Of a stretch of 64,000 nucleotides of DNA, positions 1-64,000 are shown piece by piece. The notes below the pieces were generated by a model. That model searched no databases and was not told where the DNA came from. It saw nothing but the letters and a program-made list of their open reading frames with translations. The translations under genes and the position numbers were made by a program. The number at the start of each line of letters is the position of its first letter. Position 1 is the first letter of the stretch. Origin of the DNA: Solibacillus sp. FSL R5-0449 (GTDB taxonomy: Bacteria; Bacillota; Bacilli; Bacillales_A; Planococcaceae); assembly GCF_037975215.1 (NCBI RefSeq), contig NZ_CP150239.1, forward strand, positions 1,278,001 to 1,342,000, given 5' to 3'.

Positions 1-171
1 CATGAACTGGCGATTACAGGAAAAGACTTGTTGGTATGGTCTTCAAAAAAACGCGGGAGCTGGATTAAACAGGCGCTCGATGCAGCAGTTGAAGCGGTCT
101 TAAACGGGGAAGTACAAAATGATAAACAACAATTAAAGGAATGGTTTTATGCATTTCACGATGAAGGATGA
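1..171 (+). CDS. cca: CCA tRNA nucleotidyltransferase, C-terminal end only
   Basis: Frame 1 is open from the first base of the window to a TGA at 169-171 and gives the last 56 residues of a protein. The text ITGKDLL followed by a helical, lysine/tryptophan-rich tail matches the C-terminus of bacterial CCA-adding enzymes, which build or repair the 3' CCA end of tRNAs in the cytoplasm. The next gene starts inside this one (23-bp overlap), as in Bacillus where cca is followed by birA. The catalytic head lies outside the window, so the call rests on the tail motif and the neighbour. Confidence 0.8.
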   Translation, partial: HELAITGKDLLVWSSKKRGSWIKQALDAAVEAVLNGEVQNDKQQLKEWFYAFHDEG

Positions 172-1135
172 AATTTTGAAGCGGTTTTTGACTGCGGATG
201 GAGAACCAATCTCCGGGCAGGTGCTGGCAGATGAGCTCAACGTCTCCCGAACGGCAATATGGAAGCATATGCAGACATTGAAGCAGGAAGGCTATGAGTT
301 TGAAACAGTAAAAAAACGTGGCTATAAACTGTTGTCTGTACCGGATAAGGTGGATATGGGTCAACTGCAGCAATTTTTGACGACGGAACGCTATGGCCGG
401 CAAGTTCATTATTATGAAACGGTAGAGTCGACACAGCTTGTTGCGCATGAACTTGTCCGTAATGGTGCACCGGATGGCACAGTAGTAATTGCTGAGCATC
501 AATCTGCAGGGCGAGGGCGCATGATGCGTGAATGGGAATCTACAGAAGGACAAGGTATTTGGATGACGGTCATTATACGTCCGGATGTTGCCCCTCATCA
601 GGCACCTCAATTTACATTAGTTACTGCTGTGGCCATTGTTGAAGCAATGAAGTCGAGTTTTAAAAATTTCACTCCTGAAATCAAGTGGCCGAATGATATT
701 TTAATCAACGGCAAAAAAACAACGGGCATTTTAACTGAAATGGTAGCTGAAGCGGATCGTATCCAGGCATTGCTCATTGGAATTGGCATCAATGTCAATC
801 AGCAGAAGAGCGATTTCCCTGAACAGCTGCAATCGATTGCAACTTCGATTGCGATTGAAGAAGGAGAGCCAATTGAACGTGTGCATTTTGTCGCCAAAGT
901 GCTTGAGTGTTTGGAAAAATACAGTGATGAATACGTGAAAAACGGCTTCGGTCAAATTAAAAAGCTATGGGAACAGGCTTCGGGAACAATCGGAAAACGG
1001 GTGAAGGCAACAACACTCCGTGAAGTCGTTGAAGGGGAAGCTGTCAGTATTACTGAGAGCGGTGTCCTGGAAATTCGTCAAGCAAACGGGGAAATTAAGG
1101 GCATTTATTCTGCCGACATTGAACTATTATCATAA
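149..1135 (+). CDS. birA: Bifunctional biotin-protein ligase / biotin operon repressor BirA
   Basis: 328 residues, the usual length for Bacillus BirA. An N-terminal winged helix (about 1-65, with VLADELNVSRTAIWKHM) is followed by the biotin ligase domain. The biotinyl-AMP binding loop GRGRMMREW is near residues 116-124, and KWPNDI and a GIGINVN stretch follow. The enzyme biotinylates acetyl-CoA and pyruvate carboxylases and, as biotinyl-AMP complex, represses biotin genes. Start 149 is chosen because AAAGGA lies 8 bases upstream; Met5 at 161 is the alternative. It overlaps cca by 23 bp and is probably co-transcribed with it. Confidence is high from motifs and synteny. Confidence 0.95.
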   Translation: MHFTMKDEILKRFLTADGEPISGQVLADELNVSRTAIWKHMQTLKQEGYEFETVKKRGYKLLSVPDKVDMGQLQQFLTTERYGRQVHYYETVESTQLVAHELVRNGAPDGTVVIAEHQSAGRGRMMREWESTEGQGIWMTVIIRPDVAPHQAPQFTLVTAVAIVEAMKSSFKNFTPEIKWPNDILINGKKTTGILTEMVAEADRIQALLIGIGINVNQQKSDFPEQLQSIATSIAIEEGEPIERVHFVAKVLECLEKYSDEYVKNGFGQIKKLWEQASGTIGKRVKATTLREVVEGEAVSITESGVLEIRQANGEIKGIYSADIELLS

Positions 1136-1189
1136 AGCTCAAAAAAAGTTTTTACAGCAATTATTTATTCTGTACGTTTTCTTCCAAAC

Positions 1190-1218
1190 TTGTTATAGTA
1201 GCTCTAGGACAGTATCTT
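1190..1218 (+). promoter_or_regulatory. Candidate sigma-A promoter for panBCD
   Basis: TTGTTA at 1190-1195 and TATCTT at 1213-1218 are separated by 17 bases. This is the best promoter-like pair in the 311-base gap between birA and panB and would give a leader of about 220 nt. It is inferred only. The rest of the gap holds the hairpin at 1382-1418 and a 16-bp direct repeat. Confidence 0.35.
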
Positions 1219-1381
1219 AATAGAACTGTACCTGCAACTGCTAGTCAACATTAAAAAAATCTGCTTTGATCTACACAGGACAGAGACGGAAGAAAACACG
1301 CATAAATGAATTCATTTTATACTTTTCGTTCGATTTTCTTTCCACTTAAAGTATGAAATGTGTTGAATTTACGTATGGTAC

Positions 1382-1418
1382 TACCCTTCTGTCTAATTTT
1401 AGATAGAAGGGTATTTTT
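1382..1418 (+). terminator. Intrinsic terminator or attenuator directly in front of panB
   Basis: TACCCTTCT (1382-1390) pairs with AGAAGGGTA (1405-1413). The stem continues inward through a G-U pair and TCTA/TAGA to a 4-base loop, making 14 pairs followed by TTTTTG. The T-run ends about 15 bases before the panB Shine-Dalgarno site. It may end birA transcripts or attenuate panBCD. The segment TTTTCTTTCCACTTAA occurs on both sides of it (1334-1349 and 1420-1435). Confidence 0.75.
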
Positions 1419-1446
1419 GTTTTCTTTCCACTTAAGGAGGAAGAAT

Positions 1447-2283
1447 ATGAAAACAACAGCACAGTTTTTAAAAATGAAAGAGCAAGGCGAAAAAATTGTC
1501 ATGATTACTGCTTATGATTATCCGGCAGCAAAATTTTCAGAGGCGGCAGGTGTCGATATGATACTTGTCGGAGATTCCCTCGGGATGGTCGTACTCGGTT
1601 ATGAATCGACAATGCGTGTAACGGTGGAAGATATGATTCACCATAGTAAAGCGGTTCGCCGAGGTGCACCGGATACATTTATCGTCGTTGATATGCCGTT
1701 TGGTTCCTATCATGGAGATGTGAACGAAACACTGAAAACGGCTGTGAAAATGATGCAGGAAACGAATGCAAATGCCGTAAAAGTAGAAGGCGCAGATGAT
1801 GTCGTACCTGTTATTAAGAAGTTAACTGATGCCGGTATCCCGGTAGTGGCACATTTAGGACTGCAGCCACAATCGGCAGGTGTACTCGGAGGTTATAAAG
1901 TACAAGGAAAAACAGCCGAACAAGCTGAAAAATTATTGAATGACGCGCGACTTGTAGAACAGGCAGGCGCATGTGCCGTCGTGCTGGAATGTATTCCACA
2001 TCAATTGACAGAAGTTGTATCACATAACTTAACGATCCCGACAATTGGCATCGGTGCAGGTGTAAAAGCGGATGGGCAAGTGCTTGTCTACCATGATTTA
2101 CTGCAGTACGGAAAGCACCACATCCCTAAATTTGTAGAAGCATTCGCCTATGTTGGTGATGAGGTGGAGAAGGGGATTACGGCTTATACAAACGCTGTAA
2201 AATCAGGTACATTCCCGACATTGCAACAAAGTTTCACAATGAAAGAGACAGAGCTAATTGAGCTCTACGGAGGCGTAAAATAA
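1447..2283 (+). CDS. panB: 3-methyl-2-oxobutanoate hydroxymethyltransferase PanB
   Basis: 278 residues, normal for PanB. It transfers a hydroxymethyl group from methylenetetrahydrofolate to 2-oxoisovalerate, giving ketopantoate, the first pantothenate step. Family signatures include [10 protein letters not shown] near the N-terminus, [27 protein letters not shown] and GIGAG. The start at 1447 follows AAGGAGG at 1434-1440; an in-frame ATG at 1360 lies in the terminator region and would add a non-homologous tail. The stop codon shares one base with the panC start, showing a tight panBCD operon. Confidence 0.97.
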
Positions 2284-3146
2284 TGAAAGTTTTAACGACA
2301 ATAGCCGAATTGCGGGAAGTTGTGCAAATGGCAAAATACAACCGGCAGTCAATCGGTCTTGTCCCGACAATGGGCTATTTACATGAAGGGCATTTAACAT
2401 TGGCCGCAAACGCACGCAAAGAAAATGAACTAGTTATTATGAGTATATTCGTCAATCCAACACAATTTGGTCCAAATGAAGATTTTGAATCGTACCCAAG
2501 AGATTTACCGCGTGATACAGAATTGGCAAAATCGGTAGGGGTAGACTATATATTTGCCCCGTCTGTAGAAGAAATGTATCCGCACAATGGCGGGATTTCC
2601 ATTCGTGCAGGACGTCAGGCACATATTTTATGTGGTGCGAGTCGACCTGGTCATTTTGACGGGGTTTTGCAAGTTGTAGCGAAGCTCTTTAATTTAGTGC
2701 AGCCGGACCGCGCTTATTTCGGGCAAAAGGATGCCCAGCAAGTGGCAATCATTCAAACAATTGTACGAGACTACAATTTCCCGGTCACAATCCGAGTTGT
2801 GCCGGTTGTACGTGAAGAGGACGGATTGGCAAAATCAAGCCGCAATGTTTATTTAACTGCTGAAGAACGTTCACAGGCTCCTGCAATTCAGCAAGGGCTG
2901 CAGCTGGCAAAAAGAGAGCTGCTGGAATCCGGCAGTGTGGAATCGGCCATAGCACTTGCGAAAAAAATAATCCATGACAATACGTCAGGGAACATTGATT
3001 ATTTGATGATTTTATCCTATCCGGATTTAAAGGAAGTCGATGATCAAACAGAGCAGATTGTTATTGCAGCTGCCGTTCATATTGGCAAAACACGTCTAAT
3101 CGATAATTTAATTTTTTCGTTAAAAGGGGAAGTAATGTATGTTTAG
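2283..3146 (+). CDS. panC: Pantothenate synthetase PanC
   Basis: 287 residues. It condenses pantoate and beta-alanine with ATP to give pantothenate. Visible motifs are [13 protein letters not shown] (nucleotidyl transfer HxGH-type site), [15 protein letters not shown], the pantoate site around [17 protein letters not shown] and the KMSKS-like KSSRNVYL. The ATG overlaps the panB TAA by one base and the gene overlaps panD by 8 bp, so the three pantothenate genes are translationally coupled. Confidence 0.97.
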
Positions 3147-3522
3147 AATGATGATGAACAGTAAAATCCACCGTGCCCAAGTGACCCAGGCAGATTTGAA
3201 TTATGTTGGTTCAATTACAATTGATGAAGATATTTTGGATGCGGTTGGCATGCTGCCGAATGAAAAAGTCCATATTGTCAATAACAACAATGGAGCACGC
3301 TTTGAGACGTACATTATTGCGGGCGAGCGCGGTTCAGGAGTAATTTGTGTAAATGGGGCAGCAGCCCGCCTTGTTCAAAAAGGTGATATTGTCATCATTA
3401 TTTCATACGTGTACGTGGACAATAAAGAAGTTGCGGAACATACACCGACTGTTGCGATTATGGGGGAAAGCAATACAATTAAAGAAATCATCGCATACGA
3501 ACCTGAAGCAACAATTATGTAA
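3139..3522 (+). CDS. panD: Aspartate 1-decarboxylase PanD (pyruvoyl enzyme)
   Basis: 127 residues. PanD makes beta-alanine from aspartate for PanC. The self-cleavage site that yields the pyruvoyl group is visible as YVGSITID near residues 26-33, with cleavage expected between Gly and Ser. The later [12 protein letters not shown] segment is also typical. The start codon lies inside the last codons of panC, with AGGGGA about 10 bases upstream. Last gene of the operon, followed by a strong terminator. Confidence 0.97.
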
Positions 3523-3532
3523 AAACATTTTG

Positions 3533-3577
3533 AAAAGCTGTCATGAAGGAATATTCCTATATGACAGCTTTTTTTAT
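3533..3577 (+). terminator. Terminator of panBCD
   Basis: AAAAGCTGTCAT (3533-3544) pairs with ATGACAGCTTTT, followed by a T-run. It lies 10 bases after the panD stop. Confidence 0.9.
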
Positions 3578-3607
3578 ATTACATTTTTGGTTTATAAAGG
3601 ATAATAT

Positions 3608-3646
3608 TGTAATTTTTATATCATCTTCTTGTAATCTTTTTGAAAT
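3608..3646 (+). promoter_or_regulatory. Two WalR-like half-site pairs upstream of a LysM-3D gene
   Basis: The WalR consensus is TGTWAH-N5-TGTWAH. TGTAAT-N5-TGAAAT at 3630-3646 has one mismatch in the second half. A second TGTAAT at 3608-3613 sits exactly 22 bases (two turns) upstream with a weaker partner. The essential WalRK wall-stress system controls LysM/3D hydrolases such as yocH in Bacillus, so the position fits. Binding is inferred. Confidence 0.45.
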
Positions 3647-3717
3647 ATAAAATGTGTAGACTTGGATTTAGCTTTATTTTACAAAAAAGACAAAAGATAC
3701 AGGGGGAAATAATTAAT

Positions 3718-4302
3718 ATGTTTCAAAATAAACTATTATTTAGCTTTGCCTTCTTTTTGGTCACTACCTTATTCTTCACAAGCGCGGCAATTGCAGCTAC
3801 GCATACGGTGAAGAAAGGTGAAGAATTGGATGAAATTGCAGATCGTTATGACACATCAGTATATACATTGCTTGAATTAAATGAAGTGAACGACATAGAA
3901 GAAGTAACGGAAGGTTTCGTACTGAAATTACCGGATCATATTAAAAACAAGGTACCGGTAGAGAAAAAAGAGAAAAAAGAGAAAAAGGAAACGATTGATG
4001 ACTTTGAAGTTGTCAAAACGTTAACGGTGGAAGCAAGCGCTTTTACTGCATACTGTAAAGGATGCTCCGGAAAAACGGCATCCGGAATCGACTTAAAGAA
4101 AAATCCGGATGTCAAACTGATTGCGGTTGATCCCAAGGTCATCCCGCTTGGAACGAAAGTATGGGTAGAGGGCTACGGAATTGCAGTTGCAGGTGATACA
4201 GGCGGTTCCATTAAAGGTAACCGGATTGATGTTTATGTTAAAACAAAGAAAATTGCACTCAACTGGGGCCGTAAAAATGTAGAAATTAAAGTATTGAAAT
4301 AA
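3718..4302 (+). CDS. Secreted LysM plus 3D-domain cell-wall protein (YocH/YabE type)
   Basis: 194 residues from the ATG at 3718, which follows AGGGGGA; an in-frame ATG at 3640 lies over the putative WalR sites and is not used here. A signal peptide (about 1-27, FAFFLVTTLFFTSAAIAA) precedes one LysM domain (THTVKKGEELDEIADRY). A lysine/glutamate-rich linker (KKEKKEKKE) follows, then a C-terminal 3D domain with the conserved aspartates in IAVDPKVIPLG, AGDTGG and NRIDVY. The 3D domain resembles the lytic transglycosylase fold of MltA and resuscitation factors. It likely binds and trims peptidoglycan. It has one LysM where B. subtilis YocH has two. Monocistronic. Confidence 0.88.
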   Translation: MFQNKLLFSFAFFLVTTLFFTSAAIAATHTVKKGEELDEIADRYDTSVYTLLELNEVNDIEEVTEGFVLKLPDHIKNKVPVEKKEKKEKKETIDDFEVVKTLTVEASAFTAYCKGCSGKTASGIDLKKNPDVKLIAVDPKVIPLGTKVWVEGYGIAVAGDTGGSIKGNRIDVYVKTKKIALNWGRKNVEIKVLK

Positions 4303-4313
4303 AGGAAGAATAG

Positions 4314-4347
4314 ACAGCGAAATGCGATTGGCAGTTCGCTGTTTTTA
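4314..4347 (+). terminator. Terminator after LysM-3D gene
   Basis: ACAGCGAA (4314-4321) pairs with TTCGCTGT (4335-4342), followed by TTTTT. Confidence 0.85.
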
Positions 4348-4439
4348 TTGATTAAATATTAAGAATTAATAGTAAATTGACGGTCGATTTGTTGCATTCC
4401 CTACATCGTAATGCTAATGTGAAAATTGAGGTGGTATAG

Positions 4440-5777
4440 ATGGAAAAATTTGGTTTAGCTGTCATTGGTGCAGGGCCTGGTGGATATGTTGCGGCAATCC
4501 ATGCAGCAAAAAGCGGGTTGAAAGTAGCGCTTGTGGAAAAAGATAAAGTCGGTGGAGCCTGCTATAATGTCGGCTGTATTCCTTCAAAAATAATGCTTGA
4601 GCATAGCAAGCTAGTGCAGGAAATTCGGCGCGGTACCGATTGGGGTGTGACAGTCCCGACAATTAATATTGATTTTCCAAAGTTAATGCAGCGTAAAGAC
4701 CAGGTAGTTGATGAACTGTTAGCTAATATTGAAACATTTATTGAAAATGCACAGATTACAATGTTTCGAGGGACGGCGACAGTTACCGCAGAACGAAAAG
4801 TGATTATCGGCAATGAGGCATTTACAGCAGATCATGTCATTTTGGCAACAGGCAGCCGCCCGTTCGTTCCGCCATTTAAAGGGCTTGAAAATGCACAATA
4901 TCATACAACGGATACGTTTTTCTCGATCCAGGAGCTTCCGAAACAATTAACGATTATCGGAGGCGGGGTAATCGCAATTGAAATGGCATTTGCTTTAGCA
5001 CCAATGGGAACAAAAGTAACCGTATTAAATCATAGTAAAGATATTTTGCAGACAGAAGAGCCGGATGCACGGCCGATTATTAAAGAAAAGATGAAGCAAC
5101 TGGGAATCGAACTTGTGACAGACTTTACATTCGAAGAAATCCATGCGGACCATGTACAGACATCAATCGGGAATTACCCGTTCGAAAATTTATTGTTTGC
5201 GACAGGCCGCCGTCCGAACACTGAAATTGCTGAAGTGCTGGAGATGCAGATGGACGGGCGTTTAATCAAAGTTAATAATCACTATGAGACAAGTATTCCG
5301 GGCATTTTTGCGATTGGCGATTTAGTCGGCGGATTCCAGCTTGCCCACTCTGCAAGTGCAGAAGGAGTACATGCAGTCGATTATATTTTAGGGAAGCATC
5401 CGAAAGTGATCAATCAGCAGGAAATTCCGCGATGTGTCTATACACATCCAGAAATTGCGACATTTGGCATGCTGGAACACGAAGCACCTGCAGACAGCAT
5501 TGTAACGAAGATGTATTTACCGACGAATCCTAAAGCCTTGCTTGAAGGAAATACACAGGGCTTTATGAAGTTTGTCGCGAGTCCTGAAGGGGATATTTAC
5601 GGGGCATGTGTCGTTGGTGACGGCGCGACGGAAATGATCAATTCCATGCTGGCGGCAAAAGTATTAGGGGGATCCGTAAAAGATTTGGCAAGGCTTATTT
5701 TCCCGCATCCGACAGTAAGCGAGCATGTTGGCGATGCGGCTCGTTCCGTTTTCGGAAAAGCGATCCATGCAAAATAA
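4440..5777 (+). CDS. Stand-alone dihydrolipoyl dehydrogenase family protein
   Basis: 445 residues. An FAD-binding GAGPGGYVAA near residue 10 is followed by the redox-active disulfide GGACYNVGCIPSK (about 38-50), the NAD motif IGGGVIAIE (about 177-185), the second FAD motif with GIFAIGD, and the C-terminal interface HPTVSEHVGDAA carrying the catalytic His-Glu pair. All catalytic residues are present. Dihydrolipoyl dehydrogenases reoxidise lipoamide in 2-oxoacid complexes, but no E1 or E2 gene is adjacent and both flanks carry terminators. It may therefore be a second copy with an unknown partner. Start follows GAGGTGG. Confidence 0.85.
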   Translation: MEKFGLAVIGAGPGGYVAAIHAAKSGLKVALVEKDKVGGACYNVGCIPSKIMLEHSKLVQEIRRGTDWGVTVPTINIDFPKLMQRKDQVVDELLANIETFIENAQITMFRGTATVTAERKVIIGNEAFTADHVILATGSRPFVPPFKGLENAQYHTTDTFFSIQELPKQLTIIGGGVIAIEMAFALAPMGTKVTVLNHSKDILQTEEPDARPIIKEKMKQLGIELVTDFTFEEIHADHVQTSIGNYPFENLLFATGRRPNTEIAEVLEMQMDGRLIKVNNHYETSIPGIFAIGDLVGGFQLAHSASAEGVHAVDYILGKHPKVINQQEIPRCVYTHPEIATFGMLEHEAPADSIVTKMYLPTNPKALLEGNTQGFMKFVASPEGDIYGACVVGDGATEMINSMLAAKVLGGSVKDLARLIFPHPTVSEHVGDAARSVFGKAIHAK

Positions 5778-5783
5778 CTGGTT

Positions 5784-5817
5784 GCTACGGTGCAGATGAG
5801 ATGCCCCGTAGCTTTTT
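5784..5817 (+). terminator. Terminator after dihydrolipoyl dehydrogenase gene
   Basis: GCTACGG (5784-5790) pairs with CCGTAGC (5806-5812), followed by TTTTT. Confidence 0.85.
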
Positions 5818-5889
5818 CAATCCAATTTCTTTTTTATTGAGCTGAATTCTACTATACTTGTTGTATACAATTCCAACATGAGGTGACAT

Positions 5890-6228
5890 ATGGAAAATCA
5901 GTCAATGGAGCTTGTAGAAAAAGAAGTGGAAAATACGTTATATCAATGTATTGATTTTAATATAGAAGAAAACTATATTGCGATGGGACAACAGTTTGCT
6001 AAAGTGCTGGCACTACTGCAGGAACACGGGTTAATAAGTCCGGCTTTGAAAGTTATTACCGACCCGGCACAATGTATGACGGAGACGCGTATATTGCTCG
6101 AAAGTCTGCAGGAAGCGCAAAGAAGGCATGCGTCACGGAGAAAGCTGCTGACACATCGACATATTTTAAATGTATGGCTTAGGAAAAATCAGTATTTTCA
6201 GCGGGAAGTATTGCCGGGGTTTTTCTAA
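5890..6228 (+). CDS. Hypothetical protein, 112 residues
   Basis: Not recognised. ATG preceded by GAGGTG at normal spacing. The protein is soluble and mostly helical by composition: an acidic N-terminal half (MELVEKEVEN) and a basic, arginine-rich C-terminal half (AQRRHASRRKLLTHRH). No signal peptide, membrane segment or metal motif is evident. It stands alone between a terminator and the antiporter leader. The good ribosome site and codon use similar to the neighbours argue that it is a real gene. Confidence 0.65.
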   Translation: MENQSMELVEKEVENTLYQCIDFNIEENYIAMGQQFAKVLALLQEHGLISPALKVITDPAQCMTETRILLESLQEAQRRHASRRKLLTHRHILNVWLRKNQYFQREVLPGFF

Positions 6229-6294
6229 TCTAACATTTGTTTGCTAATAAGAAATATTCAGATAACGGTAAAATTTTATTGCTTTTTCTTTTTT

Positions 6295-6373
6295 TATAAT
6301 TTAAACTAAAGCTAATCTTATACGAAGTAAGGCATGGTGGAGTCAGTCAAATCTGGCACCCTCATGCCTTTTT
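6295..6373 (+). promoter_or_regulatory. Structured leader with terminator hairpin upstream of CPA2 antiporter 1 (candidate riboswitch, copy A)
   Basis: A TATAAT at 6295-6300 would start the RNA near 6307. Stem P1 is AAGGCATGG (6329-6337) with TCATGCCTT (6362-6370), followed by TTTTT. P1 encloses a 5x5 internal loop, TGGAG (6338-6342) opposite CACCC (6357-6361), and a short P2 (6343-6346 with 6353-6356). The same architecture, with TGGAG opposite CACTG and different but paired stem bases, precedes the paralogous antiporter at 57077-57125. The ligand or protein recognised is unknown. Confidence 0.6.
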
Positions 6374-6393
6374 GTATGGAAAAGGGGGATATT

Positions 6394-7542
6394 ATGTTTA
6401 TTTTTCAAATTGTTATCGTACTATTGGCTACTAAACTCGCAGGACATTTATCAGTACGTTTAGGCCAGCCATCTGTACTCGGAAAAATTCTGATTGGTAT
6501 CATTATCGGTCCTGCAATGCTTGGCTGGATTACTGACAATGAAATTATGCAAACATTCAGTCAGATAGGGGTAATTTTATTAATGTTTTTAGCAGGTTTG
6601 GAAACAGATCTGGAAGATTTAAATGCAAATATGAAAGGGGCCATTTTCGTCGCAATTGGCGGTGTCATTTTACCGATTGCAATGAGTTATCCGTTAGCAT
6701 TGGCATTTGGTCTTACTCAAGGTCAGGCAATTTTCATCGGATTAACATTAGCCGCTACATCCGTAAGTATTTCGGTTCAAACGTTAAGCGAGATCGGCTG
6801 GCTGAAAAGTAAGGAAGGTTCAACATTACTAGGTGCAGCTGTACTGGATGATATTATTGTCGTTGTGTTAATCGCAATTGCAATGAGTTTCCTAGTAGGG
6901 GATGATGTTTCAATTCCTGCGTTAATCGGTGGAAAAGTATTCTTCTTCGTTTTACTGGCTGTTGTAATGATATGGGTGATTCCGACATTCTTAAAGCTGT
7001 TTAGCCGCCTGAAAGTAACAGAGGCCCTGTTAAGTGGAGCACTTGTGGCATGTTTTGCATTAGCCTACATAGGTGAACATTATTTTGGTATTGCGACAAT
7101 TATCGGAGCGTTCTTTATCGGAATTGCGATCGGACGTACTCCATTTAAAGATACAGTTGAACATAAAGTAGAACCGATTGCAAACGGGTTATTTGTACCA
7201 TTCTTCTTCGTAAGTATCGGATTGTCCGTTACATTTGCGGGAATTACAGAAAATATTTGGTTCTTAGTGATTTTCTCGATCGTGGCAATCTTATCGAAGC
7301 TTATCGGTTCTGGTCTTGGAGCGAAATTGGCAGGTTTCAGCTGGAAATCTTCAACTGGTATCGGTGCGGGGATGATTTCACGTGGTGAAGTGGCACTGAT
7401 TCTTGCGGGTATGGGTCTTTCTAGTGGGTTACTGCCGGCAGAAGATTATACACCGATGGTTATCGTTATTATTATCACAACGTTGGTTACTCCACCAATG
7501 TTAAAAGGAATTTTCGGAAACCGTTCAAATTTAATCGATTAA
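6394..7542 (+). CDS. CPA2-family monovalent cation:proton antiporter (paralogue 1)
   Basis: 382 residues with about 11-12 hydrophobic helices and no C-terminal TrkA/RCK domain. Start at 6394 (GGGGGAT upstream) aligns with the start of the paralogue at 57145; an in-frame ATG at 6334 lies in the leader hairpin. Family features: KLAGHLSVRLGQPSVLGKI in the first helix, a CPA2 acidic pair region LGAAVLDDIIVVV carrying the ion-translocating aspartates, and the helix-breaking FFFVSIGL. It should exchange Na+ or K+ for protons at the cytoplasmic membrane; the ion is not predictable from sequence. Monocistronic, followed by a candidate small RNA. Confidence 0.88.
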   Translation: MFIFQIVIVLLATKLAGHLSVRLGQPSVLGKILIGIIIGPAMLGWITDNEIMQTFSQIGVILLMFLAGLETDLEDLNANMKGAIFVAIGGVILPIAMSYPLALAFGLTQGQAIFIGLTLAATSVSISVQTLSEIGWLKSKEGSTLLGAAVLDDIIVVVLIAIAMSFLVGDDVSIPALIGGKVFFFVLLAVVMIWVIPTFLKLFSRLKVTEALLSGALVACFALAYIGEHYFGIATIIGAFFIGIAIGRTPFKDTVEHKVEPIANGLFVPFFFVSIGLSVTFAGITENIWFLVIFSIVAILSKLIGSGLGAKLAGFSWKSSTGIGAGMISRGEVALILAGMGLSSGLLPAEDYTPMVIVIIITTLVTPPMLKGIFGNRSNLID

Positions 7543-7547
7543 TCTAG

Positions 7548-7576
7548 TTGAATGATTCTTTATATTATTGTATTCT
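7548..7576 (+). promoter_or_regulatory. Promoter-like pair for the candidate RNA at 7577-7748
   Basis: TTGAAT (7548-7553), 17-base spacer, TATTCT (7571-7576), beginning 5 bases after the antiporter stop codon. Inferred from consensus similarity. The -10 overlaps the 5' arm of the longest possible closing stem of the RNA, so only one of the two readings can be fully right. Confidence 0.45.
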
Positions 7577-7748
7577 ATGTATTAGGTGCCAAAACCTCGG
7601 TGAAGATTTAGTCTTCACAACAAAAGCCTCCACCAACAGCACGGATTTGCTGGGAAGCTTTTGAATTGTGCAGGGAGATGAGCCCCTGCACACCTATACA
7701 TAGTATATTAACCTAGTGTTGTCCCTTGTGGCGGCACTAGGTTTTTTT
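7577..7748 (+). ncRNA. Candidate structured small RNA or 3'UTR RNA
   Basis: This non-coding stretch is rich in perfect stems: GTGAAGA/TCTTCAC (7600-7618), AAAAGC/GCTTTT (7622-7662) enclosing CAGCA/TGCTG (7637-7652), TGTGCAGGG/CCCTGCACA (7667-7692), and a possible closing stem CTATGTAT-T-AGGTG (7575-7588) with CACCTATACATAG (7691-7703). It ends at a strong terminator, CCTAGTG/CACTAGG (7712-7741) plus seven T. I do not recognise the family; it does not match my memory of 6S, tmRNA, SRP RNA or common riboswitches. It could be an independent RNA or a processed antiporter 3'UTR. Confidence 0.5.
7712..7748 (+). terminator. Terminator ending antiporter 1 / candidate RNA
   Basis: CCTAGTG (7712-7718) pairs with CACTAGG (7735-7741), followed by TTTTTTT. 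Confidence 0.9.
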
Positions 7749-7778
7749 GACTTTAAATAGGGTAGTGGTCTGCCGGGA

Positions 7779-7954
7779 TATATTAGAACATTTGAGGGGA
7801 TATTAGAATATTTGCGTCGGATATTTGAAGAACTGGGAATGATATTAGAACAAGTTGGACTTTTATTAGAACAGTTGGCGGTTATATTAGAAAATCGCGA
7901 TTTTATTCGAACAAATTAAATTTTATTAGAAGATATGTAAAATATATTAGAACT
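7779..7954 (+). repeat. 21-bp-phased TATTNGAA array 1 (nine units)
   Basis: Cores begin at 7781, 7801, 7822, 7843, 7864, 7885, 7904, 7924 and 7945, giving steps of 20, 21, 21, 21, 21, 19, 20 and 21. The core is TATTAGAA with variants TATTTGAA (unit 3) and TATTCGAA (unit 7), usually followed by C or G then A. The remaining 11 or so bases of each unit vary. Lies 30 bases after a terminator and before the dinG promoter. Same element family as the arrays near 29.9, 37.7 and 51.2 kb. The rest of the gap (7955-8035) shows nothing else recognisable. Confidence 0.9.
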
Positions 7955-8035
7955 TCTAGAACGTTCATATACCGGCAAGGACTCAATATTTACGGTAGCA
8001 GCATTCCAGCGTGACATTGGAACAGCGCTATCCAA

Positions 8036-8064
8036 TTACATGACCGCATTACCTCCAGTATGAT
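8036..8064 (+). promoter_or_regulatory. Candidate sigma-A promoter of dinG
   Basis: TTACAT (8036-8041), 17-base spacer, TATGAT (8059-8064). Transcription would start near 8071, which excludes the upstream ATG at 8068 as the dinG start. Confidence 0.6.
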
Positions 8065-8103
8065 AAAATGCCGTTATATTACTTGAACAGTGAGTTGAAG
8101 AAA

Positions 8104-10890
8104 ATGAAGGAAAGTCAAAAATATGCAATAGTCGATATTGAAACAACAGGCCATTCTCCTGCAAGCGGCGACCGCATGATTCAAATCGCCATTGTCATTA
8201 TGCAAGGCTGGGAAATCGTTAAAAAATATTCTACATTTATTAATCCGGGAAAACCGATTCCGTTATTTATACAGGATTTAACGAATATTACAGACGAAGA
8301 TGTAAAAGATGCGCTGCCTTTTGAAGCGTATGCGGATTATATTTATGAGTTGCTGGAAGGGGCCGTATTCGTAGCCCATAATACAGATTTTGACTTGAAC
8401 TTTTTACAGGCGGAGTTTAACCGTGCCGGTATATCGAAATGGCACGGGAAGAAAATCGACACAGTTGAACTGACAAAAATTTTATTCCCGATGTCGCTAA
8501 GTTACAAATTAGCGGATTTGGCGAATGAGTTTCATATCGAGCTGGAGAGTGCACACCGCGCGGATGATGATGCGCTCGCGACAGCGTATTTGTTGAAACA
8601 TTGCTGGGAAGAGCTGTTAACATTGCCGCTCATTACTTTGGAGCAATTGCATAAACGTTCTTTCCGTTTGAGAACAGACCTGTCCCAGCTGTTTTTTGAT
8701 GCACTTGTCATAAAACGCAGTAAAGCATTAACGGATGAGGGGCATGTTTTTTACCGTAAAATTGCCATCCGCAAAATGGCTCCAACACCAAAAAGTGATG
8801 GGGAACAACTTGTTTACCCGCAAACGACTGAAGAAAAAATGGCCTTATTATTGAAAGGGATTCCTAATTTTGAAGAGCGCCCGCAGCAGTTTCGAATGAT
8901 GGACAGTATATGGCATGCATTCAATGAAAATGCGGAACATGTCATTGAAGCATCAACAGGAATCGGTAAAACGATGGGTTATTTAGTGCCATCGATTTAT
9001 TATGCTAAGAAAACGAATAAGAAAATCGGAATCAGCACATATACTTCCCATTTGCTGGATCAGCTTATGCAAAATGACATTCCATTATTGGAACAGGCGC
9101 TTGGCCAGCCCGTTAAAATGGCTTTATTAAAAGGAATGAACCATTATATCGACATTGAAAAATTCGAAAAAGAGCTAAAGACACAGGATGTTTCCTATGA
9201 TCAGACATTTACCGTTCTGCAAACGCTTATCTGGCTTGCGAAAACGGAGACGGGTGATTTAAGCGAGCTGAATGTTTCAGGCGGTGGCCAGCTGCTTATC
9301 GATAAAATTCGAAAGACTGCTTTGCCGAAAACAACAATGCCGCTTTACGATTTCTATTCACGGGCAATTCAAAACAGTCGCCAGGCAGATATAATCGTGA
9401 CAAACCATGCGATGCTGCTAAGTGATCTCGTACGCAATGAACAGATTTTTAATTCATTAGGCGGCTGGGTAATCGATGAGGCCCATCAGTTTATTCAGGC
9501 TGCAATCAATCAGCACGAAAAAATATTCTCCTATATGAATTGGAAATATTTATTTGGACAAATTGGTATACAGGAAGATGAACAGCTATTTTATAAGATC
9601 CGTCGCGTAGCGATTAAAAAACATCTGTTGAATTATCAAACACTTGATCAGCTGGAAAAACGCTATATTCAAATGGTCAACGCGTTTGATACGGCAATGG
9701 CGGCATTGCTTCGAGGGGTGAAAGAAGCGCAACATCATCAGACGAAGCAACTTCAGAAAATCGAAGTTTTCATTTCGGAATTGCAGTTGGGCCGTGAAAT
9801 TTTAATGAAAGTTTCGCTTACTGTACAGCAATGGGTGGATGAGGCGACCGAGCTAATCCGGAAGTTCACATCAAGTGTGGAAGAGCTTGCGCCGGAGCAT
9901 GAATATTTAATTGAGCAATGGCAGTATATCGTCAATGAGTTTACGATAAAACTGTCAGAGTGGGATGATGTTTTTCTAAGTCAAGATCCTGACTATTCAT
10001 GCTGGCTGGAATTGGATCAGCGAAGTGTACCGGGAAGTATCCAGCTCTATAAAAAACCGATAGAAGTAACATCAACAATCCGGAAGCTTTTTGATCCGAT
10101 CCGTGAAAAGAGCGGCATTGTGTGGACATCCGGAACATTGACAGTACCAAGTAATGAGCGGTTTATAACAAACCAGCTTGGCATCAATCCGTCAATTCCG
10201 ATTGAAAAGCTGCATGCGGACCCAAGTTATTACGACGGGGCAGAAGTGTATATTGTCAATGACATGCCGGACATTCAGGCTGTATCACAATCCGAGTATA
10301 TCGAAGAGGTCGCACATGCCGTTACAAATACTGTGCGCATGACGAATGGACGATGCTTTGTTTTGTTCACGTCACAGGATATGCTCCGGAAAACGGTCAA
10401 TCTTATTCAGGAAAGTGAATTGCTAAGCGACTATATGATTTTTGCGCAAGGTGTGACATCCGGAAGCCGTATGCGGTTATTAAAGTCTTTCCAGAAGTTT
10501 AATCATTCCGTATTATTCGGAACGAACAGCTTCTGGGAAGGGGTCGATGTACCGGGAGACGGTCTGTCTGCTGTCATCGTTGTGCGGCTGCCGTTTTCTT
10601 CACCGGAAGAACCGGCCTTTAAAGCGCGGGCCAATTATATAACACAGCAGGGACGCAATTCCTTTACAGAGCTTGCGCTGCCGGATGCCATTATCCGGTT
10701 CAAGCAAGGATTCGGGCGATTGATCCGTTCGAGCCATGATAAAGGGGTATTTATCGTTTTGGATCGCCGGATTGAAACGAAATCATACGGACAGCAGTTT
10801 ATCGAGTCATTACCGCCAATTTCTATACAAAAACTGCCTCTACACAGTATGGTGCAAAGCTTAGGAAATTGGTATAATGAAAAACGATGA
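8104..10890 (+). CDS. dinG: DinG-family helicase/exonuclease
   Basis: 928 residues from ATG 8104, close to the 931 of B. subtilis DinG. The N-terminus is a DnaQ-type 3'-5' exonuclease (YAIVDIETTGHSP, HNTDFDLNFL, HRADDDALAT, about residues 1-190). The helicase part has Walker A ASTGIGKTMGYL, a DEAH box IDEAHQF, and C-terminal motifs SFWEGVDVPG and QGFGRLIRS. No iron-sulfur cysteine cluster is visible between motifs I and II, as in other Firmicute DinG proteins. It probably acts in DNA repair on branched or single-stranded substrates. ATG 8068 is rejected because it precedes the inferred transcription start. It is the first gene of the dinG-tseB-aspB-asnS group. Confidence 0.93.
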   Translation: MKESQKYAIVDIETTGHSPASGDRMIQIAIVIMQGWEIVKKYSTFINPGKPIPLFIQDLTNITDEDVKDALPFEAYADYIYELLEGAVFVAHNTDFDLNFLQAEFNRAGISKWHGKKIDTVELTKILFPMSLSYKLADLANEFHIELESAHRADDDALATAYLLKHCWEELLTLPLITLEQLHKRSFRLRTDLSQLFFDALVIKRSKALTDEGHVFYRKIAIRKMAPTPKSDGEQLVYPQTTEEKMALLLKGIPNFEERPQQFRMMDSIWHAFNENAEHVIEASTGIGKTMGYLVPSIYYAKKTNKKIGISTYTSHLLDQLMQNDIPLLEQALGQPVKMALLKGMNHYIDIEKFEKELKTQDVSYDQTFTVLQTLIWLAKTETGDLSELNVSGGGQLLIDKIRKTALPKTTMPLYDFYSRAIQNSRQADIIVTNHAMLLSDLVRNEQIFNSLGGWVIDEAHQFIQAAINQHEKIFSYMNWKYLFGQIGIQEDEQLFYKIRRVAIKKHLLNYQTLDQLEKRYIQMVNAFDTAMAALLRGVKEAQHHQTKQLQKIEVFISELQLGREILMKVSLTVQQWVDEATELIRKFTSSVEELAPEHEYLIEQWQYIVNEFTIKLSEWDDVFLSQDPDYSCWLELDQRSVPGSIQLYKKPIEVTSTIRKLFDPIREKSGIVWTSGTLTVPSNERFITNQLGINPSIPIEKLHADPSYYDGAEVYIVNDMPDIQAVSQSEYIEEVAHAVTNTVRMTNGRCFVLFTSQDMLRKTVNLIQESELLSDYMIFAQGVTSGSRMRLLKSFQKFNHSVLFGTNSFWEGVDVPGDGLSAVIVVRLPFSSPEEPAFKARANYITQQGRNSFTELALPDAIIRFKQGFGRLIRSSHDKGVFIVLDRRIETKSYGQQFIESLPPISIQKLPLHSMVQSLGNWYNEKR

Positions 10891-10970
10891 GGAAGGAAAG
10901 CAGGTTGACAAAAATGAAACAAAACTTTAAACAACAAACAAATACATCGGATTGTAAGGTGCAGTTATGA
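10887..10970 (+). CDS. Possible 27-residue coupling ORF between dinG and tseB
   Basis: An ORF begins in an ATGA overlap with the dinG stop (10887-10890) and ends in an ATGA overlap with the tseB start (10967-10970), so it links both genes by 4-base overlaps. The product is basic (starting MRKESRLTKMKQ) with no recognisable domain. B. subtilis has the small gene ypmA at the same place, but I cannot show homology. A shorter start at 10914 is possible. It may simply maintain translational coupling. Confidence 0.4.
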   Translation: MRKESRLTKMKQNFKQQTNTSDCKVQL

Positions 10971-11449
10971 AAAACTGGATTATCTTTTCGGTTGTCTTTA
11001 TTTTATCTTTGTCGCTTGTTATTTCAGTGTTTGTATTTTGGAAGGCCAATGCACCGTTTAGTGAAATAGAACAAAAGGCGGAAAGTTTTGCGCTGGAAAC
11101 GAAAGCACTTGCTGTTGTTGATGATTCCTATGTTTACAATGGGAATAAGCCATATGTCACTGTTTTCGGAGTGGATGAGTATGGGAAGGAAAAGGCAGTC
11201 TTCGTCCCGATGAGTTTAGATGAGAATTCAATGCAGGAAGTATTTTTAGCAGATGGCATCACCGAAGATCAGGCGTTGTCTGTTTTTCAGGAAGATACTG
11301 CTGCGAAAGAGATTCTTCATATGAAGTTAGGATTCGAGGAGCCGGGTCCAGTATGGGAAATTACCTATAAAAGTGAATCCGGCAGCTTGAATTATGTCTA
11401 TCTTCTATTTGAAGACGGGCAATGGTGGAAACGCATATTGAATTTGTAG
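10967..11449 (+). CDS. tseB: Cell-wall elongation regulator TseB-like (YpmB, DUF5590)
   Basis: 160 residues: a short cytoplasmic end, one transmembrane helix (about 4-25, WIIFSVVFILSLSLVISVFV) and an extracytoplasmic domain. The C-terminal PepSY-like fold ends in VYLLFEDGQWWKRILN. In B. subtilis this protein sits between dinG/ypmA and aspB and modulates the elongasome PBP2A. The assignment is by length, topology and strict synteny. Start overlaps the preceding small ORF; the Shine-Dalgarno site GTAAGGTG is 8 bases away. Confidence 0.85.
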   Translation: MKNWIIFSVVFILSLSLVISVFVFWKANAPFSEIEQKAESFALETKALAVVDDSYVYNGNKPYVTVFGVDEYGKEKAVFVPMSLDENSMQEVFLADGITEDQALSVFQEDTAAKEILHMKLGFEEPGPVWEITYKSESGSLNYVYLLFEDGQWWKRILNL

Positions 11450-11462
11450 AGGAGAGAGCAAC

Positions 11463-12656
11463 ATGAAACAATTGTTGGCAAATCGTGTAAAGACTTTAAC
11501 ACCATCTTCAACTTTGGCAATCACAGCTAAAGCGAAAGAGTTAAAGGAGCAAGGTATTGATGTTATTGGTTTAGGTGCGGGGGAGCCGGACTTTAATACG
11601 CCGGAAAATATTTTAAATGCAGCAAAACAATCGATGGATGCTGGTCTGACAAAATATACACCTGCTGGAGGGTTACCTGCTTTAAAGAAAGCGATCATTG
11701 ATAAATTGGCTCGTGACAATAATCTTACATACAAAGCAAATGAGATAATCGTTGGTGTCGGAGCAAAGCACGTTCTGTATACATTGTTCCAAGTTATTTT
11801 AAATGAGGGCGATGAAGTAATTATCCCAATTCCATACTGGGTATCTTATCCTGAGCAAGTGAAGCTTGCTGGCGGTGTTCCTGTATATGTGGAAGGAACA
11901 CAGGAACAGAACTTTAAAATTACAGCGCAGCAACTACGTGATGCCGTTACTGAGAAAACAAAAGCGGTAATTATCAACTCGCCGTCGAATCCTTCTGGTA
12001 TGATTTATTCGAAGGAAGAATTGGCTGAGCTTGCACAAGTTGCAGAAGAAAAGGATATTTTAATCGTTTCAGATGAAATTTATGAAAAGCTTGTTTACAA
12101 TGGTATAGAGCATTATTCAATTGCGGAAGTTTCAGACGCAGTGAAAGCACGTACAATTGTTGTAAACGGTGTTGCAAAATCTCACTCTATGACAGGTTGG
12201 CGCATTGGCTATGCAGCTGGTGACGCGACAATCATTAAAGCGATGACGGATTTAGCATCTCACTCTACTTCAAATGCAACAACAACAGCGCAATATGCAA
12301 CGATCGAAGCATATAACGGCTCGCAGGATGCAGTAGAAAAGATGAGACAAGCGTTTGAATCACGTTTAGAAGCTATCTTCCCGAAACTTGCAGCAATTCC
12401 AGGTGTGAAAGTATTAAAGCCACAAGGTGCTTTCTACTTATTACCGGATGTTTCGGAAACAGCGGAGAAAACAGGCTACACTTCAGTGGATGATTTTGTA
12501 TCGGCACTATTAACAGAAGCAAATGTTGCGGTCATTCCAGGTTCAGGATTTGGTGCACCAGCGACAATACGTTTATCGTATGCGACATCTTTAGAATTAT
12601 TAGAAGAAGCAGTTCGCCGAATCGATGCCTTTGTTAAATCAAAATGGCAAGATTAA
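11463..12656 (+). CDS. aspB: Class I aspartate aminotransferase AspB
   Basis: 397 residues, PLP-dependent fold type I. The PLP lysine lies in VAKSHSMTGWRIGYA (about residue 238). Other family marks are LGAGEPDFNTP at the N-terminus, INSPSNPSGMIY, VSDEIYEKLVY and the substrate-binding arginine in ATIRLSYA. It interconverts aspartate/2-oxoglutarate and oxaloacetate/glutamate. It lies 13 bases after tseB with GAGGAGAG upstream and is followed by asnS, the usual Bacillus order. Confidence 0.95.
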   Translation: MKQLLANRVKTLTPSSTLAITAKAKELKEQGIDVIGLGAGEPDFNTPENILNAAKQSMDAGLTKYTPAGGLPALKKAIIDKLARDNNLTYKANEIIVGVGAKHVLYTLFQVILNEGDEVIIPIPYWVSYPEQVKLAGGVPVYVEGTQEQNFKITAQQLRDAVTEKTKAVIINSPSNPSGMIYSKEELAELAQVAEEKDILIVSDEIYEKLVYNGIEHYSIAEVSDAVKARTIVVNGVAKSHSMTGWRIGYAAGDATIIKAMTDLASHSTSNATTTAQYATIEAYNGSQDAVEKMRQAFESRLEAIFPKLAAIPGVKVLKPQGAFYLLPDVSETAEKTGYTSVDDFVSALLTEANVAVIPGSGFGAPATIRLSYATSLELLEEAVRRIDAFVKSKWQD

Positions 12657-12694
12657 GCGTCCTTGCAACATAAGCTTTGGAGGACTTGGACTTT

Positions 12695-13990
12695 ATGAAA
12701 AAAATTATGATTAAAGATATGCCAAATCATATTGGCGAAACAGTAAAAATTGGTACGTGGTTGGCTAACAAACGTTCTAGCGGTAAATTAGCTTTCCTTC
12801 AATTACGTGATGGCTCAGGCTTCGCACAAGGCGTAGTTGTAAAAGCAGAAGTAGGCGAAGAACTTTTCGCAGTAGCTAAAGGCATGACACAGGAAACTTC
12901 AATGTATGTTATTGGTGAAGTGAAAGCGGACGAGCGTTCTTCTTTCGGAGCTGAATTAAATGTTACTGGTATCGAAGTAATCAGTCCTGCGAAAGATTAT
13001 CCAATTACACCAAAAGAGCATGGTACAGAATTTTTAATGGACAACCGTCACTTATGGTTACGTTCTCGTAAACAACATGCAATCATGAAAGTACGTAACG
13101 AAATCATTCGTGCAACATATGAATTCTTCAATGAGAATGGCTTTACAAAAATGGATCCGCCAATCTTAACAGGTTCTTCACCTGAAGGTACGTCAGAGCT
13201 GTTCCACACAAAATATTTCGATGAAGATGCATTCCTGTCTCAATCAGGTCAGCTTTACATGGAAGCTGCTGCAATGGCATTAGGAAAAGTATTCTCGTTC
13301 GGTCCTACATTCCGAGCAGAAAAATCTAAAACACGTCGTCACTTAATCGAATTCTGGATGATCGAGCCTGAAATGGCATTCGTTGAGCATGATGAGAGCT
13401 TGGAAGTACAAGAGCAATACGTATCACATATCGTACAATCTGTTCTGAAAAACTGTAAGCTTGATCTAGAGCGTCTAGGCCGAGATACTTCAAAACTTGA
13501 AAACGTGAAAGCACCATTCCCGCGTATTTCTTACGATGAAGCAATCGAGTTTTTACATGAGCAAGGCTTTGATGATATTCAATGGGGCGATGACTTCGGT
13601 GCGCCACACGAAACAGCAATTGCCAACCATTTCGACAAACCAGTATTTATCACATGCTACCCGATCGGTATTAAACCGTTCTACATGCAGCCACACCCAG
13701 AGCGCGATGATGTCGTTTTATGTGCAGACTTAATCGCTCCTGAAGGATATGGTGAGATTATCGGTGGTTCTGAACGTATTTATGATTATGAGCTAATGAA
13801 ATCACGTTTAGAACAACATAACTTATCAATGGATGCATATGCATGGTATTTAGATCTTTGTAAACAAGGTGCAGTACCTCACTCAGGCTTCGGCTTAGGG
13901 TTAGAGCGTACAGTTGCATGGATTTCCGGAACAGAACATATCCGTGAGTCCATCCCATTCCCACGTTTATTAAACCGTTTATATCCATAA
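12695..13990 (+). CDS. asnS: Asparaginyl-tRNA synthetase AsnS
   Basis: 431 residues, matching the about 430 of Bacillus AsnS. It charges tRNA-Asn with asparagine. An N-terminal OB-fold anticodon-binding domain (about 10-105) is followed by the class IIb catalytic core: motif 2 [15 protein letters not shown] and motif 3 [15 protein letters not shown] near the C-terminus. ATG 12695 is preceded by GGAGG at 12679-12683. A TTG at 12677 overlaps the Shine-Dalgarno site and is not the start. Confidence 0.97.
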
Positions 13991-14007
13991 TTAATGGTCA
14001 TCCATCA

Positions 14008-14174
14008 AACGTTGATTGGAATGAAGGGGAAGCGACTCCGAGGGGCCAAGCACGTTGCCTGAGACTAGGAACAAAAGCTAAAAACGCCACGTCCTATGGC
14101 AACGCTTTTGTAACCAACATCGTGTTGGCCTCGTGCCCCTGGAAAGCGTCCGACCCGGAATGGAAATCAACGTT
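14008..14174. repeat. 167-bp imperfect inverted-repeat element
   Basis: Ends AACGTTGATT (14008-14017) and AATCAACGTT (14165-14174) are perfect inverted copies. The arms continue imperfectly inward: GGAATGAAGGGGAAGCG against CGTCCGACCCGGAATGG, and GAGGGGCCAAGCACG against CGTGTTGGCCTCGTGCCCC. The inside is GC-richer than the surroundings and contains AAAAGC.../...GCTTTTG. It has no ORF. It looks like the dispersed palindromic intergenic elements common in Bacillaceae, possibly a MITE or REP-like sequence. Only one copy is present in this window. Confidence 0.7.
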
Positions 14175-14209
14175 ATACTTTGGTGAAGAACTTAATCTAT
14201 ACAACGAGA

Positions 14210-14239
14210 AAACGTCCGGAATTTTGCCGGGCGTTTTGT
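14210..14239 (+). terminator. Terminator between asnS and dnaD
   Basis: AAACGTCCGG (14210-14219) pairs, with one G-U, with CCGGGCGTTT (14227-14236), followed by TGT. It sits about 30 bases before dnaD, so it may also attenuate dnaD. Confidence 0.6.
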
Positions 14240-14269
14240 CGTTACGAGCGCACAAAGGGGGATTCAACG

Positions 14270-15001
14270 ATGTCTAAAAATTTTAATCGAATCCGCGTTT
14301 GGACGGAGCAATTACAAATTACTATTCCACAATTATTCTTTAAACATTATAGCGAATTGAACATACAAGATGACGAAGCATTGATTATTCTACATTTATT
14401 AACGTTCGAACAGGAAGGAATCGACTTTCCGACACCAAATGATTTAATGCAGCGGACAAATTTCCAATTGACCGCTATTTCTCAAATCATACAACGCCTG
14501 ATGCAAAAAGGGTTTGTCGAAATATCTCAAAGCACTGATGATTCCGGGCGTCTTGCCGAGAAATATTCAATTTATCCGCTATGGGAAAGACTGCTCGATC
14601 TGCTGCAATCAAAAGCACAACAGCAGGTTTCAACTGCCAACAAATTGGACGAGGCGAAAATTTTCCAGCTATTTGAACAAGAGCTGGGACGCCTGCTATC
14701 CCCAATGGAAATTGAAACAATCGGCATGTGGATGGACTTGGATCAACATAGTCCTGAAATTATAAAAGCCGCCTTAAAAGAAGCAGTACTTGCTGATAAA
14801 GTAAACTTACGCTACATCGATCGAATTTTAATCGAGTGGAAGAAGCGCAACATAAAAACAATTGCACAAATTGAAAAACATAGTGAGCAATACCGTAAAA
14901 ATACAATGACCGCTGCACCGGTTCAACCGGTACATCAGCAAAAAGCAGTCCAGAAAACGGAAAAAGTTTCTTTCTATAATTGGTTAGAGGAGCGAGAATA
15001 G
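14270..15001 (+). CDS. dnaD: Replication initiation protein DnaD
   Basis: 243 residues. The N-terminal winged-helix DDBH1 domain (about 1-110) and C-terminal DnaB/DnaD domain DDBH2 (about 125-205) end in WLEERE. DnaD binds DnaA and DNA at oriC and in PriA-dependent restart, helping load the helicase with DnaB and DnaI. ATG 14270 follows AGGGGGATT; the earlier in-frame ATG at 14180 lies upstream of a terminator. Gene order asnS-dnaD-nth is as in B. subtilis. An 18-base gap leads to nth. Confidence 0.93.
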   Translation: MSKNFNRIRVWTEQLQITIPQLFFKHYSELNIQDDEALIILHLLTFEQEGIDFPTPNDLMQRTNFQLTAISQIIQRLMQKGFVEISQSTDDSGRLAEKYSIYPLWERLLDLLQSKAQQQVSTANKLDEAKIFQLFEQELGRLLSPMEIETIGMWMDLDQHSPEIIKAALKEAVLADKVNLRYIDRILIEWKKRNIKTIAQIEKHSEQYRKNTMTAAPVQPVHQQKAVQKTEKVSFYNWLEERE

Positions 15002-15019
15002 GAGGACACCAAAACTTTT

Positions 15020-15679
15020 ATGTTAACAAAAGCAAAATGGAATCACTTTTTAGATGAGATGGATCGGATGTTTCCGGATGCACATTGTGAATTAGTGCAT
15101 GACAATCCGTTTGAGTTGACGATTGCGACATTATTATCTGCGCAATGTACGGATGTCCTCGTCAATAAAGTGACGAAAGAATTATTTCAAAAATATAAAA
15201 CACCTCAGGATTATTTAAATGTATCACTTGAGGAACTGCAAAATGATATTCGTTCAATTGGCCTTTACCGAAACAAAGCGAAAAATATTCAATTATTATG
15301 TGCCCGTCTTATAAATGAATATGGCGGGGAGGTTCCGGCATCGCGTGAAGAGCTTGTAACATTGCCAGGTGTCGGCCGTAAAACAGCCAATGTTGTCTTG
15401 TCGGTTGCCTTTGATGTTCCTGCGATGGCTGTCGATACGCATGTAGAGCGTGTCTCGAAACGATTAGGACTTTGTCGGTGGAAAGACAGTGTGCTGGAAG
15501 TAGAAGAAACGATCATGAAAAAGACGCCGATAGAACGATGGAGCCGGGCCCATCATCAAATTATTTTCTTCGGTCGTTATCATTGTAAAGCTCAAAATCC
15601 CGGCTGCGGGTCATGTCCGTTATTGGATGACTGTCGGGAAGGGCAAAAACGTTTGAAAAAAGGTTTGGTAAAAATATGA
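15020..15679 (+). CDS. nth: Endonuclease III (Nth)
   Basis: 219 residues. A bifunctional glycosylase/AP lyase that removes oxidised pyrimidines. The helix-hairpin-helix LPGVGRKTANVVL (about 113-125) holds the catalytic lysine, VDTHVERVSKRLGL holds the catalytic aspartate, and the C-terminal iron-sulfur cluster has the spacing C-x6-C-x2-C-x5-C (CKAQNPGCGSCPLLDDC). GGAGGA lies in front of the start. It overlaps ypoC by four bases (ATGA). Confidence 0.96.
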   Translation: MLTKAKWNHFLDEMDRMFPDAHCELVHDNPFELTIATLLSAQCTDVLVNKVTKELFQKYKTPQDYLNVSLEELQNDIRSIGLYRNKAKNIQLLCARLINEYGGEVPASREELVTLPGVGRKTANVVLSVAFDVPAMAVDTHVERVSKRLGLCRWKDSVLEVEETIMKKTPIERWSRAHHQIIFFGRYHCKAQNPGCGSCPLLDDCREGQKRLKKGLVKI

Positions 15680-16026
15680 TGATTTCAGTTCAACAAGAGG
15701 CAATTTCAAAAGAAGTGGTGGACGCTTGGTACGGTGAATGGGAAGTTTTGCGTGAAACGATTCATGCAGCCCATGAACGACGTGACGGATCAGCCCAGCA
15801 ATTCATGGTAGAAGGAATCGAACATTTTGAGCAGTTTATTGTGAGTGGTTCTATGACTGAGACACCGTTTTCTGTGCAAAGTGAGTACGAGCTCATGCCA
15901 ATTAACGGAATGGAGCGTCTGCAGTTTATAAAAGCACGTCCCGGACAATATGCATGCTATCGTCAATTGGACGAACTTTATAAAGAAACGAAAAAGCGCT
16001 GTGCACGACTGAGAATAAAAAAGTAA
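15676..16026 (+). CDS. ypoC: YpoC-like protein
   Basis: 116 residues of unknown function, translationally coupled to nth through an ATGA overlap. No signal peptide or membrane segment; tryptophan/tyrosine-rich N-terminal helix (VVDAWYGEWEVLRETIHAAHERR) and a basic tail (KKRCARLRIKK). Named by position: B. subtilis has ypoC in the same slot between nth and the convergent ponA. Sequence identity could not be checked. Confidence 0.75.
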   Translation: MMISVQQEAISKEVVDAWYGEWEVLRETIHAAHERRDGSAQQFMVEGIEHFEQFIVSGSMTETPFSVQSEYELMPINGMERLQFIKARPGQYACYRQLDELYKETKKRCARLRIKK

Positions 16027-16044
16027 ATACGGCTTTTCATAAAG

Positions 16045-16089
16045 AAAAAACATCAATTTTTCCCTCTAAGAGAAAAATTGATGTTTTTT
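16045..16089. terminator. Bidirectional terminator between ypoC and ponA
   Basis: AAAAAACATCAATTTTT (from 16045) pairs with AAAAATTGATGTTTTTT (to 16089), with T-runs in both directions, serving the convergent genes. Confidence 0.92.
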
Positions 16090-16092
16090 AGT

Positions 16093-18774
16093 TTAATCGT
16101 CTTCCGAGTCTTCAGGTCTTGTTTCACCACCAGAAGTCGGTGGGCTTGGCTGGTTTGGTTGTGATGGCTCAGGGTCTGGCTCATCTGGCTCTTCGGTATT
16201 ACCGCTGCCATTGCCGTTCCCGTTATTGCCATTGCCATTGCCATTCCCGTTGTTACCATTTCCGTTATTGCCGTTTCCGTTATTCCCATTGTTATTCCCG
16301 TTACCCGGCTGTTCCGGTTGTTCTGCATCATTCGGATCTTCAATGGAGTCATTCGGATCTTCAGGCTCTGGTGTTGTATTTCCGTCTACGTATAGTCCAA
16401 CGCTAGCCGGATCACTTCGTAAATCACCCGAAATGGCTGTAACTGTAAATGTATATTCTTTCCCTCGTTCAATGTTCGGTACTTGAATAGCGGTTGCGCT
16501 TGTCGTCGAAATGACTGTTGCCGGACCGCCATCTACTTTCATTGAAACTTCAAATGTGACAGGATCTGTATCTTCACCAGAACCGTTAAGTGAAGAATGA
16601 GACCAGGAAATATCTGCAAGTTGTGCTGCATCATTAAATGATGCCTGTAAACCAGTAGGTGCATCTAAATTTTGAGGAACAAATTCCTCTGTATACTCAG
16701 TTGGCTCCGTTCCTTTAACAAATAGTTCTGTCGCTTTTTGTGTAGCTGGTGTATATTCATTCGCCAGCTTTAATGGATTTGATCCAACGACAATCGAAGC
16801 CGATACGACACTGCTTGGCTGTTTAAATGATGACGACGGGTTATGCTGATTTAAATCCGTCATGATCGATTTGAACAATTGTTGCGGCAACCAGCGCTCT
16901 TCCCAAGTTGTAATGGCATCTTTACGCTGTGAATACCCGCCCCAAATCGCGATCGAGTAGTTTGTTGTATAACCGGCAAACCATGTATCCGGTACTGAGC
17001 CATTCTTTAAATTGAACTTTTCAAATTCATCTGATCCATAGTTAGTTGTACCGGTTTTACCTGCAATATCAACGCCTGCTACTGCTGCACGCGGCGCAGA
17101 GGCATTGCGTTTGTTACTAACTGTATCACGTAAAATATCCGTTACCATATAAGCAGTATAATCACTCATCGCTTTTTTGGATTCCGGTTTAAATGATTTT
17201 GACGTTTTTCCATCACGGAAAACAATTTTCGTAATGGCATGCGGACTATTATAAGTACCGTTGTTGCCGAATGCTGCATAGGAAGCGGCCATTTGGACAG
17301 GAGAAATATTGACGCGTCCTCCACCAAGTGCTTCCGATTCTGTCAATCCGCTTGATTTAATCCCTAAGTTGCCTAAAAACTCTTTCGCACGTTCAGGACC
17401 GACTTCGCGGAAAGTTTTCACAGCCGGAATATTTCGTGATGTATAAAGCGCTTCACGCACTGTCATCGCGCCTAAATAGCGGCCGTCCCAGTTACCGATT
17501 ACCTGATCAGAACCGGAATACGTAATCTTTTCATCGACCGTAGTCTGACCAGTCGACCATTTTAAATATTCAATGGCTGGCCCGTAATCAATTAAAGGTT
17601 TTAAAGTTGAACCAGGCTGGCGTGTTGTCATATCGTAGGCAAAGTTATAGTTAAATTCACCTGTATAATTTCGTCCGCCGCCAATTGCACGAATTTCACC
17701 TGTTGGTGTATCGATGACTGCAACACCGGCTTGGATCTCTTCGGTAGGGAAGTTGCTGTCATTGTTCATTAAATTTTCTACAGTCGTCTGTGCTTTTGGA
17801 TCTAGCGTTGTATAAACTTTGATCCCTTCAGAAGTCAGTTCGCTGTCACCATTTTTTTCAAGTTCTGCTAAAACGACATCCAAAAAGGCCGGGTATTTCG
17901 TTGTACTGTTAGCTACACGCTCTTCTTCAGGAATGAGTCCGCCAGTAATAGGTTCCTTTTTCGCTTTTTCCGCTTCCGCTTCGCTAATTTTCCCGTGCTG
18001 AACCATTAAACCTAAAACGATATTACGACGTTTTTTAGCACGGTCCGGCTTTTTGTACGGGTTATAATTGTTTGGACTTTGCGGCATCCCTGCTAATTGA
18101 GCATATTCAGCCAATGACAGTTCACTTAATTCTTTTCCGTAAAATTCTTTGGCTGCTGTACCAAAGCCATGAATTCTACCTGACATTAAGATTTTATTAA
18201 AGTACATTTCGAAAATTTCTTCTTTACTATATTCACGTTCCAGCTTGATTGCGAGCCAAGCTTCCTGTGCTTTACGCTCCAGCTTTTTCTCATTGGTAAA
18301 GAATGAGTTCTTTACAACTTGCTGAGTAATGGTACTCGCACCCTGTGCACCAAATCCATCACGGAAGTTGGCAAGTACGGCACCGCCAAGACGCCACAAG
18401 TCTACACCGAAGTGATCGAAAAATCGTGCATCTTCTGTTGCAATAATCGCATCAATCATCTGCTGTGGAATATCTTCATATTTAACATAATTTCGTTTTT
18501 CTGCACCAATTGTTGCAAAAAGTTCGCCATTTATATCATAAAATTCCGATGAAATCGGATCCTTTAATGCATCCTCATCCAGTTCCGGTGCTTTGCTCAC
18601 ATAGTAGCCAAATAATGCAGCACCACTTAAGAAACCAATTACCCCAATTAAAACGATTGCTAAAACAATGCGCTTAATCCATTTCCCAGCAGAAGTTTTC
18701 GGTTTTCTGGATTTTTTGTTTTGTTGTTGACGTTCGCGTTTAATCTGTTCGCGTGTTTTTCTATTCTCCGTCAC
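16093..18774 (-). CDS. ponA: Class A penicillin-binding protein 1A/1B (PonA)
   Basis: 893 residues from a GTG start at 18774, preferred because GAGGAG lies 7 bases upstream; ATG 18801 would sit inside recU. Basic cytoplasmic tail, transmembrane helix (about 40-62), glycosyltransferase GT51 with the catalytic glutamate in TEDARFF (about 114) and GASTITQQ, then a transpeptidase with PGSTLK (Ser about 390), SRN and KTGTTN. A fibronectin type III-like domain follows (about 690-780). The tail ends with a Gly/Asn repeat (about 821-861) and a Pro/Glu/Asp end. It polymerises and cross-links peptidoglycan. It overlaps recU by 14 bp as in Bacillus. Confidence 0.95.
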   Translation of the reverse strand: MTENRKTREQIKRERQQQNKKSRKPKTSAGKWIKRIVLAIVLIGVIGFLSGAALFGYYVSKAPELDEDALKDPISSEFYDINGELFATIGAEKRNYVKYEDIPQQMIDAIIATEDARFFDHFGVDLWRLGGAVLANFRDGFGAQGASTITQQVVKNSFFTNEKKLERKAQEAWLAIKLEREYSKEEIFEMYFNKILMSGRIHGFGTAAKEFYGKELSELSLAEYAQLAGMPQSPNNYNPYKKPDRAKKRRNIVLGLMVQHGKISEAEAEKAKKEPITGGLIPEEERVANSTTKYPAFLDVVLAELEKNGDSELTSEGIKVYTTLDPKAQTTVENLMNNDSNFPTEEIQAGVAVIDTPTGEIRAIGGGRNYTGEFNYNFAYDMTTRQPGSTLKPLIDYGPAIEYLKWSTGQTTVDEKITYSGSDQVIGNWDGRYLGAMTVREALYTSRNIPAVKTFREVGPERAKEFLGNLGIKSSGLTESEALGGGRVNISPVQMAASYAAFGNNGTYNSPHAITKIVFRDGKTSKSFKPESKKAMSDYTAYMVTDILRDTVSNKRNASAPRAAVAGVDIAGKTGTTNYGSDEFEKFNLKNGSVPDTWFAGYTTNYSIAIWGGYSQRKDAITTWEERWLPQQLFKSIMTDLNQHNPSSSFKQPSSVVSASIVVGSNPLKLANEYTPATQKATELFVKGTEPTEYTEEFVPQNLDAPTGLQASFNDAAQLADISWSHSSLNGSGEDTDPVTFEVSMKVDGGPATVISTTSATAIQVPNIERGKEYTFTVTAISGDLRSDPASVGLYVDGNTTPEPEDPNDSIEDPNDAEQPEQPGNGNNNGNNGNGNNGNGNNGNGNGNGNNGNGNGSGNTEEPDEPDPEPSQPNQPSPPTSGGETRPEDSEDD

Positions 18775-19444
18775 GTTGTTTCTCCTCACTTTCACAAACA
18801 TTGTTGTTTGCGATTAACTTTTTTACCGCTTGCAAATAGTCGAGCCTCGGTAAATAACCTTCGGAAATTTCGAAGGCATCCTGCTCGAATACGGCGATTG
18901 GTATAGATTTTCTTCCCCCTTCATCCATTGCTGAAAACCATTTTGCCACAATATCATAAGAAATAACAAAATTCCGGTTTAGCATGCTGAATCGTACAAT
19001 GAAAAACGCAACGCCTCGTTGATTTGTCACGGAATGCATATGATCCATTTGATGGGGGTGAATGTTTTTTAATGGAAAGGATGTTTTACTATCCGTTTCT
19101 TTTGCTTCAAAATCAATGTAGTATCCATTCCATACGCCATTATAATCCGTCGTTGAAGGTGTGCGGAAATAAGCCTCTTTAATGACAGCAGCACTTCTAG
19201 CCGGATAATCTACTTTGACGATTTGTATAGGAACAGGTTTCTTGTGTATATTTGCCATATTCCTATGTAAATAAAACATATTTGTTTCATTTAGGTCATC
19301 TTCTAAGCTTTTTCCACGGTTACTGTAATTGACGGCTCTTTTATTTTTTTCTTTAGCACTCGATTGAAACTTGGCAGATTCTTTATTTTTCTCAACCTTT
19401 GGGGCATTTTCATAGAGTTTACCGTTTGGATAACGAATCACCAT
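18761..19444 (-). CDS. recU: Holliday junction resolvase RecU
   Basis: 227 residues. A basic, disordered N-terminus is followed by the nuclease core with NRGKSLEDDLN, the metal-binding acidic residues in GYYIDFEAKET and the HPHQMDHM segment. RecU cleaves four-way junctions with RuvAB and is the Firmicute counterpart of RuvC. A strong Shine-Dalgarno site (GAAGGTGA) precedes the ATG. First gene of the recU-ponA transcript, divergent from the gene at 19627. Confidence 0.95.
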   Translation of the reverse strand: MVIRYPNGKLYENAPKVEKNKESAKFQSSAKEKNKRAVNYSNRGKSLEDDLNETNMFYLHRNMANIHKKPVPIQIVKVDYPARSAAVIKEAYFRTPSTTDYNGVWNGYYIDFEAKETDSKTSFPLKNIHPHQMDHMHSVTNQRGVAFFIVRFSMLNRNFVISYDIVAKWFSAMDEGGRKSIPIAVFEQDAFEISEGYLPRLDYLQAVKKLIANNNVCESEEKQRDGE

Positions 19445-19626
19445 GGAATCACCTTCTTTCCTGGAAGAAATAATACGTTAATAGTGTATCACAAACAATG
19501 TACCCGTTAATAATTTTGTAAAAGCTATGCAAAATATAACTTCTTTTAGCGAATGGACACTATTTTTGCCACATGACAAGGATTCCGTAAAAAAAGAAAG
19601 AATCATTGTGGAAAAGGGGGCATTAT

Positions 19627-19857
19627 ATGTCGAAATTATCACGCTTAATCGAACAAGTTGAAATGGCACAAACATTATTATCACTGCAAATGGAACGCGA
19701 GCAATTAAGAATGAAAGTGGAGCATTTAACCAATCTACTCACTGTTTATCAAAAAGTTAGCTTAGCAGAAACAAAGAGTCAAGTAAAGAATGCCTGTTCG
19801 CATATAAGTAGTACAAACGAGGAGAATTTGATACACTTAAGAACAAATATACTTTAG
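19627..19857 (+). CDS. Small coiled-coil protein, 76 residues, unknown function
   Basis: ATG 19627 follows AAAAGGGGG. The first 50 residues form a regular amphipathic helix (LSRLIEQVEMAQTLLSLQMEREQLRMKVEHLTNLLTVY is the region, about 3-41), then a polar tail. No membrane segment. The position matches the yppC/yppD region of B. subtilis, but the identity is not established. It may dimerise through the coiled coil. Confidence 0.65.
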   Translation: MSKLSRLIEQVEMAQTLLSLQMEREQLRMKVEHLTNLLTVYQKVSLAETKSQVKNACSHISSTNEENLIHLRTNIL

Positions 19858-19956
19858 CCTGAATGGGCAAAGATCAATAAAAAGTAACTTTTGCAGTGAA
19901 ATACGGTAATTTGCGCTGCAAGGTTAAAACAGATGAAATTACTCGAGGTGCACTTT

Positions 19957-20322
19957 ATGCAATTGATAGATGAAACATACAAATTAATAGAAGAATGTGA
20001 TGCGTGTTTACACCGTTTTCAGGAAATGCGACGTTTAGACAGGGAGCCCGATTTTTTCAATGAGGTCAAGCCGCATGTCGATGACGTCCATACACGTATT
20101 CACGAATGGCAGCAGCATGCGACAAATTGGATAAAAAGCCAGCACCCAAAAAATTTATACGTACAGCAAATTGACCACGCAGCCGATGCGATGGAACAAT
20201 TTGTTGTACAGTCTTTCTTTAAAGGAACGAGCAAAAAACGGTTTATTCAATCGATCCAATCTGCCCAATACACATTGAAGCTACTCGCAACAAAGATTGA
20301 GGAAGGTGAAGACGGTGCTTAG
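19957..20322 (+). CDS. yppE: YppE family protein (DUF1798)
   Basis: 121 residues, close to the 123 of B. subtilis YppE, a small four-helix bundle of unknown role. ATG 19957 is preferred to ATG 19933 because GAGGTG lies 7 bases upstream. The protein has many aromatic and acidic helices (EECDACLHRFQEMRRLDREPDFF). The 3' end overlaps mrfA by 8 bp, so the two are coupled. The call rests on length, context and general pattern. Confidence 0.78.
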   Translation: MQLIDETYKLIEECDACLHRFQEMRRLDREPDFFNEVKPHVDDVHTRIHEWQQHATNWIKSQHPKNLYVQQIDHAADAMEQFVVQSFFKGTSKKRFIQSIQSAQYTLKLLATKIEEGEDGA

Positions 20323-22591
20323 TAAGAAAAGAACGATTTCGCAGCTTGTCGACGAGTGGCAATACGAGGAAGAAATGAAACAGAATATTGTCGCTATGCA
20401 TACGATTGATGAAAAGCAGGCACAGTATGCAGATTTCCCATCCAATTTACACCCATCGATTGTTAAAGCATTGCATGGACGCGGAATTGAACAGCTTTAT
20501 ATCCATCAGCGCAAAGCGTTCGACTATGCACAACAGCAAAAACATTTTACTGCGATTACACCGACAGCTTCGGGAAAATCGTATTGCTACCATCTGCCGG
20601 TATTACAGCAAATTTTAGAAGACCGCTCAAGTCGCGCCATTTATTTGTTTCCTACAAAGGCGCTTGCACAGGACCAGAAATCAGATCTTAATGAGTTGAT
20701 TGAACTGATGGATGAGGATATTTTAAGTTACACATATGATGGAGATACTGCGCCAGGCATCCGCCAAAAAATCCGGAAAGCGGGCCATATCGTCATGACC
20801 AATCCCGATATGCTGCATTCAGGGATTTTACCGCACCATACAAAATGGGTATCCCTTTTTGAAAACTTGAAGTACATCGTCATTGATGAGTTACATACGT
20901 ATAAAGGTGTGTTCGGTTCACATGTCGCACATGTTATAAGAAGACTTCAGCGTATTTGCGAATTTTATGGAAGCAATCCGATTTTTATTTGTACGAGTGC
21001 CACAATCAAAAACCCTAAAGAACTGGCGGAAAGCCTGACAAACAGTAAGCATGAGCTGATCGAGCAATCAGGGGCGCCTGTTGGGAAGAAAACATTTATT
21101 TTTTACAATCCGCCGATCGTCCACCCGACATTTGGTGTAAGACGAAGTGCAGTGCTCGAAGTGCGCGATATTTCGAAGCGCTTGTTTGAAGCGGGTATTC
21201 AGACGATTATTTTCGCGAAATCAAGAGTCCGTGTGGAAATGCTTGTGACGTATTTAAAGTCGTTAACAGCGAAAAAAATTATGGACGAATCGATTCAAGG
21301 GTATCGCGGCGGTTATTTGCCGAGTGAACGGCGGGAGATTGAAAAAGGTTTACGGACAGGATCGATACAGATGGTCGTCAGTACGAACGCACTGGAATTG
21401 GGTGTCGATATCGGCCAATTGCAGGCATGTATTATGACCGGATACCCGGGGAATATCGCGAGTGCGTGGCAGCAGGCGGGCAGGGCAGGAAGACGTCAGG
21501 ATGAGGCACTCATTGTATATGTTGCGCAATCTACGGCATTGGATCAATATGTTGTCCAAAATCCTAGTTATCTATTAGGAAGTTCACCAGAAGAAGCGCG
21601 TATTAATCCTGAAAATCTGTTAATTTTAATGGAGCATTTGAAGTGTGCGGCATTTGAACTGCCATTTTCGATGGAAGATACGTATGGGGAATATGAAGTT
21701 CAGGAACTGTTAGCGTATTTAGAAGAAGAGGGTGTACTTGTCCGAACGAGTACGAAATGGCACTGGATGAGCGACAGATTCCCGGCGCATGAAATTTCAC
21801 TGCGCTCTGCAGCACAGGAAAATGTCGTCATTATTGATATTTCAACTCCTGCCAATACGAAAGTGATCGGCGAAATGGATACTTACAGTGCAATGACTCT
21901 TTTACATGAAGAAGCGATCTATTTACACCAAGGGATACAGTTCCAGGTCGAAAAACTCGACTGGGAAGAGAAAAAGGCTTTCGTCCGGGAAGTGGATGTC
22001 GACTACTTTACAGATGCGAATTTGGCGATCGAGCTGAAAGTGCTAAGTGAAGATAAATCGGCACCATTTAAAAATTCGACAGTAAGCTACGGCGATGTAA
22101 GCATTTTAGCTATTCCGACCATCTTTAAGAAAATCCGTTTTAATACACATGACAATATCGGTTCAGGCCCTATTTCAATTCCTCCAATGGAGATGCATAC
22201 AAATGCCACGTGGATGAGCTTTGAGTTGCCGAATAAATGGACAGAAGAGCAACTGACCGACGCACTGACAGGGGCAGCCTATGCAATGGGAAGTTTTATC
22301 CCGTTATTCATCCACTGCGATCGGTCGGATGTGTCGGTTGTCCCGCAAGTAAAAGCGGTTCATAATGAAAAACCGACATTGTTTATTTATGACAGTTACC
22401 CTGGAGGTATCGGTTTAAGTGAACGTGTGTATGATGTTTTACTGTCACTGCTTGAAAGAACGGCACAGCATGTGGAAAACTGTCCATGTCAGCAAGGCTG
22501 CCCTTCATGCATCGGTGCGCAGGATAGTTTAGGAGAAAATAAAAAACAAGTGATGAAAGTATTGAATATTTTAATTAACGAAATGATGTGA
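20315..22591 (+). CDS. mrfA: DEAD/DEAH helicase MrfA (YprA), mitomycin repair
   Basis: 758 residues from GTG 20315 (GGAAGG upstream). Superfamily 2 helicase core with Walker A PTASGKSYC (about 93-101), FPTKALAQDQK, the DEVH-type box VIDELHTYKG, SATI, and motif VI QQAGRAGRR. The C-terminal DUF1998 zinc-type region has four cysteines in CPCQQGCPSC. In B. subtilis MrfA with MrfB repairs mitomycin C adducts in a pathway independent of UvrABC. The exonuclease gene mrfB follows after 4 bases, supporting a joint function. Confidence 0.93.
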   Translation: MLSKKRTISQLVDEWQYEEEMKQNIVAMHTIDEKQAQYADFPSNLHPSIVKALHGRGIEQLYIHQRKAFDYAQQQKHFTAITPTASGKSYCYHLPVLQQILEDRSSRAIYLFPTKALAQDQKSDLNELIELMDEDILSYTYDGDTAPGIRQKIRKAGHIVMTNPDMLHSGILPHHTKWVSLFENLKYIVIDELHTYKGVFGSHVAHVIRRLQRICEFYGSNPIFICTSATIKNPKELAESLTNSKHELIEQSGAPVGKKTFIFYNPPIVHPTFGVRRSAVLEVRDISKRLFEAGIQTIIFAKSRVRVEMLVTYLKSLTAKKIMDESIQGYRGGYLPSERREIEKGLRTGSIQMVVSTNALELGVDIGQLQACIMTGYPGNIASAWQQAGRAGRRQDEALIVYVAQSTALDQYVVQNPSYLLGSSPEEARINPENLLILMEHLKCAAFELPFSMEDTYGEYEVQELLAYLEEEGVLVRTSTKWHWMSDRFPAHEISLRSAAQENVVIIDISTPANTKVIGEMDTYSAMTLLHEEAIYLHQGIQFQVEKLDWEEKKAFVREVDVDYFTDANLAIELKVLSEDKSAPFKNSTVSYGDVSILAIPTIFKKIRFNTHDNIGSGPISIPPMEMHTNATWMSFELPNKWTEEQLTDALTGAAYAMGSFIPLFIHCDRSDVSVVPQVKAVHNEKPTLFIYDSYPGGIGLSERVYDVLLSLLERTAQHVENCPCQQGCPSCIGAQDSLGENKKQVMKVLNILINEMM

Positions 22592-22595
22592 GAGC

Positions 22596-23858
22596 ATGTC
22601 GTACGAAAATAAGCTATTGCAAATGAAAAAACTGCTAGGCAAAAAAACGGAGCAAAAAAAAGAAAAACCAAAATTCATTAAACCGGAACCGCCATTTTAC
22701 AGTGAACAATGGCAACAGGCAGGACTTGAACTGGTGGAAAATGAATTCGGCATGCTTTTTAAACGGGAAGTGCATTATCCGTTTGATTACAAGCATGGCG
22801 ACTACAAGCTAGGGGAGTTTTTTCCTTCTTTAAAGCGTTGGAAGTCCCAAGCCGAAGATCATCCGTTTGCCATTAGCGGTGATGAAACAATCGTGTTTTT
22901 TGATACAGAAACAACCGGTTTGAAAGGCGCGGGTACCCATATTTTCCTCCTCGGCTTTTTGGAAGCGGATGATGAAGGTTTTACGCTCACACAGTATGTA
23001 TTGGCGGACCCTTCGAATGAAGCGGCTCTTCTTTTTGAATCGAAACTATGGCAGCGGAATGTAACGGTTGTATCCTATAACGGAAAAAGTTTCGACTGGC
23101 CGCAGCTTCAAGTACGCTGGACGTTGAACCAGCAATTTTTGCCGCCGCTGAAGTCACAGCGTCAAATTGACTTGCTGCATAGTACGAAACGACTTTGGAA
23201 AGATGATTTATCACGTATGAAGCTTACGCAAGTAGAACAGGATAAGCTCGGTTTTCACCGGGTTGGGGATATACCGGGTCATTTAGCTCCGATTATTTAC
23301 TTTGATGCTGTTAAGAGCGGGAATGCGGAAACGTTGATGAAAGTACTGCTGCACAATGAATGGGATTTACTGTCCTTAATTACATTGTATATTCACTCGA
23401 CGAACTTATTGTTTGATGATATATCAACAGAGTCGGCTACAACGTATACGAATATCGGGAAATGGTTCGGCGACTTGAAGAAGCGGCAAACAAGTACCGA
23501 AATCTTGCAGGCTGTGACAGCACATTTCGAAACAAAAGATACCGGCTATGCCCATTATTATTTAGCGTATGAATTAAAGCGGATTGGTGAAACGGATTTA
23601 GCGATTCAATCATTCCAGACAGCACTTCCAGCCATCCCTGTCAGAAAACAGCTGCAGGCATATGAACAATTGGCCATGCTTTTTGAACATAAAGTAAAGG
23701 ACTATGAGCAGGCGTATATTTATACGGAAATAGGGAATAATTTACTTCCTGAAATCCCATTTCAAAAAGAAACACAGCTTCAAAATCAGCGGAAAAATTG
23801 GCAGAAAAGGCTAAGCCGTTTAGATATTAAAAGAAATAAGAATTTTTTCGACATCTAG
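22596..23858 (+). CDS. mrfB: 3'-5' exonuclease MrfB (YprB)
   Basis: 420 residues (B. subtilis YprB about 413). A DEDD-type RNase H-like exonuclease domain lies at about 95-265: VFFDTETTGLKG supplies the first acidic pair, YNGKSFDWPQL the next, and LHNEWDLLSL the late aspartate. TPR-like helices follow (about 285-400). Works with MrfA in mitomycin-adduct repair. Starts 4 bases after the mrfA stop with only a weak ribosome site (TGAGAG), so translation probably depends on coupling. Confidence 0.92.
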   Translation: MSYENKLLQMKKLLGKKTEQKKEKPKFIKPEPPFYSEQWQQAGLELVENEFGMLFKREVHYPFDYKHGDYKLGEFFPSLKRWKSQAEDHPFAISGDETIVFFDTETTGLKGAGTHIFLLGFLEADDEGFTLTQYVLADPSNEAALLFESKLWQRNVTVVSYNGKSFDWPQLQVRWTLNQQFLPPLKSQRQIDLLHSTKRLWKDDLSRMKLTQVEQDKLGFHRVGDIPGHLAPIIYFDAVKSGNAETLMKVLLHNEWDLLSLITLYIHSTNLLFDDISTESATTYTNIGKWFGDLKKRQTSTEILQAVTAHFETKDTGYAHYYLAYELKRIGETDLAIQSFQTALPAIPVRKQLQAYEQLAMLFEHKVKDYEQAYIYTEIGNNLLPEIPFQKETQLQNQRKNWQKRLSRLDIKRNKNFFDI

Positions 23859-23893
23859 AAGATATGTAGTCGTCCCATTTGTCAGACCTATGC

Positions 23894-23899
23894 TATAAT
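23894..23899 (+). promoter_or_regulatory. Extended -10 promoter of gpsB
   Basis: TATAAT preceded by TGC gives an extended -10; no good -35 is visible at 16-18 bases. Located 38 bases before the gpsB start. Confidence 0.5.
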
Positions 23900-23936
23900 A
23901 AACCAAAGAAGTAGCGTGATGGGAGGACGAGGAATA

Positions 23937-24236
23937 ATGGATATTAAATTAACAGCTGACCATATATTGGAAAAAGAATTCAAGAAGAGCATGAAAGGTT
24001 ATAACATTGACGAAGTAGATCAGTTTTTGGATCTGATTCGTGAAGATTATGACACATTTACTGCAAAAATCGCTTCCCTGGAAGAAGAGAATGAGCGCTT
24101 AAAGCAAGAGCTGGCAAACTCAAGCCGCAAATCGGCGGTTGCTCCTGCTCCAACAGCAAATAGTACAAACTTCGATATTTTAAAGCGACTTTCAAACTTG
24201 GAGAAGCATGTTTTTGGGAGTAAGCTTTACGAATAG
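23937..24236 (+). CDS. gpsB: Cell-division regulator GpsB
   Basis: 99 residues. N-terminal DivIVA-like membrane-binding domain with [28 protein letters not shown] is spread over residues 4-32. A coiled coil (about 35-65) is followed by a short linker and a C-terminal trimerisation helix ([16 protein letters not shown]). GpsB shuttles PBP1 between side wall and septum; ponA lies 5 kb upstream. ATG 23937 has GAGGA upstream, and the earlier ATG 23916 would add a non-homologous MMGGRGI. Followed directly by rnpB, as in Bacillus. Confidence 0.95.
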
Positions 24237-24256
24237 TTAAACTATTCATGGGAATA

Positions 24257-24285
24257 TTGTTTTTTTTCTATTATTGCAGTATACT
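24257..24285 (+). promoter_or_regulatory. Promoter of rnpB
   Basis: TTGTTT (24257-24262), 17 bases, TATACT (24280-24285). Predicted start near 24292, at the first pairing arm of the RNA. Confidence 0.65.
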
Positions 24286-24291
24286 TTATTC

Positions 24292-24690
24292 ATACATCAA
24301 TATTCGAGTAATCGCTGCGACTTTTAGGTCGTAGAGGAAAGTCCATGCTCACACGGTGCTGCGATGCCCGTAGTGTTCGTGCTTACTGAAAAAATAAGGT
24401 AAGGCAAGAGAATTTCTCTTGACGGCGGAAGGAACTCCTAAGTCTTTTAGATATGGACGAAACTTCCTGAAAGTGCCACAGTGACGGAGCTTATAGTGAA
24501 AACTATGAGGTGGAACGAGGTAAACCCCATGAGTGAGAAACCCAAATTATGGTAGGGGCACTCTCCTGAAGGAATTGAACGGATGGAGGGACGGTCAGCT
24601 TGGCCGTAGATAGATGATTACTACCTAATCGTACGAGGCGCAAGCTGCTTGAGTACTTAGGAACAAAACATGGCTTATTGATTATTGATG
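24292..24690 (+). ncRNA. rnpB: RNase P RNA, Bacillus type (class B)
   Basis: About 399 nt. Universal conserved blocks are present in order: GAGGAAAGTCCATGCTC near 24334, a GTGCCACAGTGACG segment near 24473, GTGGAACGAGGTAAACCCC near 24509, GAGAAACCCAAATTATGGTAGGGGCA near 24534-24560 in separate conserved pieces, TAGATAGATGATTACTACC and the 3' ACAAAACATGGCTTA. P1 is formed by CATCAATA (24295-24302) and TATTGATG (24683-24690). It is the catalytic subunit that matures tRNA 5' ends. A T-run (24692-24698) follows. Position between gpsB and rlmL is as in B. subtilis. Confidence 0.97.
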
Positions 24691-24707
24691 CTTTTTTTGA
24701 ACATATA

Positions 24708-24740
24708 AAAGGGCTCTCCATTCTTTTGTGGAGAGCCTTT
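24708..24740 (+). terminator. Terminator downstream of rnpB
   Basis: AAGGGCTCTCCA pairs with TGGAGAGCCTTT across an 8-base loop. It backs up the T-run directly after rnpB. Confidence 0.8.
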
Positions 24741-24875
24741 CTTAGTAGGGAAAATTATAATAACTATAAAATAAAGGTTCATATCGGGGAATAAGGGAAC
24801 AAAATCAATAAAACAGCACCTGCTTCTCTCGGAGTGAATATATAAAAACTGTTCTTTATATAAGGGTGATATGTC

Positions 24876-26624
24876 TTGAGCGAATTGAAGTCTAATAAAT
24901 CCAACTTGCAAGAACTGGCATTGTCTCAGTTTCCAAAAGAATTAATCGAAAGAGTTTTTGAAAATATTGCGGAAGGTATTATGATTACCGACTCGAATAG
25001 AAGAATTTTATCGATTAATGTTGCTTTTGAATTTGTAACAGGCTTTAAATTGGAAGAGGTACAAGGAAAAAAACCGTCTATTTTGCAGTCTGGCGTACAT
25101 GACAGAGCGTTTTATATTGATATGTGGAAACAAATCGGTAAAACAGGCATGTGGCAAGGTGAAATTTGGAATAGGCGCAAGACGGGTGAATTATACCCTG
25201 AATGGCTGACAATACTGGCTATTAAAGATGAAGCAGGTAAGATTACAAATTACTGTGGCATTTTTACGGATTTGTCGGAACGAAAAATCGTGGAAGATGA
25301 ACTTGAAAAAAGGGCGCTCCATGATTCATTAACAGAAGTGTGCAATCGTTTCGCCTATATCGAACGAATGAATGCACTGCTGGAAATGACCGAGAATAAG
25401 GTAATGCCGATCCAGCATGCCGTTCTTTTTATGGATTTAGACCGCTTCAAGCAAGTGAATGATTTGCTTGGCCATGCCATTGGTGATCAGTTACTGGTTG
25501 AAGTATCCAAACGTGTCAAAACTTTGGTAAGAAACAAGGATATTTTAGCGCGCTTTGGCGGGGATGAATTTGTCATTACATTAGCAAATATTCAACATCC
25601 AAGAGAAGCCGCAAAATTCGCTGAGCATGTGCTCCGTGTATTCGAAGCGCCGATTAAAGTTCATGATCAGGATGTCTATATATCAACGAGTATGGGGATC
25701 AGTATTTATCCTGCGGACGGTACGACAACAGAACAGCTTTTGAATCGTGCCGATCGTGCTATGTCATTTTCGAAAGAGAATGGACGTAATTGCTACTCAT
25801 TTTACTTTGATGAGTTGGAAACGGATTCGAATCGAGTGCTGACACTGGACAGCGAGCTCCGTAAAGCGATTGAAAACAAAGAATTTACGCTTGCTTACCA
25901 GCCGAAAATTAGTACAGAGAACAGCGATCTTGTCGGAATTGAAGCATTAGTACGTTGGAACAGTGAGAAACTAGGCTTTGTGTCACCAGCTGAATTTATC
26001 GAACATGCCGAAGAGTCGGGTTTAATTATCCCACTCAGCGAGATGATTTTCGAGCTTGCATGTGAGGGTTACCATCAGCTTGTTTCTGCCGGTTACCCGA
26101 AAGTACCGATTGCCGTAAATGTTTCAAGCATTCACTTCCAGCAGCAAAGCTTCTTAGAATCGGTTCAAAGAATTTTAGAGCGGAATAATGCCTCTGCTCA
26201 AAATTTTGAAATCGAAGTAACGGAACGGACAGTAATGAACAGCGCGCAGGAAACAGTGAGTAAACTTGTTAAACTAAAGCAATTAGGATTTAAGCTATCG
26301 ATTGATGATTTCGGGACCGGGTATTCTTCATTAAGTTACTTAGTGCGATTCCCGCTCGATGTGCTGAAAATTGACCGCAGCTTCATTCAGCATATTTGTT
26401 CGCTTGATGATAAGCAGGCAATTGTCGATGCGATTATACAAATGGCGCATCGTCTGCAAATGAAAGTAGTAGCTGAGGGCGTGGAAACAGGCCAGCAAGT
26501 CGATTTACTTAAATCGATGGGCTGTGATTATATTCAAGGGTATTACTACAGTAAACCTTTGCCTATGGAAGAATTAATCGACTTCATCCAATTTTGGGAA
26601 GTTGAGCATCAAGGAAGGATTTAA
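24876..26624 (+). CDS. PAS-GGDEF-EAL cyclic-di-GMP protein
   Basis: 582 residues from a TTG start (AGGGTGAT upstream); the ATG at 24871 is out of frame and closes at once. A PAS domain with PAC tail (about 20-140) precedes a GGDEF domain with an intact RFGGDEF (about 229-235) and DLDRFKQVND, then an EAL domain with IEALVRWN, DDFGTGYSS, KIDRSF and AEGVET. Both catalytic sites look intact, so it could make and/or break c-di-GMP; such tandem proteins often favour one activity. No membrane segment, so the PAS domain probably senses a cytoplasmic cue. Sits five bases ahead of rlmL. Confidence 0.92.
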   Translation: MSELKSNKSNLQELALSQFPKELIERVFENIAEGIMITDSNRRILSINVAFEFVTGFKLEEVQGKKPSILQSGVHDRAFYIDMWKQIGKTGMWQGEIWNRRKTGELYPEWLTILAIKDEAGKITNYCGIFTDLSERKIVEDELEKRALHDSLTEVCNRFAYIERMNALLEMTENKVMPIQHAVLFMDLDRFKQVNDLLGHAIGDQLLVEVSKRVKTLVRNKDILARFGGDEFVITLANIQHPREAAKFAEHVLRVFEAPIKVHDQDVYISTSMGISIYPADGTTTEQLLNRADRAMSFSKENGRNCYSFYFDELETDSNRVLTLDSELRKAIENKEFTLAYQPKISTENSDLVGIEALVRWNSEKLGFVSPAEFIEHAEESGLIIPLSEMIFELACEGYHQLVSAGYPKVPIAVNVSSIHFQQQSFLESVQRILERNNASAQNFEIEVTERTVMNSAQETVSKLVKLKQLGFKLSIDDFGTGYSSLSYLVRFPLDVLKIDRSFIQHICSLDDKQAIVDAIIQMAHRLQMKVVAEGVETGQQVDLLKSMGCDYIQGYYYSKPLPMEELIDFIQFWEVEHQGRI

Positions 26625-26628
26625 ACGC

Positions 26629-27768
26629 ATGACAAAATTTAATTTAGTTGCAACAGCTGCGATGGGCCTAGAGGCAATTGTAGCAGAAGAAGTACGTGAT
26701 CTAGGATATGAAACACGTGTCGATAACGGGAAAGTATATTTTGAAGGCGATGAAATGGCGATTGCCCGCACGAATCTATGGTTGCGTGTAGCGGATCGTG
26801 TGAAAATCGTCGTTGCCCAATTCCCGGCAAGAACATTTGACCAGTTATTTGAAGGGGTAAAAGCAGTTCAATGGGAAAAATACTTACCGGTGGACGCCAA
26901 TTTCCCTGTCGCAGGTAAATCAGTCAAATCAACATTATTCAGTGTACCGGATTGTCAGGCTATCACAAAAAAAGCAATTGTTGAACGAATGAAACTGGCT
27001 TACAAACGTTTAGGTTTTTTAGATGAGTCCGGTCCGACATTTAAGATCGAAATTTCCATTTTAAAAGATATGGCTACATTAACGATCGATACATCGGGTG
27101 TTGGCTTGCATAAACGCGGATACCGTACGACACAAGGTGAAGCGCCATTAAAAGAAACACTTGCAGCAGCATTGGTGAAAATTTCAAAATGGTCGCCAAG
27201 CCGTCCGTTCGTAGATCCATTCTGTGGTTCGGGAACGATTGCATTGGAAGCGGCAATGATCGGCCAAAATATCGCACCTGGCTATAACCGTGAATTTATT
27301 TCGGAATCATGGCCATGGATGAAGCAGGATATTTGGGATAAAGCGCGTGATGAGGCAGATTCATTAGCGAATTATGATCAGGAATTAACGATTATCGGTT
27401 CGGATATCGATCATAAAATGGTGGCAATTGCGCAAGAAAATGCACTTGAAGCAGGCTTTGGCGATTTATTGACATTCAAGCAAATGCAGGCGACAGATTT
27501 CACAACGAAACTGACAGACGGAGTTATTGTTACAAACCCGCCATATGGTGAACGTATCGGTGAAGTGGAAGAAATCGAGAAAATGCTGCGCCAGTTTGGT
27601 CAAGTAATGCAAAATTATCCAACGTGGTCAGTGTACATGCTGTCATCAATGGAAGATCTTGAAGTGCATTACGGTAAAAAAGCGACGAAAAAGCGTAAGT
27701 TATTCAACGGGTTCATCCGCACAGATTTGTACCAATATTGGGGTCAAAAATCTAAGCGCGAAAATTAA
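26629..27768 (+). CDS. rlmL: 23S rRNA (guanine-N2) methyltransferase, RlmL/YpsC type
   Basis: 379 residues. An N-terminal ferredoxin-like/THUMP region (about 1-160) is followed by a Rossmann methyltransferase with FVDPFCGSGTIALEA (SAM binding, about 200-214) and the catalytic NPPYGERIG (about 305-313). This matches the RlmK/L (YpsC) m2G2445 family. B. subtilis has ypsC next to gpsB and rnpB. ATG 26629 follows AAGGATT, five bases after the GGDEF-EAL stop, so the two may be co-transcribed. Confidence 0.93.
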   Translation: MTKFNLVATAAMGLEAIVAEEVRDLGYETRVDNGKVYFEGDEMAIARTNLWLRVADRVKIVVAQFPARTFDQLFEGVKAVQWEKYLPVDANFPVAGKSVKSTLFSVPDCQAITKKAIVERMKLAYKRLGFLDESGPTFKIEISILKDMATLTIDTSGVGLHKRGYRTTQGEAPLKETLAAALVKISKWSPSRPFVDPFCGSGTIALEAAMIGQNIAPGYNREFISESWPWMKQDIWDKARDEADSLANYDQELTIIGSDIDHKMVAIAQENALEAGFGDLLTFKQMQATDFTTKLTDGVIVTNPPYGERIGEVEEIEKMLRQFGQVMQNYPTWSVYMLSSMEDLEVHYGKKATKKRKLFNGFIRTDLYQYWGQKSKREN

Positions 27769-27773
27769 TAATG

Positions 27774-27815
27774 AAGAGCGTGTCCGTGAAGACATTCCGG
27801 AGAACGCTCTTTTTG
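27774..27815 (+). terminator. Terminator after rlmL
   Basis: AAGAGCG (27774-27780) pairs with CGCTCTT (27805-27811), followed by TTTTG. The loop contains a smaller hairpin around TCCG/CGGA. Confidence 0.85.
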
Positions 27816-27902
27816 TTACATATTATTAGTCTTTTTTTAGTAACTCATTGTATAATGATGAGTACGGAATTTTTTAAATAAAATTGTAAATTGTTAGTAT
27901 TT

Positions 27903-27932
27903 GCGGAAGGGATTGTAAATAATTCCTTCCGC
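27903..27932 (+). promoter_or_regulatory. Leader hairpin upstream of ypvA
   Basis: GCGGAAGG (27903-27910) pairs with CCTTCCGC (27925-27932) across 14 bases and sits 8 bases before the Shine-Dalgarno site. There is no T-run, so it is not a terminator. It may stabilise the message or control access to the ribosome site. Confidence 0.4.
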
Positions 27933-27956
27933 CTTATATTGAGGGGGAACATCCAT

Positions 27957-29858
27957 TTGAGAAAATCTTTACCTTTTGAATTATCGAGAGAGAAAACTTT
28001 CTTCGACTCTTTAGGAGATTGGTTAGGCGATGTCCTGTATGACGAATTGCCTGAACGAGGATTTGAATGCCGTGACGAACAAATTTTCATGGCTTACCAA
28101 ATAGAGCAAGCATTAAAAGAAAAGAACGTGTTATTTGCGGAAGCTGGTGTAGGGACAGGGAAAACGATTGCCTACTTATTACCGGCTGTGTCCTATGCAC
28201 GTTATACAGGAAAACCGGCACTTATTGCCTGTGCAGATGAAACGTTAATCGACCAGCTCGTAAAAGAGGGCGGCGATATTCATAAACTTCGTGATGTATT
28301 AGGACTGGATATTGATGTCCGTCTTGCAAAATCACGTGACCAATATTTATGTTTAAAGCGCTTTGAAGAAGCGGAAAAAACGGAAACAGAAGAGTGGATT
28401 GATGATATTGCCTTTTCAATTCCGGATGGGGTATATGCACAGGGCAGTATGATTTCCATACAGCCATACGGTGAACGCTCGGATTACCCGTTAGTAACGG
28501 ATGAAGACTGGGAAAAAGTAAACTACAATTCAATCATGCAATGTGCGGTTTGTGATTTACGTAATCGTTGCGGCCAAACATTGCATCGTGCACATTACCG
28601 TAAATCGACGGATCTGATCATTTGTTCGCAAGATTTTTTAATGGAACATTTGGCGACAAAGGAATCACGCGAGCGTGAAGGGCAGTTACCGCTATTACCG
28701 GAAGTTTCGATGATGGTGCTTGATGAAGGCCATTTACTGGAATATGCAGCCCAAAAAGCATTAACATACAAAGTTCAGGCATATACGATTGTAGAGTTAC
28801 TGGAACGATTAATGGTAGACGGTGTCCGTGAGCGTACATTATATGCAATGGAACATTTACAAGATCACCATGAACTTTTCTTTGATCAATTGCGTGAAGA
28901 TGTCGTTCAATCAGAAGAAGACCGTAAACGTATTGTGAAATCAGAGCGACTGATCCAATTAGGCGAGCGTGTAATTGCATATGTCGATCAGCTGCTGGAA
29001 GAATTCGTTTTCGAATCGGAACTGTATATGATTCCGGAATATGAACTGAATATGGCGGAAGAATTTTTAGAGCATTATGTTGCGGCAATGCGTATTTTTG
29101 TTGCACAAGGCGATGCTGTTGACTGGCTGGAAGATACAGACGGGGAAGAGACGCTTGTCATTATGCCACGCCTCATTACCGATGTTCTTTCCGAAACATT
29201 ATTCTCGAAAAAAATGCCGATCGTGTTCTCATCGGCTACACTATCGGTAAATAAGGATTTCAGCTATATCGCATCAAGCTTAGGCATTGAACAATACCAG
29301 AGTTTCAGTGTACCATCACCGTTTGATTACGAAGAAGTAATGAAAATCTATTTACATGACCTTTCGCAATCTGAAAAAACTGCAAAAGTAGAGCAGCTTT
29401 TGAAAGATGAGAAGCAAACATTGATTTTATTTAAGTCAAAACAGGCAATGAATCACTTTAAATCAAATGTAGGTTTAATGGAACGTTTAAATATTGCATT
29501 CGAAGGCGACCGGGAGCTTTCGGCAATTGTCCGTGAATTCCAAAACGGTGAAGTAAAAACGTTATGTTCGTATCATTTATGGGAAGGCTTGGATTTACCG
29601 GAAGAAGCGTTAACGCGCGTCATTATTTTCGATTTGCCATTCCCACCGCATGATCCGTTGTTTGATGCAAAGCGTTCATTTGCGCAAAATCCATTTGAAG
29701 AAGTGGAATTACCATTCATGCAGCTTCGTCTTCAGCAAGGAATGGGCCGCTTAATTCGTACATCGAATGACCATGGTGACATTCATATTTTATTAAATAA
29801 CGAAGAAACAAGCGTGAAATCACACTTCACAGATATTTTAGCAGTAGAACCACAATAA
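27957..29858 (+). CDS. Second DinG/XPD-family helicase with iron-sulfur cysteines (YpvA-like)
   Basis: 633 residues from TTG 27957, preceded by GAGGGGGA; the upstream ATG at 27891 crosses the leader hairpin. Superfamily 2 helicase: Walker A EAGVGTGKTIAYL (about 61-73), DEGH box, SATL, and C-terminal SYHLWEGLDLP and QGMGRLIRTS. Unlike the DinG at 8104 it has no exonuclease domain. It carries four cysteines (YLCLKR, then QCAVC and NRC) in the position of the XPD 4Fe-4S cluster. B. subtilis YpvA occupies this neighbourhood. A role in DNA repair is likely. Confidence 0.9.
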   Translation: MRKSLPFELSREKTFFDSLGDWLGDVLYDELPERGFECRDEQIFMAYQIEQALKEKNVLFAEAGVGTGKTIAYLLPAVSYARYTGKPALIACADETLIDQLVKEGGDIHKLRDVLGLDIDVRLAKSRDQYLCLKRFEEAEKTETEEWIDDIAFSIPDGVYAQGSMISIQPYGERSDYPLVTDEDWEKVNYNSIMQCAVCDLRNRCGQTLHRAHYRKSTDLIICSQDFLMEHLATKESREREGQLPLLPEVSMMVLDEGHLLEYAAQKALTYKVQAYTIVELLERLMVDGVRERTLYAMEHLQDHHELFFDQLREDVVQSEEDRKRIVKSERLIQLGERVIAYVDQLLEEFVFESELYMIPEYELNMAEEFLEHYVAAMRIFVAQGDAVDWLEDTDGEETLVIMPRLITDVLSETLFSKKMPIVFSSATLSVNKDFSYIASSLGIEQYQSFSVPSPFDYEEVMKIYLHDLSQSEKTAKVEQLLKDEKQTLILFKSKQAMNHFKSNVGLMERLNIAFEGDRELSAIVREFQNGEVKTLCSYHLWEGLDLPEEALTRVIIFDLPFPPHDPLFDAKRSFAQNPFEEVELPFMQLRLQQGMGRLIRTSNDHGDIHILLNNEETSVKSHFTDILAVEPQ

Positions 29859-29863
29859 TGGTT

Positions 29864-29895
29864 AACCCCGTTCGAGAGGATCGAGCGGGGTTTTT
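29864..29895 (+). terminator. Terminator after YpvA-like helicase
   Basis: A 12-pair stem, AACCCCGTTCGA (29864-29875) with TCGAGCGGGGTT (29881-29892) including one G-U, followed by TTT. Confidence 0.9.
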
Positions 29896-29925
29896 AGTTA
29901 GATTGATTTGAAAAGTTCGCGGATT

Positions 29926-30099
29926 TTCTAATAAGTAACAATGATGTTCTAATAAAATGAAAAAGCGTCTAATAAAAAGCTGATTTTCTAATAAGCAAAT
30001 CATATCTTCTAATATGAAGTTGAGAAGTTCAAATATAGTAGTGAATAATTCTAATAATTTATAGAGTTGTTCTAATATCCGTAAATATCTTCAAATAAA
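29926..30099 (-). repeat. 21-bp-phased TATTNGAA array 2 (nine units, minus orientation)
   Basis: On the plus strand the cores read TTCNAATA. CTAATA/CAAATA begins at 29928, 29949, 29969, 29988, 30009, 30030, 30051, 30072 and 30092. Read in the TATTNGAA direction the steps are 20, 21, 21, 21, 21, 19, 20, 21, exactly those of array 1. Units 1 and 4 are TATTTGAA. Unit 1 abuts the T-run of the cheX terminator; unit 9 lies 30 bases from the ypvA terminator. Confidence 0.9.
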
Positions 30100-30119
30100 A
30101 AACCTTTCATTGAAATGGT
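30095..30119 (-). terminator. Terminator after cheX
   Basis: On the minus strand ACC-A-TTTCA pairs with TGAAA-GGT (one bulge), followed by six T that run into unit 1 of repeat array 2. Confidence 0.65.
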
Positions 30120-30151
30120 CAATAAAAGGCAATCATAATTTATTCGTCTTC

Positions 30152-30604
30152 TTAAGTATCGATTGTATAGAGTATCACTAAATCCCCGATACCTTCTAAC
30201 GTAGCTGGTATTTTGAATGCTTGCTTAAAGCCGTATAATTTCGTATGTCCAACCATTACGGTAGGTGGCGTAATATCAAGCTCCAAATCATGTTGGACCG
30301 TGTATGTACATAAATTACCAGCAATCATATTCCCAAGTTCACCTGTGAAAGATTCAAGCATAGCCCCTTCTAAAGGCATTCCGAACATCGCAGAACCGAT
30401 TGCACTGAAACTTTCCGGTGTACCATCAATGATAATGCGGCCTTTAAAATCACCAACTAACCCGATAAGCACGCCCATTTCATGTTGTTCATACGGTTCA
30501 TTAATGAGGGAAGGAGATTTCACATCTATGTTCATAGGCAAAATAGTTTTCAGTGAATTAATTGTCCCGTTTAAAATAGTTTGAATATGCGTCGAATTAC
30601 TCAT
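30152..30604 (-). CDS. CheX-family chemotaxis protein
   Basis: 150 residues. The CheX/CheC pattern is seen as GVLIGLVGDFKGRIIIDG followed by SFTGELGNMIAGN (about 82-94), where the E-x2-N pair is the phosphatase active site of this family. Such proteins dephosphorylate CheY-P or act in related two-component pathways. Only one E-x2-N site is present, as in CheX. No other chemotaxis gene is nearby. The ATG has GGAAGGAG upstream. Monocistronic. Confidence 0.85.
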   Translation of the reverse strand: MSNSTHIQTILNGTINSLKTILPMNIDVKSPSLINEPYEQHEMGVLIGLVGDFKGRIIIDGTPESFSAIGSAMFGMPLEGAMLESFTGELGNMIAGNLCTYTVQHDLELDITPPTVMVGHTKLYGFKQAFKIPATLEGIGDLVILYTIDT

Positions 30605-30688
30605 TATTTATTTCTCCTTCCTAGACTTTTAATTCATATTAACATGTTACTTTGGTATATGTATAGAAGAAAATTCAAAGTAACGATA

Positions 30689-30737
30689 TTGACAGAAAAT
30701 TTCAAAGCATTTATAATGAAAATGATAATTATTATCA
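30689..30737 (+). promoter_or_regulatory. Consensus promoter with a Fur box at the transcription start
   Basis: TTGACA (30689-30694), 17 bases, TATAAT (30712-30717): a perfect sigma-A promoter. TGATAATTATTATCA (30723-30737) is a perfect 7-1-7 Fur inverted repeat lying on the expected start (about 30724). Zur and PerR boxes differ in the outer bases (TCGTAAT, TTATAAT), so Fur is the best match. Strong iron-repressed expression is expected. Confidence 0.88.
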
Positions 30738-30758
30738 GTATATAAGGCGGTGTTTGAA

Positions 30759-30839
30759 ATGTTGTATGCTTTGGTAGGGGCAACAGTGATCGTTTATGTG
30801 GCAATTGGAAACTATGTGTTAAAAAATACAGCGAATTAA
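30759..30839 (+). CDS. Fur-controlled 26-residue single-pass membrane peptide
   Basis: ATG 30759 is preceded by AAGGCGG at 8 bases. The product starts MLYALVGATVIVYVAIGNYV and ends LKNTAN: one transmembrane helix with a short polar end and no cysteine or charge cluster. The unit is complete, with perfect promoter, Fur box, ribosome site, ORF and terminator within about 210 bases, which supports a real gene despite its size. Function unknown; it could be a membrane modulator or an mRNA whose RNA part matters, as with the small Fur-regulated fbp genes of B. subtilis. Confidence 0.7.
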   Translation: MLYALVGATVIVYVAIGNYVLKNTAN

Positions 30840-30863
30840 TCTATAAAATAATGAAAACTATTC

Positions 30864-30895
30864 ATCGCATTGTCCCATCGGCAATGCGATTTTTT
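30864..30895 (+). terminator. Terminator of the Fur-regulated small gene
   Basis: ATCGCATTG (30864-30872) pairs with CAATGCGAT (30882-30890), followed by TTTTT. Confidence 0.9.
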
Positions 30896-30941
30896 ATTTA
30901 GAGTAGATGTATATTTCTGAAATGAATGAAAGGTATATAGT

Positions 30942-30975
30942 AAAGGCTATTGCTTGAAGTGTTCAATAGCCTTTT
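30942..30975. terminator. Terminator downstream of the S66 peptidase gene
   Basis: AAAGGCTATTG (30942-30952) pairs with CAATAGCCTTT (30964-30974). It can serve the minus-strand gene ending at 31001. Confidence 0.7.
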
Positions 30976-31000
30976 GAATGTCGAAAAGCTTTCTTAATAG

Positions 31001-31990
31001 CTAAAGCCAATGTTCGATACACGTAATGGATTGGTTGATTGTATCCAGACGGATTTTTTTCCCGATAGCCAAAGGGAACATCGGGTGGGTATGGGCACAA
31101 TCGACATCGGCGAGAATAGGAATTGTTTTTCCGTCAAGCTGTTCCAATAATAGATCAAGTGGCTGCTTGCCTGTCCCTTCATCATCAAAGAGCTCGTGTT
31201 TTCCAAGAATAATCCCGCCAACTCTATCGAAAATGCCGTGCAGTTTCAACATTGCAAAGTTCTTTTCTACAGTTGCCGCACTCTTTAACGAATCCTCAAT
31301 CAGTAAAATATCACCTGAATTAATAACAGGGAAATAAGGTGTCCCGATAAAGCCGTACATTGTATTATTATTGCCGCCTATTAAACGCCCTTCTACAACA
31401 CTTTCATGAATACCGATCCATTTATTTGAATAGAGTGCTTTCGGCTTTTCAAAATCGAGCCAGTTAATCATTTCATCTGACCAGACATGTGGCATAGGAA
31501 CGGAGTACGGAATGCTCGGCTGACAGAAATAGTGTTCGAAATAATTATATGTTTCATGGACTAGCGGCTCAAATTCACCGAACGAGGGGATGAGTGCCGG
31601 CCCGTAATATGTAGGTATATTTGTTTTGGCAAAAAGAGCCAATAAAATTGCAGTAGTATCCGAGTAGCCGACCACAATTTTCGGGTTATTTCGAAACGCT
31701 TCGTAATCGATATAGGGGAGCAGGCTATTCGAATTTGTCCCGCCGATCGACGACATGATCATTTTAATCGATGGATCTCTTAGTAGCTGATTGAATTCTT
31801 CTGCACGTTCTTTTGGCGTTCCTGACCGATAGCCATCCTGTTTTCCTGTAAGTTTGCCCTCGATAATCTGAAATCCTTTTCCCTCCAGAAACTCTTTTCC
31901 ACGATTGTAGCGTGGCTTTGCGGTAGCTGTTGCCGGTGCAGAAGAGGAGAAAATGCCGATCTTATCGCCACGTTGCAATGGTTGAAACAT
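31001..31990 (-). CDS. S66-family LD-carboxypeptidase / MccF-like serine peptidase
   Basis: 329 residues. N-terminal GDKIGIFSSSAPA, then the nucleophile region SSIGGTNSNSLL (about 80-91), the conserved VGYSDTTAIL, IEDS with a glutamate, and a late DCAHTHPMFPLAIG carrying the histidine of the Ser-Glu-His triad. The family includes LdcA-type muropeptide carboxypeptidases and MccF, which hydrolyses the toxic microcin C core. The GGTNSN form and the length favour the MccF-like branch. No microcin genes are nearby. AGGTGATAAT precedes the ATG. Confidence 0.85.
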   Translation of the reverse strand: MFQPLQRGDKIGIFSSSAPATATAKPRYNRGKEFLEGKGFQIIEGKLTGKQDGYRSGTPKERAEEFNQLLRDPSIKMIMSSIGGTNSNSLLPYIDYEAFRNNPKIVVGYSDTTAILLALFAKTNIPTYYGPALIPSFGEFEPLVHETYNYFEHYFCQPSIPYSVPMPHVWSDEMINWLDFEKPKALYSNKWIGIHESVVEGRLIGGNNNTMYGFIGTPYFPVINSGDILLIEDSLKSAATVEKNFAMLKLHGIFDRVGGIILGKHELFDDEGTGKQPLDLLLEQLDGKTIPILADVDCAHTHPMFPLAIGKKIRLDTINQSITCIEHWL

Positions 31991-32104
31991 ATTATCACCT
32001 GTCTTTGCAAATTTATAGTTTTGGCTATATGTTAAAATTATACAATATATTCAAGCGAAAAAAAGGAAATAGTAAATGGAGAGTAGGGTACATGATTGAA
32101 AAAT

Positions 32105-32141
32105 GAGGAGGTGAAGAGCTAGTTACGGTAACTAGTGTCGA
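32105..32141 (+). promoter_or_regulatory. Distant Shine-Dalgarno bridged by a hairpin before glsA
   Basis: GAGGAGGTG (32105-32113) lies 28 bases before the ATG. Between them CTAGTTA (32119-32125) pairs perfectly with TAACTAG (32129-32135) around CGG. With the hairpin folded, the effective spacing falls to about 11 bases. An in-frame TAG inside the hairpin excludes an earlier start. Confidence 0.6.
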
Positions 32142-33062
32142 ATGAGTAAATTACAAAAAATTTATGAACAGGCAAAGCAAATGACAGCAGGGGGTAAGGT
32201 CGCCTCGTATATACCAGCGCTTGCTGCAGCAAATAGTGATTTATTTGCGGTAAGTTTACTGAGCGCAGAACAGGAAATTGAATTAGGTGATTGTACAGAA
32301 ACGTTTACCCTTCAAAGTGTCGTGAAAGTCATCAGTTTTATGGTTGCTGCCAATCATCACGGTATCGAGGAAATCATGAATTATGTTGATGTTGAGCCGA
32401 CAGGGGATTCATTTAACTCCATTGTACGGTTGGAAGGCCATAATAATAAGCCATTCAATCCGATGATCAACGCAGGGGCGATAACGATTGCTTCGTTACT
32501 ACCGGGTGAGACTATGTATGAAAAAGTGAAATCGGTTACGACTTATTTGGAAAAAATGATTGGAAAGAAAGTGCATATTAATAATGAAATCTATTTTTCG
32601 GAATACCAGTCAGCTGACTATAACCGGGCAATCGCCTATATATTACAGGCAAACGGTTTCCTGAAATCTGATGTAGAGGAAGCTCTTCAAGTCTATTTAC
32701 AGCTTTGCTCGATTTCAGTAGACGTGTCGGATTTAGCAAAAATGGCCTATTATTTTGCGACTAATGGAAAAGACAGTGAAGCTTGCTGCAATAAAGAGGT
32801 GATTAATATTGCAAAAGCTTTAATGCTCACATGCGGAATGTACAATGCATCCGGAAAATTTGCCGCATTTGTAGGGTTGCCGGCAAAAAGCGGTGTATCC
32901 GGTGCTATCATTGCCGTTGTACGTAATGGGGAAATTGAACAACTGCAAGGCCCGATTGGAATCGGCATTTACGGACCAGCAATTGATCAAGTCGGCAATA
33001 GTGTAGCAGGCATCGATTTTTTGATGCACCTGTCAAAGGAATATGATTTGTTTTGTTTATAA
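32142..33062 (+). CDS. glsA: Glutaminase GlsA
   Basis: 306 residues, typical for beta-lactamase-like bacterial glutaminases. It hydrolyses glutamine to glutamate and ammonia. The catalytic serine and lysine are in LQSVVKVISF (about 58-67), with NPMINAGAI (about 107-115), and the later catalytic tyrosine region YYFATNGK and SGVSGAIIAVV. The start at 32142 is forced by an in-frame TAG just upstream; the ribosome site is unusual (see preceding entry). Divergent from the S66 peptidase gene. Confidence 0.94.
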   Translation: MSKLQKIYEQAKQMTAGGKVASYIPALAAANSDLFAVSLLSAEQEIELGDCTETFTLQSVVKVISFMVAANHHGIEEIMNYVDVEPTGDSFNSIVRLEGHNNKPFNPMINAGAITIASLLPGETMYEKVKSVTTYLEKMIGKKVHINNEIYFSEYQSADYNRAIAYILQANGFLKSDVEEALQVYLQLCSISVDVSDLAKMAYYFATNGKDSEACCNKEVINIAKALMLTCGMYNASGKFAAFVGLPAKSGVSGAIIAVVRNGEIEQLQGPIGIGIYGPAIDQVGNSVAGIDFLMHLSKEYDLFCL

Positions 33063-33066
33063 TAGG

Positions 33067-33110
33067 AAAAAGGAACATTCCCTCAAAAAAATGTAGGAAT
33101 GTTCCTTTTT
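33067..33110. terminator. Bidirectional terminator between glsA and the ABC-F gene
   Basis: AAAAAGGAACATTCC (33067-33081) pairs perfectly with GGAATGTTCCTTTTT (33096-33110). Confidence 0.95.
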
Positions 33111-33114
33111 AAGT

Positions 33115-34575
33115 TTAACGATAAGGAAGAAGCTCAATAACTTTCGTTGCCGTGTTTTTTACGAATGTTGCGTCATGCTCCACAAATAACAAAGTTGGTT
33201 TAAATTGAGCGATCATTTTTTCGATCTGTTGCTGGTTAAAAACATCCAAATAGTTCAGCGGTTCATCCCAAATATAAAATTCTGCTTCGAGTCCGAGCGA
33301 TTTTGAAAATTCGACTTTCTTTTGCTGACCCATGCTCATCTTTTCGATTGGTACTTGAAAAACATCACGGTTAAATCCGAAAATACGCAAATTATTTAAA
33401 AACAATGTGTAGTCGATTTGCTGCTCAAAGGCAAAGTCTTTTAACATCCCTCGATTATCCTCATAATTTTGGCGGATAACACTTGTGCTCAACCCCTGTG
33501 GCATGATCATTTCGCCGTCGACAGTACCAGGGAATGTACCCTGTAAATATTGAACAAGTGATGTTTTACCGCTTCCGTTCGGTCCGACAATGGCAACTTG
33601 CTCCCCTTGAAAAATTTCAAATGAAATGGGTTGGAACAGCGGTTGATCATTGTAGCTCAACGTAAGGTTTTTCACGCGAAGTACAGGGTTCCGATGTTTA
33701 AAATGACAGTTAATCGTCAAATCGCTTATTGTTTCAATATTTTTCAGCAGCTTCGTTTTATCCTCAATTTTTTCCTGTGTGCGTTTTTCGATTGCTTTTG
33801 CACGTTTATTCATACGCTTTGCAATGGCATTTCCGAACGGATCATTACCTGAAGGCTTTTCACGCTGCGCGGCCCAGTTAGACTTTTCGCGAGCCGTTTT
33901 TTGCAGTCGGTTGATTTCAGAGTTTAATGAGCGATTTTGTTCGAGTTCAAATTCGTCCTGCAGCTTCTTCTGCTGTTCATAGATTGAAAAATTTCCTTTG
34001 TACAGGCTAAGCTGGCTTTTTTCAATCGCCAAAATATGTGTAACCACTTCATCGATAAATTGTCGGTCATGACTGACGACGATAAAGCCTTTTTTCTTTT
34101 TCAAATAGTTCGCAACGATGGATCGGCCTTTCATATCGAGGTGATTCGTCGGTTCGTCGAGAAGCAGAAAACGGTTATCCTCACAGAAGACAGCAGCAAG
34201 CATTACTTTTGTTTGTTCGCCGCCTGACAATTGCTCAAAGGGCATCCATAACAACGATGGATCGAGCGACAAAAGCTGGCATTCCCGTTCGAGCTTCCAT
34301 AGCTCAACTGACAGAACTTCATCGATCATATAATACGCACTTATTTTTGGATCGCGAATGGTAAGGGGGAAGTAATGAAATTCTTCATCACTCGTTACTG
34401 TTCCGCTGTACGGTAATTTGTTCTGCAGCAAATGGAGCAAAGTCGTTTTTCCGCGACCATTCCGGCCTATCAGACCAAGCTTCCAAGTATTATCGATCGT
34501 TATGTTAATGTTTTTAAATAATGGTTCTTCAAGTAAGTCATAGCTAAACGATACATTTTTCATTTCTATTGGCAT
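33115..34575 (-). CDS. Lsa-type ABC-F ribosomal protection protein
   Basis: 486 residues, two ABC domains without membrane segments. First: Walker A GLIGRNGRGKTTLL (about 34-47), signature LSGGEQTKV, Walker B LLLDEPTNHLD. A charged interdomain linker follows (about 185-275). Second: VGPNGSGKTSLV, MSMGQQKKVEFSKSL, and IWDEPLNYLDV. The modified signature and the DEPLNYLD Walker B are typical of Lsa proteins, which dislodge lincosamides, pleuromutilins and streptogramin A from the ribosome. The gene has an antibiotic-attenuator type leader, which supports this role. The substrate range cannot be read from sequence. Confidence 0.87.
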   Translation of the reverse strand: MPIEMKNVSFSYDLLEEPLFKNINITIDNTWKLGLIGRNGRGKTTLLHLLQNKLPYSGTVTSDEEFHYFPLTIRDPKISAYYMIDEVLSVELWKLERECQLLSLDPSLLWMPFEQLSGGEQTKVMLAAVFCEDNRFLLLDEPTNHLDMKGRSIVANYLKKKKGFIVVSHDRQFIDEVVTHILAIEKSQLSLYKGNFSIYEQQKKLQDEFELEQNRSLNSEINRLQKTAREKSNWAAQREKPSGNDPFGNAIAKRMNKRAKAIEKRTQEKIEDKTKLLKNIETISDLTINCHFKHRNPVLRVKNLTLSYNDQPLFQPISFEIFQGEQVAIVGPNGSGKTSLVQYLQGTFPGTVDGEMIMPQGLSTSVIRQNYEDNRGMLKDFAFEQQIDYTLFLNNLRIFGFNRDVFQVPIEKMSMGQQKKVEFSKSLGLEAEFYIWDEPLNYLDVFNQQQIEKMIAQFKPTLLFVEHDATFVKNTATKVIELLPYR

Positions 34576-34605
34576 ATATGTATACCTCCAAATTTTAAAT
34601 TGAAA

Positions 34606-34807
34606 GTATACGCATTCACACTGAATATATTAAATAAAAAATCCTTCTGAAAAAGTCAGAAGGATTAGTAATCATACGTAAATAAGCCTTTAAGTTCGCT
34701 AAAGGAATATAAATGGGCAGACTAATCCTATTTTATGTGAAAATGCGTATACATTTTTACGTGTAAAATAGAATTATTTAATCATCAGCCATTCATCTTC
34801 CCTTCCT
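34606..34807 (-). promoter_or_regulatory. Attenuator leader of the ABC-F gene: uORF, antiterminator, terminator, long-range stem
   Basis: In RNA order: a strong ribosome site AGGAAGGG (34807-34800) in front of tiny ORFs MNG-stop (34796-34785) and MADD-stop (34792-34778); arm TATACGCATTTTCACA within 34752-34736; antiterminator arm AGGATTAGT at plus-strand 34721-34729; small hairpin 34688-34707; its partner ACTAATCCT at 34661-34669, which overlaps the terminator stem 34640-34666 (11 pairs plus T-run); and closing arm at 34620-34606, complementary to the first arm with a 2-base bulge. This fits ribosome-stalling control by an antibiotic. Confidence 0.75.
34632..34666 (-). terminator. Attenuator terminator in the ABC-F leader
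   Basis: AATCCTTCTGA and TCAGAAGGATT form an 11-pair stem with a 5-base loop; on the minus strand TTTTTATTT follows. It lies upstream of the gene it controls. Confidence 0.85.
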
Positions 34808-34820
34808 GTAAATTATTAGT

Positions 34821-34849
34821 AGTATGCCATAGAATTTTTTAGAATTCAA
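34821..34849 (-). promoter_or_regulatory. Candidate promoter of the ABC-F leader
   Basis: On the minus strand TTGAAT (34849-34844), 17 bases, CATACT (34826-34821). The RNA would start near 34814, just before the uORF ribosome site. Confidence 0.55.
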
Positions 34850-34977
34850 CCCTCTTCATAAGGGAGCTATAAACTTCAAAAAACCGAAATAGAAGGAAAA
34901 TATTTTGAAGTAAACAAAAATTAAAAATGTTTACAAATAATATAACGTATATTATAAATGTTATAGAGGTGATATAT

Positions 34978-35703
34978 TTGGAAATTCAAAATATTTCAAC
35001 GGAAGTGCTTGTGAAGGGTTATGAGATGAAAGAGGAATGTTATGAATGTTTGTTTTGTGAACAGTCCTACCGTTCAGATGAAGTCTTTCCATATGACAAT
35101 CGGTTTCTGACAGCGGAAGGCATGATGAAAATACATATGGAGCTCGCACATACATCACCATTTCACGCATTGCTTGCTTTAGATAAAAAAATAAGCGGGC
35201 TGTCAGATGTTCAAATTGAAATGATGCAGCATTTTTTCGAAGGGAAAACCGATCAGGAAATAGTGAATGCCAGCAATTTATCGAGTGTATCGACAGTTCG
35301 TCAGCACCGCTTTAAACTGCGCGAAAAGGAAAAACAGGCGAAAATTTTTGTTGCCCTCATGCAGCTAATGAAGAATCCTGATCAATATCAAATTCATAAA
35401 GGGGCGAGACAGGTGGACGAACGTTATAGTACAGAAGAGAAAGAACGGGAAAAAGTACTGACTACCTATTTTAAAAACGGGTTGGACGCGGGAATTGAAA
35501 CGATTCCAAGTAAAGAAAAGAAAAAGCTCATTATCCTGCAGCATATTTTAAAGCGTTTTGATAAAGAAAAGCACTACCATGAAAAAGAAGTAAATGAAAT
35601 TTTAAAGACTGTCCACGAAGATTTTGTCTCACTGCGACGTCATCTCATCGAGTACGGGTTTATGGAGCGCAGTGACGATGGTTCCGAGTACTGGGTGAAA
35701 TAA
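34978..35703 (+). CDS. DUF2087-type transcriptional regulator
   Basis: 241 residues from TTG 34978 (AGAGGTGAT upstream); the in-frame ATG at 34927 lacks a ribosome site. An N-terminal Cys pair module (ECYECLFCEQ with a later IHMELAH) resembles a small zinc site. A LuxR-like helix-turn-helix follows (about 80-130: LSDVQIEMMQHFFEGKTDQEIV, STVRQHRFKLRE). The C-terminal domain carries the DUF2087 pattern (RHLIEYGFMERSDDGSEYWVK region). Likely a cytoplasmic DNA-binding regulator; target unknown. A 13-base gap separates it from the next gene, so they form a pair. Confidence 0.78.
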   Translation: MEIQNISTEVLVKGYEMKEECYECLFCEQSYRSDEVFPYDNRFLTAEGMMKIHMELAHTSPFHALLALDKKISGLSDVQIEMMQHFFEGKTDQEIVNASNLSSVSTVRQHRFKLREKEKQAKIFVALMQLMKNPDQYQIHKGARQVDERYSTEEKEREKVLTTYFKNGLDAGIETIPSKEKKKLIILQHILKRFDKEKHYHEKEVNEILKTVHEDFVSLRRHLIEYGFMERSDDGSEYWVK

Positions 35704-35716
35704 TAGGGGGATTTCA

Positions 35717-36064
35717 ATGAAGGTAGAGCTGACACGATATCGGGTAAAAAAAGGTAAAACGTCTAAAGTAAAAGAATGGATGGATTTTTTAAATCATCAT
35801 ATGGAAGATGTGCTCATCACTCTTGAAGGTGAGAAAATGTATGTGGAAACAATTTTTCATGAACATTTGAACGGGGAAGAATATTTATACTGGTATTCTG
35901 TGCAAGGAAGCGGTGGGGTGGATGTAGAAGATTCCACACATTGGATTGATAAAAAGCATCTTGAATACTGGGATGAATGCATCGATGAAAGCTTTGGTTC
36001 CATTGATTTGAAAACAGAAGTCGTAATGATTCCTGAAAAAGTCCGGGCTAGTATGAACGACTAA
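35717..36064 (+). CDS. DUF6176-type small protein
   Basis: 115 residues, acidic, soluble. It begins MKVELTRYRVKKGKTSKVKEW and has a YLYWYSVQG segment; these features recall the DUF6176 family (ferredoxin-like monooxygenase-type fold). The family assignment is from memory of the pattern and is tentative. AGGGGG precedes the ATG. Probably co-transcribed with the DUF2087 regulator. Confidence 0.6.
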   Translation: MKVELTRYRVKKGKTSKVKEWMDFLNHHMEDVLITLEGEKMYVETIFHEHLNGEEYLYWYSVQGSGGVDVEDSTHWIDKKHLEYWDECIDESFGSIDLKTEVVMIPEKVRASMND

Positions 36065-36208
36065 ATGGTTGATTAACAATACTGGAAAAATGATTTTATA
36101 GAAAAATGATTTTATTTTGTGGGTTTTTAATAAAATACATTGATTTTCGTCCTTTAAACGAGAAAACCAACTAAAATTATACGATTATCTTAATCTCAAA
36201 CAAAACAC

Positions 36209-36238
36209 TTGTATTATGGCAGTAAAATATTATATTAT
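36209..36238 (+). promoter_or_regulatory. Candidate promoter of the thiosulfate uptake genes
   Basis: TTGTAT (36209-36214), 18 bases, TATTAT (36233-36238), in a 217-base AT-rich gap that otherwise shows only a short direct repeat AAAAATGATTTTAT. Confidence 0.4.
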
Positions 36239-36281
36239 ATCCCTATAGATAAACTTGGTTTTAAAAATAGGAGGAATTATT

Positions 36282-37331
36282 TTGTTGCAAATGGCAATTA
36301 CGGGTATCCTATGTGGTGCTCTTTTAGGTTTTGTGATGCAACGTGGACGTTTCTGTTTAACAGGCGGTTTCCGTGACATGTACATCGCAAAAGATAATCG
36401 TATGTTTTATGCTTTACTAGTAGCCATTGCAGTTCAAGCGGTAGGGGTATTCCTACTAATTGAGGCAGGGGCGTTTGAATATACAGCAGGTCAGTTCCCA
36501 TTATGGGCAACAATTGCTGGTGCATTTATTTTCGGTATTGGGATCATTTTTGCTGGGGGCTGTGCAACAGGTACTTGGTATCGTGCAGGTGAAGGCTTAA
36601 TCGGAAGCTGGATCGCATTAGCATTTTACATGTTGATGGCAGCAATCATGAAATCAGGTCCATTAGCGCAATTCACAGTTGATGCACGTACTCCGGTAGT
36701 CGGTACGGATTCAATTGCCGATACATTTGGCATTAATGTCTGGTTTTTAGTCATTCCATTTGTGGCATTGGTGGCGTTCATTGTTTACCGTGAATTACGC
36801 AAACCACGTGTGAAAATTCCAGGCTTGAAACCTAAGAAAACAGGCTTGGCACATATTTTATTCGAAAAACGCTGGAACCCTTATGTGACAGCAACTTTAA
36901 TCGGTTTAATCGCAACATTGGCTTGGCCGTTAAGTGCGGCATCTGGACGAATTTTCGGTTTAGGGATTACAACACCTTCAGCAAACATTCTTCAGTTTTT
37001 AGTAACTGGGGATTTAGATATCATCAACTGGGGCGTATTCCTTGTAATGGGTATTTTATTCGGTTCATACTTCGCTGCTAAAATGAGCGGTGAATTCCGA
37101 TTACGTACACCAGATACAAAAACAGTTGTACGTAGCTCTGCCGGTGGTATTTTAATGGGGTTCGGCGCAAGTCTTGCAGGCGGCTGTTCAATCGGGAACG
37201 GTCTTGTAATGACATCTATGATGACTTGGTCAGGATGGGTTGCTTTACTATTCATGATTTTGGGTACTTGGACAGCATCGTATTTCGTATTCGTGCGTCC
37301 ATCAAAAAAACGTGCAGTAGCGCGTGCTTAA
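36282..37331 (+). CDS. YeeE/YedE (TsuA-type) thiosulfate transporter
   Basis: 349 residues from TTG 36282, eight bases after AGGAGG. About nine to ten hydrophobic helices. The conserved cysteine motifs are present: GRFCLTGGFRD near the N-terminus, AGGCATGTWYRAGEG in the middle and AGGCSIGNG near the C-terminus. In TsuA these cysteines relay thiosulfate across the membrane. The next gene encodes a TusA-like carrier, the usual partner. The pair supplies reduced sulfur for cysteine synthesis or sulfur transfer. Confidence 0.9.
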   Translation: MLQMAITGILCGALLGFVMQRGRFCLTGGFRDMYIAKDNRMFYALLVAIAVQAVGVFLLIEAGAFEYTAGQFPLWATIAGAFIFGIGIIFAGGCATGTWYRAGEGLIGSWIALAFYMLMAAIMKSGPLAQFTVDARTPVVGTDSIADTFGINVWFLVIPFVALVAFIVYRELRKPRVKIPGLKPKKTGLAHILFEKRWNPYVTATLIGLIATLAWPLSAASGRIFGLGITTPSANILQFLVTGDLDIINWGVFLVMGILFGSYFAAKMSGEFRLRTPDTKTVVRSSAGGILMGFGASLAGGCSIGNGLVMTSMMTWSGWVALLFMILGTWTASYFVFVRPSKKRAVARA

Positions 37332-37344
37332 GGAGAGAATTTAC

Positions 37345-37569
37345 ATGAAAAAAACATTAGAAGTATTAGGTATGGTTTGTCCGTTTCCGTTAATCGAAGC
37401 AAAAGAAGCGATTAAAGAGTTAAACACAGGCGATGAGCTGGAAGTACAGTTCGATTGTACTCAAGGTACAGAATCAATTCCACGCTGGGCAGCTGAAGAC
37501 GGCCATGAAGTAACAAACTACGAACAATTAGGCGAAGCTTCTTGGACAATCACTATTAAGAAAAAATAA
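37345..37569 (+). CDS. TusA-like sulfur carrier protein
   Basis: 74 residues with the sulfur-binding motif GMVCPFPLIEAKEAI (Cys13, CPxP). The fold is the beta-alpha sulfur carrier family of TusA/TsuB. ATG 37345 is preceded by AAGGAGAG, 13 bases after the transporter stop. It should accept sulfur from the transported thiosulfate (TsuB-like role). Followed by a terminator. Confidence 0.92.
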   Translation: MKKTLEVLGMVCPFPLIEAKEAIKELNTGDELEVQFDCTQGTESIPRWAAEDGHEVTNYEQLGEASWTITIKKK

Positions 37570-37584
37570 TTTTTGAATTTAAGG

Positions 37585-37615
37585 CAGCATCTCGATTATG
37601 AGGTGCTGTTTTTTA
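37585..37615 (+). terminator. Terminator after the TusA-like gene
   Basis: CAGCATCTC (37585-37593) pairs, with one G-U, with GAGGTGCTG (37600-37608), followed by TTTTTT. Confidence 0.9.
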
Positions 37616-37704
37616 TTTGGATGATTGTGCATATTACCCGACACTAGGGTTAGGGAAAGGCATTTTGAGTGCGCTTTTAAGGCAACGTCAAGATTGAAAG
37701 CCAT

Positions 37705-38013
37705 TTTATTAGAACAATTGCAGGAGTTATTAGAACAATTCAGTGGGATATTAGAAGATTCTACGTCGATATTAGAAGAAAGTGAACCGACCGCTGCTTT
37801 TGCCTGGAAATTTATATACCTAGTGCTTGGTTTGGAGTTTTATTAGAACAATTCAGCAGTTTATTAGACAAAGTGCGGGTGATATTAGAAGATTGGGAGA
37901 TGATATTTGAACATCGCGGACACTTATTAGAACAACCAGAAGATATATTAGATAATCGGCATTTTATTAGAACAAATAAAATTATATTAGAACATTTCCG
38001 AATTTATTAGAAA
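37705..38013 (+). repeat. 21-bp-phased TATTNGAA array 3 (four plus nine units)
   Basis: Block a: cores at 37707, 37728, 37749 and 37770 (21-bp steps). After a 71-bp step, block b: 37841, 37862, 37883, 37904, 37925, 37946, 37965, 37985 and 38005, steps 21, 21, 21, 21, 21, 19, 20, 20. Unit 4 of block b is TATTTGAA. An ORF across block a (37625-37846) reads heptads such as ILLEQLQ only because 21 is divisible by 3; it has no ribosome site. No other feature is seen between 37616 and 38143. Confidence 0.9.
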
Positions 38014-38143
38014 ATCTCATCCTCATCCACTAGCACAGCCTCACCGCTAAAAGGGACCCATTTTACCTCCTCTAGTGAATTCGCAAACTATGCTTGAATA
38101 GATTTTCCGTTTTATTCATAACGTGAATAATGAGGTGAATTTT

Positions 38144-40063
38144 TTGAAGTGGATTTCAACTATTTCCAAAAATAGATTAAGGTTAATCTTTTCAGCTTTT
38201 ATTCTTTTTGGGGTTATTGTATTTATCAAACTGTTTTATGTGCAAATTATTCAGCACGATAAATTAACGGAACTTGCAAAATCGAATTGGGATCGTGAAA
38301 TTCCGTTTTCTTCAGAGCGTGGGGAGATTACGGACCGAAACGGTAAACTTATTGTGACGAATGAATTAGCGCCGACGCTTTATTTTATGCCAACCCAGAA
38401 TGATAATATTGAACAAGCGGCAAATCAGGTTGCAGAAGTACTTAATTTGGATGCGAAAAAATTATATGAAAAAATGAATTCCAAAAGTTATCTCGTCAAA
38501 CTTGCACCGGAAGCAAAAAATATTTCATATGAACAAGCTGTTAAAATTCAGGAACTGAAAATTGACGGACTATATAGCGGTGTAGATTATGACAGGAGTT
38601 ACCCGTACGGGAATCTGTTATCACGGCTGGTCGGATTTACGGGTTATGATTCGCAGGGGCTGGCAGGTATTGAATATCAATATGATAGACTTTTGACTTC
38701 CAAAGATGCAGCGATCAAATTGTTTACTGATGCAAAAGGCAAGCCATTACCACATGTAAATGATGAGTGGCGGGAAGGGAAGCAAGGAGCAACGGTAAAT
38801 TTAACGATTGATGTGGAAGTTCAGAAAGTGATCGAACGAGAATTGTCTCAAGCGATGACAAAATATAATGCGGAACAGGCGCTGGCCATTGCGATGAACC
38901 CTAAAACTGGGGAGATATTGGCTCTTTCTTCATACCCTACATACGATCCTTCTAAGTTTGAAGAAGTTGATTCATCTATTTATAACCGGAATTTACCGGT
39001 ATGGATGACATATGAGCCGGGTTCAACCTTTAAAATTATTACATTGAGTGCTGCTGTTGAAGAAAATGTAGTAGATCTTGAAAAAGATACTTTTTTTGAT
39101 AAAGGCTATACGATGGTGGAAGGTGTAAGACTTCGCTGTTGGAAGCGGGAAGGTCATGGGGAAGAAACATTTTTACAAGTAGTTGAAAATTCCTGTAACC
39201 CTGGATTTATCGAACTGGGGCAGCGAGTTGGTGCTGACAAGTTAATGAAGTACATTAAAAACTTCGGGTTCGGGCAAACAACCGGTTCCAATATTGCCGG
39301 AGAGTCATCGGGTATATTATTTTCCGAAGAAGCGTTTGGACCAGTCGAGCATGCCACCACTTCTTTTGGGCAAGGGATATCGGTGACGCCGATTCAACAA
39401 GTTCAAGCGGTTTCTGCGGCTGTGAATGGTGGGAAACTCTTTACGCCGTATGTTGTGTCAAAAGTATATAATCCGGAAACGGGAGAAGTCGTCCTGGAAA
39501 ATAAGCCGACCTTAAAACGCAATGTGGTCAGTGAGGAAACTTCTAAAATTGTAAGAGACGCGCTGGAGTCCGTTGTAGCAAATGGGTCAGGTCGCGCTGC
39601 ATATCGGGATGGACTTCGCATTGGCGGGAAAACGGGTACTGCCCAAAAAGTAGAAAACGGACGCTATAAAGATGGGGACTATATCGTATCATTTATTGGT
39701 TTTGCACCAGCAAATGATCCTGAAGTTGTCGTATATGTAGCGGTTGACAGTCCAAAAGGGGAAACAGTGTTCGGCAGTACAATTGTCGCGCCGATTGTTG
39801 GGCAGATTATTGAAGATATCGCACCGATTCTGGGAATAGAAAAAGACCGTGAAGGCCAACTGGAAAAGCAATATCGCTGGGGAGATGAGTTGACGGAGCG
39901 CGTACCGAATTTAGTCGGTGTACCTGTCAATGAAATAATGGAGATGGAATATCCTTATCAAATTAAGGTACATGGAGAAGGCGAGACTGTAAAAGCGCAG
40001 TTACCGGAGCCGGAAAGTGTATTAGAACTAGATGGCACGATTCATCTTTATTTAGAAGAATAA
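38144..40063 (+). CDS. SpoVD-like class B penicillin-binding protein with PASTA domain
   Basis: 639 residues from TTG 38144 (GAGGTGA upstream). One N-terminal transmembrane helix (about 14-36), a dimerisation domain (RGEITDRNGKLI near 57), and a transpeptidase with PGSTFK (catalytic serine about 296), SCN and KTGTAQ, then a single PASTA domain at the end (PNLVGVPVNEIM). Length and layout match SpoVD, the spore-cortex PBP, more than PbpB, which has two PASTA domains. It is not in a dcw cluster here; it is flanked by repeat array 3 and a terminator. Possibly sporulation-specific, or a second paralogue. Confidence 0.85.
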   Translation: MKWISTISKNRLRLIFSAFILFGVIVFIKLFYVQIIQHDKLTELAKSNWDREIPFSSERGEITDRNGKLIVTNELAPTLYFMPTQNDNIEQAANQVAEVLNLDAKKLYEKMNSKSYLVKLAPEAKNISYEQAVKIQELKIDGLYSGVDYDRSYPYGNLLSRLVGFTGYDSQGLAGIEYQYDRLLTSKDAAIKLFTDAKGKPLPHVNDEWREGKQGATVNLTIDVEVQKVIERELSQAMTKYNAEQALAIAMNPKTGEILALSSYPTYDPSKFEEVDSSIYNRNLPVWMTYEPGSTFKIITLSAAVEENVVDLEKDTFFDKGYTMVEGVRLRCWKREGHGEETFLQVVENSCNPGFIELGQRVGADKLMKYIKNFGFGQTTGSNIAGESSGILFSEEAFGPVEHATTSFGQGISVTPIQQVQAVSAAVNGGKLFTPYVVSKVYNPETGEVVLENKPTLKRNVVSEETSKIVRDALESVVANGSGRAAYRDGLRIGGKTGTAQKVENGRYKDGDYIVSFIGFAPANDPEVVVYVAVDSPKGETVFGSTIVAPIVGQIIEDIAPILGIEKDREGQLEKQYRWGDELTERVPNLVGVPVNEIMEMEYPYQIKVHGEGETVKAQLPEPESVLELDGTIHLYLEE

Positions 40064-40080
40064 AATAAAAAATATAGAAG

Positions 40081-40118
40081 AACAACCATTTCCTCAAGAG
40101 CAAATGGTTGTTTTTTTT
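40081..40118. terminator. Terminator between the SpoVD-like gene and zinT
   Basis: AACAACCATTT (40081-40091) pairs with AAATGGTTGTT (40102-40112), followed by TTTTTT. It lies between convergent genes. Confidence 0.9.
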
Positions 40119-40127
40119 GTACATTTT

Positions 40128-40814
40128 TTAATGTGCTATCATCTCGTGTGCAATCTCATGGCCATCCATATTTGAAGGATAATAGGTTGGCCAATTCGTT
40201 ACTTCTTTTAATAAGGCTTCACGATCATCTCCCCAGTAGATGTGGTAATGCCCTGATTTTTGAGGTGCGATAATATGGTCACTGAACTGAACATAAGCGG
40301 GGACGCCTGTTTCATCGCCGACATGTTTGAAAATAAACCGGACACCGCGATTACCTTTTTCATAGGTTAAAATTTCATAACCATCATATGCGTATTCTCC
40401 TTTATGCGCGTGACCATGATCATAAAATGTAATAAAACGATCTTCAATGACAATTCGGTTCGTAGTAGTCTTATAGCCAGTTTCATAATAAGATTTAATA
40501 TCCTCAAATGTTTGGTTTTCATGGGAAGCCTTATGTTCAAATACTTCATCCAAAGTGCCATCTTGCAAATAAGAGTAGACCGATTGCCAGTCGCCGCTCC
40601 AATCGCTTAATGGTCTGTCCTGTACTTCTTCGTCTTCAAAATAACCGTTATAAATTTTTTCCTGTTTCTCATTAATTTCATGTTGATGATCATGAGCCTT
40701 TTCTTCTGTTACATCATCCGCAGTTGCCTTGACCTCTTCTTTAGAATTTTCAGCACAACCAACGAGGATAAAGCCAAATGCTAACATAACTATCCAATTT
40801 AATTTCCTCTTCAT
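40128..40814 (-). CDS. zinT: ZinT-domain zinc-binding lipoprotein
   Basis: 228 residues. The lipoprotein signal ends in a lipobox FILVGC (Cys20). A short His-rich stretch (KAHDHQHE) follows, then the ZinT/YodA domain with LSDWSGDWQSVY and metal-binding histidines in GHYHIYWGDD, FYDHGHAHKGEY and the C-terminal NMDGHEIAHEMI. It binds zinc outside the membrane and helps import under zinc starvation. Two Zur-type boxes bracket its promoter. No AdcA/ZnuA permease genes are next to it. Confidence 0.9.
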   Translation of the reverse strand: MKRKLNWIVMLAFGFILVGCAENSKEEVKATADDVTEEKAHDHQHEINEKQEKIYNGYFEDEEVQDRPLSDWSGDWQSVYSYLQDGTLDEVFEHKASHENQTFEDIKSYYETGYKTTTNRIVIEDRFITFYDHGHAHKGEYAYDGYEILTYEKGNRGVRFIFKHVGDETGVPAYVQFSDHIIAPQKSGHYHIYWGDDREALLKEVTNWPTYYPSNMDGHEIAHEMIAH

Positions 40815-40826
40815 ACATTACCTCCT

Positions 40827-40847
40827 AAATAGTAACTATTACGATTT
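40827..40847 (-). promoter_or_regulatory. Zur-like operator 1 of zinT
   Basis: 21-bp sequence with an intact right half ATTACGATTT and a left half AAATAGTAAC. The Zur consensus is AAATCGTAAT-N-ATTACGATTT; there are two deviations in the left half. It lies between the promoter and the zinT ribosome site. Confidence 0.75.
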
Positions 40848-40868
40848 ATAATATTATATAGTTGATAC

Positions 40869-40903
40869 ATACTTGTCAACATAAATCGTAGTTATTACTA
40901 TTT
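40869..40903 (-). promoter_or_regulatory. zinT promoter -35 and Zur-like operator 2
   Basis: On the minus strand TTGACA lies at 40879-40874, with TAATAT 17 bases downstream. The second 21-bp box, 40883-40903, has an intact left half AAATCGTA and one change (ATTACTATTT) on the right. The two boxes thus sit upstream of the -35 and over the start region. Confidence 0.7.
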
Positions 40904-40909
40904 GTGGAG

Positions 40910-41920
40910 TTAATTCCAACAAAAAAACTTCCCGTGTCCATCTGTATTTTGAAGTATCTTGATGGTTTTAGTAATACCTGCATCAATGAAATCGACATGT
41001 AAATCTTTATCCTCCATATTGTTGTAGACATGATAAATGCTTTGAATATGGCTTAGTTGCTGAAGAAGTGTCAATAATTCTGATTTTAATGTAGCGGAAA
41101 ACTGATTTGCGACATGTGTGTGGAAAATAATTATCTGGCTATTTTTAAATTCATGAGATTCAAATAGAGAGGGAATAAGTTTTCTGAAATCCCCGGTCAG
41201 TAAAAGCTTGGGGTATTGCCGGTGAATCGCCTTTGCTTGATCTAAATTTTCTTTGCGTAAAATTTGTTCAGGCCAAATTAGACTTTTCAGCCATAAATAT
41301 TCATCCGAATCTTGTAAATCAATAATATTTAAATCAATCCCGATGCGGTGTAATATGTTCAGGTTTTTCACTGAAGTTAGAGGAGTACCATAGTTTTTTG
41401 CAAAAAGAGTAAGCGGGCTATTTTCATTGCCAAATGAAATCGGCGGTTCTTGTTCTATTTCATACCGATACCCATCCAAATTAAGCAATAGTCCTGCACT
41501 TGTCCCGATTTCCATTAATGTTAACGGAAGTTTTGCTTCTTCCGCGATTTCCGAAAAGATCGGGTAAAGATAGCTGGCCCGCTGTACTTCATTTGTTTGA
41601 ACGGATTTTGTCTGAAACAACTTTAACAGTTCATCGGAATGCTGTGTACAGAAGTCAGTGAGCAACTGAAAGCTTTCTTCCAAATCTACTACATTGGGAT
41701 TTTCGAATAGTTGTTTTAACGGCGTTTCAGTTTGAGCTGATAAATACTGCACAGCCCCAAAAAATAAATTAGGCTTCGGCTGTAACTTCGGTATATGCAT
41801 AATAAGATTTAACAGCTGCTCGTCTGTTTGAATCCTCATCGACCAATATTCGTAAAGCGGGCTATTGTTTTTGGTTTCATGGCTGGCGAAACGTGTGAAG
41901 GCGGTTACTAAATCTTTCAC
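40910..41920 (-). CDS. DUF2332 family protein
   Basis: 336 residues. A central LMEIGTSAGLLLNLDGYRYE (about 145-164) resembles the SAM-binding glycine loop of a Rossmann methyltransferase, a known trait of DUF2332 proteins; the reaction is not known. The C-terminal half carries IIIFHTHVANQFS. No signal peptide. Monocistronic, divergent from the LysR gene at 42032, which may control it. The zinT operator lies just after its stop codon. Confidence 0.8.
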   Translation of the reverse strand: MKDLVTAFTRFASHETKNNSPLYEYWSMRIQTDEQLLNLIMHIPKLQPKPNLFFGAVQYLSAQTETPLKQLFENPNVVDLEESFQLLTDFCTQHSDELLKLFQTKSVQTNEVQRASYLYPIFSEIAEEAKLPLTLMEIGTSAGLLLNLDGYRYEIEQEPPISFGNENSPLTLFAKNYGTPLTSVKNLNILHRIGIDLNIIDLQDSDEYLWLKSLIWPEQILRKENLDQAKAIHRQYPKLLLTGDFRKLIPSLFESHEFKNSQIIIFHTHVANQFSATLKSELLTLLQQLSHIQSIYHVYNNMEDKDLHVDFIDAGITKTIKILQNTDGHGKFFCWN

Positions 41921-42031
41921 TTAAAACACCTCATTTCATGTAGTGTTTACAGTGTATAATAGACTTAAAATTAACGAAATTAATGAATTTTAATCGATTT
42001 AATTAATAATATTAATAAGAGGAGGACCGAT

Positions 42032-42910
42032 ATGGATATAAAATGGCTGAAATCGTTTATTGCGGTTGTTGAGGAAGGGAGTTTTCGAGCGGCTGCAGAA
42101 AAACTGTATATTTCCCAGCCGAGTATTACTGTACATATGAAATTATTAGAGGAGCATTTACAGGTCCAATTGTTTCGCCGAGAACATACAAAGGTAAAGG
42201 TATCGGCAATTGGCGAAAAATATTACCCGATGGCAAAAAAACTTGTGGCTCAAATAGAAGCAAGTACAAAAGAGATTCACCTGGAAGCCCTGCATCCGGC
42301 TGTACCATTAATAATTTCTGTCTCACCGGCGTTGCTTTATACGAATCTATTAGAACGAATACATGACTTTATTGAAGAAAATCAACAATATAATGTAGAA
42401 ATTGTAATGGAAGATCAAATCCTTTTAAAGAGCGCGATTAAAGAACAGCGAATAGATGTAGCATTAGGTTTACATAAATTCATTTCTAAAGACTTTCATT
42501 CGGAGCGCATTGACCGTTCTCCATTAAAACTGGTCCATTCTTCTAAGTTACAGCTTACGGAAAAGCAGTTGGATTTACAGCTTAAAGCACTTTTTGCTGA
42601 GCATCCGCTTTATATAGGGTATTTAAATGAACATACCCCTGTAGTTGAATATTTAAATAGTGAGTACGTTATTAAGAAATTCCACAAAATAAAAGATGTT
42701 ATTTTTGCTATTAAATTGATTAAGGAAGGTTTAGGCATCGGGCTATTGCCAGAAAGTTTGATTTCAGATGAGATTGAAGCGGATATGTTAAGGGTAGTGG
42801 ATATAGGACCTATTGCAACGATTTATCCGGTAGATATTTATATGAGCCATTTAAGAAATTCGGCTAAAGTTAGTCCTTTAACGGGTTTTATACGACAAAT
42901 GAGCCATTGA
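42032..42910 (+). CDS. LysR-family transcriptional regulator
   Basis: 292 residues. The N-terminal winged helix-turn-helix (MDIKWLKSFIAVVEEGSFRAAAEKLYISQPSIT is the region, residues 1-33) is typical, followed by the two-lobed periplasmic-like effector domain (about 90-290). Start follows GAGGAGGA. The 111-base divergent gap with the DUF2332 gene holds AT-rich sequence with AATTAATGAATTTTAATCG dyad-like runs, a plausible operator. Effector unknown. Confidence 0.9.
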   Translation: MDIKWLKSFIAVVEEGSFRAAAEKLYISQPSITVHMKLLEEHLQVQLFRREHTKVKVSAIGEKYYPMAKKLVAQIEASTKEIHLEALHPAVPLIISVSPALLYTNLLERIHDFIEENQQYNVEIVMEDQILLKSAIKEQRIDVALGLHKFISKDFHSERIDRSPLKLVHSSKLQLTEKQLDLQLKALFAEHPLYIGYLNEHTPVVEYLNSEYVIKKFHKIKDVIFAIKLIKEGLGIGLLPESLISDEIEADMLRVVDIGPIATIYPVDIYMSHLRNSAKVSPLTGFIRQMSH

Positions 42911-42917
42911 AAAATAG

Positions 42918-42945
42918 GTGAAGCATCATTACTGCTTCACTTATT
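42918..42945. terminator. Hairpin between the LysR gene and the DUF2691 gene
   Basis: GTGAAGCA (42918-42925) pairs with TGCTTCAC (42933-42940). The T-run is weak on the plus strand and better on the minus strand (TATTTTT). Confidence 0.6.
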
Positions 42946-42948
42946 CAT

Positions 42949-43410
42949 TCAAAATGAGGTCAATGTTGTGCGAAGGTCATTTTCATCTGTAATGTATTCA
43001 ATATTTTCGTATCCATTCTGAACCGCTTTTTTATAAATACAATCAATTACATGCTCATCTTTTGCATAGATTGTTACATAGGAACTATCAACGATTAACA
43101 GGACGATTTCACATTGACTCACTAGAAAATCTTCATATGTAAATATGTCCTGCACAGCTGTATGTTCTTTAAATGCTTTTAAGTCTGTAAATATTACATA
43201 ATAGTCCTTTGCAGTGATTTGGTTGTAAAGGTCTTCACCGGTATATGTAAAAGGCTGCGGAAACATTGCAGCTCCTAGCTGATTGTTTTCAATATAATAT
43301 GCCTCTCCGTCACCTGCCTTCCAAAAGTAAATTTCGATGTTGATGTCCTCTAAAATTTCATATAAATAACGGCCGTATTCGTTCGGTATTTCAAAAGACA
43401 AACCTCTCAT
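42949..43410 (-). CDS. DUF2691 family protein
   Basis: 153 residues, acidic and tyrosine-rich, soluble. The start MRGLSFEIPNEYGRYLYEIL and the FPQPFTYTGEDLY segment match what I recall of DUF2691 proteins in Bacillales, which have no assigned function. GAGAGGAGATG gives a strong ribosome site. The 330-base gap between this gene and dynA (43411-43740) is AT-rich with no ORF. I see only a weak -10 (TATAGA near 43682) and a short AGCC/GGGCT dyad there. Confidence 0.75.
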   Translation of the reverse strand: MRGLSFEIPNEYGRYLYEILEDINIEIYFWKAGDGEAYYIENNQLGAAMFPQPFTYTGEDLYNQITAKDYYVIFTDLKAFKEHTAVQDIFTYEDFLVSQCEIVLLIVDSSYVTIYAKDEHVIDCIYKKAVQNGYENIEYITDENDLRTTLTSF

Positions 43411-43740
43411 GGTTCATCATCTCCTCTCACAATCATTTAAAAAATGGGCGATATATTGCTCCAATCTTTTTATTTTCTCATTATACTGATATTATGTTGG
43501 GTATTGACGTGATTTTATAAATCTATACAATACATTCATGAAAATGAATTCAAATGCGCATAATAAACTGGTTATTCCAAAATAGCAAATTAAGCAGAAA
43601 ACAGCTAATATTTAATGGAAATATGCGGGGAACAATAATTTTAAAAAAATACTAGCCGATTTTCCGGGCTAAGCATGGTACTATAGAAATGTGACGAATT
43701 TAAGGCAAAAAGATATAAATTGATATAAAGGGGTAGTAAT

Positions 43741-46700
43741 ATGACGATGTTTGACGAGAAAATTCAGGGATTGTTACAGCAATCGGCATTACAATACATA
43801 ATTTATAAAAAAAATGAAGATACAGAACGAATTGAAAAACTTCATTTATTTGCACGCAAGCTTTTACAAAAGGAATTTGTTATCGGGTTTGCCGGTCACT
43901 TTTCTGCAGGTAAATCGAGTATGATCAATGCGCTTTCTGGAGAAAACATTTTGGCGACAAGTCCAATTCCGACAAGTGCGAACATCGTAAAAGTGCATAA
44001 ATCTGATGAAGATTTTGCGATTCTATATTTGCACAATGAAAAGCCGGTAAAATTTGAAGCGGGCTATGATATTAAGCAAGTAAAAGAACTGAGCAAAAAC
44101 GGTGAATTGGTATCACAAATTGAAATTGGACACAGTACATCGAGCTTGCCTGAAGGGGTAACGGTGATGGATACTCCGGGTGTTGACTCAACAGACGATG
44201 CACATGCAATGAGTACTGAATCTGCATTGCATATTGCCGATATGGTATTTTACACAATGGACTACAACCATGTGCAATCAGAACTGAATTTCCAATTTAC
44301 TAAGCAATTGATGAAATACAATCCAAATGTATATTTAATCGTCAATCAAATCGACAAACACCGCGAAGCTGAATTATCATTTGAAGATTTTAAACAATCT
44401 GTTCACAACTCGTTTGCAGCTTGGGGTGTTTACCCGAAAAATATTTTCTTCACTTCACTGCGTGAAAAAGAGCTTCCGAACAACGATTTTGATCAAGTAA
44501 AGAAAATCGTCATGGATTCGATGAACGACTGGCAGGAACAATTAATTTCAACTGCAGAAAATACGCTAACAAAGCTTCAGCATGAGCATGAAGCGTATTT
44601 GGAAGAAGAAAAGCAGGATCGCTTCACTACATATGCTGAATTCGTTTCTGAAGACGACTGGCAGCATCGTGAAGATATTTTAGAGCAATATGAAAAGCTG
44701 ACACGTCAAACAGAACTATTCTCGTTTGATGTATTTGATAAGCAGTTCGATGAAAAACGTAAAGACTTGCTTGCCAATGCGGCGATTATGCCGGCGGATG
44801 TACGTGATAAATTACGTGCTTATTTAGAAAGTCAGCAAGAGGACTTCAAAGTTGGCGGACTGTTTACAGCGAAAAAGAAAACAGCAGAAGAGAAATCACG
44901 ACGTCAGGAAGAAGCATATGCAAGCTTTAATCATGTTGTCCAATCTCAAATTAGCGGTCATATTAAAGCAATGATGAAACAAGCATTAAAAGATGTTGGT
45001 GCATTGAACGACGAGCGTGCCGCAAGTATTGACAATAAGGAATTTAATTTCCCATTCTCGATTATTGAAGATCAAGTACAAAAGAGCGCGGTCATAACGG
45101 GCGATGCGGTATTAAATTTTGCAAATCGTGTATCGGATGCGACAAAGCGTTACTTTATTCAAACAACGGATGCGTGGAAGCTAGAGCAAAAAGATACATT
45201 GGAACAGGTTGCGCGTGAAGCGGCAGCACCAGTTAAGCTTAAAATTAATGCTATGTCTGAAAAGGTGCATGCACTTCAGCATATTATGCAAATCGAGAAA
45301 TTCCAGGCATTCAGCAGCACATTGATGAAACAAGTTTCCAATGAAATTCGTGCGGAATCCAAAATTTATTTGGAAAACTGGAAGCGTGAACATGAGCAGG
45401 CATTGAAAGATATCCGTCCATTTGATGAGTCGATGTTACAATTGAAAGACCAGGAAACAGAACTTGCTGCTGAACAGACGCAGGAAAAAGCAGGTTCAGG
45501 TTTGAATGTTGATAAAGTAACGGAAAAAGCATTGAAGACGGCGCATATTATTAAAGATGTACAAGGCTTCAAAGAAGTGTCCAGCTTCCTGACAAAAAAA
45601 GTGGAACGTCTGCAAAAACGCGACTTTACGATTGCCTTATTCGGTGCGTTCAGTGCGGGTAAATCAAGCTTTTCAAATGCCTTGATGGGTGAGCGTGTTT
45701 TACCAGTATCACCAAACCCGACGACAGCAGCGATTAACAAAATTCGTCCTGTCACACCGGAACATCCCCATGAAACAGCCGATGTTCATCTGAAGAATGA
45801 AGCGCAGCTGCTGGAAGATATTCAAGGCTCGTATGCAGCGATTGGCCTTCAAGTATCATCACTGAAAGAAGCGTATGATCGTGCAGAAGAAGGGCTGGCA
45901 GTTCCATTAACAGATGAGCGTCTGAATGTCCATAAATCATTTATCCGTGCATATTCGGAAGGTTATGAAACATTTATCACTAAACTAGGCACAACATTAC
46001 GTGTTAACCGTCATGATTTTGAAAAATACGTAGCCCAGGAAAACCGCTCTTGTTTCGTGGACAATATCGATTTCTACTTTGATTCACCACTAACACGTAT
46101 GGGCGTAACATTAGTAGACACACCGGGTGCCGATTCGATCAACGCGCGTCACACTGGTGTAGCATTCGATTATATTCGAAATGCCGACGCCATTCTTTTC
46201 ATTACGTACTACAACCATGCATTCGCAAAAGCGGACCGTGAGTTCTTAATCCAGCTAGGACGTGTAAAAGATGCATTTGAACTGGATAAAATGTTCTTTA
46301 TCGTAAATGCGATTGACTTGGCTTCTACAATGGAAGAAGAGGAAGAAGTAAAAGGTTATGTTCGTTCAGAACTTCAGAGATTCGGTATTCGTTTCCCAAG
46401 ACTGTACGGAGTATCGAGCTTACTGGCCTTAAAAGAAAAGCAGGATCAGCTTGAACATCAGTCAGGTATGGCACCATTTGAAGATGCATTCCATCACTTC
46501 CTGAATGATGAACTGATGGGCATTGCGGTACAGGCACTTCAAGAAGAAGTGGATAAAACAGAAGCACGCCTGAATGATTTAATTACACAAACCGAAGAAA
46601 ACCTGAAGCGTAAAGATGAGCGTCTTGATGAATTGGCTCATTTGGAAAAGCTTGTGCGTTCCAAATTCCAATCAACGCAGACAGCCATGCTTGAAAGTGA

Positions 46701-47352
46701 AACAAAACAGGAACTGGATGAACTGTTATACTATGTACTGCAACGGGTGTACTACCGCTATCCGGACTTCTACCGTGAAAGCTATAATCCGTCCACTTTC
46801 GCGCAAATGCCTGCTCAGCAAGCATTGCAAACAGCTTTAAAAGAAGTGCTTCAAGCATTGAGCTTTGACTTCGCACAGGAATTGCGTGTAACGAATTTCC
46901 GCTTAGCTCAATTTGTTGAGAAGAAAATGAAGGAATTGTTCAAAGATGAGGCACGTGAATTAAAAGAATTGAACCCAAGCTTTGCATTTTTAAGCTATGA
47001 ATCAAAAGAGCCGGAGATTTTAGATTTCACTGGTCCATTTACGGATTCTACACCATATGAAGGCGTAAAATCACACTTTAAAAATGTGAAGGCATTCTTT
47101 GAAAAGAATGAAAAAGAGCAATTGCGTGATGCCTTGGAAAAATTAACAAAACCAGATGCACAAAGTTATCTGGATGTGGAAAAGGCTAAAATTATGGAGT
47201 GGGCCGGCAGCTATATCGCCATTGAGGCAGAAGGATTGCGCCAGCATATGCTTGAACAGGCAGTCGAGCAAATTGAAACAGAACGTTTGTTACTTCAAGA
47301 AGAAAATCGCTTAGCTGTTTGGAAAGATATTTACGCGCAACTACAAGCGTAA
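43741..47352 (+). CDS. dynA: Double-headed dynamin-like GTPase DynA (YpbR)
   Basis: 1203 residues, close to the 1193 of B. subtilis DynA. It is a fusion of two dynamin modules. Head 1 has G1 GHFSAGKSSM (about 52-61), DTPGVDST and NQIDKH. Head 2 has G1 GAFSAGKSSF (about 635-644), DTPGADSI and NAIDLA. Long charged coiled-coil stalks follow each head. DynA tethers and fuses membranes and helps in phage and antibiotic membrane stress. ATG 43741 follows AAGGGGTAG. A sulfurtransferase gene starts 14 bases after the stop. Confidence 0.95.
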   Translation: MTMFDEKIQGLLQQSALQYIIYKKNEDTERIEKLHLFARKLLQKEFVIGFAGHFSAGKSSMINALSGENILATSPIPTSANIVKVHKSDEDFAILYLHNEKPVKFEAGYDIKQVKELSKNGELVSQIEIGHSTSSLPEGVTVMDTPGVDSTDDAHAMSTESALHIADMVFYTMDYNHVQSELNFQFTKQLMKYNPNVYLIVNQIDKHREAELSFEDFKQSVHNSFAAWGVYPKNIFFTSLREKELPNNDFDQVKKIVMDSMNDWQEQLISTAENTLTKLQHEHEAYLEEEKQDRFTTYAEFVSEDDWQHREDILEQYEKLTRQTELFSFDVFDKQFDEKRKDLLANAAIMPADVRDKLRAYLESQQEDFKVGGLFTAKKKTAEEKSRRQEEAYASFNHVVQSQISGHIKAMMKQALKDVGALNDERAASIDNKEFNFPFSIIEDQVQKSAVITGDAVLNFANRVSDATKRYFIQTTDAWKLEQKDTLEQVAREAAAPVKLKINAMSEKVHALQHIMQIEKFQAFSSTLMKQVSNEIRAESKIYLENWKREHEQALKDIRPFDESMLQLKDQETELAAEQTQEKAGSGLNVDKVTEKALKTAHIIKDVQGFKEVSSFLTKKVERLQKRDFTIALFGAFSAGKSSFSNALMGERVLPVSPNPTTAAINKIRPVTPEHPHETADVHLKNEAQLLEDIQGSYAAIGLQVSSLKEAYDRAEEGLAVPLTDERLNVHKSFIRAYSEGYETFITKLGTTLRVNRHDFEKYVAQENRSCFVDNIDFYFDSPLTRMGVTLVDTPGADSINARHTGVAFDYIRNADAILFITYYNHAFAKADREFLIQLGRVKDAFELDKMFFIVNAIDLASTMEEEEEVKGYVRSELQRFGIRFPRLYGVSSLLALKEKQDQLEHQSGMAPFEDAFHHFLNDELMGIAVQALQEEVDKTEARLNDLITQTEENLKRKDERLDELAHLEKLVRSKFQSTQTAMLESETKQELDELLYYVLQRVYYRYPDFYRESYNPSTFAQMPAQQALQTALKEVLQALSFDFAQELRVTNFRLAQFVEKKMKELFKDEARELKELNPSFAFLSYESKEPEILDFTGPFTDSTPYEGVKSHFKNVKAFFEKNEKEQLRDALEKLTKPDAQSYLDVEKAKIMEWAGSYIAIEAEGLRQHMLEQAVEQIETERLLLQEENRLAVWKDIYAQLQA

Positions 47353-47366
47353 GGAGGATCTTTTTA

Positions 47367-48164
47367 ATGACGAATATTTTTGTGACCGCAAATCGAATGG
47401 AAAGAACAGGTCGTTTGATCGATACTAGATTTGATATGAGCAATTTAGAGTCAGGCAGAAAGATGTATGAAGAGGGCCATATTGAAGGGGCGGTATACTG
47501 GGATTTAAATACCGATCTGTCGGATTTAACAAAAGAAGAAGGCAGACACCCGCTTCCGGAAAAGAAGCAGCTTCAGGCTTTGTTTGAAAAGCATGGATTG
47601 AATTACAATGATGCCATCTATATTTATGATCAAGGTGCAGCAGCATACGCAACACGTGCATGGTGGATATTGCATTATGCAGGCTTCAAGCATGCCTATG
47701 TTGTAAATGGCGGCTTTGAAGCACTGAAGGATGCAGGATTCCCTGTAACGACAGAAATCCCTGAATTTAAGGAAAGTAAGCTTGATTTACAATGGAATGA
47801 CGATATTTTACTAAAGCGTCAGGACATTATGCACATTATTGAAGGAAAACGAAAAGCGACATTAATCGATGCCCGCGCACCGGAACGTTACCGTGGTGAG
47901 ACAGAACCGTTTGATAAAGTGGCAGGACATATACCGACAGCTAAAAACTATGATTGGGAACAGCTGCGCAATGGCTCGGAACTCGTTATTACTTCATCTC
48001 TTCTTCAACAAGTTCCAAAAGATGAGGAAGTAGTTGTCTATTGCGGATCAGGTGTTACAGCGACACCGGTATATACTGTGTTGAAGGAAGCAGGCTATCA
48101 AAATATAAAAATCTATATGGCAGGCTATAGTGATTGGGTAAATCATCATTCTGTCGAGAAATAA
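47367..48164 (+). CDS. Two-domain sulfurtransferase (rhodanese / mercaptopyruvate type)
   Basis: 265 residues with two rhodanese domains. The first (about 5-115) lacks an active cysteine loop. The second ends with the active loop VYCGSGVTAT (Cys about 228), the CGSGVT form that is shared by 3-mercaptopyruvate and thiosulfate sulfurtransferases. ATG 47367 follows AAGGAGGATC. It probably shares a transcript with dynA. Sulfur acceptor unknown. Confidence 0.9.
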   Translation: MTNIFVTANRMERTGRLIDTRFDMSNLESGRKMYEEGHIEGAVYWDLNTDLSDLTKEEGRHPLPEKKQLQALFEKHGLNYNDAIYIYDQGAAAYATRAWWILHYAGFKHAYVVNGGFEALKDAGFPVTTEIPEFKESKLDLQWNDDILLKRQDIMHIIEGKRKATLIDARAPERYRGETEPFDKVAGHIPTAKNYDWEQLRNGSELVITSSLLQQVPKDEEVVVYCGSGVTATPVYTVLKEAGYQNIKIYMAGYSDWVNHHSVEK

Positions 48165-48182
48165 AATGGACCTGCTGAACAG

Positions 48183-48217
48183 GCCGTTATGTAAATTATT
48201 TTTACATAGCGGCTTTT
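48183..48217 (+). terminator. Terminator after dynA-sulfurtransferase
   Basis: GCCGTTATGTAAA (48183-48195) pairs, with one G-U, with TTTACATAGCGGC (48201-48213), followed by TTTTT. Confidence 0.9.
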
Positions 48218-48300
48218 TGCCGTTCAGAAAATTAGGGTTGATTTCCAATATTTATGATAAAGTGATAGTGTAGAAAATACTGGTCAAAGGAGTGAGAAAA

Positions 48301-49107
48301 ATGTTATTTAAGAAAAAAACGGAGCTGAGTGAAAAGAACGGAGTAAAAATGATGAATGGATCTGTTCAATTTCAAGCTATTCACTTGAATGTTCATTGCT
48401 TTGAAGTGGACGGTATACTCATCGATACAGGTTCTGCCTCACTTCTTAAACAGTTTAAGCCTTTTTTCGAACAGATGGACGTTGATCAGATTATGTTGAC
48501 CCATTATCATGAAGATCACTCCGGAGGCGCGCATTTTTTGCAGAAAACTTATGATCTGCCAATATTTATGCATCCGCTCAATATAGAAGAAAGTGCTAAG
48601 AAAGCAAACTATCCTTTATACCGCAAACTGTTCTGGGGGGCAAGACGGCCGTTTCTAGCACAGCCTGTTGGCGATTCTTTTTCATCAAGAACTGCTGAGT
48701 GGAAAGTGATTGAAACTCCCGGACATACAGAGGACCATGTAGCCTATTTAAATGAATCGACAGGTCAACTTTTTACAGGAGATCTGTATGTAACACCGAA
48801 AACAAAAGTCGTTTTGCGTGAAGAGAGCATTCCACAAATTATCCGATCGCTGGAGAAAGTATTAACATACGACTTTCTAGAAATCTATTGTAATCATGCA
48901 GGATATATTGAAAATGGGAGAGACGTTTTACTACGAAAACTTTATTACTTAAAAGAGCTAAGTGCTAAAATCGAAATGATGAACGAAGAGGGTTTGACAA
49001 CGGATGAAATAACAGCGCAGCTTTTCAATAAAAAGTATCCGATTACTAAACTGTCTTTAGGCGAATGGGATGCGGCACATATTGTTTCTTCTGTGCTGAA
49101 CAAATAA
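48301..49107 (+). CDS. Metallo-beta-lactamase-fold hydrolase
   Basis: 268 residues. The dinuclear zinc motif THYHEDHSGG (HxHxDH, about 68-77) is complete, with a later ETPGHTEDH histidine, LFTGDLYV aspartate and CNHAG histidine. Substrate unknown; glyoxalase II-like and quorum-quenching enzymes share the fold. Start at 48301 with AAAGGAGTG upstream. Monocistronic between two terminators. Confidence 0.88.
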   Translation: MLFKKKTELSEKNGVKMMNGSVQFQAIHLNVHCFEVDGILIDTGSASLLKQFKPFFEQMDVDQIMLTHYHEDHSGGAHFLQKTYDLPIFMHPLNIEESAKKANYPLYRKLFWGARRPFLAQPVGDSFSSRTAEWKVIETPGHTEDHVAYLNESTGQLFTGDLYVTPKTKVVLREESIPQIIRSLEKVLTYDFLEIYCNHAGYIENGRDVLLRKLYYLKELSAKIEMMNEEGLTTDEITAQLFNKKYPITKLSLGEWDAAHIVSSVLNK

Positions 49108-49123
49108 ATATGAGAATTATGGT

Positions 49124-49152
49124 CTAGTAAGTTGTAACTTGCTAGGCTTTTT
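49124..49152 (+). terminator. Terminator after the metallo-hydrolase gene
   Basis: CTAGTAAGTT (49124-49133) pairs, with one G-U, with AACTTGCTAG (49136-49145), followed by GCTTTTTT. The two-base loop means the top pairs open. Confidence 0.75.
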
Positions 49153-49420
49153 TAGTAGAAATTGCTGCTGAAAAAAATAACTATTACGAAACTTAAAATT
49201 TACATTGGCTTTACAATTAACATTGCTTAATAAAGGGTATGGAAGAAGAAACATTAATATTTGTAGAGATTACTGCCAAAATGGCTGTTTAAAAGCATTA
49301 AATCAACAAATTTCTGTTAATTTCAGAATATTTCATCAAAAATCGGCTAAAATTAACAGGATAAGTACTGGGAGCTATGTTTCACGATTGTAAAGCTTTT
49401 GTAAATAACATAGATTAATG

Positions 49421-49450
49421 TTGAAGATATTGAAAAATCGGTGTTATGAT
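49421..49450 (+). promoter_or_regulatory. Candidate promoter of the Pit operon
   Basis: TTGAAG (49421-49426), 18 bases, TATGAT (49445-49450). The 344-base gap 49153-49496 holds nothing else that I can support; a 62-codon ORF at 49205-49393 has no ribosome site. Confidence 0.5.
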
Positions 49451-49496
49451 TACCTAGGTTTTAATATACAAACTTCATTTTAGGAGGATTTATTCG

Positions 49497-50117
49497 ATGT
49501 TTAATTCTAAAAAACCGGATCCATTTTTTGAAGGATTATTAAATATTGCAAAAAATGTACAACAAGGTGCCAACTATGCTAAAGAATCGACAATTACTAC
49601 TGTATCAGAACTAAAACAAATTCAAATTAAAATGAAGTCCTATGAAACAGCAGGGGACAAGCTGATCCATGAATTAATCGTGAAATTAAACGATTCGTTT
49701 ATGACACCAATTGAACGAGAAGATATTTTATCATTGGCTATTAAACTGGACGATATTCTGGATGGCATTGAAAATACAATTGCCCACTTCGAAATGTACT
49801 CTTTTACAGAAGTGAACCAGTACATGCGTGACTTTGTAGATTATATTGCCAAATCATCAGATGAAGCAGTAAAAGCAATGGAGTTATTGAATAAAAAAGA
49901 TTTAATCGGAATGCGTCAACATGCAATTCTGATCAAAGATTATGAGCGTGAATGTGATGAAATTTTCCGTAAATCCATTACTGAACTATTCCAGACTGAA
50001 AAAGATCCAATTCGCTTAATCATCTTTAAAGATTTATATGAGCAGTTAGAAGAAATTGCGGACTACTGCCAAAATGTAGCGAATACAATCGAATCAATTA
50101 TTATGCGAAATGCATAA
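49497..50117 (+). CDS. DUF47 family PhoU-like Pit accessory protein
   Basis: 206 residues, all helical, of the DUF47/PhoU_div family. The conserved ETAGDKLIHELI and IALKLDDILDGIENTI-type segments (metal-binding ExxxD and DxxxD, seen here as SLAIKLDDILDGIE) are clear. These proteins adjust Pit transporter activity or phosphate signalling. TAGGAGGATT precedes the ATG. The pit gene starts 17 bases after the stop, which confirms the pairing. Confidence 0.92.
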   Translation: MFNSKKPDPFFEGLLNIAKNVQQGANYAKESTITTVSELKQIQIKMKSYETAGDKLIHELIVKLNDSFMTPIEREDILSLAIKLDDILDGIENTIAHFEMYSFTEVNQYMRDFVDYIAKSSDEAVKAMELLNKKDLIGMRQHAILIKDYERECDEIFRKSITELFQTEKDPIRLIIFKDLYEQLEEIADYCQNVANTIESIIMRNA

Positions 50118-50134
50118 TGAAAAAGGAGTAAATT

Positions 50135-51151
50135 ATGGATACGTTATTAATCATTACCGTACTCGTTGTCATCTTTGCGCTGGCATTCGATTTTATTAAC
50201 GGTTTCCATGATACAGCGAATGCGATCGCAACATCTGTTTCGACGCGAGCACTAAAACCTCGAGTAGCTGTTCTGTTAGCGGCATTTATGAACTTTATAG
50301 GTGCAATGACGTTTGTAGGTGTAGCAAAAGCTGTAGCATCTGGAATTGTGGATCCATTCTCTTTAAACGCATTTGAAGGGGATACAACAGGATCTGTCGT
50401 AATTTTGGCAGCATTATGTTCTGCCATCACATGGAACTTATTAACTTGGTATTTCGGTATTCCATCAAGTTCTTCACATACTTTAATCGGTTCAATTGCT
50501 GGTGCAGCAGTGGCATCTGCAGGTATGAATATTTTAAACTATGAAGGCTTCTTTAAAATTTTGCAGGCGTTAATCATTTCGCCGATCTTAGCATTAACTC
50601 TTGGTTTTATCGTAATGAAATTATTCAAATTTATTTTCCACCGTTCACCATTGTACGGAACAACGAAAGCATTCCGTTTAACGCAAATCGGTACAGCGGC
50701 ATTACAATCGTTTACACATGGTACGAATGATGCGCAAAAAGCGATGGGTATTATTACAATGGCTCTAATCGCGGCAAACTTGCAATCAACTGATGAAGTA
50801 CAAAACTGGGTACGTTTTGCCTGTGCACTGGCGATGGGTCTTGGGACATCGGTAGGCGGATATAAAATCATTAAAACAGTCGGCGGTAAGATCATGAAAA
50901 TCCGACCGGTCAACGGGGTAGCTGCTGACTTAACTTCGGCATCGATCATTTTTGGTGCCACAGTCATCGCACTACCGGTTTCGACAACACATGTAATTTC
51001 TTCTGCAATTATGGGTGTCGGTGCAGCACAACGTGTGAAAGGCGTTAAATGGGGGATGGCACGTAAAATTGTAGTGACGTGGTTTATCACATTGCCAATT
51101 TCCGCATTAATGGCCGGATTATTCTACTTCTTAATTAGCCTTATTTTCTAA
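50135..51151 (+). CDS. pit: Low-affinity inorganic phosphate transporter Pit
   Basis: 338 residues with about ten transmembrane helices. The duplicated PHO4 signatures are present: DFINGFHDTANAIATSVSTRAL (residues 12-33 in two pieces) and the second half TFTHGTNDAQKAMGII together with PVSTTHVISSAIMGVG. Pit imports metal-phosphate with protons. Start follows AAAAGGAG. Second gene of the DUF47-pit operon, followed by a terminator. Confidence 0.95.
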   Translation: MDTLLIITVLVVIFALAFDFINGFHDTANAIATSVSTRALKPRVAVLLAAFMNFIGAMTFVGVAKAVASGIVDPFSLNAFEGDTTGSVVILAALCSAITWNLLTWYFGIPSSSSHTLIGSIAGAAVASAGMNILNYEGFFKILQALIISPILALTLGFIVMKLFKFIFHRSPLYGTTKAFRLTQIGTAALQSFTHGTNDAQKAMGIITMALIAANLQSTDEVQNWVRFACALAMGLGTSVGGYKIIKTVGGKIMKIRPVNGVAADLTSASIIFGATVIALPVSTTHVISSAIMGVGAAQRVKGVKWGMARKIVVTWFITLPISALMAGLFYFLISLIF

Positions 51152-51155
51152 TTTT

Positions 51156-51196
51156 AAAACGGCGCTCAATCATTAATATTGAGCAGCCGTTTTTTG
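51156..51196 (+). terminator. Terminator of the Pit operon
   Basis: AAAACGGC and CTCAAT pair with ATTGAG and GCCGTTTT (a small internal loop between), followed by TT. Loop CATTAAT. Confidence 0.8.
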
Positions 51197-51218
51197 TGGG
51201 TGTGGTGGTGGTGAGATT

Positions 51219-51645
51219 TTCTAATATAGTTGCTGGTTGTTCTAATATAATTTGAAAAGTTCTAATAAAACCAGGGAAGTTCTAATAAAATATTAAATGT
51301 TCTAATATATCGCGGAACTTCTAATAAAGTGTACGTTTGTTCTAATATGACTACGCGATTTTCAAATAAACATTATGAAAGTTCTAATATATCCCTCAGC
51401 TCTTCTAATATCAGTCACAAAAGTTCTAATATATTACGCAGATTGCAACCACATAAACCATAATGACGTCCCAAATAACTCCGGAACAGTTCATGCAACG
51501 GTTCTTCTAATATGAGCACGCGATCTTCAAATAAACTCTATGAAAGTTCTAATATATCCCTCAACTTTTCTAATATCAATCACAAAAGTTCTAATATATT
51601 ACGACGCTTGCAACCACATAAACCGTCCCATATCACTTCAAATAA
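51219..51645 (-). repeat. 21-bp-phased TATTNGAA array 4 with tandem duplication
   Basis: CTAATA/CAAATA starts at 51221, 51242, 51262, 51282, 51302, 51321, 51342, 51363, 51384, 51405 and 51426. In the TATTNGAA direction the steps are 21, 21, 21, 21, 21, 19, 20, 20, 20, 21. Unit 4 is TATTTGAA. Five more units (51507, 51528, 51549, 51570, 51591) repeat units 1-5 exactly 165 bp away. The duplicated block also contains a decayed copy of the htrA 3' end near 51472-51500. A further core at 51639 encodes the last htrA codons. Confidence 0.9.
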
Positions 51646-52448
51646 CCCTGAAACAGTTCATGCACATTTTCTACCGGGATAAACAACCCGACTTTACCGT
51701 GCCCTTCACGATTTCCTGTCGCAAATACAACACCGATTACGTCTCCATTTTCGTTAATAACGGGGCTACCGCTATTTCCGCGATACACGGGTGCATCTAT
51801 CATAATGATATCCGGCTCAATATCAGCGGCCGTAGTATAGCCGATAATCGTTCCTTTATTGGCAATCCCGCTAAATGCAAGCGGATTTCCGATAAAATAA
51901 ATCGGCTCATTTTTACGGAATTCACTCGCCCGGGCAAGTGGCAGGAATGGCAAGTTTTCCGCATCCACTTTCAACAGTGCCAAATCATAATCTTCATATG
52001 ATTCCACTACCTCAGCTTTATAAAGTGTATCATCCGGAAAAACGACGGTGATTGTCAGCGCATCGTCAATGACATGATCATTCGTAATTATGTAGCCGTT
52101 GTCTGATATTGCAAATCCTGTCCCTTTTCCTGAATCGGTATTAATCGTGACAACAGATTGTTTATATGTTTGAATATTTTCCTGATTTGATAATTGTGTC
52201 GATACTTTTAAAAATTCGATGGCTGGAATGGAATACACATTGAAAATCACGGCAAACGTGCTGAAAGCTAATGTTAATGCCATCAGCCATACTACAATTC
52301 GAACAAATGGTTTTTGTTTTTTCAATTTTTTCGGCTGTGGGTTTAAACGTTCTTCCCGCTCTTTTGCAAGCGCCTTTTCCTGTTCTTCCAAAACAAGTTC
52401 CAAAAATTCTTCTTCTGTCAGTTCTTCAGTATTCGGTTTCTCTGTCAT
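51633..52448 (-). CDS. Membrane-anchored HtrA-like serine protease without PDZ domain
   Basis: 271 residues from ATG 52448, preceded by GGAGGG; the ATG at 52502 is further out and has no ribosome site. A very acidic cytoplasmic N-terminus (about 1-45) is followed by one transmembrane helix (about 48-72) and an outside trypsin-like domain with the triad His125 (TNDHVI), Asp155 (YEDYDLALLK) and Ser226 (RGNSGSP). Classical HtrA proteins carry a C-terminal PDZ domain; this one ends right after the protease. Likely a wall-stress protease. Its last codons overlap a repeat core. Confidence 0.88.
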   Translation of the reverse strand: MTEKPNTEELTEEEFLELVLEEQEKALAKEREERLNPQPKKLKKQKPFVRIVVWLMALTLAFSTFAVIFNVYSIPAIEFLKVSTQLSNQENIQTYKQSVVTINTDSGKGTGFAISDNGYIITNDHVIDDALTITVVFPDDTLYKAEVVESYEDYDLALLKVDAENLPFLPLARASEFRKNEPIYFIGNPLAFSGIANKGTIIGYTTAADIEPDIIMIDAPVYRGNSGSPVINENGDVIGVVFATGNREGHGKVGLFIPVENVHELFQGYLK

Positions 52449-52766
52449 TGCGTTCCCTCCGATATGTATAAGTGTAACAAAAGTACACTGAATTTGAGAC
52501 AAAAACAGCTGGTCGAAAAAAAATTTTTTAGAAGTTTGTGAATTATTTCATATTACTAAATTAAAAATACTTCGTGCAATCCATCACATACTTTAGCTTG
52601 ATAAAGCAGGGTTTTGAAAATGATAGCCCTTACATTGATTTTTGTGGAATAATAGATTGTGTTTAAATTCACAAGTGAAACAAGCGGTTGAAAAACCTCA
52701 TAAACCTTTATATATCAATGTTTATAGGGATATTCATGTAATTAAAATAAGTTTTCAATGCTATTG

Positions 52767-52795
52767 TTGACAAGATAAAAACTAAAAGTTAACAT
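52767..52795 (+). promoter_or_regulatory. Promoter of the malic enzyme gene
   Basis: TTGACA (52767-52772), 17 bases, TAACAT (52790-52795). The remainder of the 391-base divergent gap 52449-52839 is AT-rich and shows no other clear element. Confidence 0.65.
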
Positions 52796-52839
52796 TCATA
52801 ATTACAAAGGATTTCAAAAATTAGAAGGGGATGGTAATT

Positions 52840-54054
52840 ATGGATTTAATGAAAAAATCACTGGAAATGCACGAACATTTTGGCGGGAAAATGGAGATCC
52901 GTGCAAAAGTTCCGGTTCAGGATAAATATGATTTGAGTTTAGCGTATTCTCCGGGTGTCGCGGCCCCTTGTCTGGCAATTGAACAGAATCCTTCGACGGT
53001 TTATGACTATACGATGAAAGGGAATTTAGTAGCGGTTATTACAGATGGAACTGCGGTTTTAGGTTTAGGGGATATCGGTCCGGAAGCAGCGTTGCCGGTA
53101 ATGGAAGGGAAGGCATTATTATTAAAGCGCTTTGCAAATGTCGATGCGGTGCCTGTATGTTTAAACACTAAAGACGTAGACGAAATTGTCAGCGTCGTAA
53201 AAGCAATTTCCCCAACTTATGGGGCAATTAATCTGGAAGACATTTCAGCGCCTCGCTGTTTTGAAATTGAAGACCGACTACGTGCTGAATGTTCAATCCC
53301 TGTATTTCATGATGACCAGCATGGAACGGCGATTGTTGTAGGAGCAGGTTTAATCAATGCAGTAAAACTAGTGAAAAAAGATGTGGCGAAAATGAAAGTT
53401 GTCATCAACGGTGCAGGGGCGGCAGGTATTGCGATTCTCCGTATTTTAATTCAAATGGGTTACACGAATGTCATTATGTGTGACACGAAAGGCATTATTT
53501 ATGAAGGGCGTCCTGAAGGGATGAATCCTGTAAAAGAACAGGTTGCTCATTTATCGAATCCGGAGCAGTTACGCGGTACATTGGATGATGCATTAGTAGG
53601 TGCGGATGTGTTTATCGGGGTGTCTGCAGCGAATATTTTAACGGAAAAGCATATTAAATCGATGGCTATAGATCCGATTGTATTTGCTTTAGCAAATCCG
53701 GATCCTGAAATAACACCGGAAAATGCAAAAAAGTGGGGCGTAAAAATTATCGGTACCGGCCGTTCTGATCATGCAAACCAAGTTAATAATATGCTGGCCT
53801 TCCCGGGGATTTTCCGTGGTGCACTTGACGTAAGAGCGACAGATATCAATGAATCGATGAAGCTGGCGGCGGTTGAAGCTATTGCATCGCTCGTAACAGA
53901 TGAAGAGCTCAATGAAGACTTCATTATTCCAAGTTCAATGGATGAACGTGTTGCAGGTGTTGTGGCGAAAGCGGTGGGATCTGCTGCAATCGAATCAGGG
54001 GTATCTGAATTGTTCCAGCAAGTAGATCTAATCAATACTTCGGTAGCCATTTAA
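52840..54054 (+). CDS. NAD(P)-dependent malic enzyme
   Basis: 404 residues. Short bacterial malic enzyme: MEIRAKVPVQDKYDLSLAYSPGVAAPC spans residues 18-44, then the catalytic lysine region GKALLLKRF, the metal site EDISAPRCFEIE and FHDDQHGTAIV, and the nucleotide loop INGAGAAGIAI (about 185-195). It decarboxylates malate to pyruvate with NAD or NADP. ATG 52840 has AGAAGGGG nine bases upstream. Monocistronic. Which B. subtilis paralogue it matches (YtsJ, MalS, MaeA, MleA) cannot be settled; the short form excludes the 560-residue types. Confidence 0.92.
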   Translation: MDLMKKSLEMHEHFGGKMEIRAKVPVQDKYDLSLAYSPGVAAPCLAIEQNPSTVYDYTMKGNLVAVITDGTAVLGLGDIGPEAALPVMEGKALLLKRFANVDAVPVCLNTKDVDEIVSVVKAISPTYGAINLEDISAPRCFEIEDRLRAECSIPVFHDDQHGTAIVVGAGLINAVKLVKKDVAKMKVVINGAGAAGIAILRILIQMGYTNVIMCDTKGIIYEGRPEGMNPVKEQVAHLSNPEQLRGTLDDALVGADVFIGVSAANILTEKHIKSMAIDPIVFALANPDPEITPENAKKWGVKIIGTGRSDHANQVNNMLAFPGIFRGALDVRATDINESMKLAAVEAIASLVTDEELNEDFIIPSSMDERVAGVVAKAVGSAAIESGVSELFQQVDLINTSVAI

Positions 54055-54056
54055 AA

Positions 54057-54141
54057 AGGATGTGTCTGAAAGTAAATTCAGCACATCCTCTAAAATAGTG
54101 AAGACGGTCAATCAGTGGGAATAAAAAATCTCCACTGATTG
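54057..54141. terminator. Two hairpins between the malic enzyme gene and pepF
   Basis: AGGATGTG (54057-54064) pairs with CACATCCT (54082-54089). CAATCAGTGG (54109-54118) pairs with CCACTGATTG (54132-54141), with an A/T-rich loop. Neither has a strong T-run, but they separate convergent genes. Confidence 0.6.
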
Positions 54142-54150
54142 CAGTGTCAC

Positions 54151-55956
54151 TTAAACTGTTTGCAGCTCTGCAGTCAGTTGTTCCAATTGTGTAATTAAAT
54201 CGCCGATAAATGCGATTGTGTCACGTAATGGCTGTTCAGTCGTAATGTCGACTCCTGCCATTTGAGCTAGTTCAACAGGTGTTTTTGTACCGCCTGATTT
54301 TAATACATCAATCCATTGCTCAACAGCTGCTTCGTCACCGTTTAAAATGCGTTGTGAAACTTGTGTTGAGATCGTTAAACCAGCAGAATACGTATATGGA
54401 TATAAGCCCATATAGTAGTGCGGCTGACGCATCCAAGTCAATTCTGCACCTTCAGTTACTTCAACTGTATCTCCCCAGAATTGCTCAAGCACTTCACGTT
54501 TTAATTCATTCAGTTTCGGTGCATTGACGCTTCCGCCTGCATCGATAATTTCGTATACTTTGCGCTGGTATGCTGCTTCAAGTAAATGCGTAACGAAATT
54601 GTGATAGTACGTACGGCTGATGATTGTTGAGATGACCCAACGTTTAAAGCGCGCATCTGTAGAATTTTTCAGTAAGTGGTTAGCCATCAGCATTTCATTC
54701 ATTGTTGATGGTGCTTCAATGAAGTAAAGTGATGGTCGAGCATTGAAGATGTTTTGCGCATCGTTTGCCAAGTAGAAATGACCGGCATGACCAAGTTCGT
54801 GAGCTAATACGAATACTTCATTCATTCGGCTCGTCCATGAAATCAATACATACGGATGTACACCATATGGGCTTGAACAGAATGCACCAGTAAATTTTCC
54901 TGCATTTTGTGCAAAATCAATCCATCGCTCATCAAAAGAACGATCGATCATGTTCGTATAATGCTCACCCATAATCGATAAGCCGTCTTTCATATATTGA
55001 CGGGATTCTTCCACCGTAATAGTTGGCTCATATGAAGGATCTAATGAAATTTTAAGATCCGCAAACGTCATTTTGTCCAACTGATGTGTTTTTTGCAGCA
55101 GTTTTGCATAACGGCGCATATGTGGAGCAAGCTCATTCATAATTAAGTCGATTTGACGGTTATACATTGAGCGGTCTACTTGCTGTGACTCTAATAAAGA
55201 ATCAAAAATATTGTCGTAGCCACGAAGGTCCGCCTCCGTTTTTTCAATCGTCAAGTGTGTATTATATGTTTTGGCAGTCGTATGCTGATAATCACGCAGT
55301 TTTTTTGAAAAGGCTTCAAATGCAGCACGACGTTTATTCGTGTCTGTTTCCAGCTCCCAGTCACCTTCAAACAAGTTGTAGCTAAGCGGGAATGATTCAC
55401 CATCTACTTCAAAGTTAGGAAACTTCATATCTACCAATTTTGTAGTATTGTACAGTTCATATGGCGCGTTGAATGTGGCACCGAATGCTGCCAATGCTTT
55501 TTCCGCTTCCGGATGTAATTGATGCGGTTTTTGTACGAGCAGTTTATCAATATAATTAGCGTATTCTGGTTTTACAGATTGTGCTTCTTTTAATACAGCT
55601 TCGTCCAACGCAAGTAAATCACTTTTTACAAAAGATAGCTTAGTAGCAAGTTTTGCGGCAAATGAACCAAAGCTTGCGGCACGCATTTGATTATCTGTGC
55701 TTGTTTGGTCAACGCTATGTGAAAGGCTCGCATATGTGCCGACAACAACCATTTTCTCCTGAATTTTTTCTGTTGCTTCAATGGCATTAATGGCGCCTTG
55801 TACATCAGTAATTGTCCCTGCAAGCCCCTCTGCAGTTTCTTCTGCAAGTTGTCTTATTTCTTCGATTGCCGTTGTGTAGGCTTGTTCTGTAGCAAATAAA
55901 TCTTCCAAATTCCAAGTTTCTTCAACCGGTACATCACTACGATTCAACATTGACAT
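54151..55956 (-). CDS. pepF: Oligoendopeptidase F
   Basis: 601 residues from ATG 55956 with AGGAGG seven bases upstream; the longer frame to 56160 has no ribosome site. M3 family metallopeptidase. The zinc motif is VLAHELGHAGHFYLA (HELGH, about residue 388) with the distant glutamate in IEAPSTMNEML. PepF digests peptides of 7-17 residues in the cytoplasm. The N-terminal helical domain (about 1-190) is normal. Monocistronic. Confidence 0.95.
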   Translation of the reverse strand: MSMLNRSDVPVEETWNLEDLFATEQAYTTAIEEIRQLAEETAEGLAGTITDVQGAINAIEATEKIQEKMVVVGTYASLSHSVDQTSTDNQMRAASFGSFAAKLATKLSFVKSDLLALDEAVLKEAQSVKPEYANYIDKLLVQKPHQLHPEAEKALAAFGATFNAPYELYNTTKLVDMKFPNFEVDGESFPLSYNLFEGDWELETDTNKRRAAFEAFSKKLRDYQHTTAKTYNTHLTIEKTEADLRGYDNIFDSLLESQQVDRSMYNRQIDLIMNELAPHMRRYAKLLQKTHQLDKMTFADLKISLDPSYEPTITVEESRQYMKDGLSIMGEHYTNMIDRSFDERWIDFAQNAGKFTGAFCSSPYGVHPYVLISWTSRMNEVFVLAHELGHAGHFYLANDAQNIFNARPSLYFIEAPSTMNEMLMANHLLKNSTDARFKRWVISTIISRTYYHNFVTHLLEAAYQRKVYEIIDAGGSVNAPKLNELKREVLEQFWGDTVEVTEGAELTWMRQPHYYMGLYPYTYSAGLTISTQVSQRILNGDEAAVEQWIDVLKSGGTKTPVELAQMAGVDITTEQPLRDTIAFIGDLITQLEQLTAELQTV

Positions 55957-56114
55957 AATTAGCCTCCTAATATTACGATATTCGAAATAAATAATACCAT
56001 ATTTCTGAAAATTTAGGAAGTAGTGAAAATTTGGTTGATAAATATTTTTAATATTATTTACAGGACATATAGTAAAATAGAGAAACGATGGAAATAGGGA
56101 AAGAGTGTGATGAT

Positions 56115-56972
56115 ATGCAGGAAGTGAAGGATTGTAGTCTAATACTTGAAGGCGGGACATTTCGAACAGTTTTTACAGCGGGAGTGTTGGATGCCCTCAT
56201 GGAAGAACAGATAAAAATGCCGTATATTGCGGCAATTTCAGCAGGTGCCATCAACGCGGTGTCCTATATGTCAAATCAGCCGGAACGAACGATGCGTGTT
56301 TTGACAACATACCGCAATGATCCCCGCTATATGGGCATGCGGAATTTTTTAAAGGAAAAAAGCCTGTTCGGATTGGACTTTGCTTATAATATTGTGCCAA
56401 ATCAGCTTGATTTATTTGATTGGGATGCCTATTACAATTACCGGGGCGAGGTGGAGTTCGGGCTGACGAATGCATATACCGGAAAAGTGGAGTATAAAAG
56501 TGCGCATACTATGACAAAAACATGTGATATTTTGCAGGCAACATGTGCCATTCCAATATTATTCCCTGAAATTAAAATTGACAATGTGCCTTATTATGAT
56601 GGGGGATTATCGGATTCGATTCCAATCAAACGAGCGATTGAAAAAGGATATAACAAGCATCTGCTCATTTTGACGAGGGAACCGGGCTATATAAAAAGTG
56701 CTTCAAGAACAAATCAGTGGGCAACAAAGCTTTTCCAAAAACGCTATCCTAGACTCGCAGCTGCGATGAGACATCGTGCGGATATGTATAATGAAACAAT
56801 TCAATATATTGCGCAAAAAGAAATTGATCAGGAAGCATTCATTTTTAAACCGGATCGGCCAATCAAAAGCTTTGAAAGCAAAATCGATCAAATGAAAGCG
56901 AATTATGAAGTCGGCTATGAGCAGGCACAAAAGCAAATGGCGGAGTTGAAAGGTTTTTTAGGTATTCATTAA
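56115..56972 (+). CDS. Patatin-like phospholipase
   Basis: 285 residues from ATG 56115. An in-frame ATG at 56088 lies only 8-10 bases after a likely -10 (TAAAAT near 56073), so it is probably untranscribed; the choice is uncertain. Patatin features: glycine-rich oxyanion loop LEGGTFRTVFTAGVLDAL, the nucleophile elbow AAISAGAINA (G-x-S-x-G with the first glycine replaced by alanine), and the catalytic DGGLSD. It is probably an intracellular lipid acyl hydrolase of the YjjU type. Divergent from pepF. Confidence 0.87.
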   Translation: MQEVKDCSLILEGGTFRTVFTAGVLDALMEEQIKMPYIAAISAGAINAVSYMSNQPERTMRVLTTYRNDPRYMGMRNFLKEKSLFGLDFAYNIVPNQLDLFDWDAYYNYRGEVEFGLTNAYTGKVEYKSAHTMTKTCDILQATCAIPILFPEIKIDNVPYYDGGLSDSIPIKRAIEKGYNKHLLILTREPGYIKSASRTNQWATKLFQKRYPRLAAAMRHRADMYNETIQYIAQKEIDQEAFIFKPDRPIKSFESKIDQMKANYEVGYEQAQKQMAELKGFLGIH

Positions 56973-57013
56973 GTGTATTTAAGAATGCGAAGGTAGATTC
57001 ATATAGAATATAC

Positions 57014-57043
57014 TTGCAAAATCGAGTGTAATTATATTAAAAT
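57014..57043 (+). promoter_or_regulatory. Candidate promoter of antiporter 2
   Basis: TTGCAA (57014-57019), 18 bases, TAAAAT (57038-57043). The RNA would start about 27 bases before the leader hairpin, much as in copy A. Confidence 0.5.
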
Positions 57044-57076
57044 AGAGCTAAGAACATTAAATTAAATAACAAGTGC

Positions 57077-57125
57077 AAGACAAGGTGGAGCCATAGTCAA
57101 CTATGGCACTGCCTTGTCTTTTTTT
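57077..57125 (+). promoter_or_regulatory. Structured leader with terminator hairpin upstream of CPA2 antiporter 2 (candidate riboswitch, copy B)
   Basis: P1 is AAGACAAGG (57077-57085) with CCTTGTCTT (57112-57120), running into a T-run. P1 encloses TGGAG (57086-57090) opposite CACTG (57107-57111), then P2 CCATAG/CTATGG with loop TCAA. Compared with copy A at 6329, the loop TGGAG...CAC and the TCAA apical loop are kept while P1 and P2 bases differ but still pair. This pattern points to a selected RNA structure. Confidence 0.62.
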
Positions 57126-57144
57126 GCATTGAAAGGGGAAATTT

Positions 57145-58284
57145 ATGTTTATTTTACAAATTGTGCTAGTTTTATTTGCTACAAAACTTGCTGGCCATCT
57201 TGCTGCAAGATTAGGGCAACCATCTGTACTCGGGAAAATTATCGTAGGTATTATTCTGGGTCCTGCATTACTTGGTTGGGTACATGATACTGAACTTTTA
57301 ACTGTATTCAGCCAAATAGGTGTTTTACTGTTAATGTTTTTAGCGGGGCTTGAAACCGACCTTCAGGAAATGAATAGAAACAAAAAAGCGGCAATTTATG
57401 TTGCTTTAGGTGGTATTCTCCTGCCTATTATTTTGGGTTATGCAGGATCGCAATATTATGGGTTGTCTGTAGGGGAATCCATCTTTATTGGGTTATTACT
57501 TTCTGCAACTTCTGTCAGTATTTCGGTACAGGCATTAAGGGAGCTTGGCTGGCTGAATAGTAAAGAAGGTTCAACATTACTTGGAGCTGCGGTATTGGAT
57601 GATATTGTAGTTGTCATTTTAATCGCAATTGCGATGAGTTTCTTTGCCGGGTCAGATACGAATATCGGTTTATTAATAGGTAAGAAAGTATTATTCTTTG
57701 CGATATTAATTGTACTGGCAAAATGGTTTATCCCACACTTTATAAGAACATTCAAGAAATTTAGAGTTACTGAATCGATATTGAGTGCAGGGTTGATTAT
57801 TTGTTTTGGTTTATCATATTTTGCAGAATTCCTGGGTATCGCTGGTATTATCGGTGCTTTCTTTGCGGGTATTGCCATTGCACAGACAGAATATAAAGAA
57901 GAAATTGAGCATAAGGTTGAGCCGATTGCATACGGGATTTTTGTTCCGTTCTTCTTTGTTAGTATCGGATTAGCAGTTTCATTTGATGGAATCGGAGAAC
58001 AAATCGGGTTTATTATCGTATTTTCAATCATTGCGGTTGTATCCAAATTCGTTGGTTCCGGATTCGGTGCGAAATTAGCCGGATTCAATACGAAATCCTC
58101 GATGGGTGTTGGAGCTGGAATGGTTTCCCGAGGCGAAGTTGCCCTAATATTAGCTGCAATGGGGCTTGAAGGAGGACTTCTTCCAGGTAATTATTATACA
58201 TCGATAATTATTGTAATTATCGTAACAACAATTGTGACACCGCCTCTGCTTAAAGCAATTTTCGGGAAGAGAATAGCCGTTTAG
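57145..58284 (+). CDS. CPA2-family monovalent cation:proton antiporter (paralogue 2)
   Basis: 379 residues, about 11-12 transmembrane helices, no regulatory C-terminal domain. Closely similar along its whole length to the protein at 6394, including KLAGHLAARLGQPSVLGKI, LGAAVLDDIVVVI with the transport aspartates, and HKVEPIAYGIFVPFFFVSIGL. The start is after GAAAGGGGA. The two copies are 50 kb apart with the same leader RNA, so they probably arose by duplication of gene plus leader and may differ in ion or condition. Confidence 0.88.
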   Translation: MFILQIVLVLFATKLAGHLAARLGQPSVLGKIIVGIILGPALLGWVHDTELLTVFSQIGVLLLMFLAGLETDLQEMNRNKKAAIYVALGGILLPIILGYAGSQYYGLSVGESIFIGLLLSATSVSISVQALRELGWLNSKEGSTLLGAAVLDDIVVVILIAIAMSFFAGSDTNIGLLIGKKVLFFAILIVLAKWFIPHFIRTFKKFRVTESILSAGLIICFGLSYFAEFLGIAGIIGAFFAGIAIAQTEYKEEIEHKVEPIAYGIFVPFFFVSIGLAVSFDGIGEQIGFIIVFSIIAVVSKFVGSGFGAKLAGFNTKSSMGVGAGMVSRGEVALILAAMGLEGGLLPGNYYTSIIIVIIVTTIVTPPLLKAIFGKRIAV

Positions 58285-58310
58285 ATAGATTTTAATTCAA
58301 ATATAATACG

Positions 58311-58345
58311 AAAAAACCTGCTCGTTCTAAAATGAGCAGGTTTTT
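58311..58345. terminator. Bidirectional terminator between antiporter 2 and nhaC
   Basis: AAAAACCTGCTC pairs with GAGCAGGTTTTT, with T-runs for both convergent genes. Confidence 0.92.
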
Positions 58346-58347
58346 AA

Positions 58348-59730
58348 TTAATTCTTGCTGATTTTTGTAATCGTAATATTCAACCAGCCAAATAAAATCG
58401 TTATGATGGGACTTAACAGACAAAAGAAAGCGAATGGTAAATAGTCAATAACAGGAACATTCAATGTCGAGGCAATGAACAGACCGCACACACTCCAAGG
58501 AACAAGCGGGTTGATGACAGTACCTGCATCCTCAATTGTACGTGCCATATTTTTCGGATGGAGGTGAAGTGCTCTGAATTTATCCTTAAAAGCCTCACCG
58601 GTTAATAACAGCGATAAATACTGCTCGCCGATCGTTACGTTAATACCGATTGCGGTAAAAGCTGTTCCCGTAATAACCGAACCAACCGATTTCAACTGAT
58701 TTTGCAGTGTCTGCAGCAATGTTTGAATGATTCCTAGTGCAAACAGGAGTCCGCCCATTGAAAGAGACAGGACAATTAAAATAATCGTAAACAGCATACT
58801 GTTCATTCCGCCACGTGACAATAATGAATCAATTGCTTCGACACCGGTATTCATTGAATAGCCGTTATACAAAATCCCGAACAATTCGTTCAATGGGATC
58901 GAGCTGTGGAAGTATGATAGCAAGATGCCTGATATCGCACTAATTGCCAGTGTAGCAAGACTCGGCAATTTAAAAATCGTGCAGACAATTAAAACGACGA
59001 GCGGAATAATCGCATACCAATGTATTAAATTTGTCGCAAGTAATGTTTCTTTAAAACTTGTAATAAGCTTTGTGTTCATATTTTGACTGCTCGGTGAAAT
59101 CCAAGCATAGACAACGAGCGAAATGGTAAATGCAGGTATTGTCGTGTACATCATATTTCGAATATGCGTAAATAAGTCGATACCGGCAACAGTCGCAGCC
59201 AAGTTTGTTGTATCGGATAACGGGGACATTTTATCCCCAAAAAAGGCTCCTGAAACAATTGCACCTGCTGTAATAGCAAGTGAAGCATCTATAGAATTGC
59301 CGACACCCAGCATTGCAATACCAACTGTTGCAACGGTAGTAAGCGAACTGCCGATCGCTGTGCCGATAATGCTCGTAATAATGAACACCACAGCATAAAA
59401 AAAGCTAGCAGAAATAATGGATAAACCTATATAGAGTAAGGTAGGAATTGTACCGCTTATTAACCAGCTACTAATTAAAACACCGATTAACAGAAAAATA
59501 TAAATCGCGCCGATACTAGTTGTAACAGAAGTAATCATACTTTGTTCCATAACTCGGTAAGGTAATTTTCGCATGAAACCATAAATAAATAGAACAAAGA
59601 TGGCTATTAATATCGGAATATGCGGTACACTCCCGAGTTTCATAATGCTATAGGAGATGAGTGCAATAATAAATAAAATTAAAATAAGTGCTTCAATAAA
59701 ATGTGGTTTTACATGTTGTTTTGCATTCAT
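58348..59730 (-). CDS. nhaC: NhaC-family Na+/H+ antiporter
   Basis: 460 residues from ATG 59730 (GAGGT upstream); the longer frame to 59796 crosses a palindrome. About 11-12 transmembrane helices. NhaC features: SGAFFGDKMSPLSDTTNLAATVAG around residues 160-185 (in pieces GDKMSPLSDTTN) and IEDAGTVINPLVPW near the C-terminus. Exchanges Na+ for H+; some relatives exchange malate/lactate with Na+ and H+. Together with the convergent CPA2 antiporter it makes a local ion-homeostasis pair. Confidence 0.9.
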   Translation of the reverse strand: MNAKQHVKPHFIEALILILFIIALISYSIMKLGSVPHIPILIAIFVLFIYGFMRKLPYRVMEQSMITSVTTSIGAIYIFLLIGVLISSWLISGTIPTLLYIGLSIISASFFYAVVFIITSIIGTAIGSSLTTVATVGIAMLGVGNSIDASLAITAGAIVSGAFFGDKMSPLSDTTNLAATVAGIDLFTHIRNMMYTTIPAFTISLVVYAWISPSSQNMNTKLITSFKETLLATNLIHWYAIIPLVVLIVCTIFKLPSLATLAISAISGILLSYFHSSIPLNELFGILYNGYSMNTGVEAIDSLLSRGGMNSMLFTIILIVLSLSMGGLLFALGIIQTLLQTLQNQLKSVGSVITGTAFTAIGINVTIGEQYLSLLLTGEAFKDKFRALHLHPKNMARTIEDAGTVINPLVPWSVCGLFIASTLNVPVIDYLPFAFFCLLSPIITILFGWLNITITKISKN

Positions 59731-59760
59731 GATGATTAGACCTCGCTCTACAGTTTCGCG

Positions 59761-59776
59761 CTTCAACGCGTTGAAG
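59761..59776. promoter_or_regulatory. 16-bp perfect palindrome upstream of nhaC
   Basis: CTTCAACGCGTTGAAG, 31 bases upstream of the nhaC start and downstream of promoter-like sequence on the minus strand. It has no T-run. Could be a repressor operator or a leader hairpin. Confidence 0.45.
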
Positions 59777-59814
59777 TACAAAAGTAAGTGTAGCATTTTA
59801 TTAAGAAAAAAGGA

Positions 59815-59860
59815 AGAGGAAAAAGTGAAAGGGACATACCGGATAACCCGAAATGTCCCT
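59815..59860 (-). terminator. Terminator of purC
   Basis: AGGGACAT (59830-59837) pairs with ATGTCCCT (59853-59860). On the minus strand it is followed by TTCACTTTTT. It lies 35 bases after the purC stop. Confidence 0.6.
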
Positions 59861-59894
59861 CTACAGCTGGATAATAAGCAAAAAAATATTTAAA

Positions 59895-60581
59895 TTATTC
59901 AGCAAGCATAATCTTTTCTAATTGTAATGGTTCAATATATGTATCGCCTTGATATGCACGCATATTACCGCCTGAAATTTCATCAATAAGTAAAATTTCA
60001 CCTGTTTTTGCATCGCGGCCAAATTCCAACTTTATATCATAAAGTGTTAATCCTTTTTTCTCTAACTCTGCTGCAACAAACTTTGAAATTTCGATTGTAC
60101 GTTGTTTCAAAATTGCATACTCTTCATGAGTCAAAATATCAAGCATTGCAAGTGCATCTTCAGAAATAGGAGGATCCAGGCGTTCATCGTCCTTAATCGT
60201 CACTTCCACAAACGAATCCAAATCCTGACCTTCTGTTGCATAAGCGCCATAGCGACGTAAAAATGAACCGACTGCTTTAAATCGGCAAATTACTTCCAAA
60301 CCTTTACCAAAAACTGTTGCCGGTTTAACCGTCATTGTCGCTTCATCAAAATTTGCCTCAACATAATGTGTCGGTACATTTAATTCATTTAATTTAGAGT
60401 AAAAGAAAGAAGTTAGTTTCAAACCTGCAAGGCCAGCCCCATCAATTGTTAAGCCGACTGTGTTTGCACCCGGATCAAAAACCCCGTTTTCACCTGTTAC
60501 GTCATCTTTGAATTTCAGTAAATATAATTCGTTTTCAAGCTTGAATACATCCTTTGTTTTACCTGTATAAATTAATTCCAC
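59895..60581 (-). CDS. purC: SAICAR synthetase PurC, outside a pur operon
   Basis: 228 residues from GTG 60581, seven bases after GGAGGT; ATG 60614 would lie before the ribosome site. PurC joins aspartate to CAIR in purine synthesis. Signatures: YTGKTKDVF (nucleotide loop), LKFKDDVTG, RFKAVGSFLRRYG, LYDIKLEFGRD and LIDEISGGNMR. Length is slightly short but complete. No other purine gene is adjacent, whereas Bacillus purC sits inside the large pur operon, so this may be an extra or relocated copy. A PurR-like pair of sites lies upstream. Confidence 0.92.
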   Translation of the reverse strand: MELIYTGKTKDVFKLENELYLLKFKDDVTGENGVFDPGANTVGLTIDGAGLAGLKLTSFFYSKLNELNVPTHYVEANFDEATMTVKPATVFGKGLEVICRFKAVGSFLRRYGAYATEGQDLDSFVEVTIKDDERLDPPISEDALAMLDILTHEEYAILKQRTIEISKFVAAELEKKGLTLYDIKLEFGRDAKTGEILLIDEISGGNMRAYQGDTYIEPLQLEKIMLAE

Positions 60582-60612
60582 GTGAGATACCTCCAATAGT
60601 AATTTCAAATTC

Positions 60613-60656
60613 ATTATAACACGAATGATTTTATATTAATAACATAAAAATGTTCG
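60613..60656 (-). promoter_or_regulatory. Extended -10 and PurR-box-like pair upstream of purC
   Basis: On the minus strand TATAAT (60618-60613) is preceded by TGT, an extended -10. Upstream, CGAA (60622-60625) and AATGTTCG (ending 60656) form inverted CGAA-type half-sites with 27 bases between the cores. Bacillus PurR boxes are inverted CGAAYATT sequences at a similar spacing. The right arm fits well; the left is degenerate. Confidence 0.4.
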
Positions 60657-60756
60657 TATTCTGAAGAAAGACGTCTAACCTTAAGGGGATTGTGCCCTTT
60701 GTTTACAATGTAATGGTAACATTTGTTATAATAATTTTAGACAAGGAGTGATTTAG

Positions 60757-61179
60757 ATGCTAAAAACGTATAAAAATATTGTTGTGGCAATAGACTTTTC
60801 GGAAAAAGCAAAAGTAGCTTTTGAGCGTGGCATGAACGTTGCGCGATTGACGGATGCGACATTGAATCTAGTGAGTGTAATTGATACACATTCATTCGGC
60901 TCAGTGGAAGCATATGATTTAAAGTATGCAAAGGCCCTCAAGGAAAAAACTCTTGATCAGTTAAAGGAATACAAGGTTATAGCGGAACAGGCCGGCGTTA
61001 AGCATGTACAAGTATACGTTGAAGAAGGATCGCCGAAAGCGGTATTGACGAGCTTGACAGATGCCGATTTAATCATTATCGGAGCAACCGGTTTAAACCG
61101 TGCAGAACGCTTCTTACTCGGCTCTGTATCGGAGAATGTAGTTCGCAGTGCCAATTGTGATGTTCTCGTAGTACGTTAA
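60757..61179 (+). CDS. Universal stress protein (UspA family)
   Basis: 140 residues, single Usp domain. IVVAIDFSEKAKVAF at the N-terminus holds the conserved aspartate, and the ATP-binding signature G-x2-G-x9-GS appears as GATGLNRAERFLLGSVSENVV (spread over about 115-135). The presence of the full motif predicts ATP binding. A TATAAT with TGT extension lies about 30 bases upstream, and ACAAGGAGTG is the ribosome site. Divergent from purC. Confidence 0.93.
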   Translation: MLKTYKNIVVAIDFSEKAKVAFERGMNVARLTDATLNLVSVIDTHSFGSVEAYDLKYAKALKEKTLDQLKEYKVIAEQAGVKHVQVYVEEGSPKAVLTSLTDADLIIIGATGLNRAERFLLGSVSENVVRSANCDVLVVR

Positions 61180-61185
61180 AAAAAT

Positions 61186-61226
61186 AAACCCGCAATACTC
61201 CTTGTTCAAAGGGGATTGCGGGTTTT
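61186..61226. terminator. Bidirectional terminator between usp and gdhA
   Basis: AAACCCGCAAT (61186-61196) pairs with ATTGCGGGTTT (61215-61225); T-rich on both sides. Confidence 0.9.
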
Positions 61227-61231
61227 GTTAA

Positions 61232-62599
61232 TTAATATACGCCTTCTACAAGCATACCGTTTGCTACTTTAATGAAGCCGGCAATGTTTGAGCCGACAAC
61301 TAAATTGCCTTCATAGCCATATTTTTTCGCCGCATCCGAACTTTCTTTGAAAATTGATTTCATAATACCGTGAAGTTTTTCATCAACTTCCTGGAAAGAC
61401 CAGTAGTTACGGCCGGAATTTTGAGCCATTTCAAGTGCAGATACAGCAACACCGCCTGCATTTGCTGCTTTACCAGGGCCGAATAAAACATCGCTTGCTA
61501 AAAACTCATTGATTGCATCTAAATTCGATGGCATATTTGCACCTTCTGCAACGACTTTCACGCCATTTGCAATTAAAGTACGGGCCTGTTCACCGTTAAT
61601 TTCATTTTGAGTTGCACATGGAAGAGCGATATCACATGGAATTGTCCAGATGCCGTCACAGCCTTCTGTATAAATAGCATTTGGACGATAATTTACATAT
61701 TCTTTAATACGCTTCCCTTCAACTTCTTTTAACTGTTTTACAATTTTTAAGTTAATGCCTTCCGGGTCGTAAATGTAGCCTGCAGAGTCGGAGCAGGCAA
61801 CAACTTTTGCTCCAAAGTGCTGAGCTTTTTCAATTGCATAAATCGCAACATTACCAGAACCTGAAACGACAACCGTTTTTTCGTTAATTGAAAGTTTTGC
61901 GTCACGTAGCATCTCTTCGACAAAGTATACTAAACCGTATCCTGTTGCTTCTGTACGTGCCAATGAACCGCCATAGCCAGGTTTTTTACCAGTTAAAACA
62001 CCTGCTTCATATGCACCGCGGATGCGCTTGTATTGGCCCCATAAATAGCCGACTTCGCGTGAACCTACACCAATATCTCCGGCCGGAACATCGACATCCG
62101 GACCAACATAACGGTATAATTCTGTCATGAATGCTTGGCAGAAGCGCATAATCTCTGCATTTGATTTACCTTTTGGATTAAAGTCGGAACCGCCTTTACC
62201 GCCGCCGATCGGTTGACCAGTTAAAGCATTTTTGAAAATTTGTTCAAAGGCTAAAAATTTCATAATCGATTCGTTTACAGTAGGATGGAAGCGTAAACCA
62301 CCTTTATATGGCCCGATAACGTTATTATATTGAACACGGTACCCGCGGTTTACTTGTACTTGGTTTTGATCATCTTGCCAAGCTACACGGAAAGAAATAA
62401 TTCTGTCCGGCTCAACGATACGTTCTAAAATATTATGTTGAATGTATTCAGGATGTTGTTCGAATACAGGTACTAAAGAAAGGAAAATTTCTTCTGCTGC
62501 TTGCAGGAATTCCAATTGATTTGAGTTTTTTGCTTTTAATTTTTCAAACACACCATCAACATATTGCTGTGCGTTACTCGTTGTTGTCATTGTCGTCAT
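61232..62599 (-). CDS. gdhA: NADP-type glutamate dehydrogenase
   Basis: 455 residues, the length of hexameric NADP-specific enzymes (NAD-type RocG/GudB are about 425). Catalytic-region motifs: GPYKGGLRFHP, GGGKGGSDFNPKGKS (catalytic lysine), PAGDIGVGSREVGYL, and the nucleotide loop VSGSGNVAIYA. It aminates 2-oxoglutarate for ammonia assimilation. GGGGGTATTAAC precedes the ATG. A cre-like site lies about 110 bases upstream. Cofactor choice is inferred from subfamily form. Confidence 0.93.
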   Translation of the reverse strand: MTTMTTTSNAQQYVDGVFEKLKAKNSNQLEFLQAAEEIFLSLVPVFEQHPEYIQHNILERIVEPDRIISFRVAWQDDQNQVQVNRGYRVQYNNVIGPYKGGLRFHPTVNESIMKFLAFEQIFKNALTGQPIGGGKGGSDFNPKGKSNAEIMRFCQAFMTELYRYVGPDVDVPAGDIGVGSREVGYLWGQYKRIRGAYEAGVLTGKKPGYGGSLARTEATGYGLVYFVEEMLRDAKLSINEKTVVVSGSGNVAIYAIEKAQHFGAKVVACSDSAGYIYDPEGINLKIVKQLKEVEGKRIKEYVNYRPNAIYTEGCDGIWTIPCDIALPCATQNEINGEQARTLIANGVKVVAEGANMPSNLDAINEFLASDVLFGPGKAANAGGVAVSALEMAQNSGRNYWSFQEVDEKLHGIMKSIFKESSDAAKKYGYEGNLVVGSNIAGFIKVANGMLVEGVY

Positions 62600-62701
62600 G
62601 TTAATACCCCCAAATGGATTAATAAGTATACATTAGTATGAATTATCAAACAATTCAATTATATTTTATGTAACATCACTATGTAAAATCGGTGTTAAAA
62701 A

Positions 62702-62719
62702 AGAGAAAACGTTTTCATA
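62702..62719. promoter_or_regulatory. cre-like CcpA site upstream of gdhA and the DUF188 gene
   Basis: AGAGAAAACGTTTTCATA matches the Bacillus cre consensus WWTGNAARCGNWWWCAWW at 16 of 18 positions and contains the perfect palindrome GAAAACGTTTTC. It lies in the divergent gap, about 103 bases before gdhA. Confidence 0.5.
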
Positions 62720-62770
62720 TATTATATTGATATATTAATTTGGAGTTGCTTTTGGAAAGGATGATGAACT

Positions 62771-63229
62771 ATTTTACAACTATTAATTGATGCAGATGCA
62801 TGCCCAGTTGTTGATTTAGCGCTGTTTATTTCATCTCGATATGAGATAAGACCAATCTTATTCTGCGATACATCACATCGTATCGAACGAGATGGTGCAA
62901 AAACAATTATTGTCGACAAGGGACCAGATTCGGTCGATTTTAAGCTTCTAAGTGTATTAAACCGAGGAGATATTGTTATAACAGGTGATTATGGCCTTGC
63001 TGCGATGTGTATAGCAAAAGGTGGAATTGTAGTCAATCACAATGGGAAAGAACTGACGTCTGACAATATAGATCAGCTGTTGGCTTTTCGATTTGAAAGT
63101 GCGAAAATAAGACGTGCAGGGGGACGTACAAAAGGCCCCAAAAAACGCACGGAAGAAAATAATTTGGCTTTTGAAACAAAATTTCGACAAATTTGTGAAC
63201 GTGCGATTTTTGAGAAGGAGGAATCATAA
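62771..63229 (+). CDS. YaiI/YqxD family protein (DUF188) with non-canonical start or frameshift
   Basis: 152 residues if counted from ATT 62771. The family signature IDADACPVVD stands at residues 7-16, followed by FCDTSHRI, VDKGPDSVD, VITGDYGLA and GGRTKGPKKRT, all normal for DUF188 (a PIN/NYN-like fold of unknown role). In this frame two TGA codons (62762-62767) lie directly upstream, and no ATG, GTG or TTG occurs before the signature. Either ATT starts translation, with GGAAAGG ten bases upstream, or ATG 62761 in another frame joins by a one-base shift. Ends one base before dsdA. Confidence 0.82.
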   Translation: MLQLLIDADACPVVDLALFISSRYEIRPILFCDTSHRIERDGAKTIIVDKGPDSVDFKLLSVLNRGDIVITGDYGLAAMCIAKGGIVVNHNGKELTSDNIDQLLAFRFESAKIRRAGGRTKGPKKRTEENNLAFETKFRQICERAIFEKEES

Positions 63230-64000
63230 ATGAATCAGCAAATCTTGAATTTAGATGCATTAAAAGAGCGCTTTCCGTTAATTGAAAAGCTGCAATCCGA
63301 ACAATATGTGTTTTGGGAAAATGAAAATGTAGCAAAGGAAAGGCAAGTATCAGAACTCGTAACACCTGAAATGATTCAAGACGCCGAAAGCAGATTGAAG
63401 CGTTTTTCTTCTTATATAAAGGTCGCATTTCCGATTACGAAATTTTCAGACGGCATTATTGAATCGGAACTAAGAGAAATTGCCGCGATGAAAAAACTTA
63501 TCGAAGGACGACGCGGTTTTAACATTCCCGGAAAGTTAATGCTTAAATGTGATCATGCATTACCGATTGCCGGTTCGATTAAAGCGCGAGGCGGTATATA
63601 TGAAGTGTTGAGCCATGCCGAAAAGCTGGCAATTAATGCAGGTATGATAACAGAGCAGGATGATTACGCTAAATTCCATAGTGAAGAATTCCGGAAATTT
63701 TTCAGCCAATATAAAATTGCGGTCGGGTCAACCGGCAATTTGGGGCTAAGTATCGGTATTATTAGCGCACAGCTTGGTTTTCAGGTAACTGTCCATATGT
63801 CAATCGAAGCAAAAGAGTGGAAAAAGAAACTGCTGCGTGAAAAAGGGGTGGAAGTTATCGAATACGAATCCGATTATACTTCTGCCGTGGAACACGGGCG
63901 CCAAGTAGCGGAACAAGATCCTGCTTGCCACTTTGTTGATGACGAAAATTCAATCGATCTGTTTTTAGGGTATGCGGTAGCGGGTTCACGCCTGAAAGAT
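63230..64000 (+). CDS. dsdA: D-serine dehydratase DsdA, 5' part
   Basis: The first 257 residues; the gene runs off the window. PLP-dependent fold type II. The PLP lysine is in [13 protein letters not shown] (about 118-130), and the phosphate-binding glycine loop [12 protein letters not shown] (about 165-176) follows. DsdA converts D-serine to pyruvate and ammonia. The start codon follows the DUF188 stop with no gap and AAGGAGG nine bases upstream, so the two genes are one transcript. Confidence 0.93.

Follow-up and report, generated by a model that had tools for sequence, protein, structure and literature searches.

Dispersed direct-repeat arrays held in helical phase, mostly behind terminators, on Solibacillus chromosomes, with a putative role in cooperative protein binding

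Bacterial intergenic space is commonly read as promoters, terminators and mobile debris, and phased binding arrays are already known as a principle. In pSK41-type ParR/parC centromeres, repeats of about 20 bp form single sites beside parMR on plasmids, and the iterons of plasmid replication are direct repeats of about 19-22 bp set two turns apart. CRISPR arrays are built of repeats of some 20-40 bp and unique spacers of constant length, with cas genes nearby. BldC, a MerR-like protein of Streptomyces, is described as forming cooperative head-to-tail oligomers on direct repeats, at sites of very different lengths (PMC5859096).

The arrays described here were first reported in an earlier note on a window of 64,000 nucleotides, the whole stretch of DNA analysed, which covers positions 1,278,001-1,342,000 of a single-contig 3.58-Mb Solibacillus genome (G000, the reference below). 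All four intergenic arrays lie where that note put them, and the step series that it gave, read in the direction of the core, were confirmed in the sequence: one series is common to arrays 1 and 2, and another to the nine-unit blocks of arrays 3 and 4 (Table 1). One core of array 2 is mismatched (TATTAGAC), as are two in block B of array 3, and an exact search for TATTNGAA misses all three. Two finer points of the note, the TATTTGAA variant at unit 4 and the AATC spacer of unit 6, are correct in the window but vary among the copies in the genome, and its rule that no step reaches 22 bp gives way to a 22-bp step found elsewhere (2 of 481 steps).

Table 1. Arrays, blocks and neighbouring terminators in the window (positions count from the first letter of the window)
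Feature	Position	Strand	Basis	Neighbouring genes
Intrinsic terminator immediately ahead of array 1	7712..7748	+	sequence	
Array 1, nine-unit block, steps 20-21-21-21-21-19-20-21	7781..7952	+	sequence, unit mapping	Na+/H+ exchanger gene on one side, dinG-like exonuclease/helicase gene on the other
Terminator of convergent gene, facing last unit of array 2	29866..29895	+	sequence	
Array 2, nine-unit block, step series as in array 1	29926..30097	-		flanked by convergent genes, helicase and CheX
Terminator of TusA gene, about 90 bp from the start of array 3	37583..37616	+	sequence	
Array 3, block A, four units (21-21-21)	37707..37777	+	unit mapping	
Array 3, block B, nine units (21x5-19-20-20)	37841..38012	+		upstream of penicillin-binding protein gene
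Terminator of phosphate-transporter gene, facing last unit of array 4	51158..51196	+	sequence	
Array 4, eleven units (21x5-19-20-20-20-21)	51219..51431	-		flanked by convergent genes, phosphate transporter and trypsin-like protease
Array 4, second block, five units (21x4), core-to-core distance from the eleven-unit block 81 bp	51505..51596	-		
Lone core near array 4	51637..51644	-		at end of protease gene

Two other features of the window were seen. A candidate small RNA without annotation occupies 7584-7748, from the Na+/H+ exchanger gene to array 1; its start looks promoter-like by eye, and it contains a terminator and a number of predicted hairpins. Across all 16 Solibacillus genomes 109 of its 184 alignment columns are invariant, the terminator stem shows changes on both sides (by eye), and no Rfam match was found even at E<=1. 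A tandem repeat with 27- and 15-bp periods lies at 16197-16307, inside a long ORF (16093-18801, minus strand).

Across the reference genome the unit is a direct repeat with the consensus K-W-TATTAGAA-V-A/T-W, derived from 561 copies. Three TATTNGAA cores at 11-13 bp spacing were matched 186 times on the forward and 133 times on the reverse strand (319 triples) and a reversed control pattern not once, so the number of arrays is far above chance. The triple that includes the 19-bp step gave 44 matches along the chromosome, again with none for the control. There are at least 45 elements of at least four units, 42 of them with at least nine; most arrays have 9 to 17 units and a few up to 33. From 39 fetched regions and the window we read 50 blocks with a 19-bp step, and 44 of them, with one mismatch per core allowed, consist of nine units spanning 163-165 bp in all, the 19-bp step falling between units 6 and 7. 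The typical nine-unit block (block B) thus has five steps of about 21 bp followed by 19, 20 and 20 or 21, and many such blocks have a four-unit block (block A, 21-21-21) upstream at a core-to-core distance of 71-82 bp. A genome scan, which the earlier note had proposed as a check, returned many copies with the 19-bp step at one place, a result that it had named as part of the support. What it had named as telling against its reading, random spacing or near-identical spacers, is not what the copies show, since 44 of 50 blocks share a fixed layout and the median spacer identity between copies is 0.42.

Matches with the 19-bp step are unevenly distributed, with 1 of 44 at 1.87-2.61 Mb and several elements clustered at 2.69-2.73 Mb. 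Over the 50 blocks the GC skew is about +0.2 to +0.35 before the array and in the first units; at unit 9 and immediately past it the value is about -0.25 to -0.45. G/T-rich stretches often come after the terminator T-tracts around the arrays, from both sides.

We compared orthologous copies, located through their unique flanks, between the reference and two further genomes, G003 and G008. In each of these, 20 loci were fetched with the motif, and 18 (G003) and 16 (G008) of them are co-located with an element of the reference; the flanks differ by about 12%. Finding a pair required that the 6-7-8 triple be intact in both genomes, and rates were taken from the units outside that triple, so deleted or badly decayed arrays are absent from this sample; 15 pairs in G003 and 12 in G008 were used from 43, and nine reference element ids that were tandem-duplicated or ambiguous were skipped. 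Core positions changed in 11 of 588 cases in G003 and 13 of 503 in G008, against 204 of 1084 and 243 of 917 spacer positions (p=1e-28 and p=6e-36); between species, cores thus differ at 2-3% of positions and spacers at 19-27%. One misaligned pair (367755/G003, with 19 of 42 core positions different) was omitted from the G003 figures and from the indel count, leaving 26 pairs there; with it, the raw G003 counts are 30 of 630 for cores and 248 of 1151 for spacers. Block A on its own gives 7 of 294 (G003) and 6 of 168 (G008) for cores, and 131 of 542 and 101 of 318 for spacers.

The spacing is kept as well as the word. Eight indel events, four in block B and four in block A, were found in 5659 aligned bp of array, against 63 events in 2937 bp within 60 bp outside the arrays, where the substitution rate is 24%; per base, indels are about 15 times rarer inside than just outside (p=1e-21), a count that takes in the triple (about 1200 of the 5659 bp), where the way the pairs were found forbids indels and so favours the selection reading. 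The gap between blocks A and B is intermediate in indels (10 events in 1109 bp) and has 31% substitution. As a check independent of the motif, arrays 1, 2 and 4 were traced through their neighbouring genes in 16 genomes. Such arrays, where mostly or wholly there, show differences of 2-13% in their cores and 20-55% in their spacers. G003 and G005 have lost most of array 2, and in 5 of 6 genomes array 4 is short by about one to three units; no one array or unit is therefore indispensable, and changes of array length tend to be the loss of whole units. Two orthologous array pairs from Ureibacillus show 6 of 139 core positions changed and 119 of 290 positions between cores; gaps are absent between cores and affect one core position. 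Few core changes and few indels beside drifting spacers mean that word and distance are both kept: the orthologous copies of two genera show selection on both, and the earlier suggestion of selection on core and geometry is borne out by the core-to-spacer substitution ratio and by the depletion of indels.

Cores of the arrays lie on one face of the DNA. The nine-unit block has a mean step of 20.5 bp, and elements with at least six exact cores are most coherent at 10.28 bp per turn in the reference (43 elements), at 10.26 in G003 and at 10.30 in G008. The Ureibacillus arrays also give 10.28 bp (14 elements), although their layout is 21-21-21 followed by a 40-bp gap, and the fit of both genera to a repeat of about 10.28 bp places the cores on the same face. 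Gaps between blocks in the reference are mostly near whole turns (42, 50, 63, 71-72, 81-82, 92-93, 102, 113 and 122 bp; R=0.82 at 10.1 bp), where the 42- and 63-bp gaps are trivial because one or two decayed cores are skipped, gaps of 38-41 bp are a skipped unit 7, and the 81-82 class owes much to common descent. A 58-bp gap in G003 is off whole turns, the few gap lengths of Ureibacillus (40, 61 and 82) fit 10.5 best, and the all-21 arrays of low-copy species would imply a repeat of 10.5, not 10.28. The same-face geometry in the earlier proposal, in which a protein would bind cooperatively to one face, is thus supported by the phasing at about 10.28 bp in two genera and by gaps mostly of whole turns.

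Other positions of the 19-bp step would serve the phase better. For the series 21x5-19-20-20, 158 of 168 permutations keep the phase better, and 100 of 168 do so for the other pattern; its constant position is better read as ancestral inheritance with indels purged, and was probably inherited rather than tuned. Spacers of 20-bp steps are A/T-rich (GC 0.26 vs 0.46; p=9e-5 within unit 1 and p=1e-4 within unit 8). That they compensate for the short steps was rejected, since a wedge-model estimate gives 648, 684 and 714 degrees of twist for 19-, 20- and 21-bp steps and so leaves the 20-bp step below two turns; shared descent could lie behind this link. Compensation of the first step by the last is suggestive only (p=0.06). 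Intrinsic curvature was also rejected, block B having 64 degrees in the wedge model against 64 in shuffles and 72 with shuffled spacers.

The arrays tend to lie behind terminators. An intrinsic terminator reads into the element within 150 bp in 36 of the 45 elements of the reference, most commonly at a distance of 10-45 bp, and in 1 of 135 control windows, which are mostly genic and so overstate the contrast with ordinary intergenic DNA; "behind terminators" may amount to no more than a place in safe intergenic DNA. A crude ORF call puts 19 of the 50 blocks in tandem with both neighbouring genes, 19 between convergent and 3 between divergent genes, and 9 in reversed tandem. The 29 neighbour proteins scanned (9 from the window and 20 from Ureibacillus) have unrelated functions, which argues against an operon-specific operator. 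These neighbours included no convincing candidate for the binding protein, nor did those in the low-copy genomes or the dense 2.69-2.74 Mb region of the reference, both read by eye. In G001 and G013 an ArsR-like regulator gene (named by eye) adjoins the same array (L234 5963-6478, L238 6099-6404); by eye, a TetR-like and a PadR-like gene lie within about 1.5 kb of two other arrays in G013, and eno adjoins another array in G001. None of these genes recurs beside other arrays among the neighbours read by eye. Just ahead of the array beside the ArsR-like gene, in both loci, is an inverted AAGTA..TGCTTAT-like stretch.

The history of the dinG site bears on whether the arrays are mobile. The terminator ahead of array 1 is present in 16 of 16 Solibacillus genomes, whether the array is there or not; in 8 of the 16, array 1 lies within an insert of roughly 250-290 bp right after the terminator T-tract, and the other 8 are empty of it, two of which (G009 and G015) hold different, unrelated inserts at that spot. 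Such a pattern, together with the grouping of copies into sub-families whose spacers are 69-89% identical and some of which are tandem neighbours, would fit a non-autonomous mobile repeat whose iterons are kept for a transposase or recombinase acting in trans and which lands behind terminators without a function for the host. Yet most of the fetched loci in G003 and G008 coincide with reference elements, and their cores are conserved though the copies are immobile; selection for mobility would spare no cores in old immobile copies, which counts against this reading. As to the marks of a MITE or insertion element, the array 1 insert has no inverted repeats, and with three loci compared across species no obvious target duplication was seen by eye. 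We consider a mobile repeat unlikely.

The distribution of the arrays is narrow. In Planococcaceae the exact-TATTAGAA triple was found in 13 of 261 genomes: 11 of 16 Solibacillus, 2 of 25 Ureibacillus and none in the remaining 17 genera. Named carriers are S. faecavium, S. merdavium, S. palustris, U. manganicus and U. acetophenoni. A scan of a collection of about 85,000 species matched 101 stretches, and among the 80 matches listed those outside both genera have one match per stretch, save one Odoribacteraceae contig with six matches at 63-bp intervals. No match to the array pattern was found in a plasmid collection; one weak 46-base match in phages (E=8e-4) and 13 stretches in viral contigs, with a single match apiece, were taken as chance. 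The form with the 19-20 steps occurs in 8 of 16 Solibacillus genomes, with 5 to 44 matches apiece. The low-copy species G001, G013 and G015 have few arrays, and in G001 and G013 the ones that were read contain 3 to 7 units, all steps being of 21 bp. The two carrier species of Ureibacillus have a different layout (21-21-21-40), and U. manganicus and U. acetophenoni share loci (L080/L112 and L131/L127), one with an array between M20 peptidase and SfsA and one with an array adjoining a gene of the isocitrate/isopropylmalate dehydrogenase family, which shows that in this genus, too, arrays stay where they are. Species that lack the arrays at these sites have other dispersed inserts at or near the same intergenic spots; a stretch with CGGCGGATGTCACAGATTTTT (or its complement) is common to G002, G015 and G001 (L193, L269, L287 and L289), and another insert lies in G015 at L189.

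Sites of this kind might instead titrate or load a known essential factor, such as the replication initiator, a partition or condensin loader or gyrase, and not act as a barrier to transcription. Iteron-like direct repeats two turns apart, in many copies over the chromosome and with no tie to particular genes among those scanned, are what such a factor might use. Their absence from 5 of 16 Solibacillus species means that they are not part of a universal machine, and they lack the excess intrinsic curvature that a gyrase wrap might show. To our knowledge, the core is also unlike the binding words of DnaA, ParB and Noc. We think this quite unlikely.

An element acting at the RNA level, in which transcribed UAUUAGAA repeats would be bound single-stranded by an RNA-binding protein or processed, would sit well with the position of the arrays at the 3' ends of genes and with a co-directional gene 5' of 38 of 50 blocks (tandem copies counted singly, crude ORF calls), but we judge it very improbable. 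Quantisation in helical turns over gaps of up to 12 turns would be meaningless in RNA, arrays run in both directions relative to genes, and 36 of 45 elements are behind terminators. The mean folding z of 50 elements is -0.48 and -0.55, with single elements down to -7.4. Structured RNA was rejected, as there is no mean folding excess over shuffles and none of the four Rfam matches in the window falls on an array, the array 1 region having none at E<=1.

A heptad coding repeat was rejected as well. An LLE frame is visible and is open over units 1-6 in 13 of 50 blocks, but 39 in-frame stops against 36.5 expected is no depletion, and the per-position substitution rates show no three-base periodicity by eye; the earlier exclusion of coding was right in its result, although the 19- and 20-bp steps together (39 bp) restore the frame.

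That the arrays are the remains of a recently spread minisatellite without selection is extremely improbable despite their tandem arrangement and some duplications or losses of units (in G003 and G008 at array 4, and in tandem elements at 313-314 kb), because the spacers have diverged between copies while cores and spacing have not, and the core-to-spacer substitution ratios refute a minisatellite or VNTR.

From these patterns we infer that many copies of one putative sequence-specific DNA-binding protein may assemble cooperatively at the dispersed arrays. Each protomer or dimer would read the 13-bp word KW-TATTAGAA-VAW, head to tail, at intervals of two helical turns (about 20.5 bp, with 10.28 bp to the turn), so that a nucleoprotein ribbon would form along one face of the DNA. 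Its most likely role would be that of a barrier or insulator between transcription units, which stops read-through or torsion, or of a general site of chromosome architecture. A conserved word repeated head to tail, with a two-turn phase on one face that is held across gaps, beside unrelated genes and in both directions, fits cooperative protein binding, and the position behind terminators suggests a barrier between transcription units. Against this count the 5 of 16 Solibacillus species without the motif triple and the mixed direction of arrays relative to genes. Weighing both, we regard cooperative binding of such a protein, perhaps insulating transcription units, as the best explanation and a likely one.

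A wider picture, plausible but tentative, would be a lineage-specific chromosome architecture, in which one-sided ribbons of the putative protein would form on about 45 or more phased (~10.28 bp) arrays per chromosome and, behind terminators, act as physical boundaries between transcription units; it would have arisen or spread in Solibacillus and, under a second layout, in Ureibacillus. In both genera selection keeps one word at a fixed helical phase, several hundred copies of it in all, and lets the intervening DNA drift. If a protein assembles on them, the arrays would represent a new type of element for chromosome boundaries or insulation and would offer a natural measure of the helical repeat that the complex holds in the cell.

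Searches of openly licensed literature gave no paper on intergenic tandem repeats in Solibacillus and, among the papers listed for the letters of the core or for looser terms, none of relevance; as far as these searches and Rfam reach the element is, as had been claimed, undescribed. We know of no chromosome-wide dispersed phased arrays under measured selection for word and helical phase. The arrays fail a defining feature of every repeat family conclusively tested. CRISPR was rejected, as the core is 8 bp, the spacers are 11-13 bp and partly alike between copies, and no cas gene neighbours the arrays of the window. Plasmid iterons differ in that the arrays here are chromosome-wide and without a match in the plasmid collection, and an iteron origin was rejected because no replication initiator is among the 29 neighbour proteins from the window and Ureibacillus. 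In the accounts that we draw on, REP and BIME elements are likewise of high copy number, intergenic and candidates for roles in DNA topology or termination, but REPs are palindromic and alternate in orientation within BIMEs, whereas these arrays are non-palindromic direct repeats; this family was rejected on the non-palindromic core, the lack of a folding excess and the lack of inverted repeats of at least 9 bp at array 1. ParR/parC centromeres, in the descriptions used here, likewise consist of direct repeats in tandem, each about two turns long, and there one protein binds the array; the present arrays differ in occupying at least 45 chromosomal sites, with no parMR-type genes among the 29 neighbour proteins scanned. 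BldC, in the account cited, is a precedent for head-to-tail oligomers on direct repeats of DNA (PMC5859096), and as described there it controls a regulon of specific genes, whereas the arrays of Solibacillus lie mostly behind terminators by unrelated genes and keep a two-turn step.
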